The notes under the pieces were generated by a model. The model saw only the letters and a list, made by a program, of their open reading frames with translations. It had not been told where the DNA came from and ran no database searches. From NCBI GenBank assembly GCA_024226735.1, contig JAAELL010000481.1, positions 1 through 54,849 of the forward strand: a DNA stretch of 54,849 nt. Reading direction: 5' to 3'. The first letter of the stretch is position 1; each line of letters begins with the position of its first letter. The DNA comes from a bacterium. GTDB lineage: Bacteria; Planctomycetota; UBA1135; GCA-002686595. Of the stretch, positions 1 to 54,849 are shown in pieces. Made by a program: the position numbers and the translations under genes.

Positions 1-1
1 C

Positions 2-193
2 TATCAGTTCGACGCCGGCGGCGTGAGCCAAGAGATCATCAACGGTGGCCCGAACACCTACCAGACCGACGGCTCGGTGGCGGGTATCCCGGCGATCATG
101 TCCGGCGACACCAACTACTTCCAGGGCTGGTACCGCGACATCGCGGGGTTCGATAGCAACTTCACCAACTCGCTCGGCGTGACGTTCTTCTAG
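2..193 (+). CDS. C-terminal end of a secreted planctomycete-type protein (partial)
   Basis: Only the last 63 codons are in the window; the gene enters from the left and stops at TAG 191-193. The visible tail reads SGDTNYFQGWYRD followed by FNLTN-like NFTNSLGVTFF. This WYRD/FTN...TF ending is the pattern seen at the C-terminus of many secreted Planctomycetota proteins, and a related WFRD ending closes the secreted protein at 32250-33356. The domain probably folds outside the cytoplasm, but its function is not known. A strong intrinsic terminator follows at 217-246. The N-terminal domains are not visible, so the overall role cannot be given. Confidence 0.75.
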   Translation, partial: YQFDAGGVSQEIINGGPNTYQTDGSVAGIPAIMSGDTNYFQGWYRDIAGFDSNFTNSLGVTFF

Positions 194-216
194 GAACGAG
201 CCAAAGCGATCGAACA

Positions 217-246
217 GGGCGGCGTCCTCCGGGGCGCCGCCCTTTT
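217..246 (+). terminator. Rho-independent terminator of the first gene
   Basis: GGGCGGCG pairs with CGCCGCCC around a 10-nt loop and is followed directly by TTTT at 243-246. It lies 24 nt after the stop of the secreted-protein gene and has the classic intrinsic terminator layout on the plus strand. Confidence 0.85.
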
Positions 247-631
247 GCGTAGGGAGCTACGCGCCACTCTTGAACCCGTAGAAGTCCCGCGTTCTCGAGC
301 TCCGGAGTCGCCCCCGGCCGCAGGAGCAGCGCCCGAACCGCCCACAGGTCGCCGAAGATGCGGTACGTCAACGCGGTCTCGTCGAGGTATTCGACCCCGC
401 GCTGCCGCCGGTCCCCGCGCGACGCCCGATCACGCGCTCGACCATGCGAGCGTGGCGCTGGCGGAACATGACGAACGCTTGCTCGACCTCGATGAGGGCC
501 GCGAGGATCTCGCGCGGCCACGCGAGCAGCGGCAGGTCACGGTAGCTCTCGATGAACAGCTTCGCCGCGCGCGAGCGCGCCAGGCGCACGCCGCCCTCGG
601 CCTCGCTCGGCAAGAGGAAGGCGCGCACGGG
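245..631 (-). pseudogene. kynA: Tryptophan 2,3-dioxygenase C-terminal fragment (frameshifted, 5' deleted)
   Basis: On the minus strand the sequence encodes the C-terminal third of a tryptophan 2,3-dioxygenase-type protein, the haem enzyme that opens the tryptophan ring in the kynurenine pathway. Visible landmarks are FRQRHARMVERVIG, then GTGGSAG, then, in a different frame, VEYLDETALTYRIFGDLW. The GTGGSxGVxYL signature of the family is split by loss of one G in the homopolymer at 395-398. The N-terminal two thirds are missing: homology stops near 620-632, where the sequence becomes bioA on the opposite strand. With no promoter, no start codon and a frameshift this is a remnant. The right and left ends given are approximate. 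Confidence 0.75.
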
Positions 632-1140
632 GACCTGTTGTGCCTCTCCAAGGGTCTGACGGGAGGCATGTTCCCCCTCGCCGCGACGCTCACGACCGAC
701 GAGATCTTCGACGCGTTCCTGTCGGATCGCCGCGACCGGGGATTCTTCCACGCGCACACGTTCACCGGACATCCGGCCGGGTGCGCGGTCGCGAGCGCGT
801 CGCTCGACCTCGTGCTGGATCGGGATGTACCCGCGCGCTTCACCGCGATCGGCGAGCGATTGTTTTCGGGCCTCGAGCCCTTGCACGACCATGCGCGCGT
901 GCGCGACCTGCGGCGCATCGGCGGTATCGTCGCCTTCGACCTCGTGCCACGCGCCGGAGAACAGGCGGGGTACTACTCCGAGCTCGCGCCGCGCCTGCGC
1001 GAGCGATCGAGCGCGGCGTGCTCTTGCGACCGCTCGGCAACGTGCTGTACGCCGTGCCGCCCGCGTGCACGACCGACGAGCAGTGCGACACGATCGCACG
1101 CGTCCTGGTCGAGCTCGCAGACCTCGCTCAGGTTGCCTAG
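632..1140 (+). pseudogene. bioA: bioA (DAPA aminotransferase) C-terminal fragment (5' deleted, frameshifted)
   Basis: The plus strand encodes the C-terminal part of adenosylmethionine-8-amino-7-oxononanoate aminotransferase, the PLP enzyme of biotin synthesis. The fragment starts with DLLCLSKGLTGG, which holds the PLP-binding lysine, continues through FFHAHTFTGHPAGCAVASAS, then changes frame near 998-1003 and ends with GVLLRPLGNVLYAVPPA and a natural stop at 1140. The N-terminal half is absent and the sequence abuts the tryptophan dioxygenase fragment. One deletion removing the facing 5' halves of two divergent genes explains the arrangement. An active enzyme is not expected. Confidence 0.8.
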
Positions 1141-1175
1141 AAGATCGGTTGCCTAGAAGGCTAGAAGCCACACCA

Positions 1176-1754
1176 CTAGCGACCAGCGAGGACCGAGTCG
1201 CGGTCGTTCTTGCGCATGAAGTCGCGGACGTAGTCCTCGGCCTCACCGGGACGCATGCCCGACCGGCGCGCCTCGATCAGAGCGTCCTCCACCTTCATGC
1301 CCTGGTTCACGACGCGGTGCAGGGCGAACAGCATCGCGCTACGCGACCCGTCGCGGCAGAACATCAGCGTGCGCGGACGGGGGCTCTCGCCCATCAGCTC
1401 GAGCGCCCGGACAACGGCCTCGTCCGAGATCGGGTTGCCTTCGACGAGCCCGAGCTCGTGCCATTCGAGACCGAGCCTCGAGCACGTCGCTCGCAGGGGA
1501 AGCTCCGAGGTGCTCACCGGACACACCGCGATGACCCGTTCGACTCCCCGCCTGCGCGCGAGGTCGAGGTCGTCGACCGACGGCATCCCGCCGAACCAGA
1601 GCCCGTCGCAGACGGCCACGTTGTGCATCGTGCCGAGCTCGGACGATTCCAGCGCGGGCTGGGCCTCGCGCTCGTGGGACGCGGTCGTCCTGCAGGCCGG
1701 CAGAACCAGAGGGGCGGCCAGAAGGCCGAATTGGAGAAGCCGGGTCACGAGCAT
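1176..1754 (-). CDS. Lipoprotein with a beta-lactamase-hydrolase-like (DUF442) phosphatase fold
   Basis: A 192-residue protein with a lipoprotein signal (hydrophobic 4-19, lipobox ending at Cys21) followed by a single domain of the DUF442/BLH type. This fold is related to dual-specificity phosphatases. The P-loop-like motif CRDGSRS starts at Cys133, matching the CRSGTRS form usual for this family rather than the canonical CX5R. The region GLWFGGMPSVDDL matches the conserved start of the family, which often reads GQP. It probably acts outside the cytoplasm as a phosphatase or redox-linked enzyme; the substrate is unknown. It is a single gene pointing away from the class IV aminotransferase. 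Confidence 0.75.
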   Translation of the reverse strand: MLVTRLLQFGLLAAPLVLPACRTTASHEREAQPALESSELGTMHNVAVCDGLWFGGMPSVDDLDLARRRGVERVIAVCPVSTSELPLRATCSRLGLEWHELGLVEGNPISDEAVVRALELMGESPRPRTLMFCRDGSRSAMLFALHRVVNQGMKVEDALIEARRSGMRPGEAEDYVRDFMRKNDRDSVLAGR

Positions 1755-1839
1755 GGGGTTCCCATCGGGAAAAGCGGGCGGCCATCATAAGGTAAGTCCC
1801 GCGACCGTCCACTCGAGCCTCTGTGCACCAGCGATTCAG

Positions 1840-2736
1840 ATGACCGATTCTCCGTCCCCCGATGCGACCACCCTGCGGCCCCAGATCTTCGCCGTGACCC
1901 GAAACGGGCCGCAGCGACTCGCGCTGCCCTCGGGCGCGACGGACGTCGGCGACGTGCTCGACGGCCTCCCGCAGGGAATCTACGAAGGGATGCGCACGTT
2001 CGATCACGACCGTTTTTTTGGCCTGAATGAGCACGTCGATCGCGCCGAGCGCTCGATGGCGGCCGCGGGACTGACCGGAGAGCTCGACCGGCCGACTCTT
2101 TTGCGCAACATCGACGCAGTGGCGCGGGGCTGGCCCGGCCCGGACTGCAAGCTGCGCTTCGACGTCCTCGCGGGTCCCGCGAGCGAGCTGGGCACGGACG
2201 CCGAAGTCTTGATCTCGGTCTTCCCGTTCCAGCCACCGTCGCCCGCGGCCTACACGAACGGCGTGCGGGTGCAGCTCGTCACGAGCCTGCGCCGCGACGA
2301 GCCGCACGTGAAGCACGCTTCGTTCATCCGCGAGCGCAAGCAGATCGCCTGGGGCGGGCCCGACAACTTCGAGCCGATCCTGGTCGATCCCGAGGGGTGC
2401 CTGCTCGAAGGGGTGATGAGCAACTTCTTCGCCGTCCAGAACGGCGCTGTGCGCACGGCGGCGGGCGGGGTCTTGCAGGGAGTCACGCGCGCCTGCGTCA
2501 TCAGGCTCGCGCGCGACGCCGGGATCGAGGTCATCCAGGAAGCGGTGCATTCGGATGAGCTCGACGCCCTCGACGAGGCCTTCTTCACGACGTCGGTGCG
2601 CAGCATCGTGCCGATCGTGAGCATCGCGAACACCGAGCTCGGCGACGGCCGGCCGGGCGAGGTGACGCGCGGTTTGATGCAGGCGTACGGCTCCCTCAGT
2701 CGACGCGCCGCGCGCCCGGCGTGTCCGCCGTCCTGA
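1840..2736 (+). CDS. Class IV PLP-dependent aminotransferase (BCAT / D-amino acid transaminase / ADC lyase family)
   Basis: A protein of 298 residues from ATG 1840, where similarity begins. Family landmarks are the substrate-loop region GIYEGMRTF (47-55), the likely Schiff-base lysine in VKHASF (Lys158), and the conserved glutamate in [10 protein letters not shown] (Glu190), followed by a glycine-rich PLP-phosphate region [11 protein letters not shown]. The family contains branched-chain aminotransferase, D-alanine transaminase and aminodeoxychorismate lyase; the sequence alone does not decide between them. It stands alone on the plus strand and its last 41 bp overlap the convergent DUF423 gene. 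Confidence 0.8.
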
Positions 2737-2935
2737 CGCCCGCACGGACCAGCACGACCCAGCCCGCGATCATCAGAACTCCGCCGATCGGCGTCACCAT
2801 GCCGAGCCGCGTCGTGGCTCCCAGCCCCATCGCGTAGAGCGAGCCGCTGAAGAGGAGGCTGCCGAGGAAGAACGCCCAGCCCGCTCCGGCGCCGCGTCCG
2901 CGCAGCTCGACGACGATCCAGCCAGGGCCCATCAT
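2696..2935 (-). CDS. Truncated DUF423-family membrane protein (C-terminal half only)
   Basis: The reading frame gives 79 residues with [20 protein letters not shown] and [15 protein letters not shown], the conserved C-terminal half of DUF423 membrane proteins, which are normally about 120 residues. The usual N-terminal half with its GAFGAHGL-type motif is missing. The start ATGATG overlaps the stop of the upstream AhpD-like selenoprotein gene (the two share 2932-2935), so it is translationally coupled to it. Two transmembrane helices remain. It may be a decaying gene kept open by coupling, or a shortened variant; which is not clear. Confidence 0.55.
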
Positions 2936-3480
2936 CCTTCTCCTTCGTGCTCGACTTCTACGCCGAGACCGTCCGCGATCCGATTCACGTACGCGTAGTA
3001 GGCCGTGACCTCGCAGATCGCAAGGATGTCGGCATCCTCGAATCCGGAGGCGCGCAGCGAGTCGACGTCGGCACGCCGCACCTCCTTGGGCGAGCGCGTC
3101 AGCTTCACTGCGTACTCCAGCATCGCGAGCTCGCGCGCTTCGAGGCCGGCGGACCGGAAGTCGGCTTCGATCCCCGCGACCAGGTCGTCGTCGCGGACGA
3201 GGCGGCGCAGACCGCGCCGGTGGTGGGTGCATCAGTAGTGGCAGCCGTTCCACGCGCTGACGACGAGGGCGATCATCTCGCGTTGGCGCAGGCGCAGACC
3301 CGGCGTCGGGCGCATCGCGGATCGGTACAGCGCGAGGTGCGCCGCCAGGCCGGCCGGATCCAGCGCATGCACGCGCAGGATCTCGTCGAGCTCGCCGCTG
3401 TGTGGATCACGACCGGCGTCGAACAGCTCAGCCAGCTCGCCGTGCGCATCGTCGTCTCGAACCATTTCGATCCAGGCCAT
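2932..3480 (-). CDS. AhpD-like peroxidase-related selenoprotein (Sec83 encoded by TGA 3232-3234)
   Basis: Read from ATG 3480 to TGA 2932 with the in-frame TGA at 3232-3234 as selenocysteine, the product has 182 residues and matches carboxymuconolactone decarboxylase/AhpD-type peroxidase-related enzymes over its whole length. Before the TGA lies [19 protein letters not shown] and after it [13 protein letters not shown] and [12 protein letters not shown], all family landmarks. The AhpD catalytic motif E-X11-C-X2-C-X3-H is complete as Glu68, Cys80, Sec83, His87 (CHY-U-CTHH), so Sec replaces the second, resolving cysteine. A SECIS-type hairpin follows the TGA. Homologues have Cys here, and Sec forms of AhpD-like proteins are known from marine bacteria. 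Expected role: thiol or selenol-dependent peroxide reduction in the cytoplasm. The alternative, a nonsense mutation, would not explain the hairpin. Confidence 0.9.
3203..3234 (-). promoter_or_regulatory. Bacterial SECIS element with UGA-Sec codon of the AhpD-like gene
   Basis: Directly after the UGA codon come 12 nt, then a perfect 6-bp stem CGGCGC/GCGCCG closing the loop GGUCU (loop at 3209-3213). The loop sequence and its position, 18 nt after UGA, are the same as in the Escherichia coli fdhF SECIS as I recall it. SelB recognises such a hairpin to deliver Sec-tRNA at the UGA. Confidence 0.88.
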
Positions 3481-3497
3481 CCGGCCGAGTGTAGCGA

Positions 3498-3520
3498 CCA
3501 CGGCGTCAGCCGTGGCGCCA
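3498..3520. repeat. 23-nt palindromic repeat, copy 1
   Basis: CCACGGC and GCCGTGG form a hairpin around GTCA, followed by CGCCA. An identical 23-nt copy lies in the opposite orientation at 51842-51864. This copy sits between the divergent AhpD-like and esterase-like genes, just upstream of the start at 3480. Confidence 0.7.
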
Positions 3521-3637
3521 CGACACATCTCGAAATCTGCGACCCACTTCGAGAATCGCCAGCACGCCCGGAATCCTGGGGTAGCCTTCCTTGATCGGCA
3601 CCGCGGGACCGCGCCCCCGCCGCCGGCACACCGCTGC

Positions 3638-4999
3638 ATGAAACGAATCACCGCCTTCCGCACACTCACCCTCACGCTTTTCGCTCTCACCACGGCAGCG
3701 CGAGCACAGACGCTCTACGGCACCAGGGGCGAGGTGATCGGCAGCGAGCATCAGGGTGCCCAGGCCCTCGGCGGCAGCTACACCAACCCCTGGAACCGCG
3801 GCGTGGGCGTCAGCTTCCTGCCCGACCGCGTCTTCGAGCTCACCCTGCCCCAAACGGGGACCGGCTGGGAGGAGACGTTCCTCCTCGGCTACCCGCGCGT
3901 GCGCCTGAACCCCGCGCCGGTCCTGGTCCTGTTTCACGGCTACGGCGGGACTCCGCGCGAGCTGCTCGCCGAGACGAGCTACTTCCAGGAGGCCATGGAC
4001 CGCGGCTGGATCGTCGTCGCGCCGCTCGGTGCGCACCAATACAACTACGGCATCGAGTACGCGCAACGGAACATCGAGCAGGTCTTCGACTGGATCGGCG
4101 CGCACCTCACGATCGACGTCGACCGCGTCTACGGCGTGGGCTTCTCGATGGGCGGCGGGACGCTCGCGAGCTACGCGGCGCGCCACCTCGACCCGCTGCA
4201 CGCACGTTTCGCCGCCGTCGTCGACCACACGGGCACGGTCTCGCTGCGCGACACCTACCCGCACGCGCCGAGCCTGTTCGACAGCCCGCTCATGTTCGGG
4301 GGCGGCCCGATGCTGTTTCCCTTCGAGTACGCGCGCGCATCGGTCATCGACCTCGACGCGGCTGGTGACGTGTCGACGGACGACGACATGGCACGCAACC
4401 TGACGCACCTGCCGGTCAAGATCTTCGCGGCGGGCGGCGATCCGAACGCGTACATCGTGAACCAGGGCGCGGAGCTCCACGCGCAATTCGTCGCGCGCGG
4501 CGGCGCGATCGACTACACGCTGACGCGCGACACGGTCCACCGCTGGTCGACGCTGGACGAGACCGCGGTGCTCGATTTCCTCGAGCCCCTGCGGTTCACG
4601 GCACCGACGGAGAACACGCTCGTCGAGACGCTCGCCGACCGCGACGGCCACTGGCACGCGTTCGAGATCACCCAGGCCGCGGCGGGCGCGTTCACCCCCG
4701 TACGCTGGAGCGCGCGTCCGGACCAGAACCGCATCTACATCGACCACGTCCGTAACCTCGCGCGCGTCGCATTCGCGCCGCAGGACGTCGACCTCGATGC
4801 GGACGCACGGCTCGAGATCGTGTTCTCGAGCCTCGAGGTCGGTACGGTCCAGATCGTTCTGGAGGGCTACCCGACGCCGCCCACGAGCGTGAGCCGCGGC
4901 AACGGAACCGGCACGTGGAGCTGGGATCCTGTCGCTCAGACCGTCACGCTGTTCGAGGGCGACTCGGCGACCTACCCGATGTGGACGATTGAGCCCTGA
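3638..4999 (+). CDS. Secreted alpha/beta hydrolase (esterase / depolymerase-like)
   Basis: A 453-residue protein from ATG 3638, chosen because a signal peptide follows (hydrophobic 6-20, cleavage expected after ARA at 21-23). The hydrolase core shows the oxyanion HGYGG (100-104) and the nucleophile elbow GFSMGGG with Ser170. Asp268 (AGGDPN) and His301 (DTVHRW) are good candidates for the rest of the triad. This arrangement fits secreted esterases of the PHB-depolymerase/feruloyl esterase type. The C-terminal 140 residues form a separate, probably beta-rich region of unknown role. Substrate not determinable. The stop lies in an 11-bp tandem repeat. Confidence 0.82.
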   Translation: MKRITAFRTLTLTLFALTTAARAQTLYGTRGEVIGSEHQGAQALGGSYTNPWNRGVGVSFLPDRVFELTLPQTGTGWEETFLLGYPRVRLNPAPVLVLFHGYGGTPRELLAETSYFQEAMDRGWIVVAPLGAHQYNYGIEYAQRNIEQVFDWIGAHLTIDVDRVYGVGFSMGGGTLASYAARHLDPLHARFAAVVDHTGTVSLRDTYPHAPSLFDSPLMFGGGPMLFPFEYARASVIDLDAAGDVSTDDDMARNLTHLPVKIFAAGGDPNAYIVNQGAELHAQFVARGGAIDYTLTRDTVHRWSTLDETAVLDFLEPLRFTAPTENTLVETLADRDGHWHAFEITQAAAGAFTPVRWSARPDQNRIYIDHVRNLARVAFAPQDVDLDADARLEIVFSSLEVGTVQIVLEGYPTPPTSVSRGNGTGTWSWDPVAQTVTLFEGDSATYPMWTIEP

Positions 5000-5030
5000 G
5001 TGAGCCCTGAGTGAGCCCTGAGTGAGCCCT
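4991..5030 (+). repeat. 11-bp tandem repeat across the hydrolase stop codon
   Basis: The unit GAGCCCTGAGT occurs three times (4991-5001, 5002-5012, 5013-5023) followed by a partial GAGCCCT to 5030. The first unit holds the hydrolase stop at 4997-4999. Because 11 is not a multiple of 3, the repeated TGA places stops in all three plus frames before the MOSC gene. Confidence 0.9.
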
Positions 5031-5034
5031 GCGC

Positions 5035-5580
5035 GTGGACCTCTCCTTTCGCTTCGACCGCTGGTTCGACCGGCTACCGGCCTCCCCGCGCGACGCGGGC
5101 ACGGTCGAGCGCGTCGTCGTCCGTCCCGGCCCGGGCGAGCGCGAGACACCTGACGCCATCCGCGTCAGCCCCGCCGCCGGCGTCGAGGGTGACTGGTGGC
5201 CCAACGACCCCGACGGTTCGGCGGAGACGCAGGTCAGCTTCATCAACGTACACGTGATCCACTCCCTTGCCGGCGAAGCGCGGCGAGCGCCGCTCTCGGG
5301 CGACAACGTGCACGTCGACCTCGACCTCTCGGAAGCCAATCTGCCGGTCGGGACGAGACTGCGCATCGGAAGCGCCGTGTTCGAGGTCTCGGACGCCGTC
5401 CATCGACCGTGCGCCAAGTTCGTCGAACGCTTCGGCCCCATCGCCGCCAAGCGGGTCGCGCGTGCAACACGCATCGGGCTCCGCGGACGCGGAGTCCTGT
5501 GCCGCGTCGCCCAGGCGGGCGAGGTTCGCGTGCATGACCGAATCGTCGTGGAGCGACCGGCGTCCCCGCCGGACGCCTGA
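5035..5580 (+). CDS. MOSC-domain protein
   Basis: The GTG start at 5035 follows the tandem repeat closely; the product has 181 residues. It is a stand-alone MOSC domain, the sulfur-carrier module also found at the C-terminus of molybdenum cofactor sulfurases. Landmarks are EGDWWPN, LSGDNVHVDLDLSEANLPVG, and HRPCAKF with the conserved cysteine, then RGVLCRV near the end. Such small cytoplasmic MOSC proteins are thought to transfer sulfur to cofactors or are linked to detoxification of N-hydroxylated bases; the substrate here is unknown. No Moco genes are adjacent. Confidence 0.85.
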   Translation: MDLSFRFDRWFDRLPASPRDAGTVERVVVRPGPGERETPDAIRVSPAAGVEGDWWPNDPDGSAETQVSFINVHVIHSLAGEARRAPLSGDNVHVDLDLSEANLPVGTRLRIGSAVFEVSDAVHRPCAKFVERFGPIAAKRVARATRIGLRGRGVLCRVAQAGEVRVHDRIVVERPASPPDA

Positions 5581-5596
5581 CGCTATCCTCGGGGAC

Positions 5597-6202
5597 ATGA
5601 TCTCCACCCGCACGCTGGCCGCCGTCTCCGCGGCCTTGTTCCTGACGGTCGGTTGCGAAGGCGTCGATTTCTCATCGAAGGACGACTCCCGGACGCGCGA
5701 GGCCGGCGCGAAGCGCGAGAAGGACAAGCCGCGCAGGACGGCCGGCGCACCGAGCTGGGAGCAGACGGGCGGCACGCAGCAGCCGGCCGACACGACCGTC
5801 TACCGCGACGAGTTCGGAGTCCGTTTCGCCGAGGAGCCAGTGCGGCTCGCGCCCGGAGCAACCCACGAGTTGACCGTCCTGCTCGACGGCCCCGAGGAGT
5901 ACGAGACCACGGCCTTCACCGTCTACTCGCTCGACCGCGGCGTCATCGACGTCCCAGCGGGCGCGGTGTCGTTCAACCCGGGCGAACGCAAGGCCCAATT
6001 GAGCCTGATCGCGGGCAACGTCTCAGCCGGCGAGGCCCGCATCGTCTTCGAGAAGATCGACTTCGCAAGACCGCAGAAGTTCGAGTACACGGTCTCGGTG
6101 GGCGACTCCGTACTGTCAGTCGATGCGGCGCGCCGAGGTGCGGGTTCCGCGTTCTTCCAAGACGAAGCCGACGGCTTTGTCCGCTTCGACGAAGAACGAT
6201 AG
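5597..6202 (+). CDS. Lipoprotein of unknown function
   Basis: A 201-residue protein from ATG 5597, starting 16 nt after the MOSC stop. A lipoprotein signal is clear (hydrophobic 6-18, TVGC lipobox). A charged, disordered linker rich in Lys, Arg and Asp follows, then a beta-rich domain from about residue 65 to 175 with regularly spaced strands such as ELTVLL and FEYTVSVGD. I do not recognise the family. The last 87 bp overlap the convergent hydrolase gene; the C-terminal tail after VSVGD may be a read-through extension. Probably anchored on a membrane facing the periplasm. Confidence 0.7.
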   Translation: MISTRTLAAVSAALFLTVGCEGVDFSSKDDSRTREAGAKREKDKPRRTAGAPSWEQTGGTQQPADTTVYRDEFGVRFAEEPVRLAPGATHELTVLLDGPEEYETTAFTVYSLDRGVIDVPAGAVSFNPGERKAQLSLIAGNVSAGEARIVFEKIDFARPQKFEYTVSVGDSVLSVDAARRGAGSAFFQDEADGFVRFDEER

Positions 6203-7474
6203 TCGCGTGTCCGTGTCCTCGCGGGCCACGAACAGGTCGCGTCCCTGGTAGGCGAGGGTCAGGCTCGGGCGATCGACGCCCGTGAAGGTGAGTTGGCCGT
6301 CCTCGCTGGCGACCCGTACGTGGTTGCACGCGATCTGATACGTACCGGTGTAGACCGCGAGCTCGTCCTCGGACAGCTCGAAGTCGAGCATCTCGCCAGT
6401 CCGCATCCCGAACGCGACGCGCACGAGGGTGCGCTCGAACGCCTCGAGCTCGGGGTCCGCCGCGCAGTCCGCGAAGGCGACCAACACTGCGTCCAGCTCG
6501 GGGTAGTAGGCGGCGTGCATGTGCTGCTCTTCGATCGAGCCGCCAAACGAGTACCCGCGCACGTCTGCGAGCTCGACTCGGTTCCAGCCGAAGCCGTACC
6601 CGACGAGCGTCCCATCGTTCAACCGCTGGTCGCCGAATAGAGTGCGTGTGCCCTCCTCGCCGATGACGAGTCCGTCCGCGAGGCCGCGCACGAAGGTCTC
6701 GACGTCGTTCGGTCGTGCGGCGAGGTCACCCGCTCCGAACCGTACCGCTCCCAGTCCGTCCTCCTCGCGCCAACCCGCGACGGCTTGCGTCACCGCCGCG
6801 ACGCCCAAGTGGTCCCCCAGTCCGTCCTCGAAACTGGCGCCGTCCAGCTCGAGCGGAGCGAACAGCGACTCGGCGATCGCCTCCGCCAGCAGCTTGTCGG
6901 TCACCTTCTCGATGATCCGCCCAAGCAGCAGCGCGTTCGAGGGACTGTAGGTGAGGCACGTCCCCGGCGTCGTATCGAGCGCCTCGCCGCGCAGCCGCTC
7001 GACTGGATCGGGGACCTCGTCGCCACCCGCCTCGACCGGCCGAGCGGGCAGCGCGTCGTACGCCGTCAGGCCAGAGGTGTGCATCGCGAGGTGACGCAGG
7101 GTGACCTCGTGGTCCTCCCATTCCATCCCTTCCAAGTACTTGCCGACAGGATCGTCGAGATCGAGCTCGCCCGCATTCGCGAGGCGCAGCGCGAGTGCCA
7201 CGGTGAGTTGTTCGATCCAGGAGGCAGCGGGCCACACGCTGTCCTCGGTCACCTTACGCGTCTCGACGAAGGCGTGCGTCGAGCCGACGCCGCGGGCGTA
7301 GAGCACGTCACCGCCCACCGTGAGGCGCACGGATATGCCGCGCGTCTGGTGCATCTCCTGCGTTCGCTCCAAAAGCTGGTCGAAGCGCTTGGCGAGCCGT
7401 TCGTCGTCCTGCGGCGGCGCGAGGAGGACCAACGGAAGGGCGGCGAGCGGAAGGGCGGAACGGACGATCGACAT
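6116..7474 (-). CDS. Beta-lactamase-fold serine hydrolase-like protein, probably without the catalytic lysine
   Basis: A 452-residue secreted protein (signal sequence 4-20) of the class C beta-lactamase/esterase family. The helix that should carry SxxK reads AASWIEQL: Ser85 is present but the lysine position is Glu88. The following LANAGELDLDDPV and LRHLAMHTSGL are typical. The second motif, usually YxN, appears as YSPSN (Tyr176). A C-terminal lipocalin-like extension is suggested by LAVYTGTYQI. Loss of the lysine general base suggests a non-hydrolytic role or an altered mechanism. The gene is convergent with the lipoprotein at 5597 and lies after the terminator of the vWA operon. Confidence 0.82.
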   Translation of the reverse strand: MSIVRSALPLAALPLVLLAPPQDDERLAKRFDQLLERTQEMHQTRGISVRLTVGGDVLYARGVGSTHAFVETRKVTEDSVWPAASWIEQLTVALALRLANAGELDLDDPVGKYLEGMEWEDHEVTLRHLAMHTSGLTAYDALPARPVEAGGDEVPDPVERLRGEALDTTPGTCLTYSPSNALLLGRIIEKVTDKLLAEAIAESLFAPLELDGASFEDGLGDHLGVAAVTQAVAGWREEDGLGAVRFGAGDLAARPNDVETFVRGLADGLVIGEEGTRTLFGDQRLNDGTLVGYGFGWNRVELADVRGYSFGGSIEEQHMHAAYYPELDAVLVAFADCAADPELEAFERTLVRVAFGMRTGEMLDFELSEDELAVYTGTYQIACNHVRVASEDGQLTFTGVDRPSLTLAYQGRDLFVAREDTDTRLSFFVEADKAVGFVLEERGTRTSARRID

Positions 7475-7492
7475 GACGGTTCCTCACAGAAG

Positions 7493-7521
7493 AAGGGGGC
7501 AGCCAAGTAGACTGCCCCCTT
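7493..7521 (-). terminator. Rho-independent terminator of the sigma/vWA operon
   Basis: AAGGGGGCAG and CTGCCCCCTT form a perfect 10-bp stem with a 9-nt loop. Read on the minus strand it is followed by TTCTTCT. It lies 58 nt after the vWA gene stop and just upstream of the next minus-strand gene. Confidence 0.85.
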
Positions 7522-7578
7522 CCAGCGTTGTGTCCCATACGCCCGAAGGACCGGGGCGCGGGTTTCGATCTACGCAGA

Positions 7579-10500
7579 TCAGCCGTTCTTACGTTCGAGG
7601 TCCTGGCGGATCAGCTCGCGGAGCTTGTTCTCGAGCTGATCGTTCGTCTTGCGAAGCTCCTTCAGCTCCTTGTCCTCCAGCTTGCGCTCGAGCTCACCGA
7701 GCTGGTGGCGCAGGTACTGGAAGCGGCGGTACTCGTCGATCGTCCGGTGCAGGTCGTTCGTGAAGTACGGCGCCGGCAGGTTCAACGTGTAGGCGCGCTT
7801 GATCAACGTCACGAACTCGTCGAAGTCCTTGTCGCTCAGCTCACTCGCCAGCGTCGCGCTCTCGTGCAACAGCGACTCGTAGGAGTCGCCGCGCGCGTGC
7901 GTCGAGCGACGCAGGAACTCGGCGAACTGAGCGACCAGGGCCGTGCGCCGGTAGCCCGGGCTGGCGCTGGTGAAGGTGCCCAGCGCGTCCTTGTAGGACA
8001 CGGTGCCCGAGATCTCGGTCACATCGACTTCGTTCGGGTCCTGACCCGCCGTCTTCGGCGCCTTCCAGCGCAAGTTCACCTTCGCCAGCGGCGTCTCGTC
8101 GGACGTCGTACCCGAGCGCTCGATCTCGTACAGTGCCTGCACCTGGTGCCCGGAGCCCACCTCGCCCGCGTCGACCTTGTCGTTGCGGAAGTCCTCGTCG
8201 GCGATCGCCCGGTTCTCGTAGCCGAGCAGCCGGTAGCGCGTCACCTGGGCCGGGTCGAACTCGACCTGGATCTTCACGTCGCTCGCGATCGGAACGAGAG
8301 CTCCCGTGAAGCGCTCGACGATCGCGCGCTTGGCGGTCTCGGCCGAGTCGATGTAGTCGCAGATCCCGTCGCCCTTGTTGGCGAGTTGCTCGAGGAACAC
8401 GTCGTTGTGGTTGTTCAGGCCCACGCCGATCGTGTTGAGGAACAGCCCCTTGTCGGAGTGACGCTTGACGTCCGCGTTGATGCGGTCCTGGTCGGTCTGG
8501 CCAACGTTGGCGACACCGTCCGAAAGGAACACGATGCGGTTGTGGGCGCCCTGGTCGAGAGCGGCGAGGCCGACCTCGTATCCGAGCTTGAGTCCGGCTT
8601 CGGCGTTCGTGCTGCCGTCCGGAGTCAGCGGATGGATCGCGGCTTCGATCACGCCACGGTTCGCGACCGAGGTCATCGGCAGGATGACCTGCGTGCCCTT
8701 GGCGAACGTGACGATCGCGATCGAGTCGCGGGCGTCGAGCTCACCGATCAACAGCCGCATCGCGTGCTTGACGAGCTCGAGGCGATTGTTCTCGCGCATC
8801 GAGCCGGAGGTGTCGACGACGAAGGTCAGCGCCAGCGGCTTTCGCTCGGTCTGATCAATCACCTTGCCGCGCACGCCGACGCGCAGCAGCCAACGCCGCT
8901 CGCTGCCACCGAACAGGCTCGGAGCGAGCTCGGTGTGGATCGCGAACGTCCCCTCGGCCGGCGCCGGGATGTCCGGGTCGAAGTAGTTGACGAACTCCTC
9001 GGTGCGCACCTGGGCCTTCTCGGGAATGTTGCCCTCGTTCAGGTAGCGCCGGGCGAGAGCGTAGCTCGCCGTGTCGACGTCGGCCGCGAAGGTCGAGAGG
9101 TTGTCCTGGCTCGCAATCTCGAACGCGTTGTCGCCCCAGAAGCGGAAGAACATGTCGCGCGGGCGCTCGTTCGGTTGCGGGCGGCACGTGCGCAGCACGC
9201 GCTCGCACTCGTTGTCGGAGAACAGCCTCAACTCGTCCACCGAGAGCCTACGGTCCTTGCGCCAGCGACCGCGCGCGGCGTCGGCGTCCTCGCCGAGGAA
9301 GAAGTCGTCTGCTCCGCTCGCCACGACGAAGTCGAGCGCGACGTCCTTCTCTTCCTTCGCCCGTTCCAGCAACGTGTCGGCCTCGAACACTTCGCCCGCG
9401 CCGTAGCCAGGTACTCCGAGCGAGTCGACCGGTGCACTGCTCTTCTTGCGGGCACGCTTCGCGCCCCCCTTGTCACCTCCCGTCCGCGTGGCGGTGACCG
9501 GCCCGGGAGACGTCGGACCCGGCGTCGCCGGCCCGCTCGGTCCCGCGGTCGTGATGTCGTTCAACAGCTTCGGCGCGGGAGTCTCGCGGATCGACACACC
9601 GTCGCCAATAGGTCCGCCACCGCCGACCCCACCGACTGGAGCCATGACCGGGGCGTTCTCGAGACCGAGCGCCATGATCGAGCGGATCGACTCGTCCACG
9701 ACGACCGGCTCCCCGGGAAGCACGGTAGTGGGGACGCGCGCCGCGTAGAGCCCGAAGGCGTCTTGCGCTTCGGCTGCCTTCTCGACCGAGCGAACGCCCA
9801 GCTGGTTCAACTCCCGATGTTCTCGATCCGCGTCCACCTGGTATCTCCAAGTCCGCGTCTCACCCTGATCGGCCTGCAGTCGCTCCATCTGCTCGGTCCA
9901 CTCGCCACCGACGCGCGGCTCCGTGCCGAGCTCGACCTGAGTCCGCGCCAAGGCTTGGCCGCCACTCTCCCGACGACGGGTGTAGCTCGGCTCGGCGTAC
10001 CGCTCTGGTGCGAGGCTGGGGACGCCCGCATCCACGGCACCGTCCGCGAGCGCGAACCTACTCATGTCCTGAGGTGCATCTTCCGGCCGGGGCTCCGCGT
10101 CGCGTTCGAGGCCCGCCTTGCCGAGCATATCGACACCCGTGTCCGGATCGCCGGCCGAAGTGAACGTGTCCTCATCGGCACCCACGCGACCGCTGCCACG
10201 GAAGTCCAGTGCCTCTTCCATCAACACGTCGCCCGCGTCGAGGGAGTGCACGCCAGGCGCCTTCGCGTCCATCGCGCTGCCGGCCACGTCGCGGTCGGTG
10301 TAGCCGGACGAACCGATCGACGTCACGATCGCCGCCACGCCACCGAACATCACGACCACCGCGGCGGCGGCGCGCAGACCGGGAGCGCGGTACCACGCGA
10401 TCGGAGGCGTGCTCGGCAAGGACGCGCCGCCGCCCGCGGCGCACATGACCTCGGCCATCGCTCCCGCGGACAGACCCTCGCTATCCGCGAGGGCGCCCTG

Positions 10501-10653
10501 CACGAGACCGATCGTGCTCTCGAGACGCTCCTTCTCGGCGCGCAGTTCCTCGGAGCTCGCGAGTGCGGACTCGACCTCGTCGCGCTCCGCTGCGGACCCT
10601 TCGCCCAAGATGTAGGCGCAGAGCTTTTGGTGCATCGAATCGAAGTCGTTCAT
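7579..10653 (-). CDS. YfbK-like von Willebrand factor A domain protein with an anti-sigma-like N-terminus
   Basis: A 1024-residue protein from ATG 10653, preceded by AAGGAGA. Residues 1-80 look like the cytoplasmic part of an ECF anti-sigma factor (SMHQKLCAYILGEGSAAERDEVE) without a zinc motif, followed by a membrane helix near 92-113. After a long low-complexity region comes a YfbK-type N-domain (STFAADVDTASYALARRYL), then a vWA domain with an intact MIDAS DTSGS near residue 613, a DUF3520-like C-terminal domain, and a charged coiled coil. The start overlaps the stop of the ECF sigma gene by 4 bp (ATGA), so the pair is probably co-translated. Likely an envelope protein that also controls the sigma factor; the anti-sigma role is inference. 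Confidence 0.85.
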   Translation of the reverse strand: MNDFDSMHQKLCAYILGEGSAAERDEVESALASSEELRAEKERLESTIGLVQGALADSEGLSAGAMAEVMCAAGGGASLPSTPPIAWYRAPGLRAAAAVVVMFGGVAAIVTSIGSSGYTDRDVAGSAMDAKAPGVHSLDAGDVLMEEALDFRGSGRVGADEDTFTSAGDPDTGVDMLGKAGLERDAEPRPEDAPQDMSRFALADGAVDAGVPSLAPERYAEPSYTRRRESGGQALARTQVELGTEPRVGGEWTEQMERLQADQGETRTWRYQVDADREHRELNQLGVRSVEKAAEAQDAFGLYAARVPTTVLPGEPVVVDESIRSIMALGLENAPVMAPVGGVGGGGPIGDGVSIRETPAPKLLNDITTAGPSGPATPGPTSPGPVTATRTGGDKGGAKRARKKSSAPVDSLGVPGYGAGEVFEADTLLERAKEEKDVALDFVVASGADDFFLGEDADAARGRWRKDRRLSVDELRLFSDNECERVLRTCRPQPNERPRDMFFRFWGDNAFEIASQDNLSTFAADVDTASYALARRYLNEGNIPEKAQVRTEEFVNYFDPDIPAPAEGTFAIHTELAPSLFGGSERRWLLRVGVRGKVIDQTERKPLALTFVVDTSGSMRENNRLELVKHAMRLLIGELDARDSIAIVTFAKGTQVILPMTSVANRGVIEAAIHPLTPDGSTNAEAGLKLGYEVGLAALDQGAHNRIVFLSDGVANVGQTDQDRINADVKRHSDKGLFLNTIGVGLNNHNDVFLEQLANKGDGICDYIDSAETAKRAIVERFTGALVPIASDVKIQVEFDPAQVTRYRLLGYENRAIADEDFRNDKVDAGEVGSGHQVQALYEIERSGTTSDETPLAKVNLRWKAPKTAGQDPNEVDVTEISGTVSYKDALGTFTSASPGYRRTALVAQFAEFLRRSTHARGDSYESLLHESATLASELSDKDFDEFVTLIKRAYTLNLPAPYFTNDLHRTIDEYRRFQYLRHQLGELERKLEDKELKELRKTNDQLENKLRELIRQDLERKNG

Positions 10654-11294
10654 GACAGTTCTCCTTGAACCATGCCGAAGCCCAGTCCGGGCTCGGTGAC
10701 CACGTCGGGTCGTTTCTTGTTCGCCCCGGAAAGCAACGGCTCGAGCTCTTGGCTCAACGCCTTGAGTCCAACACTGACGAGCCAACCGACCGTTCCGATC
10801 TTCTTGCCGGTGATCTCGGCGATCTCGCGGTAGCTCTTCTCGCCCAAGAGGCGCAAGACGAGCACCTCGCGCTGATCGCGCGGCAAGTTGCCAATCGTCA
10901 CTTCGACGGCGGCACGCGTGTCGGCGCCCTCGACGACGGACATACCGCCGCCGGTCGCTTCGTGTGCCGCGACGTCTTGCTCGCGCTTCTTGCGTCGTGT
11001 CTCGGATCTCATGACGTCCATACACAGATTCCGGGTGACCTTGTGCAGCCAAGAGGACAGCTGCACATACTCGAGGCGCGGGTCGCCGAGGGCCTCCTCG
11101 GGGAGGAACGGCGGGCTCTGCGCCAACTTGAGGAAGGCCTCCTGGACGGTGTCTTCGTACGCGCTGCCGGCGCCGAGCAGACTTCGGGCGTGCCGCAGGA
11201 GCGGTGCCTGATGTCTCTGAACGAGATCCGCAAAGGCGTCCATGTCGCCTGTTCGGAACCGGTCCAGCAGCGCGGCCTCGGAAGGTTGAGTCAT
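10650..11294 (-). CDS. ECF-type RNA polymerase sigma factor
   Basis: A 214-residue sigma-70 family protein. Region 2 is seen in FADLVQRHQAPLLRHARSLLG and AYEDTVQEAFLKLAQ with the core-binding pattern, then WLHKVTRNLCMDVMRSETRRKKRE. Region 4 is LPRDQREVLVLRLLGEKSYREIAEITGKKIGTVGWLVSVGLKAL, a normal helix-turn-helix. The final tail is about 30 residues longer than usual. It is the first gene of a two-gene operon with the vWA/anti-sigma-like protein. Target promoters are unknown. Confidence 0.92.
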   Translation of the reverse strand: MTQPSEAALLDRFRTGDMDAFADLVQRHQAPLLRHARSLLGAGSAYEDTVQEAFLKLAQSPPFLPEEALGDPRLEYVQLSSWLHKVTRNLCMDVMRSETRRKKREQDVAAHEATGGGMSVVEGADTRAAVEVTIGNLPRDQREVLVLRLLGEKSYREIAEITGKKIGTVGWLVSVGLKALSQELEPLLSGANKKRPDVVTEPGLGFGMVQGELS

Positions 11295-11363
11295 GTCCGG
11301 GGTTGGCTTCCGGAGGACCGAACGGAGCCCCCGGGAACCTTCTTGGAGAATTCCGGCCCCAGG

Positions 11364-11675
11364 CTACCTCAGGACCTCCATCAGACGCCCATGGGGGCAC
11401 GCCAGCGCGTGCGCGGCGTCGGGCTCGGCCGTGCTCCGCTCCGCATGCCGGTGCTCGCGCTCAGCACGCCGGGCGTCGGCGCGCCGGCGGGTGAACGACA
11501 ACTTGCGCAATACGCCGCCCAGCCAAGCCCGGGACGGTCGCTCGTGACGGCGCAGGGCGAGCACCCACGCATCCTGGACCAGGTCGTCGGCCAGCGCCGC
11601 GTCGGCGACCAGGCGCGAGGCGAGCTCGCGCATCCAGGCCGTGTCGGCCAGCAGGTTCTCGGCGGTCCAGCTCAT
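11364..11675 (-). pseudogene. Truncated ECF sigma factor (region 2 only)
   Basis: From ATG 11675 the frame encodes 103 residues: LLADTAWMRELASRLV, then DLVQDAWVLALRRHE and a basic stretch, all typical of sigma region 2 from planctomycete ECF factors. After about 85 residues the similarity ends and the frame stops at 11364. Only 69 bp separate this stop from the next gene, so there is no room for region 4. Without region 4 it cannot recognise a -35 element in the normal way. Most likely a 3'-deleted remnant; a region-2-only regulator is less likely. Confidence 0.65.
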
Positions 11676-11834
11676 GGCATCACCACAGACTGCCGCCGCG
11701 GGAGTGAGCCTTGCACGGACATCGAGAATAAGTCGGGCGTGGAACGAGGGGCGGGGTGGGTGGAAAACGGGGCCCGTCCGGGTCATCGACACACTTCGAA
11801 CGCTCCCACGGGGATAGTCCTCCCGAGTGGGCGT

Positions 11835-12761
11835 ATGCTCGGAGTCGTGCGAACCACCCTCCTACTCGCCCCGCTCCTCGGCCTGCTCGCCAGCGCGAAG
11901 CCCGAGTCCCTCTCCGCCTACGATCGGGCGCTCGGCCGTGCGGTCGATCGCAGCCAGCAGAAGCTCGAGTCCGGAGTCGAGCTCGCCGCCGACCACTCCA
12001 CCTGGGAGAACGCGTGGCGCGTCTCGAGCAAGCGCTTCACGATCCGGACGACCGAGAGCCGCTACTTCGGTGCCGCGCTCGCCGCGGATCTGGAATCGAT
12101 GTACACGCGCTTCCAGGAGCTGACCGGGAGTCGCTACGAGCCGACGGAGCCGCTCGAGGTCTTCGTCATGCTCGACCTCCCCGCCTACAACGCCTTTGGC
12201 AACGACCACGGCGCGGAGCACTCGTCCTTCTACGGCAGCTTCTTCGCCGCCCAGCATCCCGAGCGGCCCGTCGCGACGTACTACAGCGAGAACCCGACGC
12301 TGATGCGCATGTGGGCAACGCACAGCGCGGGCCACCAGTTCGTCGTGGCGGCCTTCGGATCGGAGCCGCCGCTGCCGCTCGCCGAAGGACTCGCCACGTA
12401 CTGGACGTTCTTCTGGGACTGGAACTGGGCGGTCGATGAATTCGAGCGGCTCGAAGCGGCGGGCTCGATCGTTCCACTCCAGCGGCTCCTGGCCTCTGAT
12501 CTCGACGAGTTCGCTTCGAGCCCGGAAAAGGGACACGCGCGCCTCGTGCAGCTCGGGATGCTGTTCGCATACCTGTTGACGTTCCGCGAGGACACGCGCA
12601 CGGTCACCAAGGGCATCCGCGTCATCGAGGCGCCGTTCCGCGACTACCTGCGCGACGTGCTGGCCGGGCGCGACGCATCGGGGCACGCCGTCCACTCACT
12701 GTTGACGAGCGACCTCGAGACGCTTCAACGCGACTTCGTCGCGTTCGACGCGTGGCGTTGA
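11835..12761 (+). CDS. DUF1570-like secreted protein with a degenerate metallopeptidase motif
   Basis: A 308-residue protein from ATG 11835 with a short signal sequence (hydrophobic 4-20). The layout resembles peptidase-MA/DUF1570 proteins: VFVMLDLPAYNAFG, then the zinc-site region, then LPLAEGLATYW. The motif is H163-S-A-G-H167 with Glu184 downstream: both metal-binding histidines and the third ligand are kept, but the catalytic glutamate of HExxH is serine. It may still bind metal but should not be a normal peptidase. Single plus-strand gene, convergent with the kinase. Confidence 0.65.
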   Translation: MLGVVRTTLLLAPLLGLLASAKPESLSAYDRALGRAVDRSQQKLESGVELAADHSTWENAWRVSSKRFTIRTTESRYFGAALAADLESMYTRFQELTGSRYEPTEPLEVFVMLDLPAYNAFGNDHGAEHSSFYGSFFAAQHPERPVATYYSENPTLMRMWATHSAGHQFVVAAFGSEPPLPLAEGLATYWTFFWDWNWAVDEFERLEAAGSIVPLQRLLASDLDEFASSPEKGHARLVQLGMLFAYLLTFREDTRTVTKGIRVIEAPFRDYLRDVLAGRDASGHAVHSLLTSDLETLQRDFVAFDAWR

Positions 12762-12762
12762 A

Positions 12763-12782
12763 GCTGACGCTTCATCGTCAGC
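12763..12782. terminator. Hairpin between two convergent genes
   Basis: GCTGACG and CGTCAGC form a perfect 7-bp stem around six nucleotides. It begins 2 nt after the stop at 12761 and contains the kinase stop codon. There is no T-tract, so its role as a bidirectional terminator is a guess. Confidence 0.35.
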
Positions 12783-15138
12783 GCAGCTCTTGCAGCCAGG
12801 TGCGCACGCGCCCGTCGTCGCCACCGAGCTGAACGTAGTTCTCGAAGTAGGTGCGCGCCTTGCCGGGATTGCCGAGGTAGTCCTTGTAGAGCACCCCTAG
12901 CGCGAAGTGGGCGAGCAGGACCTCCTGCCGCAGAAGCGCCGCCTCGAATGCTGCGGCGGCCTCGCCGTAGCGCTCGAGCTCGAAGAGCGCGAGGCCGCTG
13001 TCGAAGTGCGGCTCGTAGCGGTCCTCGTCCAGCTTGGCCGCGGCCTCGTACTGCACCAGGGCATCCGCCGCGCGCCCCGCGCGCTGCAGAAACGTGCCCA
13101 GCAGGATGCGGACGTTCACGTCGTCGCCGGTATGCGGCAGAGCACGCTCGAGCTCGCCGATCGCCTCGTTGGTGCGGTCGAGCGCTTCGAGGGTCAGCGC
13201 CTGCAAGACGCGCAGCCGCCCGCGCTGGGGATGCTTGCGCAGCGCTTCCCGCAGGACCTCTTCGGCGTCGCCGTAGCGCTCGGAGTCCACCTGCAGCGCC
13301 GCGAGCTCTCCCGCTGCTTCCCACGAGCCGTCGGGGTCGACGCGCAACGCTTCGCGCAGCTGCGTCTCCGCGTCCGGCACACGCTCGAGCGCGAGGTACG
13401 CGCGCGCGAGCTCGGTGTAGTTGCGCGCAGCCTGGGGGTCCTCGCGCTTGGCGCGCACGAGCACCTCGACCGCGCCCTGGGCGTCGCCGTCGGCGAGACG
13501 CGCGCGGCCGAGCCAGTAGTAGCCCGCCGCGGAGAGCTCGGACGCCTCGGCTGCCGACTCGAGCTGCTTGCGCGCCTCCGCGACGTCGCCTTCGATCAGT
13601 GCCAGCGCGCCGCGACCGGCGAGCGCCTCGGACGATCCACCGTCCGCCGATTCCGCGCGCTCGAAGCTCGCCTCGGCTTGCGCATGCTCCGTTCGATCGA
13701 GCCGGATCCAGCCCACGAGCGCCGCGGCCGCGGCGTAGCTCGGGTCGCGCTCGAGCGCCTCGTCGAGCTCGACGAGGGCCGTGTCGTCGTCGCGGCGCGC
13801 GCAAAACACGCGCGCGCGAACGAGAAAGACCTCGGAGTCCGCGACCGGCAGCTGGTGCGCCTGTTCGACCTTGGCGAGCGCGGCATCGACGTCACCGGTC
13901 CGCAAGGCGGCCCGGGCGTCGGTCAGGAGCGAGAGGTAGCGGCGCTCCTCCTCGGTCTGCTCCGCGGCCGGCTTCATGCTGACGCGCGGGGGAGGCGCGG
14001 CGTTCGCGCCGCCACCGCCGATGACCTGCCACAGGACGGCGCCTACGGCCGCGAGGGCGAGCGGTACGGCAATCTTGGTCCAGCTCCGCGCGGGGGGCGC
14101 CGAGCCAGCGCGGGGCGAGCGCGGCATCTTCTGGGCCGCTTGCGGTCGCTTCTTCGGCGCGCGCCGCCGGCCGGCCCTGGATGCCGGCTCGCTTCCGACC
14201 TCGATGAGCGCGTCGGACATCTCCTCGGCGGACTGAAAACGCTCGTCCGGTTCCTTAGCGAGCACCGTCTCGAAGAGCTCGTCCAGACCCAAGGGAAGAT
14301 TCAGCTCGGGGTACTCGACCGAGATCGTCGGCGGCGGCTGAGTCGCTTGCTTCACGAAGAGCTCGCGGAAGGACTCGGCCGGGAACGGCGTCTCCCCCAC
14401 GAGCATCTCGTAGAGGATCAGCCCGACGGCGTAGAGGTCGCTGCGCGCGTCGACCGCGTCGCCCGTGCCCTGCTCCGGAGCCATGTAGCGCGGCGTCCCC
14501 ATGACGCGCCCAGGCTGCGTCTGCATGCTCGCCTGCAGCGGCAGGTGGACGAGCTTCGAGAGCCCGAAGTCGAGCACCTTGACCGCGACGGCGCCCTCCT
14601 CGTCCTCGACGACCATCACGTTGTCGGGTTTGAGGTCGCGGTGCACGATGCCCTGTGAGTGGGCCGCGCCCAACGCGCTCAGGATCTGGTTCGTGATGTC
14701 CAGCGCGCGATCGAACGTGAGCGGTGCCTGCTCGGTGACGAAGCGCGTGAGCGTCACGCCATGGACGAACTCCATCGCGAGGTAGAACAGGCTGTCCCCC
14801 GCGTGATCGAAGTCGAAGATCTGAATCGCGTTGGGGTGCGTGATCCGCCCGGCGGCGATGCCCTCGCGCTGAAAGCGCTGGAGCGTCTCGCGCGTCAGCT
14901 CGAGGTCCGGTCGCAGGATCTTGAGCGCCACCGGCTTGTTCAGGCCGATGTGCTCGGCGAGGTAGACGGTGCCCATGCTCCCCGCGCCGACCCGCTCGAC
15001 GAGTCGATACTTGTCGTTGAGCGTCCGCCCGACGAGCGCGTCACCGCCCGTGTCGCCGTCGACGGCGCGGGTTCCACAACTCGGACAGAACTTGGCGGCG
15101 CCCGGTACCTCGGTCCCACAGCTGGAGCACGTGAGCAT
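12778..15138 (-). CDS. Membrane-anchored Ser/Thr protein kinase with zinc ribbon and TPR repeats
   Basis: A 786-residue protein. Residues 4-22 form a zinc ribbon (CSSC...CPSC). The kinase domain spans about 43-315 with the glycine loop GAGSMG (51-56), catalytic Lys73, HRDLKPDN (166-173), DFG (190-192) and APE (220-222), all intact. A basic, proline-rich linker leads to one transmembrane helix at about 355-375, and residues 400-786 are tetratricopeptide repeats that would lie outside the cytoplasm. This is the common planctomycete PknB-like architecture, in which the TPR part probably senses or binds partners. Monocistronic; target proteins unknown. Confidence 0.93.
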   Translation of the reverse strand: MLTCSSCGTEVPGAAKFCPSCGTRAVDGDTGGDALVGRTLNDKYRLVERVGAGSMGTVYLAEHIGLNKPVALKILRPDLELTRETLQRFQREGIAAGRITHPNAIQIFDFDHAGDSLFYLAMEFVHGVTLTRFVTEQAPLTFDRALDITNQILSALGAAHSQGIVHRDLKPDNVMVVEDEEGAVAVKVLDFGLSKLVHLPLQASMQTQPGRVMGTPRYMAPEQGTGDAVDARSDLYAVGLILYEMLVGETPFPAESFRELFVKQATQPPPTISVEYPELNLPLGLDELFETVLAKEPDERFQSAEEMSDALIEVGSEPASRAGRRRAPKKRPQAAQKMPRSPRAGSAPPARSWTKIAVPLALAAVGAVLWQVIGGGGANAAPPPRVSMKPAAEQTEEERRYLSLLTDARAALRTGDVDAALAKVEQAHQLPVADSEVFLVRARVFCARRDDDTALVELDEALERDPSYAAAAALVGWIRLDRTEHAQAEASFERAESADGGSSEALAGRGALALIEGDVAEARKQLESAAEASELSAAGYYWLGRARLADGDAQGAVEVLVRAKREDPQAARNYTELARAYLALERVPDAETQLREALRVDPDGSWEAAGELAALQVDSERYGDAEEVLREALRKHPQRGRLRVLQALTLEALDRTNEAIGELERALPHTGDDVNVRILLGTFLQRAGRAADALVQYEAAAKLDEDRYEPHFDSGLALFELERYGEAAAAFEAALLRQEVLLAHFALGVLYKDYLGNPGKARTYFENYVQLGGDDGRVRTWLQELR

Positions 15139-15257
15139 CCCCGCATCCTACGCACGACTAGGCGTGCATTTCGCGTCGTTTTGGTCTGTGAAAGAAATTC
15201 TTGCGAGGGGTCCTTGCACAGCTTGGACGTCCCTGCCCGGTCCCTCTCCACGCGTCC

Positions 15258-15725
15258 TCAATCGGGCTCGTGGGTGGACTCGACGTCGATGACGCGGCCG
15301 GACGACTCCGGCGGCCGCTCCGCGTCCGAGGCCCGTACGTCGAACGGCACGTGCGCACGCCCCTCGGAGACGGCCCGCTCGAGCCGCGCGCGAACGCGCT
15401 TCTTCAACCAACCGCGGAAGGCCGGGACGAGGAGCAAGAAACCGCCCGCGTCGGTCAAGAGGCCCGGCGTCAGGAGCACGGCGCCCGCGCACATGATCAG
15501 CACCCCGTCGAGGAGCGCGTCGGCAGGCATCCGCCCGTCCGTCATGTCGGCCTGCAGGCGACCGATCACACCCAGACCCTGCGTCCGCGCCAACGACGCG
15601 CCCACGACGCCGGTGACCGCGATGAGCCCGAGCGTCGCGAGCGTCCCGATGCGCTGCCCGACCTCGATCAGGAGCGCGAGCTCGATCGTGGGCACTAGCA
15701 CGAAGAGCGCGACCCACTTCAGCAT
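15258..15725 (-). CDS. fxsA: FxsA-family inner-membrane protein
   Basis: A 155-residue integral membrane protein. It starts directly with hydrophobic sequence and shows the FxsA signatures ELALLIEVGQRIGTLATL and LLDGVLIMCAGAVLLTPGLLTDAGG. Three to four membrane segments are followed by a cytoplasmic basic tail from about residue 108. In E. coli FxsA overproduction relieves phage T7 exclusion by F plasmid PifA; the general role is unknown. It follows slyD by 11 nt on the same strand, so the two are probably co-transcribed. Confidence 0.85.
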   Translation of the reverse strand: MLKWVALFVLVPTIELALLIEVGQRIGTLATLGLIAVTGVVGASLARTQGLGVIGRLQADMTDGRMPADALLDGVLIMCAGAVLLTPGLLTDAGGFLLLVPAFRGWLKKRVRARLERAVSEGRAHVPFDVRASDAERPPESSGRVIDVESTHEPD

Positions 15726-15736
15726 GACGCAGATTC

Positions 15737-16219
15737 TTAGTGCTCGTGGCCGCCCGGGCCGTGCACGTGACCGTGCTCGAGCTCTTCCTCGGTCGCCTCG
15801 CGCACGTTGACGACCTTCACCTCGAAGTCCAGCGTCATCCCCGCCAAGGGATGGTTGCCGTCGAGCAACACTTGGTCGCCTTCGATCGACATGACGGTCA
15901 CGACGTGGATGCCGTCTTCGCTTTGGGCCTGGAACTGCATGCCGACCTCGAGCTCGGCCTCGACCGGCAGCTGCGCCTTCGGCACGTTCTGGAGCAAGCG
16001 GTCGTCGCGCTCGCCGTAGCCCTTCTCGGGCGGAATGTTGACCTGCAGCTCGTGGCCGCTCTCCTTGCCTTCGAGCGCCTCCTCGAGGCCGGGCACCAAG
16101 AGGCCGACGCCGTGCAGATACTCGAGGGGCTGATCGCCGTCGGACGTGTCGAGAACTTCGCCCCCCTCGTCCTTGAGGGTGTAATCGATCGCGACGACGG
16201 ACTTGGCTGCAATTTGCAT
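15737..16219 (-). CDS. slyD: SlyD-type FKBP peptidyl-prolyl cis-trans isomerase
   Basis: A 160-residue protein from ATG 16219. It opens with the FKBP strand VVAIDYTLKDEGGEVLDTS, continues with LVPGLEEALEGKESG and PPEKGYGERD, and has the inserted IF (chaperone) domain with GMQFQAQSEDGIHVVTV and NHPLAGMTLDFEVKVV. The histidine-rich tail GHVHGPGGHEH is a short form of the SlyD nickel-binding tail. Expected role: cytoplasmic proline isomerase and folding helper, with possible metal binding. First gene of a likely pair with fxsA. Confidence 0.92.
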   Translation of the reverse strand: MQIAAKSVVAIDYTLKDEGGEVLDTSDGDQPLEYLHGVGLLVPGLEEALEGKESGHELQVNIPPEKGYGERDDRLLQNVPKAQLPVEAELEVGMQFQAQSEDGIHVVTVMSIEGDQVLLDGNHPLAGMTLDFEVKVVNVREATEEELEHGHVHGPGGHEH

Positions 16220-16290
16220 CGGGGGGGCTTTCCGGGCTCGGACGAGGGACCTCGGGGCCGTCCCCGAGATCGGTCGGGAGTGTAGGAAAT

Positions 16291-17367
16291 CTACGGAGCC
16301 TGCCCCATGAGCAAACGCACCATCTCCTCGATATCGAGGATCGAGGGGATCGCGGGGTCGTTCGAGTTGAGGGTGACGTGCTCGAACTGCAGGTTCTCGG
16401 CCGCCTGCCGGGCGAGGTAGATGCGCCCGCCGACCGTGTCCAACGCCTGGTTGCGGAGCTCGTTGCGCAGGGCCTCGGCCTTGGCGATCGCGAGGTTGCC
16501 CTCGGCGATGAAGGTCTCGTAGTCGGCCTCGGCTTCCGCGCGCGTCGCCTTCTCGTACTTCTCGGCCTCGGCCAAGATCTCGGCGATCCGGACCTCGTTG
16601 TTCGAGCGCGCTTCCTGCAGCTTCTTGTCCCAATCGCCCTGTAGCTCTTTCTCCGACGCCTCGATCTCGGCCGCGAGTCCGTCGGTCTTCGCTTGTTGGT
16701 CTTCGACGCCCGTCTGCGAAAGAGCCAAGAGCCGCTTCTGGTAGGTGAGCTGCTTCTCCTTGAGCTTGTCCTCGTACTGATCGGGGAACGTCACGGCGCG
16801 AATCAGCACCGCGATCGGCTCGAGCCGGTACACCTCCATCTCCCGGATCAGCGCCGGCATCGCACGTTCGACGACGCCGAGTCGGGTGTCTGAGCTGTAG
16901 ATCTCTTCCGAAGCGAGTTTGGCGAGCTCGGCGCGCATGACCGTCTGCACCGAGATGTCGGCCTGATCACGGTACTTGTGCTGGTTGCCCTGCTTGACGA
17001 TCTCGAAGCCACGGCCAGGGATGATCCGGTACGTGACCGTCAGGTCGAAGAACGCCATGTTGTTGTCCTTCGTCCGGATGTTGAGCGCCGGCTTGGCGTC
17101 ACCGACGCGGCCGCGACTCCGGCCGTGGACGTGGGCGTAGGTGAGAAAGTGCGTCTTGCGGTCGAGGTAGTGCCACTTGTGTACACCGGTGATCCCGATG
17201 TGGAAGCCCATCTCGTAGTCGACTTCGTTGATGCCGCCTCCGCCGAACAAGGATTGTTTCACCGCGATCGTCGCGGGCGGGACGCGCTCGAACAGGGCGA
17301 GGAACAACACGAAGCCGACGAGCGCGAGCCCGACGATACCGAGGAAACTGCGTGCGATGCGGATCAT
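16291..17367 (-). CDS. SPFH/band-7 membrane protein (HflC-like partner)
   Basis: A 358-residue protein with one N-terminal membrane helix (about 8-26), then an SPFH domain visible as FFDLTVTYRIIPGRGFEIV and LAKLASEEIYSSDTRLGV, then a long charged alpha-helical coiled coil rich in Glu, Ala and Lys (about 215-310). Its start overlaps the stop of the preceding SPFH gene (ATGA at 17364-17367). Such pairs form large membrane-bound rings, as HflK-HflC do around FtsH. The sequence is clearly divergent from typical HflC, so I give no symbol. Confidence 0.85.
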   Translation of the reverse strand: MIRIARSFLGIVGLALVGFVLFLALFERVPPATIAVKQSLFGGGGINEVDYEMGFHIGITGVHKWHYLDRKTHFLTYAHVHGRSRGRVGDAKPALNIRTKDNNMAFFDLTVTYRIIPGRGFEIVKQGNQHKYRDQADISVQTVMRAELAKLASEEIYSSDTRLGVVERAMPALIREMEVYRLEPIAVLIRAVTFPDQYEDKLKEKQLTYQKRLLALSQTGVEDQQAKTDGLAAEIEASEKELQGDWDKKLQEARSNNEVRIAEILAEAEKYEKATRAEAEADYETFIAEGNLAIAKAEALRNELRNQALDTVGGRIYLARQAAENLQFEHVTLNSNDPAIPSILDIEEMVRLLMGQAP

Positions 17368-18545
17368 CGGTCATCTCCCGTGACGCTCTCGTCGATCAAG
17401 GCCTCGTTGCCGCGCGCGTCGACGTGCTCGAGACGCTTGGGAGCCGCGTCGCGGCTGTAGGGAACGAGCGTGAAGCGGATGTTCATCAGTTTCTCGATCA
17501 GTGCTTCGCGCACGACGACTTCGCCGCGCTGCTCGAGCGCGAGCGCCTTGCTATGGAGGCCCTCGGCTTCCTTCGTGTACTTCTCGGTCAGGCCACGTGC
17601 GCGCGCGACGTACTCCGAGCGCAACGCCTCGCCTTCGGCCCGGCGCCGCGCGGCGAACGCGTCCGCGCTCTTCTCGATCTGGATCGCGTCGACCTCGTTC
17701 TCGCGCTCCTTCTTGACGAGCTCGCCTTCGAGCGTCTGCATCTCGACCGACTTCTCACGCTCGACGCGCGCGAGACGCTGGAGCTTCTCTTGTTCGAGCT
17801 GATCGGTGCGAGCTGCAAGTCGCTCGACTTCCTGATCGGCCGACTTGCGCTCCTCGATCGCCTCTTCGTACAGCGCGTCGAACTTCGGGTTCGGGGTACC
17901 GATCAGCACGACGCGAATGCCGTGCGGGTTGAGGTACTGGTTCAAGCGCTCCTTGGCGGTCGTGCGTGCCAGCTCGAATACGGTCGGGTTCGCGGCCTCG
18001 ACGGCGGAGAAGCGGCCGAACTCATCGCGCAGGATCGAACGGGCGTGCGCCTTGACCCACTCCTGCTTGAACGCCACGCCGGGGCCGGAGTCGTGTAGCA
18101 AGACGTTCGCCGCACCGGCGGCGATCTCGTACTGGATCTGCAGCTCCTCGAACCAGAAGCTCGATCCATCGCTCGCGCGCACCGTGAGCCGCGGAACGTG
18201 GTTCGCGCTCAGTGCATCGGTGCCCTGCATGAGGAACTTCTGCTGGCTCTTGTCGAAGATGAAGACCTCCTGCACGAACGGCAGGTAGAGCTTGTAGCCA
18301 GGCTGCGTGACGACCTCTTCCGAGCCGGTGAGGTAGTTGACGACGACGCCGACTTCCTTCGAGTCGATGTTCGCCACGCCGAGCCTGCCCGAGATGGCCA
18401 TCATCGCGCCGACGAGCAGAATGAGGGCGGCGACGCCCGCGGCAGTCATCACCGCGACCGGTGGCTTGTCCTTGAACCTGGCCTGGAAGCCCTTCGGGGG
18501 CCAGCCCTCGCCGGACGAGCCTTCGATGTCGATGGTTTTGGTCAT
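17364..18545 (-). CDS. SPFH/band-7 membrane protein (HflK-like partner)
   Basis: A 393-residue protein, first gene of the pair. A 30-residue hydrophilic cytoplasmic start with WPPKGF is followed by one transmembrane helix (about 31-53), an SPFH core (SKEVGVVVNYLTG, PGYKLYLPFVQEVFIFDKS, LQIQYEI) and a long coiled coil (about 230-345) rich in Glu, Arg and Lys. No protease gene lies next to it. Probable role: scaffold controlling membrane protein quality control or microdomains, together with the overlapping downstream gene. Confidence 0.85.
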   Translation of the reverse strand: MTKTIDIEGSSGEGWPPKGFQARFKDKPPVAVMTAAGVAALILLVGAMMAISGRLGVANIDSKEVGVVVNYLTGSEEVVTQPGYKLYLPFVQEVFIFDKSQQKFLMQGTDALSANHVPRLTVRASDGSSFWFEELQIQYEIAAGAANVLLHDSGPGVAFKQEWVKAHARSILRDEFGRFSAVEAANPTVFELARTTAKERLNQYLNPHGIRVVLIGTPNPKFDALYEEAIEERKSADQEVERLAARTDQLEQEKLQRLARVEREKSVEMQTLEGELVKKERENEVDAIQIEKSADAFAARRRAEGEALRSEYVARARGLTEKYTKEAEGLHSKALALEQRGEVVVREALIEKLMNIRFTLVPYSRDAAPKRLEHVDARGNEALIDESVTGDDR

Positions 18546-18689
18546 GGGGTGCGATCGAGCTCCAAGAGGCGGTCTCCGCCGCCCTACTGCGGCACGCGGG
18601 AATCATTCACTGCGGACCGGAATAGGCCGATGGGAGTCCCGGAGCCAGGGATTTCGACTCGATTCGGGACGAGCTGTAGGCTCGCGCCG

Positions 18690-19739
18690 ATGGATACGAA
18701 CTTCGATCCGGACGGCCCGGCGCAGCCGGGGGCGCTGTACGGCCTTCCGCACACGCACGACGAGGCTGCTGTCCACGTCCTGCCGGTGCCGTTCGAAGCG
18801 ACGACCTCCTACCGGCGCGGGACGGCCCGGGGTCCGGAGGCCATCCTCGCCGCCTCGCTACAGGTCGATCTGTACGACCTCGAGTTCGGGAAGCCCTACC
18901 TGGCCGGCATCCATCTCCTGGACGTGCCCGAGGGCTTCGCCGTCCTGAACGAGGAGGCGTGCGCCCTCGCGGGCCCGATCCACGAAGCAGGCGGGGCGAG
19001 CCGGAACTGCGCGCTGCAGGCCAAGCTCGAGCGCTGCAATGCGATCGGCGCCGAGCTGAACGCGAGCATCGCGGCTCGAGTCGAAGCGATCCTCGCGAAG
19101 GACAAGCTGCCCTGTGTCCTCGGCGGCGATCACTCGGTGCCCTTCGGCGCGATCGAAGCGTGCGCAGCACGCCACCCCGGCCTCGGCGTCCTGCACTTCG
19201 ACGCGCACGCCGATCTGCGTGACGCGTACGAGGGTTTCACGTGGTCCCACGCGTCGATCCTGTTCAACGTGCTCGAGCGCATTCCGGGCGTCGCGCGCCT
19301 CGTCCAGGTCGGCGTGCGCGACGTCGGGGAACGCGAGGTGCAGCGCATCGACTCCGACGCACGCGTCGACACGCTGTTCGACCGCGACTGGGCCTGCAAC
19401 TGGGCCCGCGCACGAACGGGCGAGGCGAGCCCGCGCGCGCTCGTCCGCGAGTGGATCGCCAAGCTGCCCGCAGAGGTCTACGTCACGTTCGACGTCGACG
19501 GCCTCGATCCGAGCCTGTGTCCGAACACCGGGACGCCGGTGCCGGGCGGGCTCGACTGGCACGCGGCCTGCCTGTGGCTGGAGGAGCTCGCCGCGTCGCA
19601 AAAGCGCGTCGTCGGTCTCGACCTCGTCGAGGTCAACCCCGGCCCCGCCGGCGACCCCGGGGGCGAGAGCTGGGACGCGGCGGTGGGCGCGCGGCTGCTC
19701 TACAAGCTGATCGGGGCGGCCCTGCGAACCCGCGCCTGA
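18690..19739 (+). CDS. Agmatinase/arginase-family (ureohydrolase) enzyme
   Basis: A 349-residue protein from ATG 18690 with all metal ligands of the ureohydrolase fold: GGDHS (His148), DAHADLRD (Asp171, His173, Asp175) and DVDGLDP (Asp268, Asp270), which bind two manganese ions. FEATTSYRRGTARGPEAILAAS is the typical agmatinase N-terminal pattern. Compared with E. coli SpeB there are extra segments near 85-115 and 235-250. The likely reaction is hydrolysis of a guanidino compound such as agmatine to an amine and urea, in the cytoplasm. Substrate is inferred from family resemblance only. The DUF4870 gene follows 43 nt later. Confidence 0.88.
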   Translation: MDTNFDPDGPAQPGALYGLPHTHDEAAVHVLPVPFEATTSYRRGTARGPEAILAASLQVDLYDLEFGKPYLAGIHLLDVPEGFAVLNEEACALAGPIHEAGGASRNCALQAKLERCNAIGAELNASIAARVEAILAKDKLPCVLGGDHSVPFGAIEACAARHPGLGVLHFDAHADLRDAYEGFTWSHASILFNVLERIPGVARLVQVGVRDVGEREVQRIDSDARVDTLFDRDWACNWARARTGEASPRALVREWIAKLPAEVYVTFDVDGLDPSLCPNTGTPVPGGLDWHAACLWLEELAASQKRVVGLDLVEVNPGPAGDPGGESWDAAVGARLLYKLIGAALRTRA

Positions 19740-19782
19740 TTCGCGAAAATCCCCGCGCCGACGCTGCGTACACCTCGAAGCC

Positions 19783-20241
19783 ATGCACGACGACGCACGC
19801 GAACCCGACTACGACGTCGGCGGTGGGACGGCCGCCGCCCACGGCTCCGGCGAGAGCGGAAACACGACAAGTGGCTACTGCGCCCGCGCCGAGGCCTTCC
19901 TCAATCGCTACGTCCGGCCGGGTTCCCGGGACTGGGCCGCGATGTGCCACGTCGCGCCCGTGGTCGCCTACGCGATCCCTCTGCCGTTCGTCGGCGTCGC
20001 GATCGCGTGGGGCGTGTGGCGCTACAAGCGCGACGACGAGCTCGGGGTGGCGACGCACGGGCGCGAGGCGCTGAACTTTCAGATCAACGTGACGTTCTGG
20101 AGCCTGGTGGCGCTGCTGCTGCTGCTGCTGCCATGGATCGTGGTCAACGCGATCGCGATCGCGCTTTCGATCGCGGGAGCGCTGCACGCGGTCGACGGGC
20201 GCGAATGGCGCTACCCGTTCATCGTGCGGGTCATCGAGTAG
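19783..20241 (+). CDS. DUF4870-family membrane protein
   Basis: A 152-residue protein from ATG 19783. The first 45 residues are hydrophilic; the rest matches the small DUF4870 (Tic20-like) membrane domain: MCHVAPVVAYAIPLPFVG, WRYKRDDELGVATHGREALNFQINVTFW, then a long hydrophobic stretch with LLLLLPWIV. The HGREALNFQ motif is the family hallmark. About three membrane helices. The function of the family is not established. Confidence 0.82.
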   Translation: MHDDAREPDYDVGGGTAAAHGSGESGNTTSGYCARAEAFLNRYVRPGSRDWAAMCHVAPVVAYAIPLPFVGVAIAWGVWRYKRDDELGVATHGREALNFQINVTFWSLVALLLLLLPWIVVNAIAIALSIAGALHAVDGREWRYPFIVRVIE

Positions 20242-20264
20242 GAGGCTGCGCCAGAGATAGCGGA

Positions 20265-20788
20265 GTGGCAGACGGCCCTGGGGTCTCGCTGGCCGATCTG
20301 CTGCCCAAGCACTTCGGTGGCGAAACGCTGCCGTCGATCGAGCTCGCGGCCCCGTTCGGCGTGGACGGGGAATGGCTCTTGACCGCGCAGACGCGATCGG
20401 GTTCGACGCTGGTGCACTTCGCGCGCGGCGGCGGCCAAGTTGTTCGCGCCTGGACGACGACGGTGTCTCCGACCTCGTGCTCCCGCAACCGATCACGGCG
20501 TTCTCCGTCGGCGTCGAGGCGCGTTCGGGAAAGACCGGCAAGCAACTCTGGAGCGCGCGCTGGGATGACGCGGGCGCAACGACCGGAGTCTCGCTTGCGG
20601 TACTCGATGACCACGACGGCGACGGCGCCCGTGACATCCTCGTCGGCAGCTCGGACTGGTACTGGCACGGCACGGTCAACCGCATGGGCGAGATCCGGCT
20701 CTTGTCGGGAAAGACGGGCGAGCTGATCTGGAAGATCGGCGTCGACGACTTCGAAGCGCTCGCACTCTCCGAGGAGAAGCGGAAATAA
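20265..20788 (+). pseudogene. FG-GAP/PQQ-like repeat protein remnant (frameshifted)
   Basis: Two frames are needed. From 20265 one frame gives LLPKHFGGETLPSIELAAPF and HFARGGGQVV; near 20440 the similarity moves to another frame with RLDDDGVSDLVLPQPITAF, GKTGKQLW, LDDHDGDGARDILVGSSDWYW and LLSGKTGELIWKIG, ending at 20788. The second part has the D-x-D-x-D-G calcium-loop pattern of FG-GAP repeats and the SGKTG-LW pattern of PQQ-like blades. A full protein would have several more repeats and a signal peptide, both missing. Best read as the decayed end of a secreted beta-propeller gene. The 260 bp from 20789 to 21048 hold no feature I can recognise. Confidence 0.55.
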
Positions 20789-21048
20789 GCACGGGCGAGA
20801 GCACCCGATCCGGGCCCCACCCCTTCTGTCTGCCGTCCGGCTCTGCGCGCCGCGCGGGATTACCCCTCTGGCGGTGACCGGTTCGGGCTCCGAGCCCGCC
20901 CGTGCTTCTTGTTTCCGTCGTCCCATCGATGGACGGGAGGTCGGAAAGGTTCCCTTCGAGCTGGGACGGACTTGGCCGGTTCGTCCTAAGTCCCGATCCG
21001 GTACCGTCTTCCCGAATTCGATGTCGAGCAGCTGATAGACTTCACGCG

Positions 21049-22569
21049 ATGCCCGCTCTCCGATCGCTCTGGCTGCCTGCGGTGGCCATCGCACCGTTGC
21101 TAGGCGGCTGCTCCGACGCCCAGGAGACGCCGCCTCCGGACGTCTACGTCGTCGTTATCGACACGATGCGGGCGGACCGACTCGGCTGCTACGGGTACGA
21201 GCGCGACACGTCGCCTTACCTGGATCGCCTCGCACGCGAGGGCGCCATGTTCACCGACAACACGGCGCAGTGTTCCTGGACAAAACCGTCGATGGTGTCG
21301 CTGTTCACGAGCCGCTACATCACCGCCTACCAGGACGCGCTCCCCGCGGGCGCGTCCACGATCGCCGAGGCGTTCTCCGCTTCGGGCTACCGCACGATCG
21401 GCGTCGTCGGGAACGTGCTGCTCTCCAAGAAGGCGGGGTTCGACCGCGGCTTCGACCACTACGACGCGCGCGAGCTGACCAAGGAACAACGCCAGGCGCG
21501 CAAGAAGGCCGGCGGCAGCGGCGGTCCGTGTCGCGTGCTCGCGACGATGCGTGAGGAGCTCTTGGAGCAGCTCGCACCCGAGGTCGAGCGGCGCGCCGCC
21601 GGCGAGCGCACGCCGCAGTTCGTCTACCTGCACCCGATGGACACCCACGCGCCGTACGACAGGCGCGAGGAATACGCCGAGGCACTGCCCGAGACGGGCG
21701 CCGTACCGACGCTCCCGACGGCGTGGCACGAAGAGCGCCTCGAGACGCTCTCGCTCGGCCCGGACGACCAGAACGTCGCCGCCGAATGGGGCGTGATGAA
21801 CCGCTCGCGCGGCCGCTACGACTGGGAGGTGCGCTACACCGACGAGCAGCTCCAGCTCTTCTTCGAGCAGCTCGAGCGAGACGGCCTGCTCGACAACGCG
21901 ATCATCGCCGTCGTCAGCGATCACGGCGAGGAGCTGTTCGACCACCTCGAGCTCTTGACCCCGAAGGAGCAGCAGAACAGGCCGCTGCGCCGCGTCTTCC
22001 AGATGGAGCACGGGCGCAACATGTACGAGCCGCTGATCGGCACGCCGTTCATCTTCTGGGGCTCCGGCGTTCCCGCGCGCGTGATCGACGCGCCGGTCGA
22101 GAACATCGACCTCTACCCGACCCTGATGCACCTCGCGGGCCTGCGCAACCCCGGCAAGCTGCACGGCAGGAGCCTCGTGCCGCTGCTTTCAGGCGACGCC
22201 GACGAACGCGCGAGCGTGCACTCGTTCGTCATGCAGCACACTTCGTTGCGCGAGACCAAGACGGGCCTGCAGATCGTCCTGCCCTCCGAGCTGGGCAAGC
22301 GCCACGGCGGTGTGCCGCTCTTGTTCGACACCGAGGCGGACCCCGAGCAGCGCCGGAACCTCTACGACGAGCGCCCGGACGACGTGACGCGCTTGGCAGC
22401 GGCGATCGACGCGTGGCGCGCGGCACACCCGACGATCACGACGATCCTCAAGTCCAAGGATCCGGACACGGTCCGGAACATGCAGGCGCTCGGCTACTTC
22501 GGCGAGGACGAAGAAGAGGCGGCGCAGCTGGAGAGGGACAAGCGCAAGAAGGACGCGCGCGACGACTGA
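21049..22569 (+). CDS. Sulfatase-fold lipoprotein with threonine at the nucleophile site
   Basis: A 506-residue protein from ATG 21049 with a lipobox (LLGGC, Cys21). The alkaline phosphatase/sulfatase fold is plain: VVVIDTMRADRLGCYGY (first metal Asp38), then the nucleophile region SWTKPSMVSLFTSRY, then VSDHGEELFDH for the second metal site. In classical sulfatases the nucleophile motif is C/S-x-P-x-R with formylglycine; here it is Thr78-Lys-Pro-Ser-Met, so no formylglycine can form. Thr nucleophiles occur in phosphoethanolamine transferases and phosphodiesterases of the same superfamily. A phosphoester or phospholipid-type substrate is therefore as likely as a sulfate ester. Acts outside the cytoplasm. 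Confidence 0.85.
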   Translation: MPALRSLWLPAVAIAPLLGGCSDAQETPPPDVYVVVIDTMRADRLGCYGYERDTSPYLDRLAREGAMFTDNTAQCSWTKPSMVSLFTSRYITAYQDALPAGASTIAEAFSASGYRTIGVVGNVLLSKKAGFDRGFDHYDARELTKEQRQARKKAGGSGGPCRVLATMREELLEQLAPEVERRAAGERTPQFVYLHPMDTHAPYDRREEYAEALPETGAVPTLPTAWHEERLETLSLGPDDQNVAAEWGVMNRSRGRYDWEVRYTDEQLQLFFEQLERDGLLDNAIIAVVSDHGEELFDHLELLTPKEQQNRPLRRVFQMEHGRNMYEPLIGTPFIFWGSGVPARVIDAPVENIDLYPTLMHLAGLRNPGKLHGRSLVPLLSGDADERASVHSFVMQHTSLRETKTGLQIVLPSELGKRHGGVPLLFDTEADPEQRRNLYDERPDDVTRLAAAIDAWRAAHPTITTILKSKDPDTVRNMQALGYFGEDEEEAAQLERDKRKKDARDD

Positions 22570-22572
22570 CGC

Positions 22573-23523
22573 TCACGCTGCGAACAGCAACGTGATGTAC
22601 ACCAGATAGCCGGCGAGCAAGAACCCACCCTTGGCACGCCCGCGCTCGCCACGCAGGAAGAACGGCAGCGCGAGCAGCACGAGCGAGAACCCGAGCGCTA
22701 CCGGGAAGTCGCGTCCGAGCGCCGAACCCAGCTCCTCCTGGACGGCTGGGCTGCCCCCGAAGGGTCGCACGAGGCCAGCGACCCCGATCACGGCGAGCGA
22801 GTTGAAGACGTTGCTGCCGATGACGTTGCCGAGGCCGATCTCGGTATGGCCGCGCAGTGCGCTCGTCACGCCGGCGGCGAGCTCGGGCAGCGACGTGCCG
22901 AGCGCGAACACCGTCAAGCCAATGACCGTGTTCGGGATCCCGACGCGTTGAGCGATGCCTTCGCCGCCGTACATCACCAGGCGCGCACCGAGGAAGATGG
23001 CGACGCTGCCGGCCAGGACCGCAGCCCACGGGTGCTTGGACTCGTGGTCCTCGATCGCGGCGTCGTCACTCGAGCGCGGCTCGCGGAACAGGACGATGTT
23101 GTAGAGGGCGAACGCAGCCAACAGGAGCCCCGACTCGGTGCGCGTTACGGCTCTGTCGAAGCACACGAACCAGAGGAACGCGAGCGAGCCCAGAAGCCAG
23201 ACGAGCTCGCGCAGGGCGATGCGACCCAACAGCACTCCCGGCAGGATCAACGCGCACGTGCCGAGCACGAGGCCGATGTTCGCAACGTTCGAGCCGAGCA
23301 CGTTGCCGAGCGCCATCCCCGGCTTGCCCTCGTAGGCGGCGATCCCGGAGACGACGACCTCGGGCATCGACGTGCCCCAAGCGACGATCGTCAGACCCAC
23401 GAGCATCGGGCTGACGCCCCACTTCTCCGCGAGCGAGGCTCCGCCGTCCACGAGACCGTCCGCACCCTTGGCGAGAAGTGCGAATCCGAGGATCAGCGCC
23501 CCGGCTTCCAGGAGCCATTCCAC
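22573..23523 (-). CDS. Calcium/sodium antiporter (CaCA family, YrbG-like)
   Basis: A 316-residue membrane protein read from GTG 23523, where similarity begins. It has the two inverted alpha repeats of cation/Ca exchangers: WGTSMPEVVVSGIAA with GNVLGSNVANIGLVLG, and LGTSLPELAAGVTSAL with GNVIGSNVFNSLAVIG. Conserved Glu in each PE motif and Asn in GSN form the ion-binding site. About ten transmembrane helices with a short acidic-basic loop near the middle (SSDDAAIEDHESKH). It should exchange Na+ for Ca2+ across the inner membrane. It converges on the sulfatase-fold gene with only 3 bp between the stops. Confidence 0.92.
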   Translation of the reverse strand: MEWLLEAGALILGFALLAKGADGLVDGGASLAEKWGVSPMLVGLTIVAWGTSMPEVVVSGIAAYEGKPGMALGNVLGSNVANIGLVLGTCALILPGVLLGRIALRELVWLLGSLAFLWFVCFDRAVTRTESGLLLAAFALYNIVLFREPRSSDDAAIEDHESKHPWAAVLAGSVAIFLGARLVMYGGEGIAQRVGIPNTVIGLTVFALGTSLPELAAGVTSALRGHTEIGLGNVIGSNVFNSLAVIGVAGLVRPFGGSPAVQEELGSALGRDFPVALGFSLVLLALPFFLRGERGRAKGGFLLAGYLVYITLLFAA

Positions 23524-23625
23524 GGGGAGAGTTCGTCGTAAAAGGGGGAGAAGGGAAGGCGAGGGCGCGGAGTGTACGAAGTCGAGCGGGACCAGGCCCC
23601 CGGGATGGCCCATAATGGAGGCTGC

Positions 23626-24381
23626 ATGTCCGCCCCCGCGCCGCCCCTGATCGCCGTCAACGGTCTGCTCGACGCCGGGCAGCCCCGCCAGTCCCTGCGC
23701 CTCGACCAGCGCTACGCGCGCTCGGTCGCGCAGGCCGGCGGGATCCCCGTCGCCATTCCTCCGGTCGGTGGGCCGCGCGACGTCGAGCGCCTGCTCGCGC
23801 GCGTCGACGGCCTCCTGTTGACCGGCGGGGACGATTTCGTCATGGAGCGCCTCGGCCTCGGGGACACGCATCCCGCCGCCGATCCGACCCCGGCCGAGAA
23901 GCAGGACTTCGACGTGCTCCTGGCGCGCGGCGCCCTCGAGCGCGGAATGCCGGTGCTCGGAATCTGCTACGGGATGCAGCTCATGGGCCTCGCCAGCGGC
24001 TCGGCCCGACTGCACCAACACCTGCCCGAGGACCTCCCCGGATCCCAGGGGCACACGAATGGGATCGTGCACGACGTGACTTTGCGAGAAGGCACGAAAC
24101 TGGCGAATCTGCTCGACGTAGATCGACTGCCCGTCGTCTCCCGGCACCACCAGGCGCTGGCGGACGTCACCCCTCCGTGGCGGGTCTGTGCCCGCGACGG
24201 CGAAGGACTGATCGAAGCCATCGAGAACCCCGACGCCCCGTTCGCCATCGGCGTGCAGTGGCACCCGGAGCTCTCCGAACCCGGAAGCCCCCACGACCGC
24301 CTCTTCCGCGGTCTCGTCGGCGCCGCCGGGATGGCCGCGACCCGGTCCGCCTTCCAACGGGCGACCGCCTCATCCACGTGA
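23626..24381 (+). CDS. Gamma-glutamyl-gamma-aminobutyrate hydrolase-like glutamine amidotransferase (peptidase C26)
   Basis: A 251-residue protein; ATG 23626 is chosen because GGAGG lies 6 nt upstream. Class I amidotransferase fold with catalytic Cys114 in GICYGMQ, His213 and Glu215 in QWHPE. The early LLLTGGDD motif and VSRHHQAL are typical of PuuD-like enzymes that cleave gamma-glutamyl amides. The context with aroB gives no pathway clue, so the substrate is open. It precedes the membrane protein at 24386 by 4 nt, so it is likely the first gene of a four-gene operon through 28178. Confidence 0.88.
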   Translation: MSAPAPPLIAVNGLLDAGQPRQSLRLDQRYARSVAQAGGIPVAIPPVGGPRDVERLLARVDGLLLTGGDDFVMERLGLGDTHPAADPTPAEKQDFDVLLARGALERGMPVLGICYGMQLMGLASGSARLHQHLPEDLPGSQGHTNGIVHDVTLREGTKLANLLDVDRLPVVSRHHQALADVTPPWRVCARDGEGLIEAIENPDAPFAIGVQWHPELSEPGSPHDRLFRGLVGAAGMAATRSAFQRATASST

Positions 24382-24385
24382 CCCC

Positions 24386-25786
24386 ATGAAGAACCCCAAC
24401 GCCCCCAAGCCCCCGACGCGCATGACCGCGGCCGAAGCGAACCGCCTGGCCCGCCGCGACCGCAACCGGATCATCATCATGTCCGTCGGCGCGCTGATCC
24501 TCGGCTCGGGCTACCTCATCTCGCGCTTCGCGCAGAGCAAGTACGAGGAGCAGGACGTCCTCGAACAGCCGAAGATCGACGCGCCCGTCGCCGAAGAGCG
24601 CGTCGTCACCGTCGAGTTCGACATGCCCGAGCAGCTCGAGCCGATCCGCGACCCGCCGCAGCAGCGCGCCGTGATCAACAGCCAAGCGTCGCTGACGAAG
24701 GTCTACGACTACGGGCGGCTGTTCTCCGAGGCCCAGTACCGCGCAATGGGCGTGCGCCTGCTCGACGCGGCCACACAGGCCGAGGTCGAAGCCGACACCG
24801 ACGCGCACCGCGTCAAGCCCTTCCGCGTGCGCGGTGAGCTACTCGCGATCGCAAAACGCGAGCGCGAGGGCAGCTACGCGCCCGAGATGCACGGCACGCT
24901 GCGAACCGAGGACGGCCGGTTCGCGCACTTCATCGTCTCCGATGCTCCAGCCGAGGCCAGCGTCGGCTCGTGGGTGCGGGTCGACGGCGTGTTCTACAAG
25001 CTGTTCCGCAAGGAGGTCGCCGAGGATTGGCGCGAAGGCCCTCTGCTGCTGGGGCGTGAGGCGATCGAAGCGTTCGCCCCGATCGCACTCGCCTCCGACC
25101 TCGTCGTTCCCGGCCTGGCCGAGCTGACCGACGACACGTTCGAGTCGACGACCGGCATCCCGCCCGCCGTGGAGTGGGGCCTGATGGCGAAGGCGCAGAA
25201 GAGCGGCGAGAGCCCGGATTGGGAGTCGGCCCCCGAGCTGACCGCCGAGATCCTGGGCGAGATGTTCCAAGATGGCTCCGCGTTCCGCGGTAAGCCGTTC
25301 CGCATCCCCGTCAGCCGCAACGTCGGCTCGTGGGTCGAGCGCGCTGGCGAGAACGGGCTCGCGCTCGACCAGGTGACGCGGGGCTGGATCGGCAACTTCA
25401 CATGGAAGGGTGCCGTCGGCGTCATTCGCTACAGCGCTCCGTTCGCCAATCTCACCCTGCAGGACTGGGAGGACAGCGCGCGCTACGTCACCGCGCGCGG
25501 CTTCTTCCTCAAGAACGTCAACTACGAACAGCAGAGCGGCAAGCCGGGCCGGGTCCCGCACTTCGTGATGGAGTCGGTCGAGATCTTCACGCCCGAGAAA
25601 GACACGTCGCAAGCCCAGCTCATGTGGGTGGTGCTCGGCGCGACGGTGTTCCTGATCGCGCTCTTCTGGTTCCTTCTGGTCCGTGACAAGAAGAGCGCCG
25701 CGAGGCTGCAAGAAGAGCTCGTCCGCCGCCGCCGCGCACGCCGCACGCAGCTCGCGGGCGGCGGTGAGGTGGATCCCAGCGCGTGA
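24386..25786 (+). CDS. Unknown two-helix membrane protein
   Basis: A 466-residue protein of no family known to me. A basic start (to about 28) leads into a transmembrane helix at about 29-46; a second helix lies at about 411-432, followed by a very basic cytoplasmic tail. The roughly 360 residues between are hydrophilic and would be periplasmic. They contain two similar segments around VGSWVRVDGVFYKLFRKEV and NVGSWVERAGENGLALDQV, suggesting an internal duplication, and SM-like beta strands (RVRGELLAI). The gene lies 4 nt after the C26 peptidase and its stop overlaps the aroB start, so it is translated with aroB. Confidence 0.75.
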   Translation: MKNPNAPKPPTRMTAAEANRLARRDRNRIIIMSVGALILGSGYLISRFAQSKYEEQDVLEQPKIDAPVAEERVVTVEFDMPEQLEPIRDPPQQRAVINSQASLTKVYDYGRLFSEAQYRAMGVRLLDAATQAEVEADTDAHRVKPFRVRGELLAIAKREREGSYAPEMHGTLRTEDGRFAHFIVSDAPAEASVGSWVRVDGVFYKLFRKEVAEDWREGPLLLGREAIEAFAPIALASDLVVPGLAELTDDTFESTTGIPPAVEWGLMAKAQKSGESPDWESAPELTAEILGEMFQDGSAFRGKPFRIPVSRNVGSWVERAGENGLALDQVTRGWIGNFTWKGAVGVIRYSAPFANLTLQDWEDSARYVTARGFFLKNVNYEQQSGKPGRVPHFVMESVEIFTPEKDTSQAQLMWVVLGATVFLIALFWFLLVRDKKSAARLQEELVRRRRARRTQLAGGGEVDPSA

Positions 25787-26871
25787 CGCGCACCGTCGAA
25801 GTCGCGACCGAGCCGCCGTACACGGTTCACGTCGGACCGGGCCTGCTCGACCGCGTCGATGCCGCCGCCCGCCACGTGACGGATGCGCGCCGAATCGCGG
25901 TCGTGTGCGACGAGCGCGTCGATGAGCTTCACGGCACCTCGCTCCTGGGACTCGAGGACGCGCCACGTCTGCGCGTACCGGGCGAGGAGGCGTCGAAGTC
26001 CTTCGCCGGGCTCGAGGGTGTCTTGAACTTCTTCTCGTCGGCAGGTCTCGGCCGCGGCGACTGCGTCGTGACGCTCGGCGGCGGCGTCGTGAGCGATCTT
26101 GGCGGCCTGGCGGCGTCGATGTACAAGCGCGGGATCGACGTCGTGCACGCTCCGACGACGCTCCTGTCCCAGGTCGACGCCTCCGTCGGCGGCAAGACGG
26201 CGATCAACCTGGCGGCCGGCAAGAACCTCGCGGGCACCTTCCACCAGCCGCGCGCCGTGCTCGCGGACACCGAGACGCTGGCGACGCTCCCCGAACCCGA
26301 GCTCGCCTCCGGCTTCGGCGAAGTCTTGAAGACGTCGCTCATCGGCGGCGAGACCAGCCTCGCGAAGCTCGAGGAGCTCGCCCCCGCCCTCGCGGCGCGC
26401 GATGCGAGCGCCCTGGGCGAGATCGTCGCCGACTGCGTCGCCGTCAAGGCACGCATCGTCGCCGAGGATCCGGGCGAGCAGGGTCCGCGCCGCGCGCTCA
26501 ACCTCGGGCACACCTTCGCGCACGGCATCGAGCACGCCGCCGACTACGGCAAGGTCCCGCACGGCGTCGCCGTCGCGGTCGGGATCGGGCTCGCGCTCGG
26601 CGCGGCGAGCGCGCTCGGCCTGGAAGTCGCGAACGATCTCGCGCCACGGGTCGACGCGCTGTCCACGGCGCTCGGCCTGCCGGCGAGCCTCTCGGCGCTG
26701 CGCCAGGCGGCCGAGGTGGAGCTCGGCGCGGACGCGATCCTGGCGGGGATGGCGCACGACAAGAAGGGCCGGGTCGGCACGCCCGAGCTCGTCCTCGTGC
26801 TCGCGCCCGGAAAACTCGAGCTCGGGGTTCAGGCGGACACCGCGCTGCTCAGTAAGATCCTGGCGACATGA
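25783..26871 (+). CDS. aroB: 3-dehydroquinate synthase
   Basis: A 362-residue protein, the usual length. It converts DAHP to 3-dehydroquinate, the second step of the shikimate pathway, using NAD and zinc. The NAD-binding GGGVVSDLGGLAASMYKRG, the loop PTTLLSQVDASVGGKTAIN and the zinc-ligand helix LNLGHTFAHGIEHA are all present. The GTG start at 25783 overlaps the stop of the upstream gene (GTGA), and the stop overlaps the start of the next gene (ATGA), so the three genes are translationally coupled. No other shikimate genes are adjacent. Confidence 0.96.
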   Translation: MTRTVEVATEPPYTVHVGPGLLDRVDAAARHVTDARRIAVVCDERVDELHGTSLLGLEDAPRLRVPGEEASKSFAGLEGVLNFFSSAGLGRGDCVVTLGGGVVSDLGGLAASMYKRGIDVVHAPTTLLSQVDASVGGKTAINLAAGKNLAGTFHQPRAVLADTETLATLPEPELASGFGEVLKTSLIGGETSLAKLEELAPALAARDASALGEIVADCVAVKARIVAEDPGEQGPRRALNLGHTFAHGIEHAADYGKVPHGVAVAVGIGLALGAASALGLEVANDLAPRVDALSTALGLPASLSALRQAAEVELGADAILAGMAHDKKGRVGTPELVLVLAPGKLELGVQADTALLSKILAT

Positions 26872-28178
26872 CCCACGACCACGGGGACGAGCCCTTCCCG
26901 CGGCACGCCCTCGTCGATCTGGTCAGCGTCGAAGAGGCGGGCCGTGCGCGGCGGCAGCGGGCGCAGAGCTGGGTGATCGGGGCGGCGCTCACCCTTCTCG
27001 CCCTGGGCATGCCGGTGAGGCGCGTGCTCTTCGTCGATCCCTCGCTCTGGCAGGGTGGAGACGGGGCCCAGCCGGGCTCCTTGATCGCAGCGCTTCTGCG
27101 CTCGGCCTTCGGTGCGCCGCACGAGCGGGCGTGGTACCTGGTCTCGGCAGTCGGGTGGGGCGCGTCGCTTCCCCTCATCACGGGGATGCTGCGGCGCCTC
27201 GGGTTCGCGCACAGCACCACCATGCTCGCAGCGCTGACGGCCCTCTTCGCACCCTTCGTGTGGACGGGAGCGACGCTGCCAGTGAGCTTCGGGCCGGGGG
27301 TCTTCGGGGCGTCACTCTTGATGGCAGCGCTGTTCGCGGAGCCCCGGCGCCCGGCGCGAGTCGCTGCTGCCCTGCTCGTCGCGTCGGTCCTCGACGCAGA
27401 GCTCCTGTGGCTCGTACCGGCGGTCCTTTGGGCCGTGCGCAAGGACCGGCGCGCGGCCGTCTTCGTCGCCACCGCCGCCGTGGGCTATCTCGCCGCCCAT
27501 TACGGCTCGAGCCCCGCTCGCCGAGCCTGGCTCTCGGACGGCCCGCTGTTTCCGACCGACGCGCGCCTTGCGAGCCTGCGCGGACTTCTGTCCCTGCTCG
27601 GTGGTCTCGGCGTGGCCGCGTACGGTCTGTTTGCCACGTTCGATCCCCGTCGGCGCGCCGAGGAGTCGCGGCCGCCGCGCTGGATCATCCTCTGGTGTCT
27701 CGCTTTCCTGTTCGCGCTGATCCCGGGCCATCCCAGCGGTCACCTGATGGGGGCCTTCTGGGTGCCGGCCGCTGCCCTCGGCCTGGCCGACGCCTACCAG
27801 CGCAAGTGGAGCGACGAGCGGATCGTGCGCTGGGGAACCGTGCTACTCGGGATCCAGGTCGCCCTCGCGCTCAGCCTGACGGCAATCCTCTCGGTTACCG
27901 ATCCCCTGCGCGAATGGCGCGCCGCGGCTCGGCAACATCTCGAGCCAACCGACGTGGTCGTAACGGACAGCGCGGAGCGCCTGCATCTGCTGCGTGCTCG
28001 GTGGGGTCTGGAAGCTCATGGCTCCCTCACCCCGCCGGCGGAGGTCGTCCGCGACGCCGAGCGCGCCTCGGCCGCGGAACGCCGAGTGATCCGCGACGGT
28101 CCGCCGCGCCCGTTCGAGGTGCCTTTCACCGGCCAACTCACGCTCCAGGGCGTGGTCGCGGTCGAGGAAGGGCCCTGA
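26868..28178 (+). CDS. Polytopic membrane protein of unknown function
   Basis: A 436-residue protein whose ATG overlaps the aroB stop by 4 bp. After a 35-residue cytoplasmic start it has about nine hydrophobic segments between residues 36 and 345, then a C-terminal hydrophilic domain of about 90 residues. The order of helices, an early DPSLWQGGDG loop after the first helix and a large number of short loops resemble GT-C type integral membrane glycosyltransferases, but the diagnostic acidic pair is not convincing. The C-terminal part includes LEPTDVVVTDSAERLHLLRARWGL. Function unknown. Confidence 0.75.
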   Translation: MTHDHGDEPFPRHALVDLVSVEEAGRARRQRAQSWVIGAALTLLALGMPVRRVLFVDPSLWQGGDGAQPGSLIAALLRSAFGAPHERAWYLVSAVGWGASLPLITGMLRRLGFAHSTTMLAALTALFAPFVWTGATLPVSFGPGVFGASLLMAALFAEPRRPARVAAALLVASVLDAELLWLVPAVLWAVRKDRRAAVFVATAAVGYLAAHYGSSPARRAWLSDGPLFPTDARLASLRGLLSLLGGLGVAAYGLFATFDPRRRAEESRPPRWIILWCLAFLFALIPGHPSGHLMGAFWVPAAALGLADAYQRKWSDERIVRWGTVLLGIQVALALSLTAILSVTDPLREWRAAARQHLEPTDVVVTDSAERLHLLRARWGLEAHGSLTPPAEVVRDAERASAAERRVIRDGPPRPFEVPFTGQLTLQGVVAVEEGP

Positions 28179-28315
28179 AGCTCACCAGGCGCCCCGGTTG
28201 AGTGTTCACAGAGCCCCGCTCGTTTGCTTCAATCGGTTAGTTTACGCGCGCGGCGCGCAGCGCTGCTCGACCGCGCCCACCCTCGGTTCTCCGCCCCCCC
28301 CCCGACCCCCTCTCC

Positions 28316-31300
28316 ATGCCCCGACGCGACGACCTCGAGTCCATCCTGATCATCGGGAGCGGCCCTATCGTCATCGGACAAGCCTGCGAGTTCGATTATT
28401 CGGGCACCCAGGCCTGCAAGGCTCTCCGTGAGGAGGGCTATCGCGTGATCCTCGTCAATTCCAATCCGGCGACGATCATGACCGACCCCGAGACGGCCGA
28501 CTCGACGTACATCGAGCCGATCACGCCCGAGACCGTCGAGCGCATCCTCGAGAAGGAGCGTCCCGACGCCGTGCTGCCGACCCTCGGCGGCCAGACGGGC
28601 CTGAACACGGCGCTCGAGCTGCACGACCGGGGCGTCTTCGAGCGTCTCGGCATCGAGATGATCGGCGCCGACGGACCGGTGATCCGCAAGGCCGAGGACC
28701 GCGACCTGTTCCGCGCCGCGATGAACAACGCGGGCCTCGACAGCCCGCGCTCGCACATCGCCCACGACATGGACGACGCGCGCCGCGCGCTCTCGGCCAT
28801 CGGCCTGCCGTGCGTCATCCGGCCCGCGTTCACCTTGGGCGGCTCCGGCGGCGGCATCGCCTACAACGTCGAAGAGTTCGAGTCGATCGTCTCGCGCGGC
28901 CTCGCCCTGTCGATGAACTCCGAGATCCTGGTCGAGGAGAGCCTCGTGGGGTGGAAGGAATTCGAGATGGAGGTGATGCGCGACAAGGCGGACAACGTCG
29001 TCATCGTCTGCTCGATCGAGAACCTCGATCCGATGGGCGTGCACACGGGCGACTCGATCACGGTCGCACCGGCACAGACCCTGACCGATCGCGAGTATCA
29101 GAACCTGCGCAACGCATCGATCAAGATCATGCGCGAGATCGGGGTCGAGTGCGGCGGCTCGAACTGCCAGTTCGCGATCAACCCCGACGACGGCCGCATC
29201 GTCGTCATCGAGATGAACCCGCGCGTGTCGCGCTCCTCGGCGCTCGCCTCGAAGGCGACCGGGTTCCCCATCGCGAAGTTCGCGGCGAAGCTCGCGTGCG
29301 GCTACACGCTCGACGAGATCCAGAACGACATCACGCGCGAGACGCCGGCCAGCTTCGAGCCGACGATCGACTACTGCGTCGTCAAGATCCCACGCTTCGC
29401 GTTCGAGAAGTTCCCCGGCGCCGATGCGACCCTGACGACGCAGATGAAGAGCGTCGGCGAGACGATGGCCATCGGCCGTACGTTCAAGGAAGCACTGCAG
29501 AAGGCCGTGCGTGGGCTCGAGACCGGACACGCAGGCTTCGGGCTCGATCCGAAGGACGCGATCCAAGCGATCGATATGAATCGCGAGGACCTCGCGCCGC
29601 TCTTGCGCGTGCCGAACTGCGAGCGGCTGTTGACGCTGCGCAAGGCCTATCGCGCCGGCTGGAGCACCGACGAGCTGTTCGAAGCGACCAAGATCGATCG
29701 CTGGTTCCTCGAGAACATGCGCGAGCTCGTCGAGTTCGAGCAAGAACTGGCCGGCGACCTGGTCAGCCCGCAGAAGCTGCGGCGGGCGAAGGAGCTCGGC
29801 TTCACGGACGGACAAATCGCGCTCGCGGTCGGCACGAACCGCACCGCGATCGAGGCCCTGCGTGAGGAGCACGGCATCAAGCCGACGTACAAGCTCGTCG
29901 ACACCTGCGCCGCCGAATTCGCTGCCGTCACGCCGTACTACTACTCGACCTGGGAAGACGAGAGCGAGCTCGTCGTGTCGAAGCAGGAAAAGATCATGAT
30001 CCTCGGCGGCGGTCCGAACCGCATCGGCCAGGGGATCGAGTTCGACTACTGCTGCTGCCACGCCGCGTTCGCCGCCCAGGAGATCGGGTACGACGCGGTG
30101 ATGGTCAACTCGAACCCCGAGACTGTGTCGACCGACTACGACACGTCTGACGAACTGTTCTTCGAGCCGCTGACGCACGAGGACGTGATGCACATCGTGC
30201 GCGCGATCGAGCCCAAGGGGATCATCGTGCAGTTCGGAGGCCAGACGCCGCTGAACCTCGCGGCCGGCCTCGAGCAAGCCGGCGCGCCCCTGATCGGCAC
30301 GTCGGTGCAGTCGATCGACCGCGCCGAGGACCGCGAGCAGTTCCAGGAGTTCCTCCAGAAGCTCGGTCTCCGCCAGCCCCCGAACGGCATCGCAACGACC
30401 GTCGGCGAGGCCTTCGGCATCGCGCGCCAGATCGGCTACCCGGTTCTCGTCCGGCCCAGCTACGTGCTCGGCGGTCGCGCGATGGAGATCGTGTACGACG
30501 ACGAGAGCCTCGATCGCTACATGACCAACGCGGTCGACGCGTCGCCCGACAAGCCGATCCTCGTCGACAAGTTCCTCGAAGAGGCGATCGAGGTCGACGT
30601 CGACGCGATCTCCGACGGCAACCACGTCGTGATCGGCGGTGTGCTCGAGCACATCGAAGAGGCCGGCATCCACTCCGGCGACTCGTCGTGCGTCCTACCT
30701 CCGCACACGCTTCCGCCCGAGATCGTCGATGAGATCGTGCATGCGACCAAGTCGATGGCGCTCGAGCTGGGCGTCATCGGACTGATGAACGTGCAGTTCG
30801 CGGTGAAGGACACCGAGGTCTACATCATCGAGGTCAATCCGCGTGCCTCGCGCACGGCGCCGTTCGTATCGAAGGCGATTGGCGTGCCGCTCGCCAAGCT
30901 GGCGGCGAAGGTCATGGTGGGCAAGACGCTGGACGAGCTCGGGTTCACCGAGGCGATCACGCCGCCCTACTTCTCCGTCAAGGTGCCGGTGTTCCCGTTC
31001 AACAAGTTCCCCGGCACGGACATGCTTCTTTCGCCCGAGATGCGCTCGACGGGTGAGGTGATGGGCATCGACCCGGACCTCGGGTCGGCCTTCGTCAAGG
31101 CCTACAATGCTGCTGGCATCAAGCTCCCCAAGAACGGCCGCATCCTCTTGACCGTCAAGCACGCCGACAAGCGCGCGATCGTCGCCGAAGCTCGGTCGCT
31201 GATCGCTCTCGGCTACGAGCTGCTCGCGACGAGTGGCACGTGGCGCGTCCTCGACACGAACGGCCTGCCGTGCACGCGCGTCAACAAGGTCCACGAGGGT

Positions 31301-31555
31301 CGCCCGCACATCGTCGATTCGGTCAAGAACCGCGAAATCGACCTGATCCTGAACACGCCGATCGGCAAGCAGCAACGCGTCGACGACTCGGAGATCCGCT
31401 CGGCGGCGATCACGGCGGGCATCCCGACGATTACGACGCTCGCCGGCATCCGCGCGGTTGTGAGCGCCCTGACGGCGCTCCACAAGGGCCAGCAGTCGGT
31501 GCGGAGCCTGCAGGAGTACCACGGCGAGATGGCACCAACGACGGTCCGCGGCTAG
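28316..31555 (+). CDS. carB: Carbamoyl-phosphate synthase large subunit
   Basis: A 1079-residue protein, the normal full length (about 1073). It makes carbamoyl phosphate from bicarbonate, ammonia and two ATP for pyrimidines and arginine. Two ATP-grasp halves are visible: [19 protein letters not shown] at the N-terminus and [19 protein letters not shown] at about residue 563. [13 protein letters not shown] and [18 protein letters not shown] mark the first half, [18 protein letters not shown] the second, and an MGS-like allosteric domain closes the protein. carA is not adjacent. A 137-bp C-rich non-coding stretch precedes the start. Confidence 0.97.
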
Positions 31556-31828
31556 CAGGCTGTCGGGGTAGTCACGATTCGCGAGGTGCCGAGCATCGAA
31601 CGCAGCTCGGCGTCGCGCCAAGGTCCCCAATGGCATCCAACCATGGGGAAGCTGGTGTTCGAGCAAGGGTTCTGGACGTCCGCCGGGAGAGCGATCGGAG
31701 TCATCAGCCCAGTCGAAGCCAAAGGTCCAGTTGCCCGAATCTTGCTCGAAGTCGTCCTCGAAGACGACCTGTTGCGCGGCACAGGGAACGGTCAGGAGCA
31801 GGACGAGTGCGGTCGGCGAGAAGCGCAT
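31552..31828 (-). pseudogene. Frameshifted and truncated secreted-protein gene
   Basis: From ATG 31828 the first frame gives a clear signal peptide (MRFSPTALVLLLTVPCAAQ) and VVFEDDFEQDSGNWTFGFDW, the usual start of a planctomycete secreted domain. Near 31700 the frame must change; the second frame gives VGCHWGPWRDAELRSMLGTS and runs into a stop at 31552, beside the carB stop. The normal domain continues for 100 or more residues after the LRSxLGT motif, so the 3' part is lost as well. A remnant of the same family type as its neighbour at 32250-33356. Confidence 0.6.
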
Positions 31829-31896
31829 GGGTTCGTCCAGTCTGGGGTTGGCAATGCTCGCGCATTGCCGCCGAGGCCGCGGGTGTTGGCGCGGCG

Positions 31897-32253
31897 TCAG
31901 TCGTGGCGCGACTCGTCCCCGTACTGCTGCGTCGAGGCGGGCTCGAACAAGAGGACCGCTGTGCCCGGCTCGGCTACCGGCCGGTGCTCGACACCACGCG
32001 GCACGACGAACATTTGACCGGGTGCGAGCTCGATGTCACGGCCTCGTAGCTCGATCCGCATCCGGCCTCGCAGGACTTGGAAGAGCTCGTCTTCCCCCTC
32101 GTGGGTGTGCCAGGGGAATTCGCCGTCGCATTTGGCGACCTTGACGAGCTGTCCGTTGAGCTCGGCGACGACGCGCGGCGACCACGGCTCGTCGAACGAG
32201 TCGAGGACCGCATTCAGATCGACTCTGTCCGTCATGGAGGCCCGGTCCGTCAT
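31897..32253 (-). CDS. Small cupin-domain protein
   Basis: A 118-residue single cupin. The metal-binding motif is PWHTHEGEDELFQVLRG, giving two histidines and a glutamate, and the second motif is APGQMFVVPRGVEHRPVAEP with the last histidine. The protein starts with an N-terminal DLNAVLDSFDEPWSPRVVAELNG as in the mannose-6-phosphate isomerase-like cupins. The ATG at 32253 overlaps the stop of the upstream secreted-protein gene (ATGA); a second ATG at 32235 is possible. Cytoplasmic; substrate unknown. Confidence 0.85.
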   Translation of the reverse strand: MTDRASMTDRVDLNAVLDSFDEPWSPRVVAELNGQLVKVAKCDGEFPWHTHEGEDELFQVLRGRMRIELRGRDIELAPGQMFVVPRGVEHRPVAEPGTAVLLFEPASTQQYGDESRHD

Positions 32254-33356
32254 TGGAAGTCGACGAAGACGCCGCGCGAGGTGTTCGAAGTCGCTCCATC
32301 GCGGAACCAGCACTGGAAGCGCCAGCGCTCGCCCGGCTGGAACACGGTGCCAGACGGCAAGGCCGTCAAGTCGACGCGCATGCGGAGCTCGCCGCTCGTG
32401 CCCGAGAAGAGCAGGAACTGGGGTTGGCTGAACCGCACCAGCGGAAAGCCGAGGCACAAGATGCCCTGGCTCGGAGCTGGTAGCGGCGTCTGCGCCGCGG
32501 GCTGCGCCATCAGGTAGTAGCCGAACACGTTCTGCGGCGCTGCGACGGTGCGCAGGAAGAAGTCGTTGTCGGTGATCGCCTCCGAGCCGATCGCCGCGAG
32601 CCCGGCAATGCCACCGCTCGAGTTCGGGTTCGACTGGCAGTACGTGACGCTGATCCGCTCGCACAGATCCGGCACGCCGTTGGCGCTCGCGTCGCCGAGC
32701 GCGACGAGGCGCACGTCGTCGACGCCCCAACCGTAGCCGCCGTTGGCGAAACAGTCGTGGGCATGGAACTGCCACTCGATCGTGACCGCCTGGCCGGACC
32801 AAGCCGAGAGGTCTACGGTGCGGTACCGCCACTCGACTGGTGCCGGACCCTCGCAGTAGTCGTCGACGGTCACGCCGTTCACGCGAACCGTCGCGGAGTC
32901 GAAGTTCGCCGACGGATCGCAGTTGACGCTCCCGCCGCCCTCGCCCTCGTAGAAAGACCAGTACTGCAGGAAGATCTGCGAGTCGGCGGGCAGAGGCACG
33001 TCAACCATCGAATGCGTCCCCGCCGGCACGCCGCCGTCGTCGAAGTTGCACTGGGCGTCGATGCCGAAGTAACTGAGCGCACCGCTCGATCCGCTCCCCG
33101 CAGGCCTGCACTGCGTCGTCGTGTGCCAGAGACCGGTCGAGGACTGGGTCACCCCGGGCGGCAGGTTCGCGCCGCCGTCGAAGTCCTCGAACAGGAACAC
33201 CTGCCCGAACTCACAGTCGTCCGGCACCCCGTTGCTGTTGCAGTCACCGCTGGTCCCGTTCGCGATGTCAGTCGCGTCCGGGACCCCGTTCTGGTTGCAG
33301 TCCTGCGCCAGCGCGGAACCAGTGAAAAGGGACGGGATCAGGAACAGATAGCGCAC
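32250..33356 (-). CDS. Secreted protein with DxNxNGVPD repeats and planctomycete C-terminal domain
   Basis: A 368-residue protein with a signal peptide (1-17, cleavage after ALA). Two calcium-loop-like repeats follow: DCNQNGVPDATD and DCNSNGVPDDCE, and a third near 225 (DASANGVPDLCE). Between them lies a beta-sandwich-like region from FEDFDGGANLPPGVT to WGVDDVRLV, similar to carbohydrate-binding or laminin-G-like modules. The C-terminal 130 residues, YCQSNPNSSGGIAGLAAIGS to CWFRDG...VFVDFQ, are the conserved domain of many planctomycete secreted proteins and are related to the tail at 2-193. Cysteine-rich, so likely folded outside. Role unknown, possibly surface attachment. Confidence 0.8.
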   Translation of the reverse strand: MRYLFLIPSLFTGSALAQDCNQNGVPDATDIANGTSGDCNSNGVPDDCEFGQVFLFEDFDGGANLPPGVTQSSTGLWHTTTQCRPAGSGSSGALSYFGIDAQCNFDDGGVPAGTHSMVDVPLPADSQIFLQYWSFYEGEGGGSVNCDPSANFDSATVRVNGVTVDDYCEGPAPVEWRYRTVDLSAWSGQAVTIEWQFHAHDCFANGGYGWGVDDVRLVALGDASANGVPDLCERISVTYCQSNPNSSGGIAGLAAIGSEAITDNDFFLRTVAAPQNVFGYYLMAQPAAQTPLPAPSQGILCLGFPLVRFSQPQFLLFSGTSGELRMRVDLTALPSGTVFQPGERWRFQCWFRDGATSNTSRGVFVDFQ

Positions 33357-33468
33357 GGGAGACCTCCGTAGGTAGTCGACCGACCACCGTAGAGTCTACA
33401 CCTCGGTGATCAGCTCGCGTACCTGGACGGCCCCGTGCGCTCACGCGGCCGTCCGGCCCCCGGATCCG

Positions 33469-34026
33469 CTACTTGCCTTCGAGGCGCTTGCGCGACGTGA
33501 TCGTGCAGTCGAACGTCCAGAGGTCCGGCGGGTACTCGTGCGAATCGATGCGATCGGGCACGCCGATGCGAATCTCGGTCACGCGCACGCGGTGACTCGC
33601 GTCCTCGAGCGTGTACAGGAAGTTGGCGATCTTGACCTTGTCGAAGGTCGCCTTCTTGTCGCCGGGCGTGATGCGATAGGTGTTGTCGACGATGCCGCGC
33701 GTCAGGGGCCGCTCGCGCGGCGTGATCTCGACGCTGCCGAGCTCGATGTTGTCGCGCGAGGCGATGTTACGAATGTAGGACTCGGGGTCCGCTTCGCCGC
33801 GCAGGTTCTCGTCGGCGAGCTGCTTGTACAGGTTGGTGTACTTCTTCGAGAGCGTCTGGACCTCGCGCACGACGTTCTCGACTTCGCCACCCTCGGCGAG
33901 CGCGACCTTGAGCTCCTTGATCTGCTGGTGCTCGGTCCACGCGCGCCAACCGAGGTAGCACGACGCGATGAGGCAAGTGAGGATCAGGACACGGGCAAAA
34001 TTGAGTCCTCTGAAAAAGCCCATCAC
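33469..34026 (-). CDS. PilO/GspM-like inner-membrane assembly protein
   Basis: A 185-residue protein with one N-terminal membrane helix (about 11-29), a coiled coil (about 32-75) and a small alpha/beta C-terminal domain. This is the PilO/GspM layout, the bitopic partner of PilN/GspL in type IV pilus or type II secretion platforms. Sequence similarity is weak, so the call rests on architecture plus the overlapping upstream gene of GspL/PilM type (ATGA-type overlap at 34023-34026). Last gene of the operon starting with the ECF sigma factor at 37333. Confidence 0.6.
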   Translation of the reverse strand: MMGFFRGLNFARVLILTCLIASCYLGWRAWTEHQQIKELKVALAEGGEVENVVREVQTLSKKYTNLYKQLADENLRGEADPESYIRNIASRDNIELGSVEITPRERPLTRGIVDNTYRITPGDKKATFDKVKIANFLYTLEDASHRVRVTEIRIGVPDRIDSHEYPPDLWTFDCTITSRKRLEGK

Positions 34027-35756
34027 ACACCCTCCATGATCGACTGGCGACGCTTCTCGTAGTACTTGGCGACGTCGACGGTGATGGGCAGCCCCTGGAT
34101 GAAGATGCCCTTGCCGTCTTCAAGCTCCTCGCTGCTCTTCTGGTCGATGTCGACGACCCAGTACTGCTCTTTGATGACGTTGCGGAAGTCGTTGTAGTCA
34201 CGCGTTGCGCGAACCGCGCCTTCGTCCGCGAAGAAGGTCACGTCGACCGTCACCTTGACGGTGTCGTCCCTACCGCCCTTTCCGGGCTGGTAGACGGCGA
34301 CCACCTTGCGCAGGGAAGGACGCCACTCCTTCTCGTTCGTCTTCAGCACCCCCAAGACGAGGTTCATCCCGGCGAGGGCAGACTGCGGTTGCTGCACGTC
34401 GGACTCCTGGCCGAGCTCTTTCTGCAGCGCCAGGAACTCGCTCTCGAGCGTCGACTTCAGGTCCCGCAGGCCCGTGAGCGGCGGGTGTTCCTCGACGTCG
34501 ACATCGACCTTGTCGCGGAACTTCTTCGCGAGGCCCTTGATGCTATCGGGAACGGGGCTCAGGTTGCCGCGCAGCCCCTTCGCGAGGTCGCCGATCATGT
34601 AGTTGTTCGAGCTGCGCAGCCAGTAGAGCACACCGTTGCTCTCGAGCAGGTTGCGCTCGCGGTACTGCAACAGGTTCACGACCAGCGCGAACGTGCAGAG
34701 GAAGAGGCACGCGACGGCCATCGGGAACTCGAGGCGTTCCCAAGTGCCGGAGTAGCGCAGCTCCTCGCGTCGCAGCGAGGGACGCAGCTTGCCACCACCG
34801 AGCTGGCGCACGGCGGCGCCGTAGGCCGCGACGAGGACGCCGTAGCCCTCGGCGGGCTGGCCGCTGTCTTCCTCGAAGCAGTCGAGCAAGTAGACGGGGA
34901 CGTCGAGCACCGAGTCCCCGATCAGACCGGGGAGCTCGATGCCGCAGACGTAGACCGCGTCGATCGGGTTGACCGTGCGCGCGCCCGAGATCGTCCGTCC
35001 GAGCTCGCGCCGGATGCGCTTGACCGCCTGATCGATGCGGCGGTTCAACTCGATCGGGTCGACGGCTACAGCCGCCCCGTCCTCGGCCTCTTCCTCCCCC
35101 TCGACGTCGCTGCTCTTCGACCGCGCCACGTCGTGAGTCAGGGCGCCGATGTGGATGACGCGCATCTCGCGCACTTCGCCGGCATCCATCACGACGACCG
35201 ACGTCGAGTACTCGCCGACGTGCACGAGCAGCTGGGCGTCGTCGGCGTGGCAGATGTCCGCCGCGAGCGCGGCGTTGACGATCGCCGAGGTCTCGAGCTC
35301 CGCTTCGAGCGGCTCGATGCCCGCTCGCTCGCACATCTCGAGCGAATCGGCGAGGTGCTCCTTGGGGATCGCGGACGTCAGCACTTCGCTCGACGAGTCG
35401 TTCTCGGCCACGACGTGGAAGTCGACGATGACGTCGTCGATGTTCCACTGCGGCAGATCGCCCTCGACCTCGTACTTGATCACCTGCTCGATCTTCGAGC
35501 GGTCCGAGAACGGCAGGGTCAGGCGCCGGAACGCGGCGTGCCGCGAGTCGACGACGAGGCCGACGTTCTCGCGCGGCACCCCGAGGCTCTTGATCGCCTC
35601 CTTGAGGGCCGCGATGCCTTGCGCGAACGAGTCGTCGTCGGACGCATCGAACTCGCCGGCCTTGTAGGCCGCGATCTTGTGCTTCTTCGCGCTGCCGTCG
35701 AGGACGACGAGCTCGAAGAGCCGGGGACCGACTCGAATGCCGCAGGAGCGTGCCAT
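34023..35756 (-). CDS. GspL/PilM-PilN-like actin-fold membrane protein
   Basis: A 577-residue protein. Residues 1-320 have the actin-like PilM/GspL fold: RVGPRLFELVVLD, VPRENVGLVVDSRHAAFRRLTLPF, IKYEVEGDLPQWNIDDV and QLLVHVGEYSTSVVVMD, the last being the second ATP-phosphate-like loop. One transmembrane helix follows at about 344-364, then a periplasmic region of about 210 residues with a coiled coil, comparable to PilN or the GspL periplasmic domain. This fusion of PilM- and PilN-like parts plus the PilO/GspM-like neighbour suggests an inner-membrane platform of a type II secretion or pilus-like machine. No ATPase, secretin or pilin gene is adjacent. Confidence 0.75.
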   Translation of the reverse strand: MARSCGIRVGPRLFELVVLDGSAKKHKIAAYKAGEFDASDDDSFAQGIAALKEAIKSLGVPRENVGLVVDSRHAAFRRLTLPFSDRSKIEQVIKYEVEGDLPQWNIDDVIVDFHVVAENDSSSEVLTSAIPKEHLADSLEMCERAGIEPLEAELETSAIVNAALAADICHADDAQLLVHVGEYSTSVVVMDAGEVREMRVIHIGALTHDVARSKSSDVEGEEEAEDGAAVAVDPIELNRRIDQAVKRIRRELGRTISGARTVNPIDAVYVCGIELPGLIGDSVLDVPVYLLDCFEEDSGQPAEGYGVLVAAYGAAVRQLGGGKLRPSLRREELRYSGTWERLEFPMAVACLFLCTFALVVNLLQYRERNLLESNGVLYWLRSSNNYMIGDLAKGLRGNLSPVPDSIKGLAKKFRDKVDVDVEEHPPLTGLRDLKSTLESEFLALQKELGQESDVQQPQSALAGMNLVLGVLKTNEKEWRPSLRKVVAVYQPGKGGRDDTVKVTVDVTFFADEGAVRATRDYNDFRNVIKEQYWVVDIDQKSSEELEDGKGIFIQGLPITVDVAKYYEKRRQSIMEGV

Positions 35757-35765
35757 CGGTATGGC

Positions 35766-36155
35766 CTAACGGTTCGGGGTTGACTGGAAGGGAAGGCCCG
35801 CGACGAGCTCGTCGTATCGGACGCGTTGATCGGGCTTGGAGAGGACTTTGTCGCGGATGCGATGGCCGTAGAGAATACCGAGCCGGTTGAGGTCGTCGTC
35901 CATGTCGCGGTAAGTCGCGGCGAGATGCCGCTCCTCGACCTGCTTCACCTGGCGCTGGTAGTTGGTGAGGATCGTCCGCAGATGCTCGAGGCGCTTGCCG
36001 GAGATGCCGAATTCACGGGCAAACCGCCGCTCGAAGTCAGCGAACGGGGCTTGCTCGGCCGGCTCGGAGCCTTGGCTCACAATGACCCCGCCCGCGACAC
36101 CAGCGAAGAAGCTGACCGTCGCGAGCGTCAGGATCCAGAGCCGGAGGTCGTTCAC
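35766..36155 (-). CDS. Small Spy/heavy-metal-sensor-like envelope protein
   Basis: A 129-residue protein with an N-terminal membrane or signal helix (about 6-27). The remainder is a charged alpha-helical domain: FERRFAREFGISGKRLEHLRTIL, YQRQVKQVEERHLA, IRDKVLSKPDQRVRYDELV. The pattern of helices and the D-Q-R-xRYDEL end resemble the CpxP/Spy/RcnR-like periplasmic sensor family, without the usual LTxxQ motifs. The start overlaps the anti-sigma stop by 4 bp, so it belongs to the sigma/anti-sigma operon and may modulate the anti-sigma factor. That role is inferred from context. Confidence 0.6.
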   Translation of the reverse strand: MNDLRLWILTLATVSFFAGVAGGVIVSQGSEPAEQAPFADFERRFAREFGISGKRLEHLRTILTNYQRQVKQVEERHLAATYRDMDDDLNRLGILYGHRIRDKVLSKPDQRVRYDELVAGLPFQSTPNR

Positions 36156-36697
36156 TCCTCGCTCTTCCGATCGTCGGACCGGGACTCGTCCCCGTCCTCG
36201 TCCTGTTCGCCTGCCTGGGACCGGTTCATCTCATCGAGCTCCTCGAGCACGCGCTCCAGGGACTCGCTGTCGTTCGCCCGCAGGTTGGAGATCTCGGGCA
36301 CGTTCGCGCGGTGCATGCCGATCGACAGCGCGATCAACAGCGCCGCGGCGATCGCCGTCGCCTGCAGCAAGAAGTGCATGAGCGGCGCGTCGGGGCGCTT
36401 CGCAGCGGCGTCCGCGCCACCGGTGAACGCGGTCTCGCGCTCGGTCGACGGGCTCGGGCTCACGCCCGGAGGACCCTCGCCCGAGAACGCGTGTCGCGCG
36501 ACCCGTGCAGCGAAGCCGGCCGGCACCGCGACGGGGCCGGGGTCGACGAACCAACTCTTGAGCGCGGTCTCACTCTGCGCGAAGTTGCGGCAGCGTGAGC
36601 ACTCGAGCAAGTGTTGGCGCAAGGGCGCAGCGCGCTCCTCGGTCAGCTCGCCGTCCAGATAGGGCGGCACGAGCGGTCGCATTCGGTTGCAGTCCAT
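36152..36697 (-). CDS. Membrane anti-sigma factor with zinc finger (zf-HC2)
   Basis: The start is taken at ATG 36697, 6 nt after AAGGTG; a GTG at 36706 is the alternative. The 181-residue product opens with MDCNRMRPLVPPYLDGELTEE, then the zinc motif HLLECSRC (His-x3-Cys-x2-Cys), the zinc-binding anti-sigma domain. One transmembrane helix lies at about 105-125 after a disordered linker, and an acidic C-terminal tail follows. It directly follows the ECF sigma gene (27 nt) and should hold that sigma factor at the membrane until a signal arrives. Confidence 0.88.
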   Translation of the reverse strand: MDCNRMRPLVPPYLDGELTEERAAPLRQHLLECSRCRNFAQSETALKSWFVDPGPVAVPAGFAARVARHAFSGEGPPGVSPSPSTERETAFTGGADAAAKRPDAPLMHFLLQATAIAAALLIALSIGMHRANVPEISNLRANDSESLERVLEELDEMNRSQAGEQDEDGDESRSDDRKSEE

Positions 36698-36724
36698 TTG
36701 GTTCACCTTTTCGCCATGAGCGAT

Positions 36725-37333
36725 CTACGGGCCATCGGTGATCTCGGGGGCGAATTCGGGGTACTTCTGCACGAGCTTCTGCTTGAAGCGCGCTCGCGCG
36801 CGGAACAGGCGGGATTCGACTGTTCCGATCGAGATGCCGAGGATGTCGGCGATCTCCTGATAGGCCTGGCCCTCGAACTCGCGCAGGACGAGGACGGTGC
36901 GGAAGATCTCGGGCATCTCTCCCAGGACCTCGTGAGTGATCGCGACGATCTCGTCGCGTTCGATGCGCGAGTCGGGGCGAACGACGTCCTGGTCGGCCGT
37001 TTCGCCGGTCGCCTCGGGGTCCTCGACGGCCTGCACAGGGCTGCGCCCGCGACGCTTGAGGAAGTCGAGGATCGTGTTCGTCGCGATCCGGTACAGCCAG
37101 GTGAAGAAGCTCGACTGGTGCTGGAACGTGCCGAGCCGGGCGTAGGCCTTGAGGAACGTGTCCTGGACGATGTCCTCGATCTCGACCGGGTTCTTGGTGT
37201 AGTGGCGCACCATCCCGAACAGACGGCCCTGGTAGCGCTCGACCAGAAGCTGGAACGAGAGTTGATTGCCCGCCAGGGCCTCCTGCACGAGGTCGACGTC
37301 TTCGAGGGGCGCGTTGTCCATTGCCATGGCCAT
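36725..37333 (-). CDS. RpoE-like ECF sigma factor
   Basis: A 202-residue ECF sigma factor. Region 2: LVQEALAGNQLSFQLLVERY, IEDIVQDTFLKAYARL, FFTWLYRIATNTILDFLKRRGR. Region 4: MPEIFRTVLVLREFEGQAYQEIADILGISIGTVESRLFRARARFKQKL, a complete helix-turn-helix. A flexible acidic linker joins the regions. It leads an operon of five genes ending with GspL/GspM-like proteins, so the sigma factor probably controls its own operon and an envelope response. The ATGGCCATGGCAATG start offers three in-frame ATGs; the first is given. Confidence 0.93.
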   Translation of the reverse strand: MAMAMDNAPLEDVDLVQEALAGNQLSFQLLVERYQGRLFGMVRHYTKNPVEIEDIVQDTFLKAYARLGTFQHQSSFFTWLYRIATNTILDFLKRRGRSPVQAVEDPEATGETADQDVVRPDSRIERDEIVAITHEVLGEMPEIFRTVLVLREFEGQAYQEIADILGISIGTVESRLFRARARFKQKLVQKYPEFAPEITDGP

Positions 37334-37406
37334 CGGACGGGGAGAGACGCCACAGCAGGACCCCTTATTCCCGCCCAGACCGCCGCGCGCGGCAATCCGA
37401 TGTGGT

Positions 37407-38663
37407 CTAGGAGCCCGGATTCAGGGTCTCGCAGCCGGTGAGGGTGTGTCCGAGCTTGTCCCTCTTCGTACGCAAGTAATGAATATTAGTGGGTTTAGGC
37501 TCTGTTTCCAGCGGTAGCTGGTCCACAACGTCCAGCCCGTAGCCCGCGACCCCGTGAATCTTCTTGGGGTTGTTTGTCAGCAGACGCATCTGGCGCACGC
37601 CCAGGTAATGAAGGATCTGGGCCCCGATGCCGTATTCGCGGAGATCCACGGGCAATCCCAGGGCCTGGTTGGCTTCGACGGTGTCGAGACCCTCGTCCTG
37701 GAGCCGGTAGGCCTTCAGCTTGTTGGCGAGCCCGATCCCGCGCCCCTCCTGGCGCAGATAGACCAGGACCCCGTGCTCCTGGGCGGCCAGGATCTTCATG
37801 GCCTTCTCGAGCTGCGGGCCGCAGTCGCAGCGCTGGGACCCGAAGACGTCCCCGGTGAGGCACTCGGAGTGCACCCGCACGAAGACGGGCTTCTCGACGC
37901 CCGGTCGCGCGCCCTCGGCCTGAGCCCCCTCCGGCATGCCCTTCGTCAGCGCGACGTGTTCCTTCCCGTCGATCGTCGAGCGGAACAGTTGCATCGAGAA
38001 CGGACCGTGATCGGTGACGAGCGGCAGATCGAGCTCGACCGGCTCGACGAGGCGCTCGTTGCGGCGCCGGTACGCGATCAGGTCGGAGATCGTGCAGATC
38101 TTGAGGCCGTGCTTCTCCGCGAACGACTCGAGGTGCGGCATGCGCGCCATCGTGCCGTCATCGTTCATGATCTCGCAGATGGCCCCGGCCTCGCGGCCGC
38201 CGGCGAGGCGCGCGAGGTCGACGATGCCTTCGGTCTGGCCACCGCGCACGAGCACGCCGCCGTCCTTGGCGCGCAGAGGGAAGATGTGCCCAGGCCGCGC
38301 GAGGTCATCGGGCTCGGCGTTGGGGTCGCAGGCGACCTGGATCGTACGCGCGCGGTCGGCCGCGCTGATCCCCGTCGTCACCCCGGTTGCCGCCTCGATC
38401 GAGACCGTGAACGCGGTGCCCATCTTGCTCGTGTTGCGCGGCGTCTGCGCCTCGAGCCGCAGGCGGTCGCACAGGGTGCCCGACATCGGCATGCAGATCA
38501 GGCCACGCGCCTCGCGGATCATGAAGTTGATCGCCTCGGGCGTGCAGTGCTCGGCGAGCATCGCGATGTCACCCTCGTTCTCGCGGTCGGGATCGTCCAC
38601 GAGGATGATCATCCTGCCTTGAGAGAGGTCTTCGAGGATCTCGGGGATGGAGGACGGGCTCAT
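37407..38663 (-). CDS. ribBA: Bifunctional 3,4-dihydroxy-2-butanone-4-phosphate synthase / GTP cyclohydrolase II
   Basis: A 418-residue fusion that makes both precursors of riboflavin. The N-terminal DHBP synthase has DDPDRENEGDIAMLAEH (acidic metal site), PMSGTLCDRL and RPGHIFPLRAKDGGVL. The C-terminal GTP cyclohydrolase II has the zinc ligands CLTGDVFGSQRCDCG, then YLRQEGRGIGLANKLKAY and LREYGIGAQIL. All catalytic motifs are present. ATG 38663 is the conserved start region; an in-frame ATG 33 nt upstream is less likely. No FMN riboswitch is visible in the short upstream region. Confidence 0.96.
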   Translation of the reverse strand: MSPSSIPEILEDLSQGRMIILVDDPDRENEGDIAMLAEHCTPEAINFMIREARGLICMPMSGTLCDRLRLEAQTPRNTSKMGTAFTVSIEAATGVTTGISAADRARTIQVACDPNAEPDDLARPGHIFPLRAKDGGVLVRGGQTEGIVDLARLAGGREAGAICEIMNDDGTMARMPHLESFAEKHGLKICTISDLIAYRRRNERLVEPVELDLPLVTDHGPFSMQLFRSTIDGKEHVALTKGMPEGAQAEGARPGVEKPVFVRVHSECLTGDVFGSQRCDCGPQLEKAMKILAAQEHGVLVYLRQEGRGIGLANKLKAYRLQDEGLDTVEANQALGLPVDLREYGIGAQILHYLGVRQMRLLTNNPKKIHGVAGYGLDVVDQLPLETEPKPTNIHYLRTKRDKLGHTLTGCETLNPGS

Positions 38664-38752
38664 GGTGGCTCTGGTGGGGAAACGAGGACCCCCCATAATA
38701 GCCTCGGCACTCCAGCCTCCACCCCCGGCGCTCCCGCAAACAAACCATTCGG

Positions 38753-40813
38753 ATGCAGAAGTTCACACGTGCCCGCCTGCACTCGGTCGCCCTCTGGGCC
38801 GGTCTCGCCGCCGCCCCGTCCTGCTCGCTCCCTTCGAGCAGCGAGCTGCCCTGGGAGAAGCAGGAACCTGGCCTGAGCCAGGACCTGGCGCCGCCGAGCT
38901 CTCCACAGGACGCGCTGGTCACGATTGCGCGGCTCGAGGACGCGCGCTCGGACGGCGGCGGGCTGCTCCAGGTCCTGTTGAAATTCGAGGACGAAGGGGT
39001 GCGCGTGCGGGCGACGCAGGCCCTCGGGCGTCTGCCGCTCGCGGGCCACGGCGAGTCGGTCACGGAGGCGCTCGGAACGGCGCTGCGCGACACCTCGCCG
39101 CGCGTGCGCGCGACGGCGGCCTTCGGTATCGGGCTGCGCGCCGACGTGCGCGCGAAGGAGGCGCTGCTCGAGGCCTTCGAGGACCCCGAGGACTCCGTGC
39201 GCGCGCGCGTCGTCGAGGCGGCGAGCCGTATCGACGACGAGGCGCTGCACCGCCGGGTGCTCGCCGCGGCGCTCGATCCGGCGGAGAGCGTGCGCATCGA
39301 GGTCGCGGTCGCTCCGCACCGCTGGCCATCGGACGACACGACGGCGACCGCGACTCTGCAGCAGCTGTGCCGCGACGGGAGTGACGAAGTCGCCTGGCGC
39401 GCGCTGTTCAGCCTCGCGCGCCGCGAGGAGTCGAGGAACACCCTGCTGACGAACATGCAGCACGAGCACACCCTCGCGCGCCTGTTCGCGACAAAGGGCG
39501 TCGCACGCCTCGCCGATGCCGAGCAAGATCGGATCGATCTGTTCCACGCCGCCCTCGTACGGGCGACGCGGGACCCGGACCCGCGGGTCGCGACCGAGGC
39601 GGTCGTCGGGTTGGGCCAGCTCGAGGGTGCGCACCTGCCGGACGAGATCTTCGAGCACGCAGCCTTCCAGGTGCGATCAGCGGCGTACACCGCACTCGCG
39701 GGCTGGACGGGCGCGGACGAGACGCTCGCGGAACGCTTCCGCGCCGGCAGGGCCGACGCCTCGCCGACCGTGCGTGCCGCGGCGTTGGTCGCCGAGGCGC
39801 GAGCGCGCGGCACCGGCGCACTGCCAGCGATCGAGGCTGCCCTGGCCGAACGCGATGCCGCGCCGCTGCGGCGGCGCGCCGTGGTCGAAGCGATCACCGA
39901 GCTCCCGACAGGCGACGCGACGCCGCGCCTGCTCGCGCTCAGCCACGACGCGAGCCCCGCCGTCGCCGGCGCAGCGGTCGCCGGGCTCGGCCGGCACGCC
40001 GACGAGAGCAAGGAGGCGCGCCGGCGGCTCGTCGCGCTCCTGGCTGTGCCAGACAACGGTCTGCGCCTGGCTGCGGTGCTCGCTCTCCAAGATCGCGCGC
40101 TGCCGGCCGACCTTCCCGCGCTCCGCCGCGCCTACCGCGACGCCGCCAAGGGCGACATCGCGGCCGAGGTGCGCTTCGCGACGCTGCGCACGGCGAGCAC
40201 GATCGAGGGAGACGACGCGCGCGCTTTCCTCCGCGCTGCGCTCGAGGACCCGCACCCGTACGTGCGCTCGGTCGCGCGGGCCGAGCTCGCCGAGCTCGGC
40301 CCGCGCCCAGCGAGCTTCGTCGCGGCGTCCTACGCCGGCGCCGAGCTGCCGGCGCGAGTCCCGGTCGGCACCGAGCACCCGCGCGTCGCGGTGCGCACGA
40401 GCAAGGGCACGATGGTCTTCGAGCTCTTCCCGAGTGAGGCCCCCGTGCACGTGCACAACTTCCTCGAGCTCGCGCGGCGCGGCTACTACGACGGGTTGAG
40501 CTTTACGCGCGTCGTGCCCGACTTCGTGATCCAGGGCGGCTGCTACCGCGGCGACGGCAACGGCGCGGGTACGTGGCGCGGACAGGAGGACGCGCTGCGC
40601 GCGGAGCTCGGCCCGCGCAAGTACGTGCGCGGCTCGCTCGGCATGCCGCGCAACGAGGACCTCGAGTCCGCCGGAAGTCAGTTCTTCGTGACGCACCGGC
40701 CGACGCCGCACCTCGACGGCGGCTACACGATCTTCGGCGAGCTGCGCGAGGGCTTCGAGGTGCTCGACGCGATCGAAGTCGGCGACCGCATCGTTGCGGT
40801 GAAGCGTCTCTGA
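38753..40813 (+). CDS. HEAT-repeat lipoprotein fused to a cyclophilin-type peptidyl-prolyl isomerase
   Basis: A 686-residue protein. A signal with a lipobox (APSC, Cys24) is followed by about 12-14 HEAT repeats from residue 50 to 530, each with the D-x-x-VR-x-x-A pattern (for example DTSPRVRATAAFGIG and DPHPYVRSVARAELA). From about residue 540 there is a cyclophilin domain: KGTMVFELFPSEAPVHVHNF, GLSFTRVVPDFVIQGG, RGSLGMPRN, GSQFFVTHRPTPHLDGGYTIFGEL. The catalytic arginine is seen in FTRVVPDFV. It would act as an exported, membrane-tethered folding factor in which the HEAT scaffold binds clients. Confidence 0.9.
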   Translation: MQKFTRARLHSVALWAGLAAAPSCSLPSSSELPWEKQEPGLSQDLAPPSSPQDALVTIARLEDARSDGGGLLQVLLKFEDEGVRVRATQALGRLPLAGHGESVTEALGTALRDTSPRVRATAAFGIGLRADVRAKEALLEAFEDPEDSVRARVVEAASRIDDEALHRRVLAAALDPAESVRIEVAVAPHRWPSDDTTATATLQQLCRDGSDEVAWRALFSLARREESRNTLLTNMQHEHTLARLFATKGVARLADAEQDRIDLFHAALVRATRDPDPRVATEAVVGLGQLEGAHLPDEIFEHAAFQVRSAAYTALAGWTGADETLAERFRAGRADASPTVRAAALVAEARARGTGALPAIEAALAERDAAPLRRRAVVEAITELPTGDATPRLLALSHDASPAVAGAAVAGLGRHADESKEARRRLVALLAVPDNGLRLAAVLALQDRALPADLPALRRAYRDAAKGDIAAEVRFATLRTASTIEGDDARAFLRAALEDPHPYVRSVARAELAELGPRPASFVAASYAGAELPARVPVGTEHPRVAVRTSKGTMVFELFPSEAPVHVHNFLELARRGYYDGLSFTRVVPDFVIQGGCYRGDGNGAGTWRGQEDALRAELGPRKYVRGSLGMPRNEDLESAGSQFFVTHRPTPHLDGGYTIFGELREGFEVLDAIEVGDRIVAVKRL

Positions 40814-41065
40814 CTGGGTTCCGAGCGCACACGGCGCTGTCCACCGGGTAGTGCTTCGATTGTGGAAAGCCGCGGGCTTCCAGACATAAAAGATTGTCCT
40901 ATAGAGCCTTACGCGCCGGCATCGTGGTGGAACCCGGCGTGCATAACCTCTGCTCGGGCTCATCCGGGCGGAACGGGTGGGTCGATAAGAAGCTCGAGCG
41001 CTCCATGGCCGTGGTCCTGAAGGCGCTCTTTTCCCCACCTTGAATCCACATCGTAGCGAGGCCCC

Positions 41066-42310
41066 ATGCATCGCATTTTGATCGTCGGAGCCGTCGGGCT
41101 CTTCTTCGTCGGAGCTGGCGTCACGCGCGTCGTCGACCTCGAGCGCAAGCTCGATCGATTCGACGACTTGCGCGCCCAAGAGCCACGGAACCGCCAGGCG
41201 CTCGAGCGTGACCTGGAGCAGCTCCGCCTGGAGATGGCGACGATCACCGCGCTGATCGATGAGATCGAGCGCAACGGGTCGACCGAGGTCGCAGGGCTCA
41301 AGGAGCATCTGTCGAACATGGAAGGCGCGCTCCAAGCGACGGCACACGCTCTCGAGGAGTCGGTGGCGGAGACCCGTGCGCTCGCGTCGAACGATACGGA
41401 TGCGGAGGAGATCGAACGCCGGCTCGAGACGGTCGAGTCCGAGGTCCGCGGTGTGCGCGGCCTCAGTGACGCCGTCAACGCGACGGCGAGCCTTGCGGCC
41501 GAGGCCCAGACGAAGGTCGAGCGACTCGACCGCGAGCGTCGCGAGCGCGAGGATCATGTCGTCCGCTGGCGCTCGATCGTCGCGCCGACCGTGCAGCTTG
41601 CGGGCGAGACGACGGTCGGCAGCGGCGTGCTCTTGCGCTCGAGCATCGCCACGCGGGGGGAAGGCTACGAGACCTTCCTCATCACCGCCTGGCACGTCGT
41701 ACGTGACATTCGCGCCGACAGCTCCCTGCAGGACCCGCCGATCCCCGTCGCGATCTATCAGGAGGACGACACGATCCGCAACGAAGTCGCGACGCTCCTG
41801 CACTTCGACATTCAGATCGACGTCGCACTGCTCTCGATGCAGACCGAGGACGCACTCGAGTTCGGCGCGACGATCCCCTCGCGCGAGGACGTCGAGAGCA
41901 TCCGCATCTTCCACCCGATCTACGCGGTCGGCTGCCCGCTCGGCAACGACCCGATCCCGACCGCCGGGGAGGTGTCGGACCTCACGCACAGCGTCGACGG
42001 CGGCGAGTACTGGATGATCAGCGCGCCGACGTACATCGGCAACTCTGGCGGCGGCATCTACGACGCGGACACGCACGAGCTGCTCGGCATCTTCTCGAAG
42101 ATCTACACGCACGGGCACATGCGCCCGACGGTGGTCCCCCACATGGGACTTGCAACGTCGGTCGACCGAATCTACGACTGGCTCGAGCGCGAGGGCTACG
42201 CGCGCGTCGTCCCCGCCGAGGGCGGCGCGGGCATGGATTTCGCGCTCGCGATGGCCAAGGAGGCGGGCATGGACGCGGAAGAGGTCCCTGAGGACGCGAC
42301 GAACCGTTAA
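41066..42310 (+). CDS. Membrane-anchored trypsin-like serine protease with coiled coil
   Basis: A 414-residue protein. An uncleaved signal anchor (3-20) leads to a coiled coil from about 25 to 170 rich in Glu, Leu and Arg. The protease domain follows with a complete triad: His210 in ITAWHVV, Asp252 in IDVALLS and Ser327 in GNSGGGIYD. GCPLGNDP before the serine and LGIFSKIYTHG after it are typical of the HtrA/trypsin-2 fold. There is no PDZ domain; the coiled coil may set the oligomeric state. Expected in the periplasm, anchored in the inner membrane. Followed 14 nt later by the FG-GAP lipoprotein gene. Confidence 0.85.
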   Translation: MHRILIVGAVGLFFVGAGVTRVVDLERKLDRFDDLRAQEPRNRQALERDLEQLRLEMATITALIDEIERNGSTEVAGLKEHLSNMEGALQATAHALEESVAETRALASNDTDAEEIERRLETVESEVRGVRGLSDAVNATASLAAEAQTKVERLDRERREREDHVVRWRSIVAPTVQLAGETTVGSGVLLRSSIATRGEGYETFLITAWHVVRDIRADSSLQDPPIPVAIYQEDDTIRNEVATLLHFDIQIDVALLSMQTEDALEFGATIPSREDVESIRIFHPIYAVGCPLGNDPIPTAGEVSDLTHSVDGGEYWMISAPTYIGNSGGGIYDADTHELLGIFSKIYTHGHMRPTVVPHMGLATSVDRIYDWLEREGYARVVPAEGGAGMDFALAMAKEAGMDAEEVPEDATNR

Positions 42311-42324
42311 CCTGGCGCGCGCGC

Positions 42325-43353
42325 ATGCGCCGCCCCCCGACCTGGACCGCGACGTGGATCCCCTCGAGCGTTCTCGCCGTTCTGGCGAGTGCTTGCGGAG
42401 ATGCGAGCCAAGACTGGTTCGCCGATCGCTCGGAGGACGTCGGTGCCGGAGCCGTGAACGGTGAGATCGCGCTGCTCGACTTCGACGCGGACGGCCGCCT
42501 CGACGTGTTCTGCACGGGAACGGGTGAGGCGGGGGGCGCGATGCTACGCAACCTCGGCAACTGGCGGTTCGAGTCCGTGGCGAACGGAGTGACGCGCCGC
42601 TCTTGGAGCGCTTGCCTCGCGTTCGACTACGACGGCGATGCCGACGACGATCTCCTGGTCCTGGGCTCCGGGTTCGGGTTGTTCCGCAACGAAGGCGGTA
42701 CCGGTTTCACCGACGCCACGATCGAGAGCGGACTGCACCAGGAAGCCGCTGGCGAAGCCGCCGTCGCAGTCGACTTCGATCGCGACGCCGACCTTGATCT
42801 CGTCGTCGTGCGGAGCGAGGCGCACGTCATCTTCCGCAACGACGGAGACGGTACGTTCACGCGCCTGGACAGCACTCGCTCGACCATTTCGGCACCCGGC
42901 CCGACCGGCGCCGACTTCGATCACGACGGCGAGGTCGACGCCTTCGCGGACATCGCGCTCGCGGGCAGCGCGGTCGCCTGCGGTGACCTCGACGACGACG
43001 GCGACCTCGATCTCGTCGAATCGCGCCCCGGTCGCGGACTCGTCTTCCTCGAGAACGTCGCGGAGAAGAAGGGCCGTTGGCTGGGTCTGCGCCTCTACGA
43101 CCAGCGCGGTTGCTGGGCGATCGGCGCGGAGGTCGAGCTCACGACCAAAACGGGCACGATGCGCCGGCGCTGCCTCGCCAAGGGCTTCTCCGGTCCCGCG
43201 TGCGATCCGCGCGTGCACTTCGGGCTAGGCGGCACCGGAGAGGTGCATGAGATCCGCGTGCGCTGGGCGGACGGGACGCAGGAGGTGTTCGCCAAGGGCG
43301 TCCGGGGGGTCTACAAGAACCTCCACGCGGGTCTGGGACAGCTCCGGGACTGA
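42325..43353 (+). CDS. FG-GAP / ASPIC-UnbV lipoprotein
   Basis: A 342-residue protein with a lipoprotein-like signal (VLASAC, Cys24). Four FG-GAP-like repeats carry calcium-loop patterns such as DFDADGRLDVF, DYDGDADDDLLVLG, DFDRDADLDLVVV and DLDDDGDLDLVES. The C-terminal 90 residues are an ASPIC/UnbV domain: LGLRLYDQRGCWAIGAEVELTTKTG, HFGLGGTGEVHEIRVRWADG. Such proteins form secreted beta-propellers in planctomycetes and are often surface adhesins or binding proteins. Co-oriented with and 14 nt after the protease gene. Confidence 0.88.
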   Translation: MRRPPTWTATWIPSSVLAVLASACGDASQDWFADRSEDVGAGAVNGEIALLDFDADGRLDVFCTGTGEAGGAMLRNLGNWRFESVANGVTRRSWSACLAFDYDGDADDDLLVLGSGFGLFRNEGGTGFTDATIESGLHQEAAGEAAVAVDFDRDADLDLVVVRSEAHVIFRNDGDGTFTRLDSTRSTISAPGPTGADFDHDGEVDAFADIALAGSAVACGDLDDDGDLDLVESRPGRGLVFLENVAEKKGRWLGLRLYDQRGCWAIGAEVELTTKTGTMRRRCLAKGFSGPACDPRVHFGLGGTGEVHEIRVRWADGTQEVFAKGVRGVYKNLHAGLGQLRD

Positions 43354-43437
43354 TAGGGAAGCCGAATCGGCGCTCAAGCTGACCGGAGGGACAGTCGATG
43401 CACGCGATGAAGTGTCCCATTCCTGGAAGGAAGCCCT

Positions 43438-44373
43438 GTGAGCACCACGCGCCTCGTCCCTCTCTCCCTCCTCGTCTCTCTCGGTCTCGGCTGCGCCACC
43501 CCGAGCTCGCACCGGGCTCCGGCCCCGACCGACGAGGGCCGCTCCAGCACGTCGGCCGTGCGGCAGGACGACGTCGTCGTCACGGCCAAGCTCCGCGAAC
43601 AGGTCGACGCGGACACGTACGAGCTCCAGGTCGAGATCGAACGCGTGGGCGAGGACGGTGGGCGCGAGCTCCTGGGCTCGCCCAAGATGCTGCTCACCGC
43701 TGGACAGACGGCGGAGGTCGTGACGGTGGGCGACCAGACGATCTCGGTCAGCGCGGAGCTTCCCGCCGCGAGCTCGCTCACCGCCGACGCGCTGATCGCC
43801 GTGTCGATGCAAGACGGGAACCGCGTCGTGAACGCGCCCGAGCTCGTGCTGCCGATGCCGACGGTCTTGCGCGAGGAAGACCAGGCGTCGGTCCCCGCCG
43901 CGCCGAACCGCCGCGTCTCGATCGCGTTCCTCGACGAGGACGTGCGGACCGTCGTCGAGGCGATCGCACGCGAGGCTCAGCAGAACATCATCATGCCCGC
44001 GGCCGTGCAGGGCAAAGTCACGCTCAACGTGCGCGACGTCTCCTGGCACCGCGCCCTCGAGCTCGCCCTCGAGCCGCTCGCCCTCTCGGCCTACGCCGAG
44101 GGCGACATCCTGCGCATCGAGCGCTCCCCCACCGTCTCCCAACACTGCCAGGTCTGGCTCAACTTCGTCGACGAAGACTTCAACCGCATCGTCGAAGCGA
44201 TCGCCGAACAGGCCCACATCAACGTCGTGATCGACCCGATGATGCCGAGCAACGTGACGCTGCGCGCCGAAGGCGTCTCCTGGCTCACCGCCCTCGAAAC
44301 CGCGGCCGAAGCCGTCGGCTGCCTAGTCTTCGTCTCCCCCGACGGCACCGCGGTCCGCGTCACCCCCGGCTGA
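43438..44373 (+). CDS. Lipoprotein with two STN / secretin N-domain-like modules
   Basis: A 311-residue protein starting at GTG 43438, 5 nt after GGAAGGA. A lipobox (LGLGC, Cys18) is followed by a beta-rich region (50-150, VTAKLREQVDADTYELQVEI) and then two similar modules: VSIAFLDEDVRTVVEAIA with VTLNVRDVSWHRALELAL, and VWLNFVDEDFNRIVEAIA with VTLRAEGVSWLTALETAA. These match the STN/N0 fold of secretins and TonB-dependent receptors. No secretin barrel is present. The first region (50-150) may be a separate secretin-associated domain. Probable role: periplasmic adaptor for an outer-membrane machine; inference only. Confidence 0.75.
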   Translation: MSTTRLVPLSLLVSLGLGCATPSSHRAPAPTDEGRSSTSAVRQDDVVVTAKLREQVDADTYELQVEIERVGEDGGRELLGSPKMLLTAGQTAEVVTVGDQTISVSAELPAASSLTADALIAVSMQDGNRVVNAPELVLPMPTVLREEDQASVPAAPNRRVSIAFLDEDVRTVVEAIAREAQQNIIMPAAVQGKVTLNVRDVSWHRALELALEPLALSAYAEGDILRIERSPTVSQHCQVWLNFVDEDFNRIVEAIAEQAHINVVIDPMMPSNVTLRAEGVSWLTALETAAEAVGCLVFVSPDGTAVRVTPG

Positions 44374-44516
44374 GCCAACGCACCGAGCCGAATCCGTCAT
44401 GTCTTGTCGCGGCACCGTACGTACCGTTTCGTTGTCGCGGCATCGACCGTTCGCCTGCCACGGCACGGCACGCACGACCAACGCCCCGCGAGCCAGCTCA
44501 TCGCCGAGCGCCCGCT

Positions 44517-44603
44517 ACGACGCCGTCAGGCGTCGTGCCGTGGATAGGAGAACCCGAAGGGTTCTTTGATTCTGGGACGGGGGCTCCGCCCCCGGTCCCA
44601 GAA

Positions 44604-44604
<1 letters not shown>
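44517..44604. terminator. Three consecutive hairpins between convergent genes
   Basis: Hairpin one: ACGACGCC (44517) with GGCGTCGT (44529-44536). Hairpin two: GAACCC with GGGTTC (44550-44564), then TTT. Hairpin three: ATTCTGGGACGGGGGC pairs with a right arm to 44604 with one bulged base and overlaps the purH stop codon. They serve the STN-lipoprotein gene on the left and purH on the right. The 143 bp from 44374 to 44516 hold no other feature I can see. Confidence 0.75.
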
Positions 44605-46211
<1,607 letters not shown>

Positions 46212-46300
46212 CTTGTGACTCCGGCCCACCCGGGCCTGAAGGAGAGCCTGAAGGAGAGACAGGGAAGGGGGGAGCCCGGATTGTAGCGCCGCCGCGTGCG

Positions 46301-46924
46301 CTACTGAACCTTCCGGTGGCCCTTCGGCGTCACCCAGAAGCGGCGGTCGGCGCGCTCCTGCACCAATCCGGCCCGCACGAGGGTGACGATGCCGCGGCGC
46401 GCGTTGCGCTGACCCATCTTGACGTCCTTCGTGATCTCGGAGAGCCGGGACGGGCGGGCCGCGATCGCCCGCAGAAGCTTGGTCAGCGTCTCGTCGAGCC
46501 GGACCCGCGCGTCGCCTGAGCGCTCCATCGCGCGGACCGTCGCGGCCCCCGCGGCGCGGGTCGAGCTGCCATCGCGGACGTAGACGAGTCCGCGGCCTCC
46601 GCTCTCCCAAACGCGCACCGGGCCCTGCGCGCGCGGGACGCGGACCTCGAGCAGCGTCACGCCCTCGGCGCGCCGCCGCGCGCACTGCACCGTCTGGGGC
46701 GGATCGAGGTGCGCCGCGACCCGCTCGATCGAGGCGCGTACCGCATCGGGATCGTCACAGCCGACGAGGCGTCCGTCATCGGCGACGCCGACCCAGAGCG
46801 TGCCCCCGACGCCGTTCGCGAAGGCGCAGATCGTGCGCGCGATGCGGTCGGCGCGCGGGAGCCGCACCTTCCATTCGCACTCGGGGCCTTCGGGAGCGAT
46901 CGAGGGATCTGGCATGCCGCGCAT
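46301..46924 (-). CDS. AlbA_2/Schlafen-type putative DNA-binding protein
   Basis: Taking ATG 46924 the product has 207 residues; ATGs at 46915 and 46942 are alternatives. The N-terminal domain reads ECEWKVRLPRADRIARTICAFANGVGGTLWVGVADDGRLVG, the AlbA_2 (divergent AAA-4) signature with the acidic residue and the FANGxGG loop. It continues with VYVRDGSSTRAAG. A C-terminal winged-helix-like part has LDETLTKLLRAIAARPSRLSEIT and NARRGIVTLVRAGLVQERADRRFWVT. Likely a DNA- or RNA-binding regulator. It is divergent from the DUF1294 gene with only 16 bp between the starts. Confidence 0.8.
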   Translation of the reverse strand: MRGMPDPSIAPEGPECEWKVRLPRADRIARTICAFANGVGGTLWVGVADDGRLVGCDDPDAVRASIERVAAHLDPPQTVQCARRRAEGVTLLEVRVPRAQGPVRVWESGGRGLVYVRDGSSTRAAGAATVRAMERSGDARVRLDETLTKLLRAIAARPSRLSEITKDVKMGQRNARRGIVTLVRAGLVQERADRRFWVTPKGHRKVQ

Positions 46925-46940
46925 GGTAGTTTGCCGCGTC

Positions 46941-47336
46941 ATGAGCCTACGCGCCCATCCCGTCCGTTCCTTCCTCGGGCTGTACCTCGTGCTCGTCCTC
47001 GCCCTGGCCTGGTTCCTCGCGCGTCAGCTCGGCGCAGGCGCCCCGGACGCATCGCGAGGCAGCACGCTCGGCACCTGGCTCGCCGCGTGGCTCATCGCGG
47101 CGAACGTGCTCGTCGTGCCATTCTGGGCGTGGGACAAGCGGCAGGCCATGCTCGACCGATTCCGCGTGCCCGAGGCGGCGCTGCACCTGTTCGCCGCGGC
47201 CGGAGCTGCCGCCGCCTCGCTCATCGCGATGCGGACGTTCCGGCACAAGACCCTCAAGCCCAAGTTCAAGCTTCTCTACTGGACGCTCCTGGGCGTCCAG
47301 GTCGCGCTAGTCGTCTGGTTGCTCCAGGCCACCTGA
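46941..47336 (+). CDS. DUF1294-family membrane protein
   Basis: A 131-residue protein from ATG 46941 with four hydrophobic helices. The family signature is seen in [35 protein letters not shown] and [10 protein letters not shown], where DK, RxPE and RHKT are conserved in DUF1294 (often fused to cold-shock domains elsewhere). No cold-shock domain is present here. Function unknown. The last 30 bp overlap the convergent DUF255 gene. Confidence 0.85.
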
Positions 47337-49592
47337 CGAGACCGACTCTTCCTCCTGCTCGAGCTGCTCGAGCGCCGCGAGCATCGTCGCGACGTCGGTC
47401 GTCGGCGCCTGGCAGGTGAAGTTTTGGCAGACGTACGCAGTCGCCTTGCCGTCGATCGCCTCCTGGGTCTCGGTGTACGGCACGAGCCGACTGATCGCCT
47501 TCGCGCCGGCACCACCGGCGGGTCGCACGACGACGACCTTGTTGGGCAAGAAACGATCGTTCAGGGCCGAGAGCATCGCGCCCAAGTCGTCCGCGGCGGG
47601 GTCCCCCGCGATGACGATCTCGAACGACGGCCCGACGAGGAAGTCGACCGCCAGCATCAGCTGCGTGTAGCTCTGGGGCTGGAGCGAGGTCTGACCCGCG
47701 AAGGCCTTGATCGTCTTGTCGGCGTACTCGTCGTACTTCGTGTTGCCGGTGAGGCGCGCCAGCCAGAGCAGGTTCATCACCGCGACGGAGTTGCCGGAGG
47801 GGATCGCGCCGTCGTAGCTCTCTTTGGAGCGAACGATCAGCTTCTCGCCATCGGTCGGCGACAGGAAGAAGCCGCCGCCCCTCTCGTCCCAGAAGCGCGC
47901 GATCATGTCGTCGGTCAGCGCGATCGCCTCCTCGAGGAAGCGCGGTTTCTGGGTCGTGGTGAAGAGCTCCAGCAGGCCGTGGGTGAAGAACGCGTAGTCC
48001 TCCAGAAGCCCGAGGTTGTCCGCCGCCCCACCGCGGTAGCTCTTCAAGAGGCGTCCGCGCTCGTCACGCAGGTTGCCCAGGACGAACTTCGCGGCGGCCG
48101 TAGCGGCGCGCTCGTAGTCCTCGCGCCCGTCGAACACGCGCGCGGCCTTGGCGAACGCGGCGATCATCAAACCGTTCCAGTCGGTCAGGATCTTGTCGTC
48201 CTTGAACGGATGGACGCGCGGCTCGCGCACCTCGAAGAGCTTGGCGCGGATCACCTCCATCTTGGCTGCGAGCTCCGCGGGTTCCATCCCGCGGGTGGGC
48301 GCGAGCTCGTCGAGCGTCTGCGAGAGGTGCGGGATGTTGTGGCCGGTCGCCTCTCCAGTCGCCTCCTCGCTGAAGTTGCCTTCCTCGCGGATGTTCCAGA
48401 CGGCCGCGGCGAGGGCGGCGTCGTCTTCGTCGAGCGCAGCCTTCAGCTGCTCGAGCGTCCACACGTAGAACAGCCCCTCGACGCCCTCCGAGTCAGCATC
48501 CTCCGCCGAGAAGAACCCGCCCTTCGGCGAGGTCATGTCGCGCAGGACGTAGGTGAACACTTGCTCGGCCGTCTCGCGGTACGCGTCCTTGCCGGTGACC
48601 TGCCACGCTTCGGTGTACGCGAGCGCCAGCAGCGCCTGGTCGTACAGCATCTTCTCGAAGTGCGGCAGGAGCCAGTTGGGGTCGGTCGAGTAGCGATGGA
48701 ACCCGAAACCGACGTGGTCCCAGATCCCGCCCTTGCGCATCGCCGCCAGCGTCGTCTCGACCATGTCGAGCGAGCTCAGATCGCCGCTCCGCGCGTGGTG
48801 GCGCAGCAGGAAGCGCAGGTTGTGCGGGATCGGGAACTTCATCTGCTCGCCGAACCCGCCGCGCTTGAAGTCGTAGGAGTGGCGCAGGTGCGAGTAGCAG
48901 AGCTCGAGCGTGCTCTCGCTCAACGCCTCGCCGGGCGTGCCGGACGACAACTTCGCCACGTGCTCGGTCGCTCCGCGCGCCACCTCGAGCACGCGCCGGC
49001 GGTCGTTCTTCCACGCGCCCGAGAGCTGCGGGACGAGCTCCATCATGCCGGTCCGCCCGTGGCGCCCCGCCCTGGGAAAGTACGTCCCCGCGAAGAAGGG
49101 CTGCTTGTCCGGCGTCATCAGCACCGTCATTGGCCACCCGCCACGGCCGGTCATCGCCTGCGTGACCGTCATGTACACCTGGTCGATGTCGGGGCGCTCC
49201 TCGCGGTCGACCTTGACGCAAATGAAGCTGTCGTTCATGAGCTTGGCGACCTCGGGGTCCTCGAAGCTCTCGTGCTCCATGACGTGGCACCAGTGGCACG
49301 TCGAGTAGCCGATCGAGAGGAAGATCGGCTTGTCCTGTTCCCTGGCGGCCTCGAACGCCTCGGCCCCCCACGCGTACCAGTCGACCGGATTGCGGGCGTG
49401 CTGCTGGAGGTACGGACTCTTGGAGTGGATGAGCCGATTGAACTCGTCGCCCCCGTCCTTGGGCAGCTTGGCGATCTCCTCGGAGCTCGGCAGCGGCTTG
49501 CGCACTTTGGGCTCGTGGTCTTGATCTTGGGCGGGGAGCGGACTGATCATCGCGAGAGCGAGGACCAGCGCGCGGGTGCGCGACGTCAGCAT
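47307..49592 (-). CDS. DUF255 thioredoxin-domain protein (YyaL / SSP411-like), exported
   Basis: A 761-residue protein from ATG 49592, chosen for the signal peptide (1-21, cleavage after PAQ or LPA) and a GAGAGG sequence 6-7 nt upstream. The N-terminal thioredoxin-like domain has [19 protein letters not shown] and the active site [14 protein letters not shown] (Cys99, Cys102), then [13 protein letters not shown] and [24 protein letters not shown] long glycosidase-like (alpha/alpha-barrel) region follows, ending with a short C-terminal segment containing [10 protein letters not shown]. It lies 34 nt downstream of the Trx-like selenoprotein gene on the same strand. A periplasmic location is suggested by the signal peptide, unlike the cytoplasmic homologues. 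Confidence 0.92.
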
Positions 49593-49626
49593 TCGAGGAC
49601 CTCTCGACATATGGCTCTCAGTGCTC

Positions 49627-50049
49627 TCAGGGGTTGGCGGGAGGGCTCTTGGCTTCGCCCAGAAGGCGCCCGATCGTCTTCAACAGATACGGCGGCGTGA
49701 CCGCCCCGGAGTAGCCGTCGAGGAAGTTCCCGTCGGCGTCTGCGAACAGAATGAACGGCAACATCATCGCGTTCTCCAGCTGGCTCGCGAGCGCCATGAC
49801 GCCCGGCTCGGACGCATCCGCGTCGGCGGCGAGCGCGACGAAGTTCTGCTGGAGGAGAGGTGCGACGTCAGGCCTGGGGACGACTCCCTCGACGAGGGAG
49901 CGGCATTGTCCTCAGAGCTCGCGACCGAACTCGATGAAGATCTTCTTGCCCTCGGCCTGCGCTTGGGCCTTGGCGTCTTCGAGGCGGGTGTGCCAGCTCA
50001 GCGTTCCGCGGTCGTCGAAGTGGGGATGGGGGGAGTTGTTGCCGGTCAT
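49627..50049 (-). CDS. Thioredoxin-fold selenoprotein with UGQC motif (Sec46 encoded by TGA 49912-49914)
   Basis: Read through the TGA at 49912-49914 the gene runs from ATG 50049 to TGA 49627 and encodes 140 residues of a thioredoxin-like domain. Before the [16 protein letters not shown], the second beta-strand with the active-site start. The active site is U46-G-Q-C49, so Sec replaces the first, attacking cysteine of CxxC. After it come [35 protein letters not shown], and [16 protein letters not shown] with the cis-proline loop (MLP) that faces the active site. No signal peptide is visible. A hairpin of SECIS type follows the UGA. It precedes the DUF255 thioredoxin gene by 34 nt, so they are probably co-transcribed. 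Confidence 0.9.
49884..49914 (-). promoter_or_regulatory. Bacterial SECIS element with UGA-Sec codon of the thioredoxin-like gene
   Basis: After the UGA (49912-49914) come 11 nt and then CUCCCUC and GAGGGAG, a perfect 7-bp stem (49884-49900) closing the loop GUC. The loop G lies 19 nt after UGA, within the range of known bacterial SECIS elements and aligned with the loop of the AhpD-gene element. The stem is coding at the same time (RSLVEGV). Confidence 0.82.
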
Positions 50050-50249
50050 TCTCGTGGTTCGGTCGGTGTTGGAGCCCTGACGGCGAGCGCGTCTCCTACG
50101 ACGCGATTGGCCCGATCTCCAGCCCCGAGCCCCGCACCTTACCCGACCGGCACACGATTGGGGTCGAGGAGCCCGATCCGCCCCTGCCGCGGGCTGATTG
50201 CACGCCATCAGCTTGAAAAGATCGTCGTGCACTCCTGTAGGATCCCGCG

Positions 50250-51773
50250 ATGTGCGTGCTCCGGAGTGTGCTCCTCTCGGCCTGCGTCGCGGCTGTCGCC
50301 TGCTCCCCACCCCTCGACGATGCGGACGCGGGCTCGCAGCCCGCCCTCGACGACCCACCGACCGACGTCGTCTTCGTGGTCGTCGACACGCTGCGCGCGG
50401 ACGCCTCGAGCTGGTCGCACACGCCGCACCTGGACGCGCTCGCGAGTGAGGGCGTCACATTTTCGAACGCGTTCAGCCACGCGCCCCTGACCCTCCCCGC
50501 CCACGCGGCGCTGTTCTCGTCCAGGCTGGCGACCTCGAGCCGGGTGACGAACAACGGCCAGACCATCGGCACGACCCTGCCGCTGCTCGCCGAGCACATG
50601 GGGCGCCAGGGCTACCGCACGCTCGCCGCGACGAGCCTGGCGACGATGTGGCCGATCCGGGCGGGACGCGGACTCGACCGCGGATTCGACGACTACGACC
50701 GGTGCGAGCGGGAGGTCGCGCCGGCGACCGACGTGAACGCGCGCCTCCTGCGGCGGCTGCGCGCCGTGCCGGACGGTCGCGCTCTGTTCTTCTTCGCGCA
50801 CTACTCCGACCCGCACCAGCCGTACAACGCGCACGGCACCCGCAATGTGCCAGCGCGCATCGAGCTGGACGGCGAGCCGCTCGCCACCATCGACGTCGCG
50901 GACATGCAGTGGTGGGAGCACACCGTCACCGTGTCCGCCGGCGAGCACGAGCTGACGGTCGACGCGGACAAGAGCGTCTACGTGCGGCGCGTGCGGGCCA
51001 CGGCTGGCCGCGACCGACTCGAGATCCAGTTCGAGGATGGCGCCCGCAACGAGGCACGTCGGAGCCACCGGGTGCGGTTCACGGCCGAGGGCACGGTCGA
51101 CCTCTCCGTGTGGCTCCACGACGCACCGGAGCCAGAGGAGATCCGCCGCCGCTACCAGCTCGAGGTCGAGGCCGCCGATCGGGCGATCGGTGAGCTCCTC
51201 ACGACCTTGCGCAACACCGGGCGCTACGCGGAGAGCCTCATCGTGTTCACCTCCGACCACGGCGAAGGCCTGGGCGAACACGGCTCCGTCGGTCACGCGC
51301 GGCACCTCTACGACGAGGTGCTCGCGGTTCCGCTGATCATCAAGCTCCCCGCAGGCCATCCGCGCGCCGCTGAGCTCCAGTCGGCCGCGGGGCGCCTCGC
51401 GCGCCACATCGACGTCGTGCCGACGGTTCTCGAGCTGCTCGAGCTCCCGCCCCTCGACGACGCGGACGGCGCCTCGCTCCTCGACCCGTCGGGGCGCGTC
51501 CTGACCGCCGAAGTGCACCCGCCCGAGGCGCCGACCTCGCTCTTCGCGATCCGCGATCTCGAGCACAAGCTGATCTACGACAGCGAGTCCGAGCGCTTCG
51601 AGCTGTACGACGTCGTCACCGATCCCGGCGAGCTCGACGACGTGTTTCAGGCGAGCAGTCCGCGCTTCGACACCTGGCGCCGCCGCCTGCTCCTGCGCGC
51701 GGAGACCGAGCGCGAGGCCGCGGTGCCGCTCGATCCGGAGACGGCGCGCCGGCTCGAGGCGCTGGGGTATTAG
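50250..51773 (+). CDS. Second sulfatase-fold lipoprotein with an inserted beta domain
   Basis: A 507-residue protein from ATG 50250 with a lipobox (VAAVAC, Cys18). The alkaline-phosphatase-superfamily core shows VVVDTLRADASSW, the nucleophile region HAPLTLPAHAALFSS with Thr81, and FTSDHGEGLGEHG. The formylglycine cysteine is replaced by threonine here too. Between NAHGT (about 209) and YQLEVEAADRAIGELL (about 305) lies an inserted beta-rich segment of about 90 residues (ELDGEPLATIDVAD to VDLSVWLHDAPEP) that is not part of the usual fold and may bind a substrate. The last residues RLEALGY are typical of this group. Divergent from the selenoprotein gene. Confidence 0.85.
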   Translation: MCVLRSVLLSACVAAVACSPPLDDADAGSQPALDDPPTDVVFVVVDTLRADASSWSHTPHLDALASEGVTFSNAFSHAPLTLPAHAALFSSRLATSSRVTNNGQTIGTTLPLLAEHMGRQGYRTLAATSLATMWPIRAGRGLDRGFDDYDRCEREVAPATDVNARLLRRLRAVPDGRALFFFAHYSDPHQPYNAHGTRNVPARIELDGEPLATIDVADMQWWEHTVTVSAGEHELTVDADKSVYVRRVRATAGRDRLEIQFEDGARNEARRSHRVRFTAEGTVDLSVWLHDAPEPEEIRRRYQLEVEAADRAIGELLTTLRNTGRYAESLIVFTSDHGEGLGEHGSVGHARHLYDEVLAVPLIIKLPAGHPRAAELQSAAGRLARHIDVVPTVLELLELPPLDDADGASLLDPSGRVLTAEVHPPEAPTSLFAIRDLEHKLIYDSESERFELYDVVTDPGELDDVFQASSPRFDTWRRRLLLRAETEREAAVPLDPETARRLEALGY

Positions 51774-51867
51774 GAGGCTCGCGGAGGATCCTACGGATCC
51801 CCCGCGAGCCTCCTACGACACCTTCGGTGTCGAGGTGTTCATGGCGCCACGGCTGACGCCGTGGCGC
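51772..51867. terminator. Three nested hairpins after the second sulfatase-fold gene
   Basis: Hairpin one spans 51772-51814: 13-nt perfect arms (AGGAGGCTCGCGG with its complement) continuing into GGATCC/GGATCC, starting inside the stop codon. Hairpin two: CGACACC/GGTGTCG (51816-51832). Hairpin three: GCGCCACGGC/GCCGTGGCGC (51844-51867), which holds the 23-nt dispersed repeat. None has a long T-tract. They separate convergent genes. Confidence 0.7.
51842..51864. repeat. 23-nt palindromic repeat, copy 2
   Basis: Reverse complement of this stretch is identical to positions 3498-3520 over all 23 nt. It forms the core of the third hairpin after the sulfatase-fold gene. Confidence 0.7.
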
Positions 51868-51892
51868 TGGTGGGGATTGCGCGGGCTCGGTA

Positions 51893-52396
51893 CTACCCCA
51901 GCAGGTCACGGTACGGCAGCGAGAGGAACTCGCCGCGGTCGAGCGCCAACAGCTCGATGACGCGGTCGCACTCCGCGCGCGCGTCCTCCTCGCCGATCTC
52001 GCCCACCGCGGTCTCGAGCTCGATGTAGTCGCCGAGATCCTCGACGCGGTCGAGGTGGATGCGGGTGTGATCGAGCATCCAGAGCGTGCGCTCCTTCTGC
52101 ACGACGACGTCGACCGGCAGCACGCGGCCGAGCAGCGCCTTCCAGCCCTCGACGTCCTCGAGGACCTGGCGGCTGTAGGCCGATGCGCGGGCTTGCGCGC
52201 TGTCGGTCGGACGCTCGTAGCTGATCAGCTCCGCCGGCTCGCCCGCGATCTCGCGCAGCTTGAGCCAGCCGGTCGGCACGGCGTAGAAGGTGTCGCGCTG
52301 GCGCAGCACGACGGTGTGTTCCGCGCCGACTTCCTCGAGCCGGCGCTCCATCGCGGTGCGGTCGCGCAACACCGACTTGATCTCGATGTTCAGCAT
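51893..52396 (-). CDS. CYTH-domain protein (class IV adenylate cyclase / thiamine triphosphatase-like)
   Basis: A 167-residue protein from ATG 52396, 2 nt after the DinB gene stop. It is a single CYTH triphosphate tunnel domain: NIEIKSVL near the start is a form of ExExK with Asn in place of the first Glu; RQRDTFYAVPTGWLKLREI, ELISYERP, and RTLWMLDHTRIHLDRVEDLGDYIELETAV match class IV cyclases. The basic and acidic tunnel residues are largely present. The likely reaction is on a nucleotide or thiamine triphosphate; which one is open. Translated together with the DinB gene. Confidence 0.85.
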   Translation of the reverse strand: MLNIEIKSVLRDRTAMERRLEEVGAEHTVVLRQRDTFYAVPTGWLKLREIAGEPAELISYERPTDSAQARASAYSRQVLEDVEGWKALLGRVLPVDVVVQKERTLWMLDHTRIHLDRVEDLGDYIELETAVGEIGEEDARAECDRVIELLALDRGEFLSLPYRDLLG

Positions 52397-52398
52397 GG

Positions 52399-52932
52399 TC
52401 AACGGGTCAGGATCGGAAGGTATGCGCTCCACGGCCCGACGTCATCCGCGTAGCGCTTCGAAAGGACGCGCATGATCTGCGCGATGTGGCCCTGGTCGTG
52501 TACGACCCAGGTCGACAGAAGTTGCACGAGCGTGACGCGCCCGAGCTCCGGGTGCATGCCCGCGCGGGCGAGATCGCCGACCTCGAGCTCGAGCGCGCGC
52601 AGAGCCGCCAAGCTCGTCGCGCGCAGCGTCGCAAACTCGTCGAGCAGCTCGGCCATCGTCAGAGCTTGGTAGCGATCGCGGAACGCGAAGCGGTCGAACG
52701 GCTCGAACGGGCGCTCGGCACCATGCTCGAGGATGATGCGCGCGCGCGGAATCCAGTCATGCTCCTCGCCGCTGCACAGGTGCGCGACGACGTCGCGTGC
52801 ACTGAACGTCCCTTCGCCCTCGTCGGACTCGACCCATTCCTGCGGGAGCTCGCTCAGGAGCGCGCGCAGTACCCCCGGCGTCCGGGCGAGGATCGCTGCG
52901 GCTTCTTCCAGGTCGAATCGCGACGCGCGCAT
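52399..52932 (-). CDS. DinB-family protein
   Basis: A 177-residue four-helix-bundle protein. Family features are the N-terminal LARTPGVLRALLSELP, FSARDVVAHLCSGEEHDWIPRAR (first metal His in AHL), and the C-terminal WVVHDQGHIAQIMRVLSKRY with two histidines. The three histidines would bind a divalent metal. DinB-like proteins include thiol-dependent S-transferases such as bacillithiol transferase; the substrate here is unknown. The start is 30 nt after the prfB stop, and the stop is 2 nt before the CYTH start, so prfB, dinB and CYTH may form one operon. Confidence 0.88.
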   Translation of the reverse strand: MRASRFDLEEAAAILARTPGVLRALLSELPQEWVESDEGEGTFSARDVVAHLCSGEEHDWIPRARIILEHGAERPFEPFDRFAFRDRYQALTMAELLDEFATLRATSLAALRALELEVGDLARAGMHPELGRVTLVQLLSTWVVHDQGHIAQIMRVLSKRYADDVGPWSAYLPILTR

Positions 52933-52962
52933 GCGCCCATGTTACGCGACCTGGGCGTCGAT

Positions 52963-54070
52963 CTACATCGTCCCGCGCGAGCGCAGGAAGGCTTCGATGA
53001 ACGTGTCGATCGCCCCGTCGAGAACGCCCTGGACGTTGCCGACCTCGACATTCGTGCGGTGGTCCTTGACCATCTGGTAGGGATTCAGGACGTAGGAGCG
53101 GATCTGGCTGCCCCAGGCGATCTCGCCCTTCTCCCCGTAAAGCTTGGCCATCTCGGCGTCACGCTTGCTCTCCTCGAGCTGGTTGAGCTTGGCCTGCAAG
53201 AGCTTCAGCGCCATCGCACGGTTCTTGTGCTGGCTGCGCTCGTTCTGGCAGCGCACCACGACGCCGGTCGGGATGTGCGTCATGCGCACGGCGGACTCGG
53301 TCTTGTTGACGTGCTGGCCGCCCGCTCCCCCCGCGCGCATCGTGTCGATCTTGATGTCGGCCTCGCTCAGCTCGACGTTGATGTCGTCGTCGACCTCGGG
53401 CGTCACGTCGACCGACGCGAACGCGGTGTGGCGCCGGGCCTGGGCGTCGAACGGGCTGATGCGGACGAGGCGGTGGACGCCGGTCTCGGCCTTGAGGTAG
53501 CCGAACGCGTACGGACCGCTGATGTGCAGGGTCGTACCGCGAATGCCGCCCTCGGTCTCCTCCTGGAGCTCGATCTGCTCGATGTCGAAGCCCCTGGCCT
53601 CGGCCCAGCGCAGGTACATGCGCATGAGCATCGACGCCCAGTCACACGAGTCGACCCCGCCCGCGCCGGCGCTGATCTGCAGGAATGCGCCGCTCTTGTC
53701 GTTCGGCCCGCCGAGCATGACCTGGAACTCGAGCGCGTCGAGGCTCTTGGTCGCGCGCGCGACGATCGTCGCGACCTCGTCGATGACTTCATCCTCGCCC
53801 CCCTCCTCCGCCATCTCGGCCAGGATGTCGAGCTCGTCGAAGCCCTGAGCCAGCTCGCGGATCGGGTCGACGACCGCGCGGACGGTCTTCATTTCCGCGA
53901 TGAGCTTCTTGCTCCGCTCCTGGTCGTTCCAGAAGTCGGGCGAGCTCTGCGCCTCCTCGATCTCCTCGTAGCGTTTCAGTCGATTCGGGTAGTCAAAGAC
54001 TCTCCATCAACTGATCGAGGCGGCCGCGGAGCTCCTTTCCAGTCTGGACGTGGTCGGCGAGGGTGGGCAT
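52963..54070 (-). CDS. prfB: Peptide chain release factor 2 with programmed +1 frameshift
   Basis: RF2 reads UAA and UGA and releases the peptide. Codons 1-25 run from ATG 54070 to CTT, then an in-frame TGA (53993-53995); a +1 slip at CTTTGAC continues the frame to the stop at 52963, giving 368 residues. After the shift comes [22 protein letters not shown]. Also seen: [32 protein letters not shown] (anticodon-like), [15 protein letters not shown] with the GGQ catalytic motif, and [10 protein letters not shown]. The CTTTGAC site is the same as in E. coli prfB. Full length and intact; the TGA is not an error. Confidence 0.95.
53992..53998 (-). promoter_or_regulatory. prfB programmed +1 frameshift site (CTTTGAC)
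   Basis: On the minus strand the sequence is GGAGAGTCTTTGAC, with the CTT slippery codon, TGA and a following C. The purine-rich GGAG lies 3 nt upstream of CTT and can act as the internal SD-like stimulator. RF2 shortage lets the ribosome shift +1 at this poor TGA context, giving autoregulation. Confidence 0.92.
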
Positions 54071-54128
54071 GGCGCGGATTCTATCGATCAAGTGCCGAGT
54101 GTCGACACCGAGAGCTCGAAAGACGAAA

Positions 54129-54152
54129 GGCGGCCCCTGAACAGGGACCGCC
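54129..54152 (-). terminator. Hairpin with T-rich tail upstream of prfB
   Basis: GGCGGTCCCTG and CAGGGGCCGCC (minus strand) form an 11-bp stem with one mismatch and a TT loop, followed by TTTCGTCTTT. Read on the minus strand it looks like a terminator, but no complete gene lies just upstream of it on that strand. Confidence 0.65.
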
Positions 54153-54285
54153 TCTCTTGACCGATTGGGACGAGGGCTGGAAGGAGAAATCGTGGTGTGG
54201 ATCGTCTCGTCCCGCCGGGGACCGGTGAACCGAACTCCGAACGATCGGCCGCAGCCACCTTCGACAAGCCGGGTAGGCGGAGTGA

Positions 54286-54744
54286 AGTCCGACCGCGATT
54301 CCGGTACAACCCGCCGCAACGAAGATCGAGCTCCCCACCGTCGAAGCGCGGCTCAGCCGTCGCTACAAGCGCTTCTTGACCGACGTCGAAATGCCCAACG
54401 GGGAGGTTCTGACGGCGCACTGTCCCAACACGGGAACGCTTCTGGGCTGCATCCCCGAGGGCGCGCGCACGATCCTGCGCGACAGCCAGGATCTCAAGCG
54501 CAAGCTGCGCTACACGTTCCAGACCGTTGAAGTGGACGGGACCTGGGTCAACGTCGACACGTCGCTACCCACCGCCCTCGTGGCCGAGGCGATCGAGAGC
54601 GGCAAGGTGCCGAAGCTCACGGGCTACGACGCGTTGCGGCGCGAGGTGCGCTACGGCGCAGCGAGTCGCATCGACATCCTGCTCTCGCGCGGCGAGGCGG
54701 AGCTCTGCTACGTCGAGGTCAAGTCGACGACGCTAGTGGTGTGA
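54286..54744 (+). pseudogene. sfsA: sfsA fragment (no start codon, 3' truncated)
   Basis: The frame opens after a TGA at 54283-54285 and encodes a SfsA-like protein: TVEARLSRRYKRFLTDVEMPNGEVL, TAHCPNTGTLLGC, VNVDTSLPTALVAEAI, then AELCYVEVKSTTLVV and a stop at 54744. Full SfsA proteins have about 230-240 residues; here the part after the conserved VEVK is missing. There is no ATG, GTG or TTG before the conserved N-terminal region RLSRRYKRF; the first candidates (TTG 54376, ATG 54391) would remove part of the OB-fold domain. So both ends look damaged. The 105 bp after it carry two copies of TTGCAGCGA and no gene I recognise. Confidence 0.6.
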
Positions 54745-54849
54745 TTCACTCTTGTGCGGCATTTTGGTCGGCCCGTACCCGCCCGCTGCTGCGTTGCGCC
54801 TCCTCCGAGACTTGCAGCGAAGTCGCGTCGTCGCTGCGCCTTGCAGCGA

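Follow-up and report, generated by a model that had tools for sequence, protein, structure and literature searches.

A UxxC thioredoxin-fold gene interrupted by UGA in a planctomycete genome very probably encodes a selenoprotein

A short gene on a planctomycete contig (JAAELL010000481.1, assembly GCA_024226735.1) raises the question of whether an in-frame TGA ends its translation or is read as selenocysteine (Sec). The window, that is, the whole stretch of DNA that was analyzed, comprises 54,849 nucleotides. On its minus strand, at 49627..50049, a frame with an ATG start runs through 140 codons to a terminal TGA when the internal TGA is translated as U. That internal UGA, the proposed Sec, is codon 46 (49912..49914, minus strand) and takes the first position of a U-G-Q-C motif. 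A first-pass annotation, made from the letters alone, had proposed a 140-residue selenoprotein on this strand, with the TGA at the first position of a CxxC motif. Its coordinates, strand, frame, and length are all correct. That the window gene encodes a genuine UxxC selenoprotein is very probable.

The read-through protein has a thioredoxin fold, as the first-pass annotation had proposed. It scores 47 bits against the Pfam family Thioredoxin_7 (PF13899; cut-off 27), and score, fold, and CxxC motif column all place it in this family. Thioredoxin_2 (PF13098) also passes its cut-off of 27 with 31.2 bits, and Thioredox_DsbH (PF03190) passes the same value marginally (27.8 bits). The best Pfam match covers residues 19-105 and therefore crosses the TGA. 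An AlphaFold2 model built from 28 sequences is confident (pLDDT 91.3, pTM 0.86), and its best PDB matches are Thermus thioredoxin, proteins with DUF255/DsbH domains, and DsbD gamma. Two further residues, placed from the translation, are Cys49 (49903..49905, minus strand), the proposed resolving thiol, and Pro98 (49756..49758, minus strand) in an L-P-F loop, the putative cis-proline. Both are invariant in 28 aligned homologues of similar length (short forms), as are His8, Pro9, His10, Phe11, Asp13, Gly15, and Trp19. When codons were compared with five relatives, synonymous and amino-acid differences were roughly equal in number both before and behind the TGA, so the region behind it appears as constrained as the region before it.

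Homologues show which residues can occupy the Sec column. An initial scan of genome contigs returned seven loci, titled Planctomycetota (four) and uncultured bacterium (three), and further searches covered 101 genomes of the order and 392 genomes of the phylum. Matches at E <= 0.001 occurred in 93 of the 101 order genomes, the weak ones being generic thioredoxin domains, and 39 of the 392 phylum genomes had matches at E <= 1e-14 (short and long, Sec and Cys forms pooled). The Sec column was read at 46 loci, from which four repeats were dropped (L020-L023, which equal L004, L006, L003, and L001 over the compared stretch). The resulting counts are without L046-L048 and weaker matches that have no locus, and they keep near-copies such as L002, L004, and L006, or L038 and L039. 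Among these 42 distinct loci, 28 carry TGA and 14 a Cys codon (TGC or TGT). Homologues with neither Cys nor Sec in this column, which the first-pass annotation had named as evidence that would speak against it, are thus absent from the set. The short-form alignment (17 sequences with TGA, 11 with a Cys codon) likewise has Sec or Cys at this column in 28/28. As a side observation, the genes at L036, L037, L038, and L039 end in two consecutive TGA codons, possibly to keep Sec from being inserted at the final stop codon.

Behind the UGA lies a SECIS-like hairpin (49883..49901, minus strand), in which a seven-pair stem (49901-49895 / 49889-49883) encloses the loop CGUCG. If the C-G at the loop closes, the stem has 8 bp and the loop is GUC. 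The 7-bp hairpin with loop GUC that had been annotated 11 nt after the UGA is present, and corresponds to the upper part of this 8-bp stem, which begins 10 nt downstream of the UGA, its first pair being G.U. The window hairpin conforms to the bSECIS criteria given in PMC13188914, with a loop of 3-5 nt, a stem of 7-8 bp, a G within the first two positions of the loop, a distance of 17-18 nt from the UGA, and an energy of -12.8 kcal/mol. An Rfam search at the hairpin returned no family match up to E = 10.

Across the TGA loci, the evidence that this hairpin exceeds chance is strong. All seven pairs of the family-register stem form in 27/28 TGA loci, compared with 0/14 Cys loci, and the exception (L040) retains 5/7. 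The same split was seen in the first set (20/21 TGA, 0/9 Cys) and in a hold-out of 12 later-fetched loci (7/7 TGA, 0/5 Cys). In the 21 TGA loci of the first set, where the seven pairs begin 10 nt behind the UGA, 98.6% of cells were paired and the covariation score was 0.600. Neither of these values, nor the number of doubly changed cells, was reached by any of 500 shuffles. Changes on both sides affected 5/7 pairs (reached by 11/500 shuffles), and ten further pair types were present (reached by 62/500). Registers slid by 1-3 gave 30-55% pairing in the same loci, and RNAalifold predicted the same seven-pair stem unprompted. The nine Cys loci, read in the same register, had 73.0% of cells paired versus 74.0% in shuffles, and no double changes.

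The stem of the window gene, taken by itself, is not far beyond chance, and its weight is modest. Synonymous resampling, with the codon usage of one neighboring gene of the window, yielded the complete seven-pair stem in 4.3% and an equally low energy in 2.4% of draws. For single genes, a complete stem arose in 0.2% (L060) to 31% (L044) of draws, and for this reason the hairpin evidence is strong in the set and not in a single gene. At three of the Cys loci, L026, L033, and L035, hairpins of 6-7 bp still fold, shifted by one nucleotide relative to the family register. These may be traces of a lost SECIS, and they suggest that the hairpin could partly reflect coding constraint or recent loss of Sec.

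Reading UGA as Sec also depends on dedicated machinery, the absence of which the first-pass annotation had named as evidence against its reading. The window's genome, a draft that is 88.8% complete and 3.3% contaminated, holds selA, selB, selD, and tRNA-Sec, all on other contigs than the window. SelA is on contig C32, together with a selD gene on the minus strand (G000:C32:5076-6023, L049) whose in-frame TGA, in the motif UAAK, occupies the known Sec site. The Sec motif of selenophosphate synthetase is listed as UxxK in PMC13188914. The tRNA-Sec on C32 scores 74.6 bits (cut-off 47), and ARAGORN also finds a tRNA-Sec. SelB was not found in this genome by a wing-2 domain model; a full-length model found it at full length on C28, with 364 bits. 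Of 35 genomes chosen from the 101 of the order, all 35 have SelA over the cut-off and 34 have SelB. The genome without SelB over the cut-off (G040) is a Cys-form genome. The Cys-form genomes among the 35 have SelA in 9/9 and SelB in 8/9, so in most of them a loss of Sec use does not account for the Cys form.

Together, the Sec/Cys column, the fold, the covarying hairpin, and the Sec machinery give computational support to the selenoprotein reading of the first-pass annotation. It is highly probable that the product is a thioredoxin-fold selenoprotein of the cytosol in which Sec is inserted via SelB and the hairpin, and which acts by disulfide exchange. In the living cell, SelB and Sec-tRNA-Sec would bind to the hairpin close behind the UGA, placing selenocysteine at position 46, and a failed insertion would stop translation at the UGA. 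By analogy with thioredoxins, the attacking residue is expected to be the Sec at the N-terminal position of UxxC, and the resolving one Cys49. The greatly raised reactivity that the first-pass annotation expected of such a Sec would follow from the general chemistry of selenocysteine. Sec46 would accordingly attack a disulfide, Cys49 would resolve the mixed bond, and a cellular reductant would regenerate the Sec46/Cys49 pair, as in a disulfide oxidoreductase. A cytosolic location is presumed, and no signal peptide was seen by eye in the window protein or the short forms.

The neighboring genes may bear on what this selenoprotein does. Directly behind it lies a DUF255 (Thioredox_DsbH) gene of 767 codons (47307..49610, minus strand; PF03190, 260 bits). 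It has its own CxxC, is separate from the selenoprotein, and is a candidate partner. A gene with a Schlafen/AlbA_2 domain (46301-46942, minus strand; 67 bits) and then purH follow further on, while a sulfatase gene on the opposite strand, with prfB beyond it, lies upstream. A Schlafen/AlbA_2 homologue likewise stands between the DUF255 gene and purH at L076. A DUF255 homologue directly follows in 7/27 other loci (L002-L006, L076, and L077), and the flanking sequence fetched for the remaining 20 showed none. In five of the 27 (L001, L007, L066, L069, and L072), purH follows within 150 nt, and these five also have an upstream sulfatase gene on the opposite strand. The remaining loci have different neighbors. 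An additional neighbor listing based on ORFs, unreliable in this GC-rich DNA, gives no more than hints.

This arrangement is one reason to consider that the main job of the selenoprotein is that of a dedicated reductant of the DUF255 protein, or of a peroxide or sulfenate reductase. The first role would suit the DUF255 gene directly behind the Sec gene in the window and at seven other loci, and the second has a parallel in the Sec thiol peroxidases, which share the thioredoxin-like fold. The 20 loci with no DUF255 homologue in their fetched flanks argue against a dedicated reductant, and the distribution led us to reject DUF255 as an obligatory partner. A UxxC motif with a resolving Cys is, moreover, typical of disulfide exchange. 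We consider these other roles unlikely, but they keep some weight beside disulfide exchange.

Another neighbor, prfB, is itself subject to UGA recoding. It encodes RF2 (SPF motif; PCRF and RF-1 domains; 52963..54070, minus strand), lies approximately 3 kb upstream of the Sec gene in the window, and has a CTTTGAC +1 frameshift site with an in-frame UGA at 53995-53993. Two UGA recoding events, the prfB frameshift and the Sec codon, are thus found approximately 4 kb apart on one strand. The CTTTGAC site is present in 27/29 genomes. Of the 27 other loci, 10 have a same-strand prfB upstream. Seven genomes, from genera g3 and g4, have it directly upstream of the Sec gene on one strand, at 88-111 nt from match to match (L002-L006, L076, and L077, in G017, G025, G046, G013, G070, G088, and G058). 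The spacing is 1.8-3.2 kb in the window, G008, and G052. prfB within 5 kb was seen in 10/18 Sec-form versus 0/11 Cys-form genomes, several of these assemblies being fragmented. A tie between the Sec form and the closeness of prfB looked striking, and is not claimed because the linkage is one change, with a single origin, on the tree. With a UGA-frameshifted prfB directly upstream of a UGA-Sec gene, low RF2 would favor both recodings, and in one lineage the two genes might form a UGA-recoding unit in which RF2 repair and Sec insertion rise together. We give little credence to this idea, against which count both that single origin and the RF2 results given in PMC4513850. In vivo, a 12-fold rise of RF2 lowered Sec insertion only 2.5-fold; in vitro, a rise was essentially without effect on a long natural mRNA and abolished Sec insertion on a short model mRNA. 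PMC12421855, on prfB frameshifts, does not mention planctomycetes or selenocysteine.

The UGA could also serve mainly as a selenium-dependent switch, so that what counts is the 45-residue product, or polarity acting on the genes downstream. Genes do lie close behind the Sec gene, and UGA reading is selenium-dependent in general, as described in PMC4513850. The constraint over the full length behind the TGA and its repeated exchange with Cys argue that the full protein is the selected product, and a switch as the main function is very improbable.

Under the conventional reading, the TGA truncates the gene as an ordinary stop, a pseudogene mutation, or a sequencing error, and the downstream part is a relic or a separate product. 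The case for a selenoprotein is computational, which leaves this reading a hearing. We reject it as scarcely credible, since the TGA recurs in this one column across 28 distinct loci of different genomes, alternates only with Cys codons, and is followed by the invariant Cys49 and Pro98 and by a covarying stem. A general reassignment of TGA in which Sec plays no part would by itself fit the open frame, and is rejected as practically negligible because the SelA, SelB, DUF255, purH, and prfB frames have no internal stop, most genes of the family end in TGA, and prfB retains its UGA-dependent frameshift.

Within the family, the Sec form and the Cys form can be followed on a 39-row tree built with the Sec column masked, from which the distant Cys forms L059, L061, and L062, kept in the stem counts, were left out. 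The fewest changes of the Sec/Cys state are seven on the best tree and 5-8 in bootstrap trees. Well-supported branches make up 5/35 inner branches, and taken alone they force one change. The tree thereby lends weak support to an alternation of Sec and Cys forms among relatives. The state of the stem follows the Sec state in 38/39 rows; with one independent contrast on supported branches, this match is not a significance test. With this alternation, and with the family-register stem incomplete in the 14 Cys forms examined, the family lends itself to the study of how selenocysteine and its RNA signal are gained and lost. The finding adds a UxxC selenoprotein family that is unnamed in NCBIfam release 20. 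Gene callers that take TGA as a stop would cut its members short or miss them.

Thioredoxin-fold relatives of several kinds are available for comparison. The thioredoxin domains of DsbD gamma, DsbH, and DUF255 proteins share the fold and a weak sequence similarity with the window protein, but they use Cys and not Sec. These domains are mostly periplasmic or within larger proteins. Closer to the window protein are the long Sec homologues of the same phylum (L042-L045, L058, L060, and L063), which share the HPHF motif, UGxC, and the stem register (7/7). They differ in their length of 286-328 residues with a C-terminal extension, in their separate starred clade, and in the signal-like N-terminus seen by eye in most of them.

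In NCBIfam release 20, no model reaches its cut-off for the window protein. The same few models match the 28 short forms weakly, and each of the seven long forms has at most one weak match. The best match of the window protein (residues 18-72) is NF041199 (Trx7/PDZ), which 24/28 short forms also match at E <= 0.001. The window protein falls outside this family, with 29.5 bits (cut-off 300), UxxC rather than CxxU (as NF041199 is listed), 140 versus 390 positions, and no PDZ region. It likewise falls outside TsoB (NF045694; 20.7 bits, cut-off 805).

In the literature, a search by title and abstract returned no paper on this UxxC family. PMC4807772 was the one relevant paper returned on planctomycete selenoproteins, and its supplementary candidate list lies outside this comparison. 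The passages of PMC12013277 (deep-Sep) drawn on here mention neither planctomycetes nor thioredoxin. Table 1 of PMC13188914 (2026) lists prokaryotic selenoprotein families, of which it is said to hold 119, and has no entry for PF13899, DUF255, PF03190, or UGQC. It does include a PF13098 thiol:disulfide interchange selenoprotein, which, like the window protein, has Sec first in UxxC, and the window protein passes the PF13098 cut-off. Unlike this entry, which is known here from the table and not from the sequence of its representative, the window protein scores higher to PF13899, and its family has an N-terminal HPHF...D.G...W motif that is invariant in the short forms. The generic PF13098 UxxC entry could cover the window protein. 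UxxC thioredoxin-like selenoproteins are, by that table, already a known kind, and the family described here is an addition to it.
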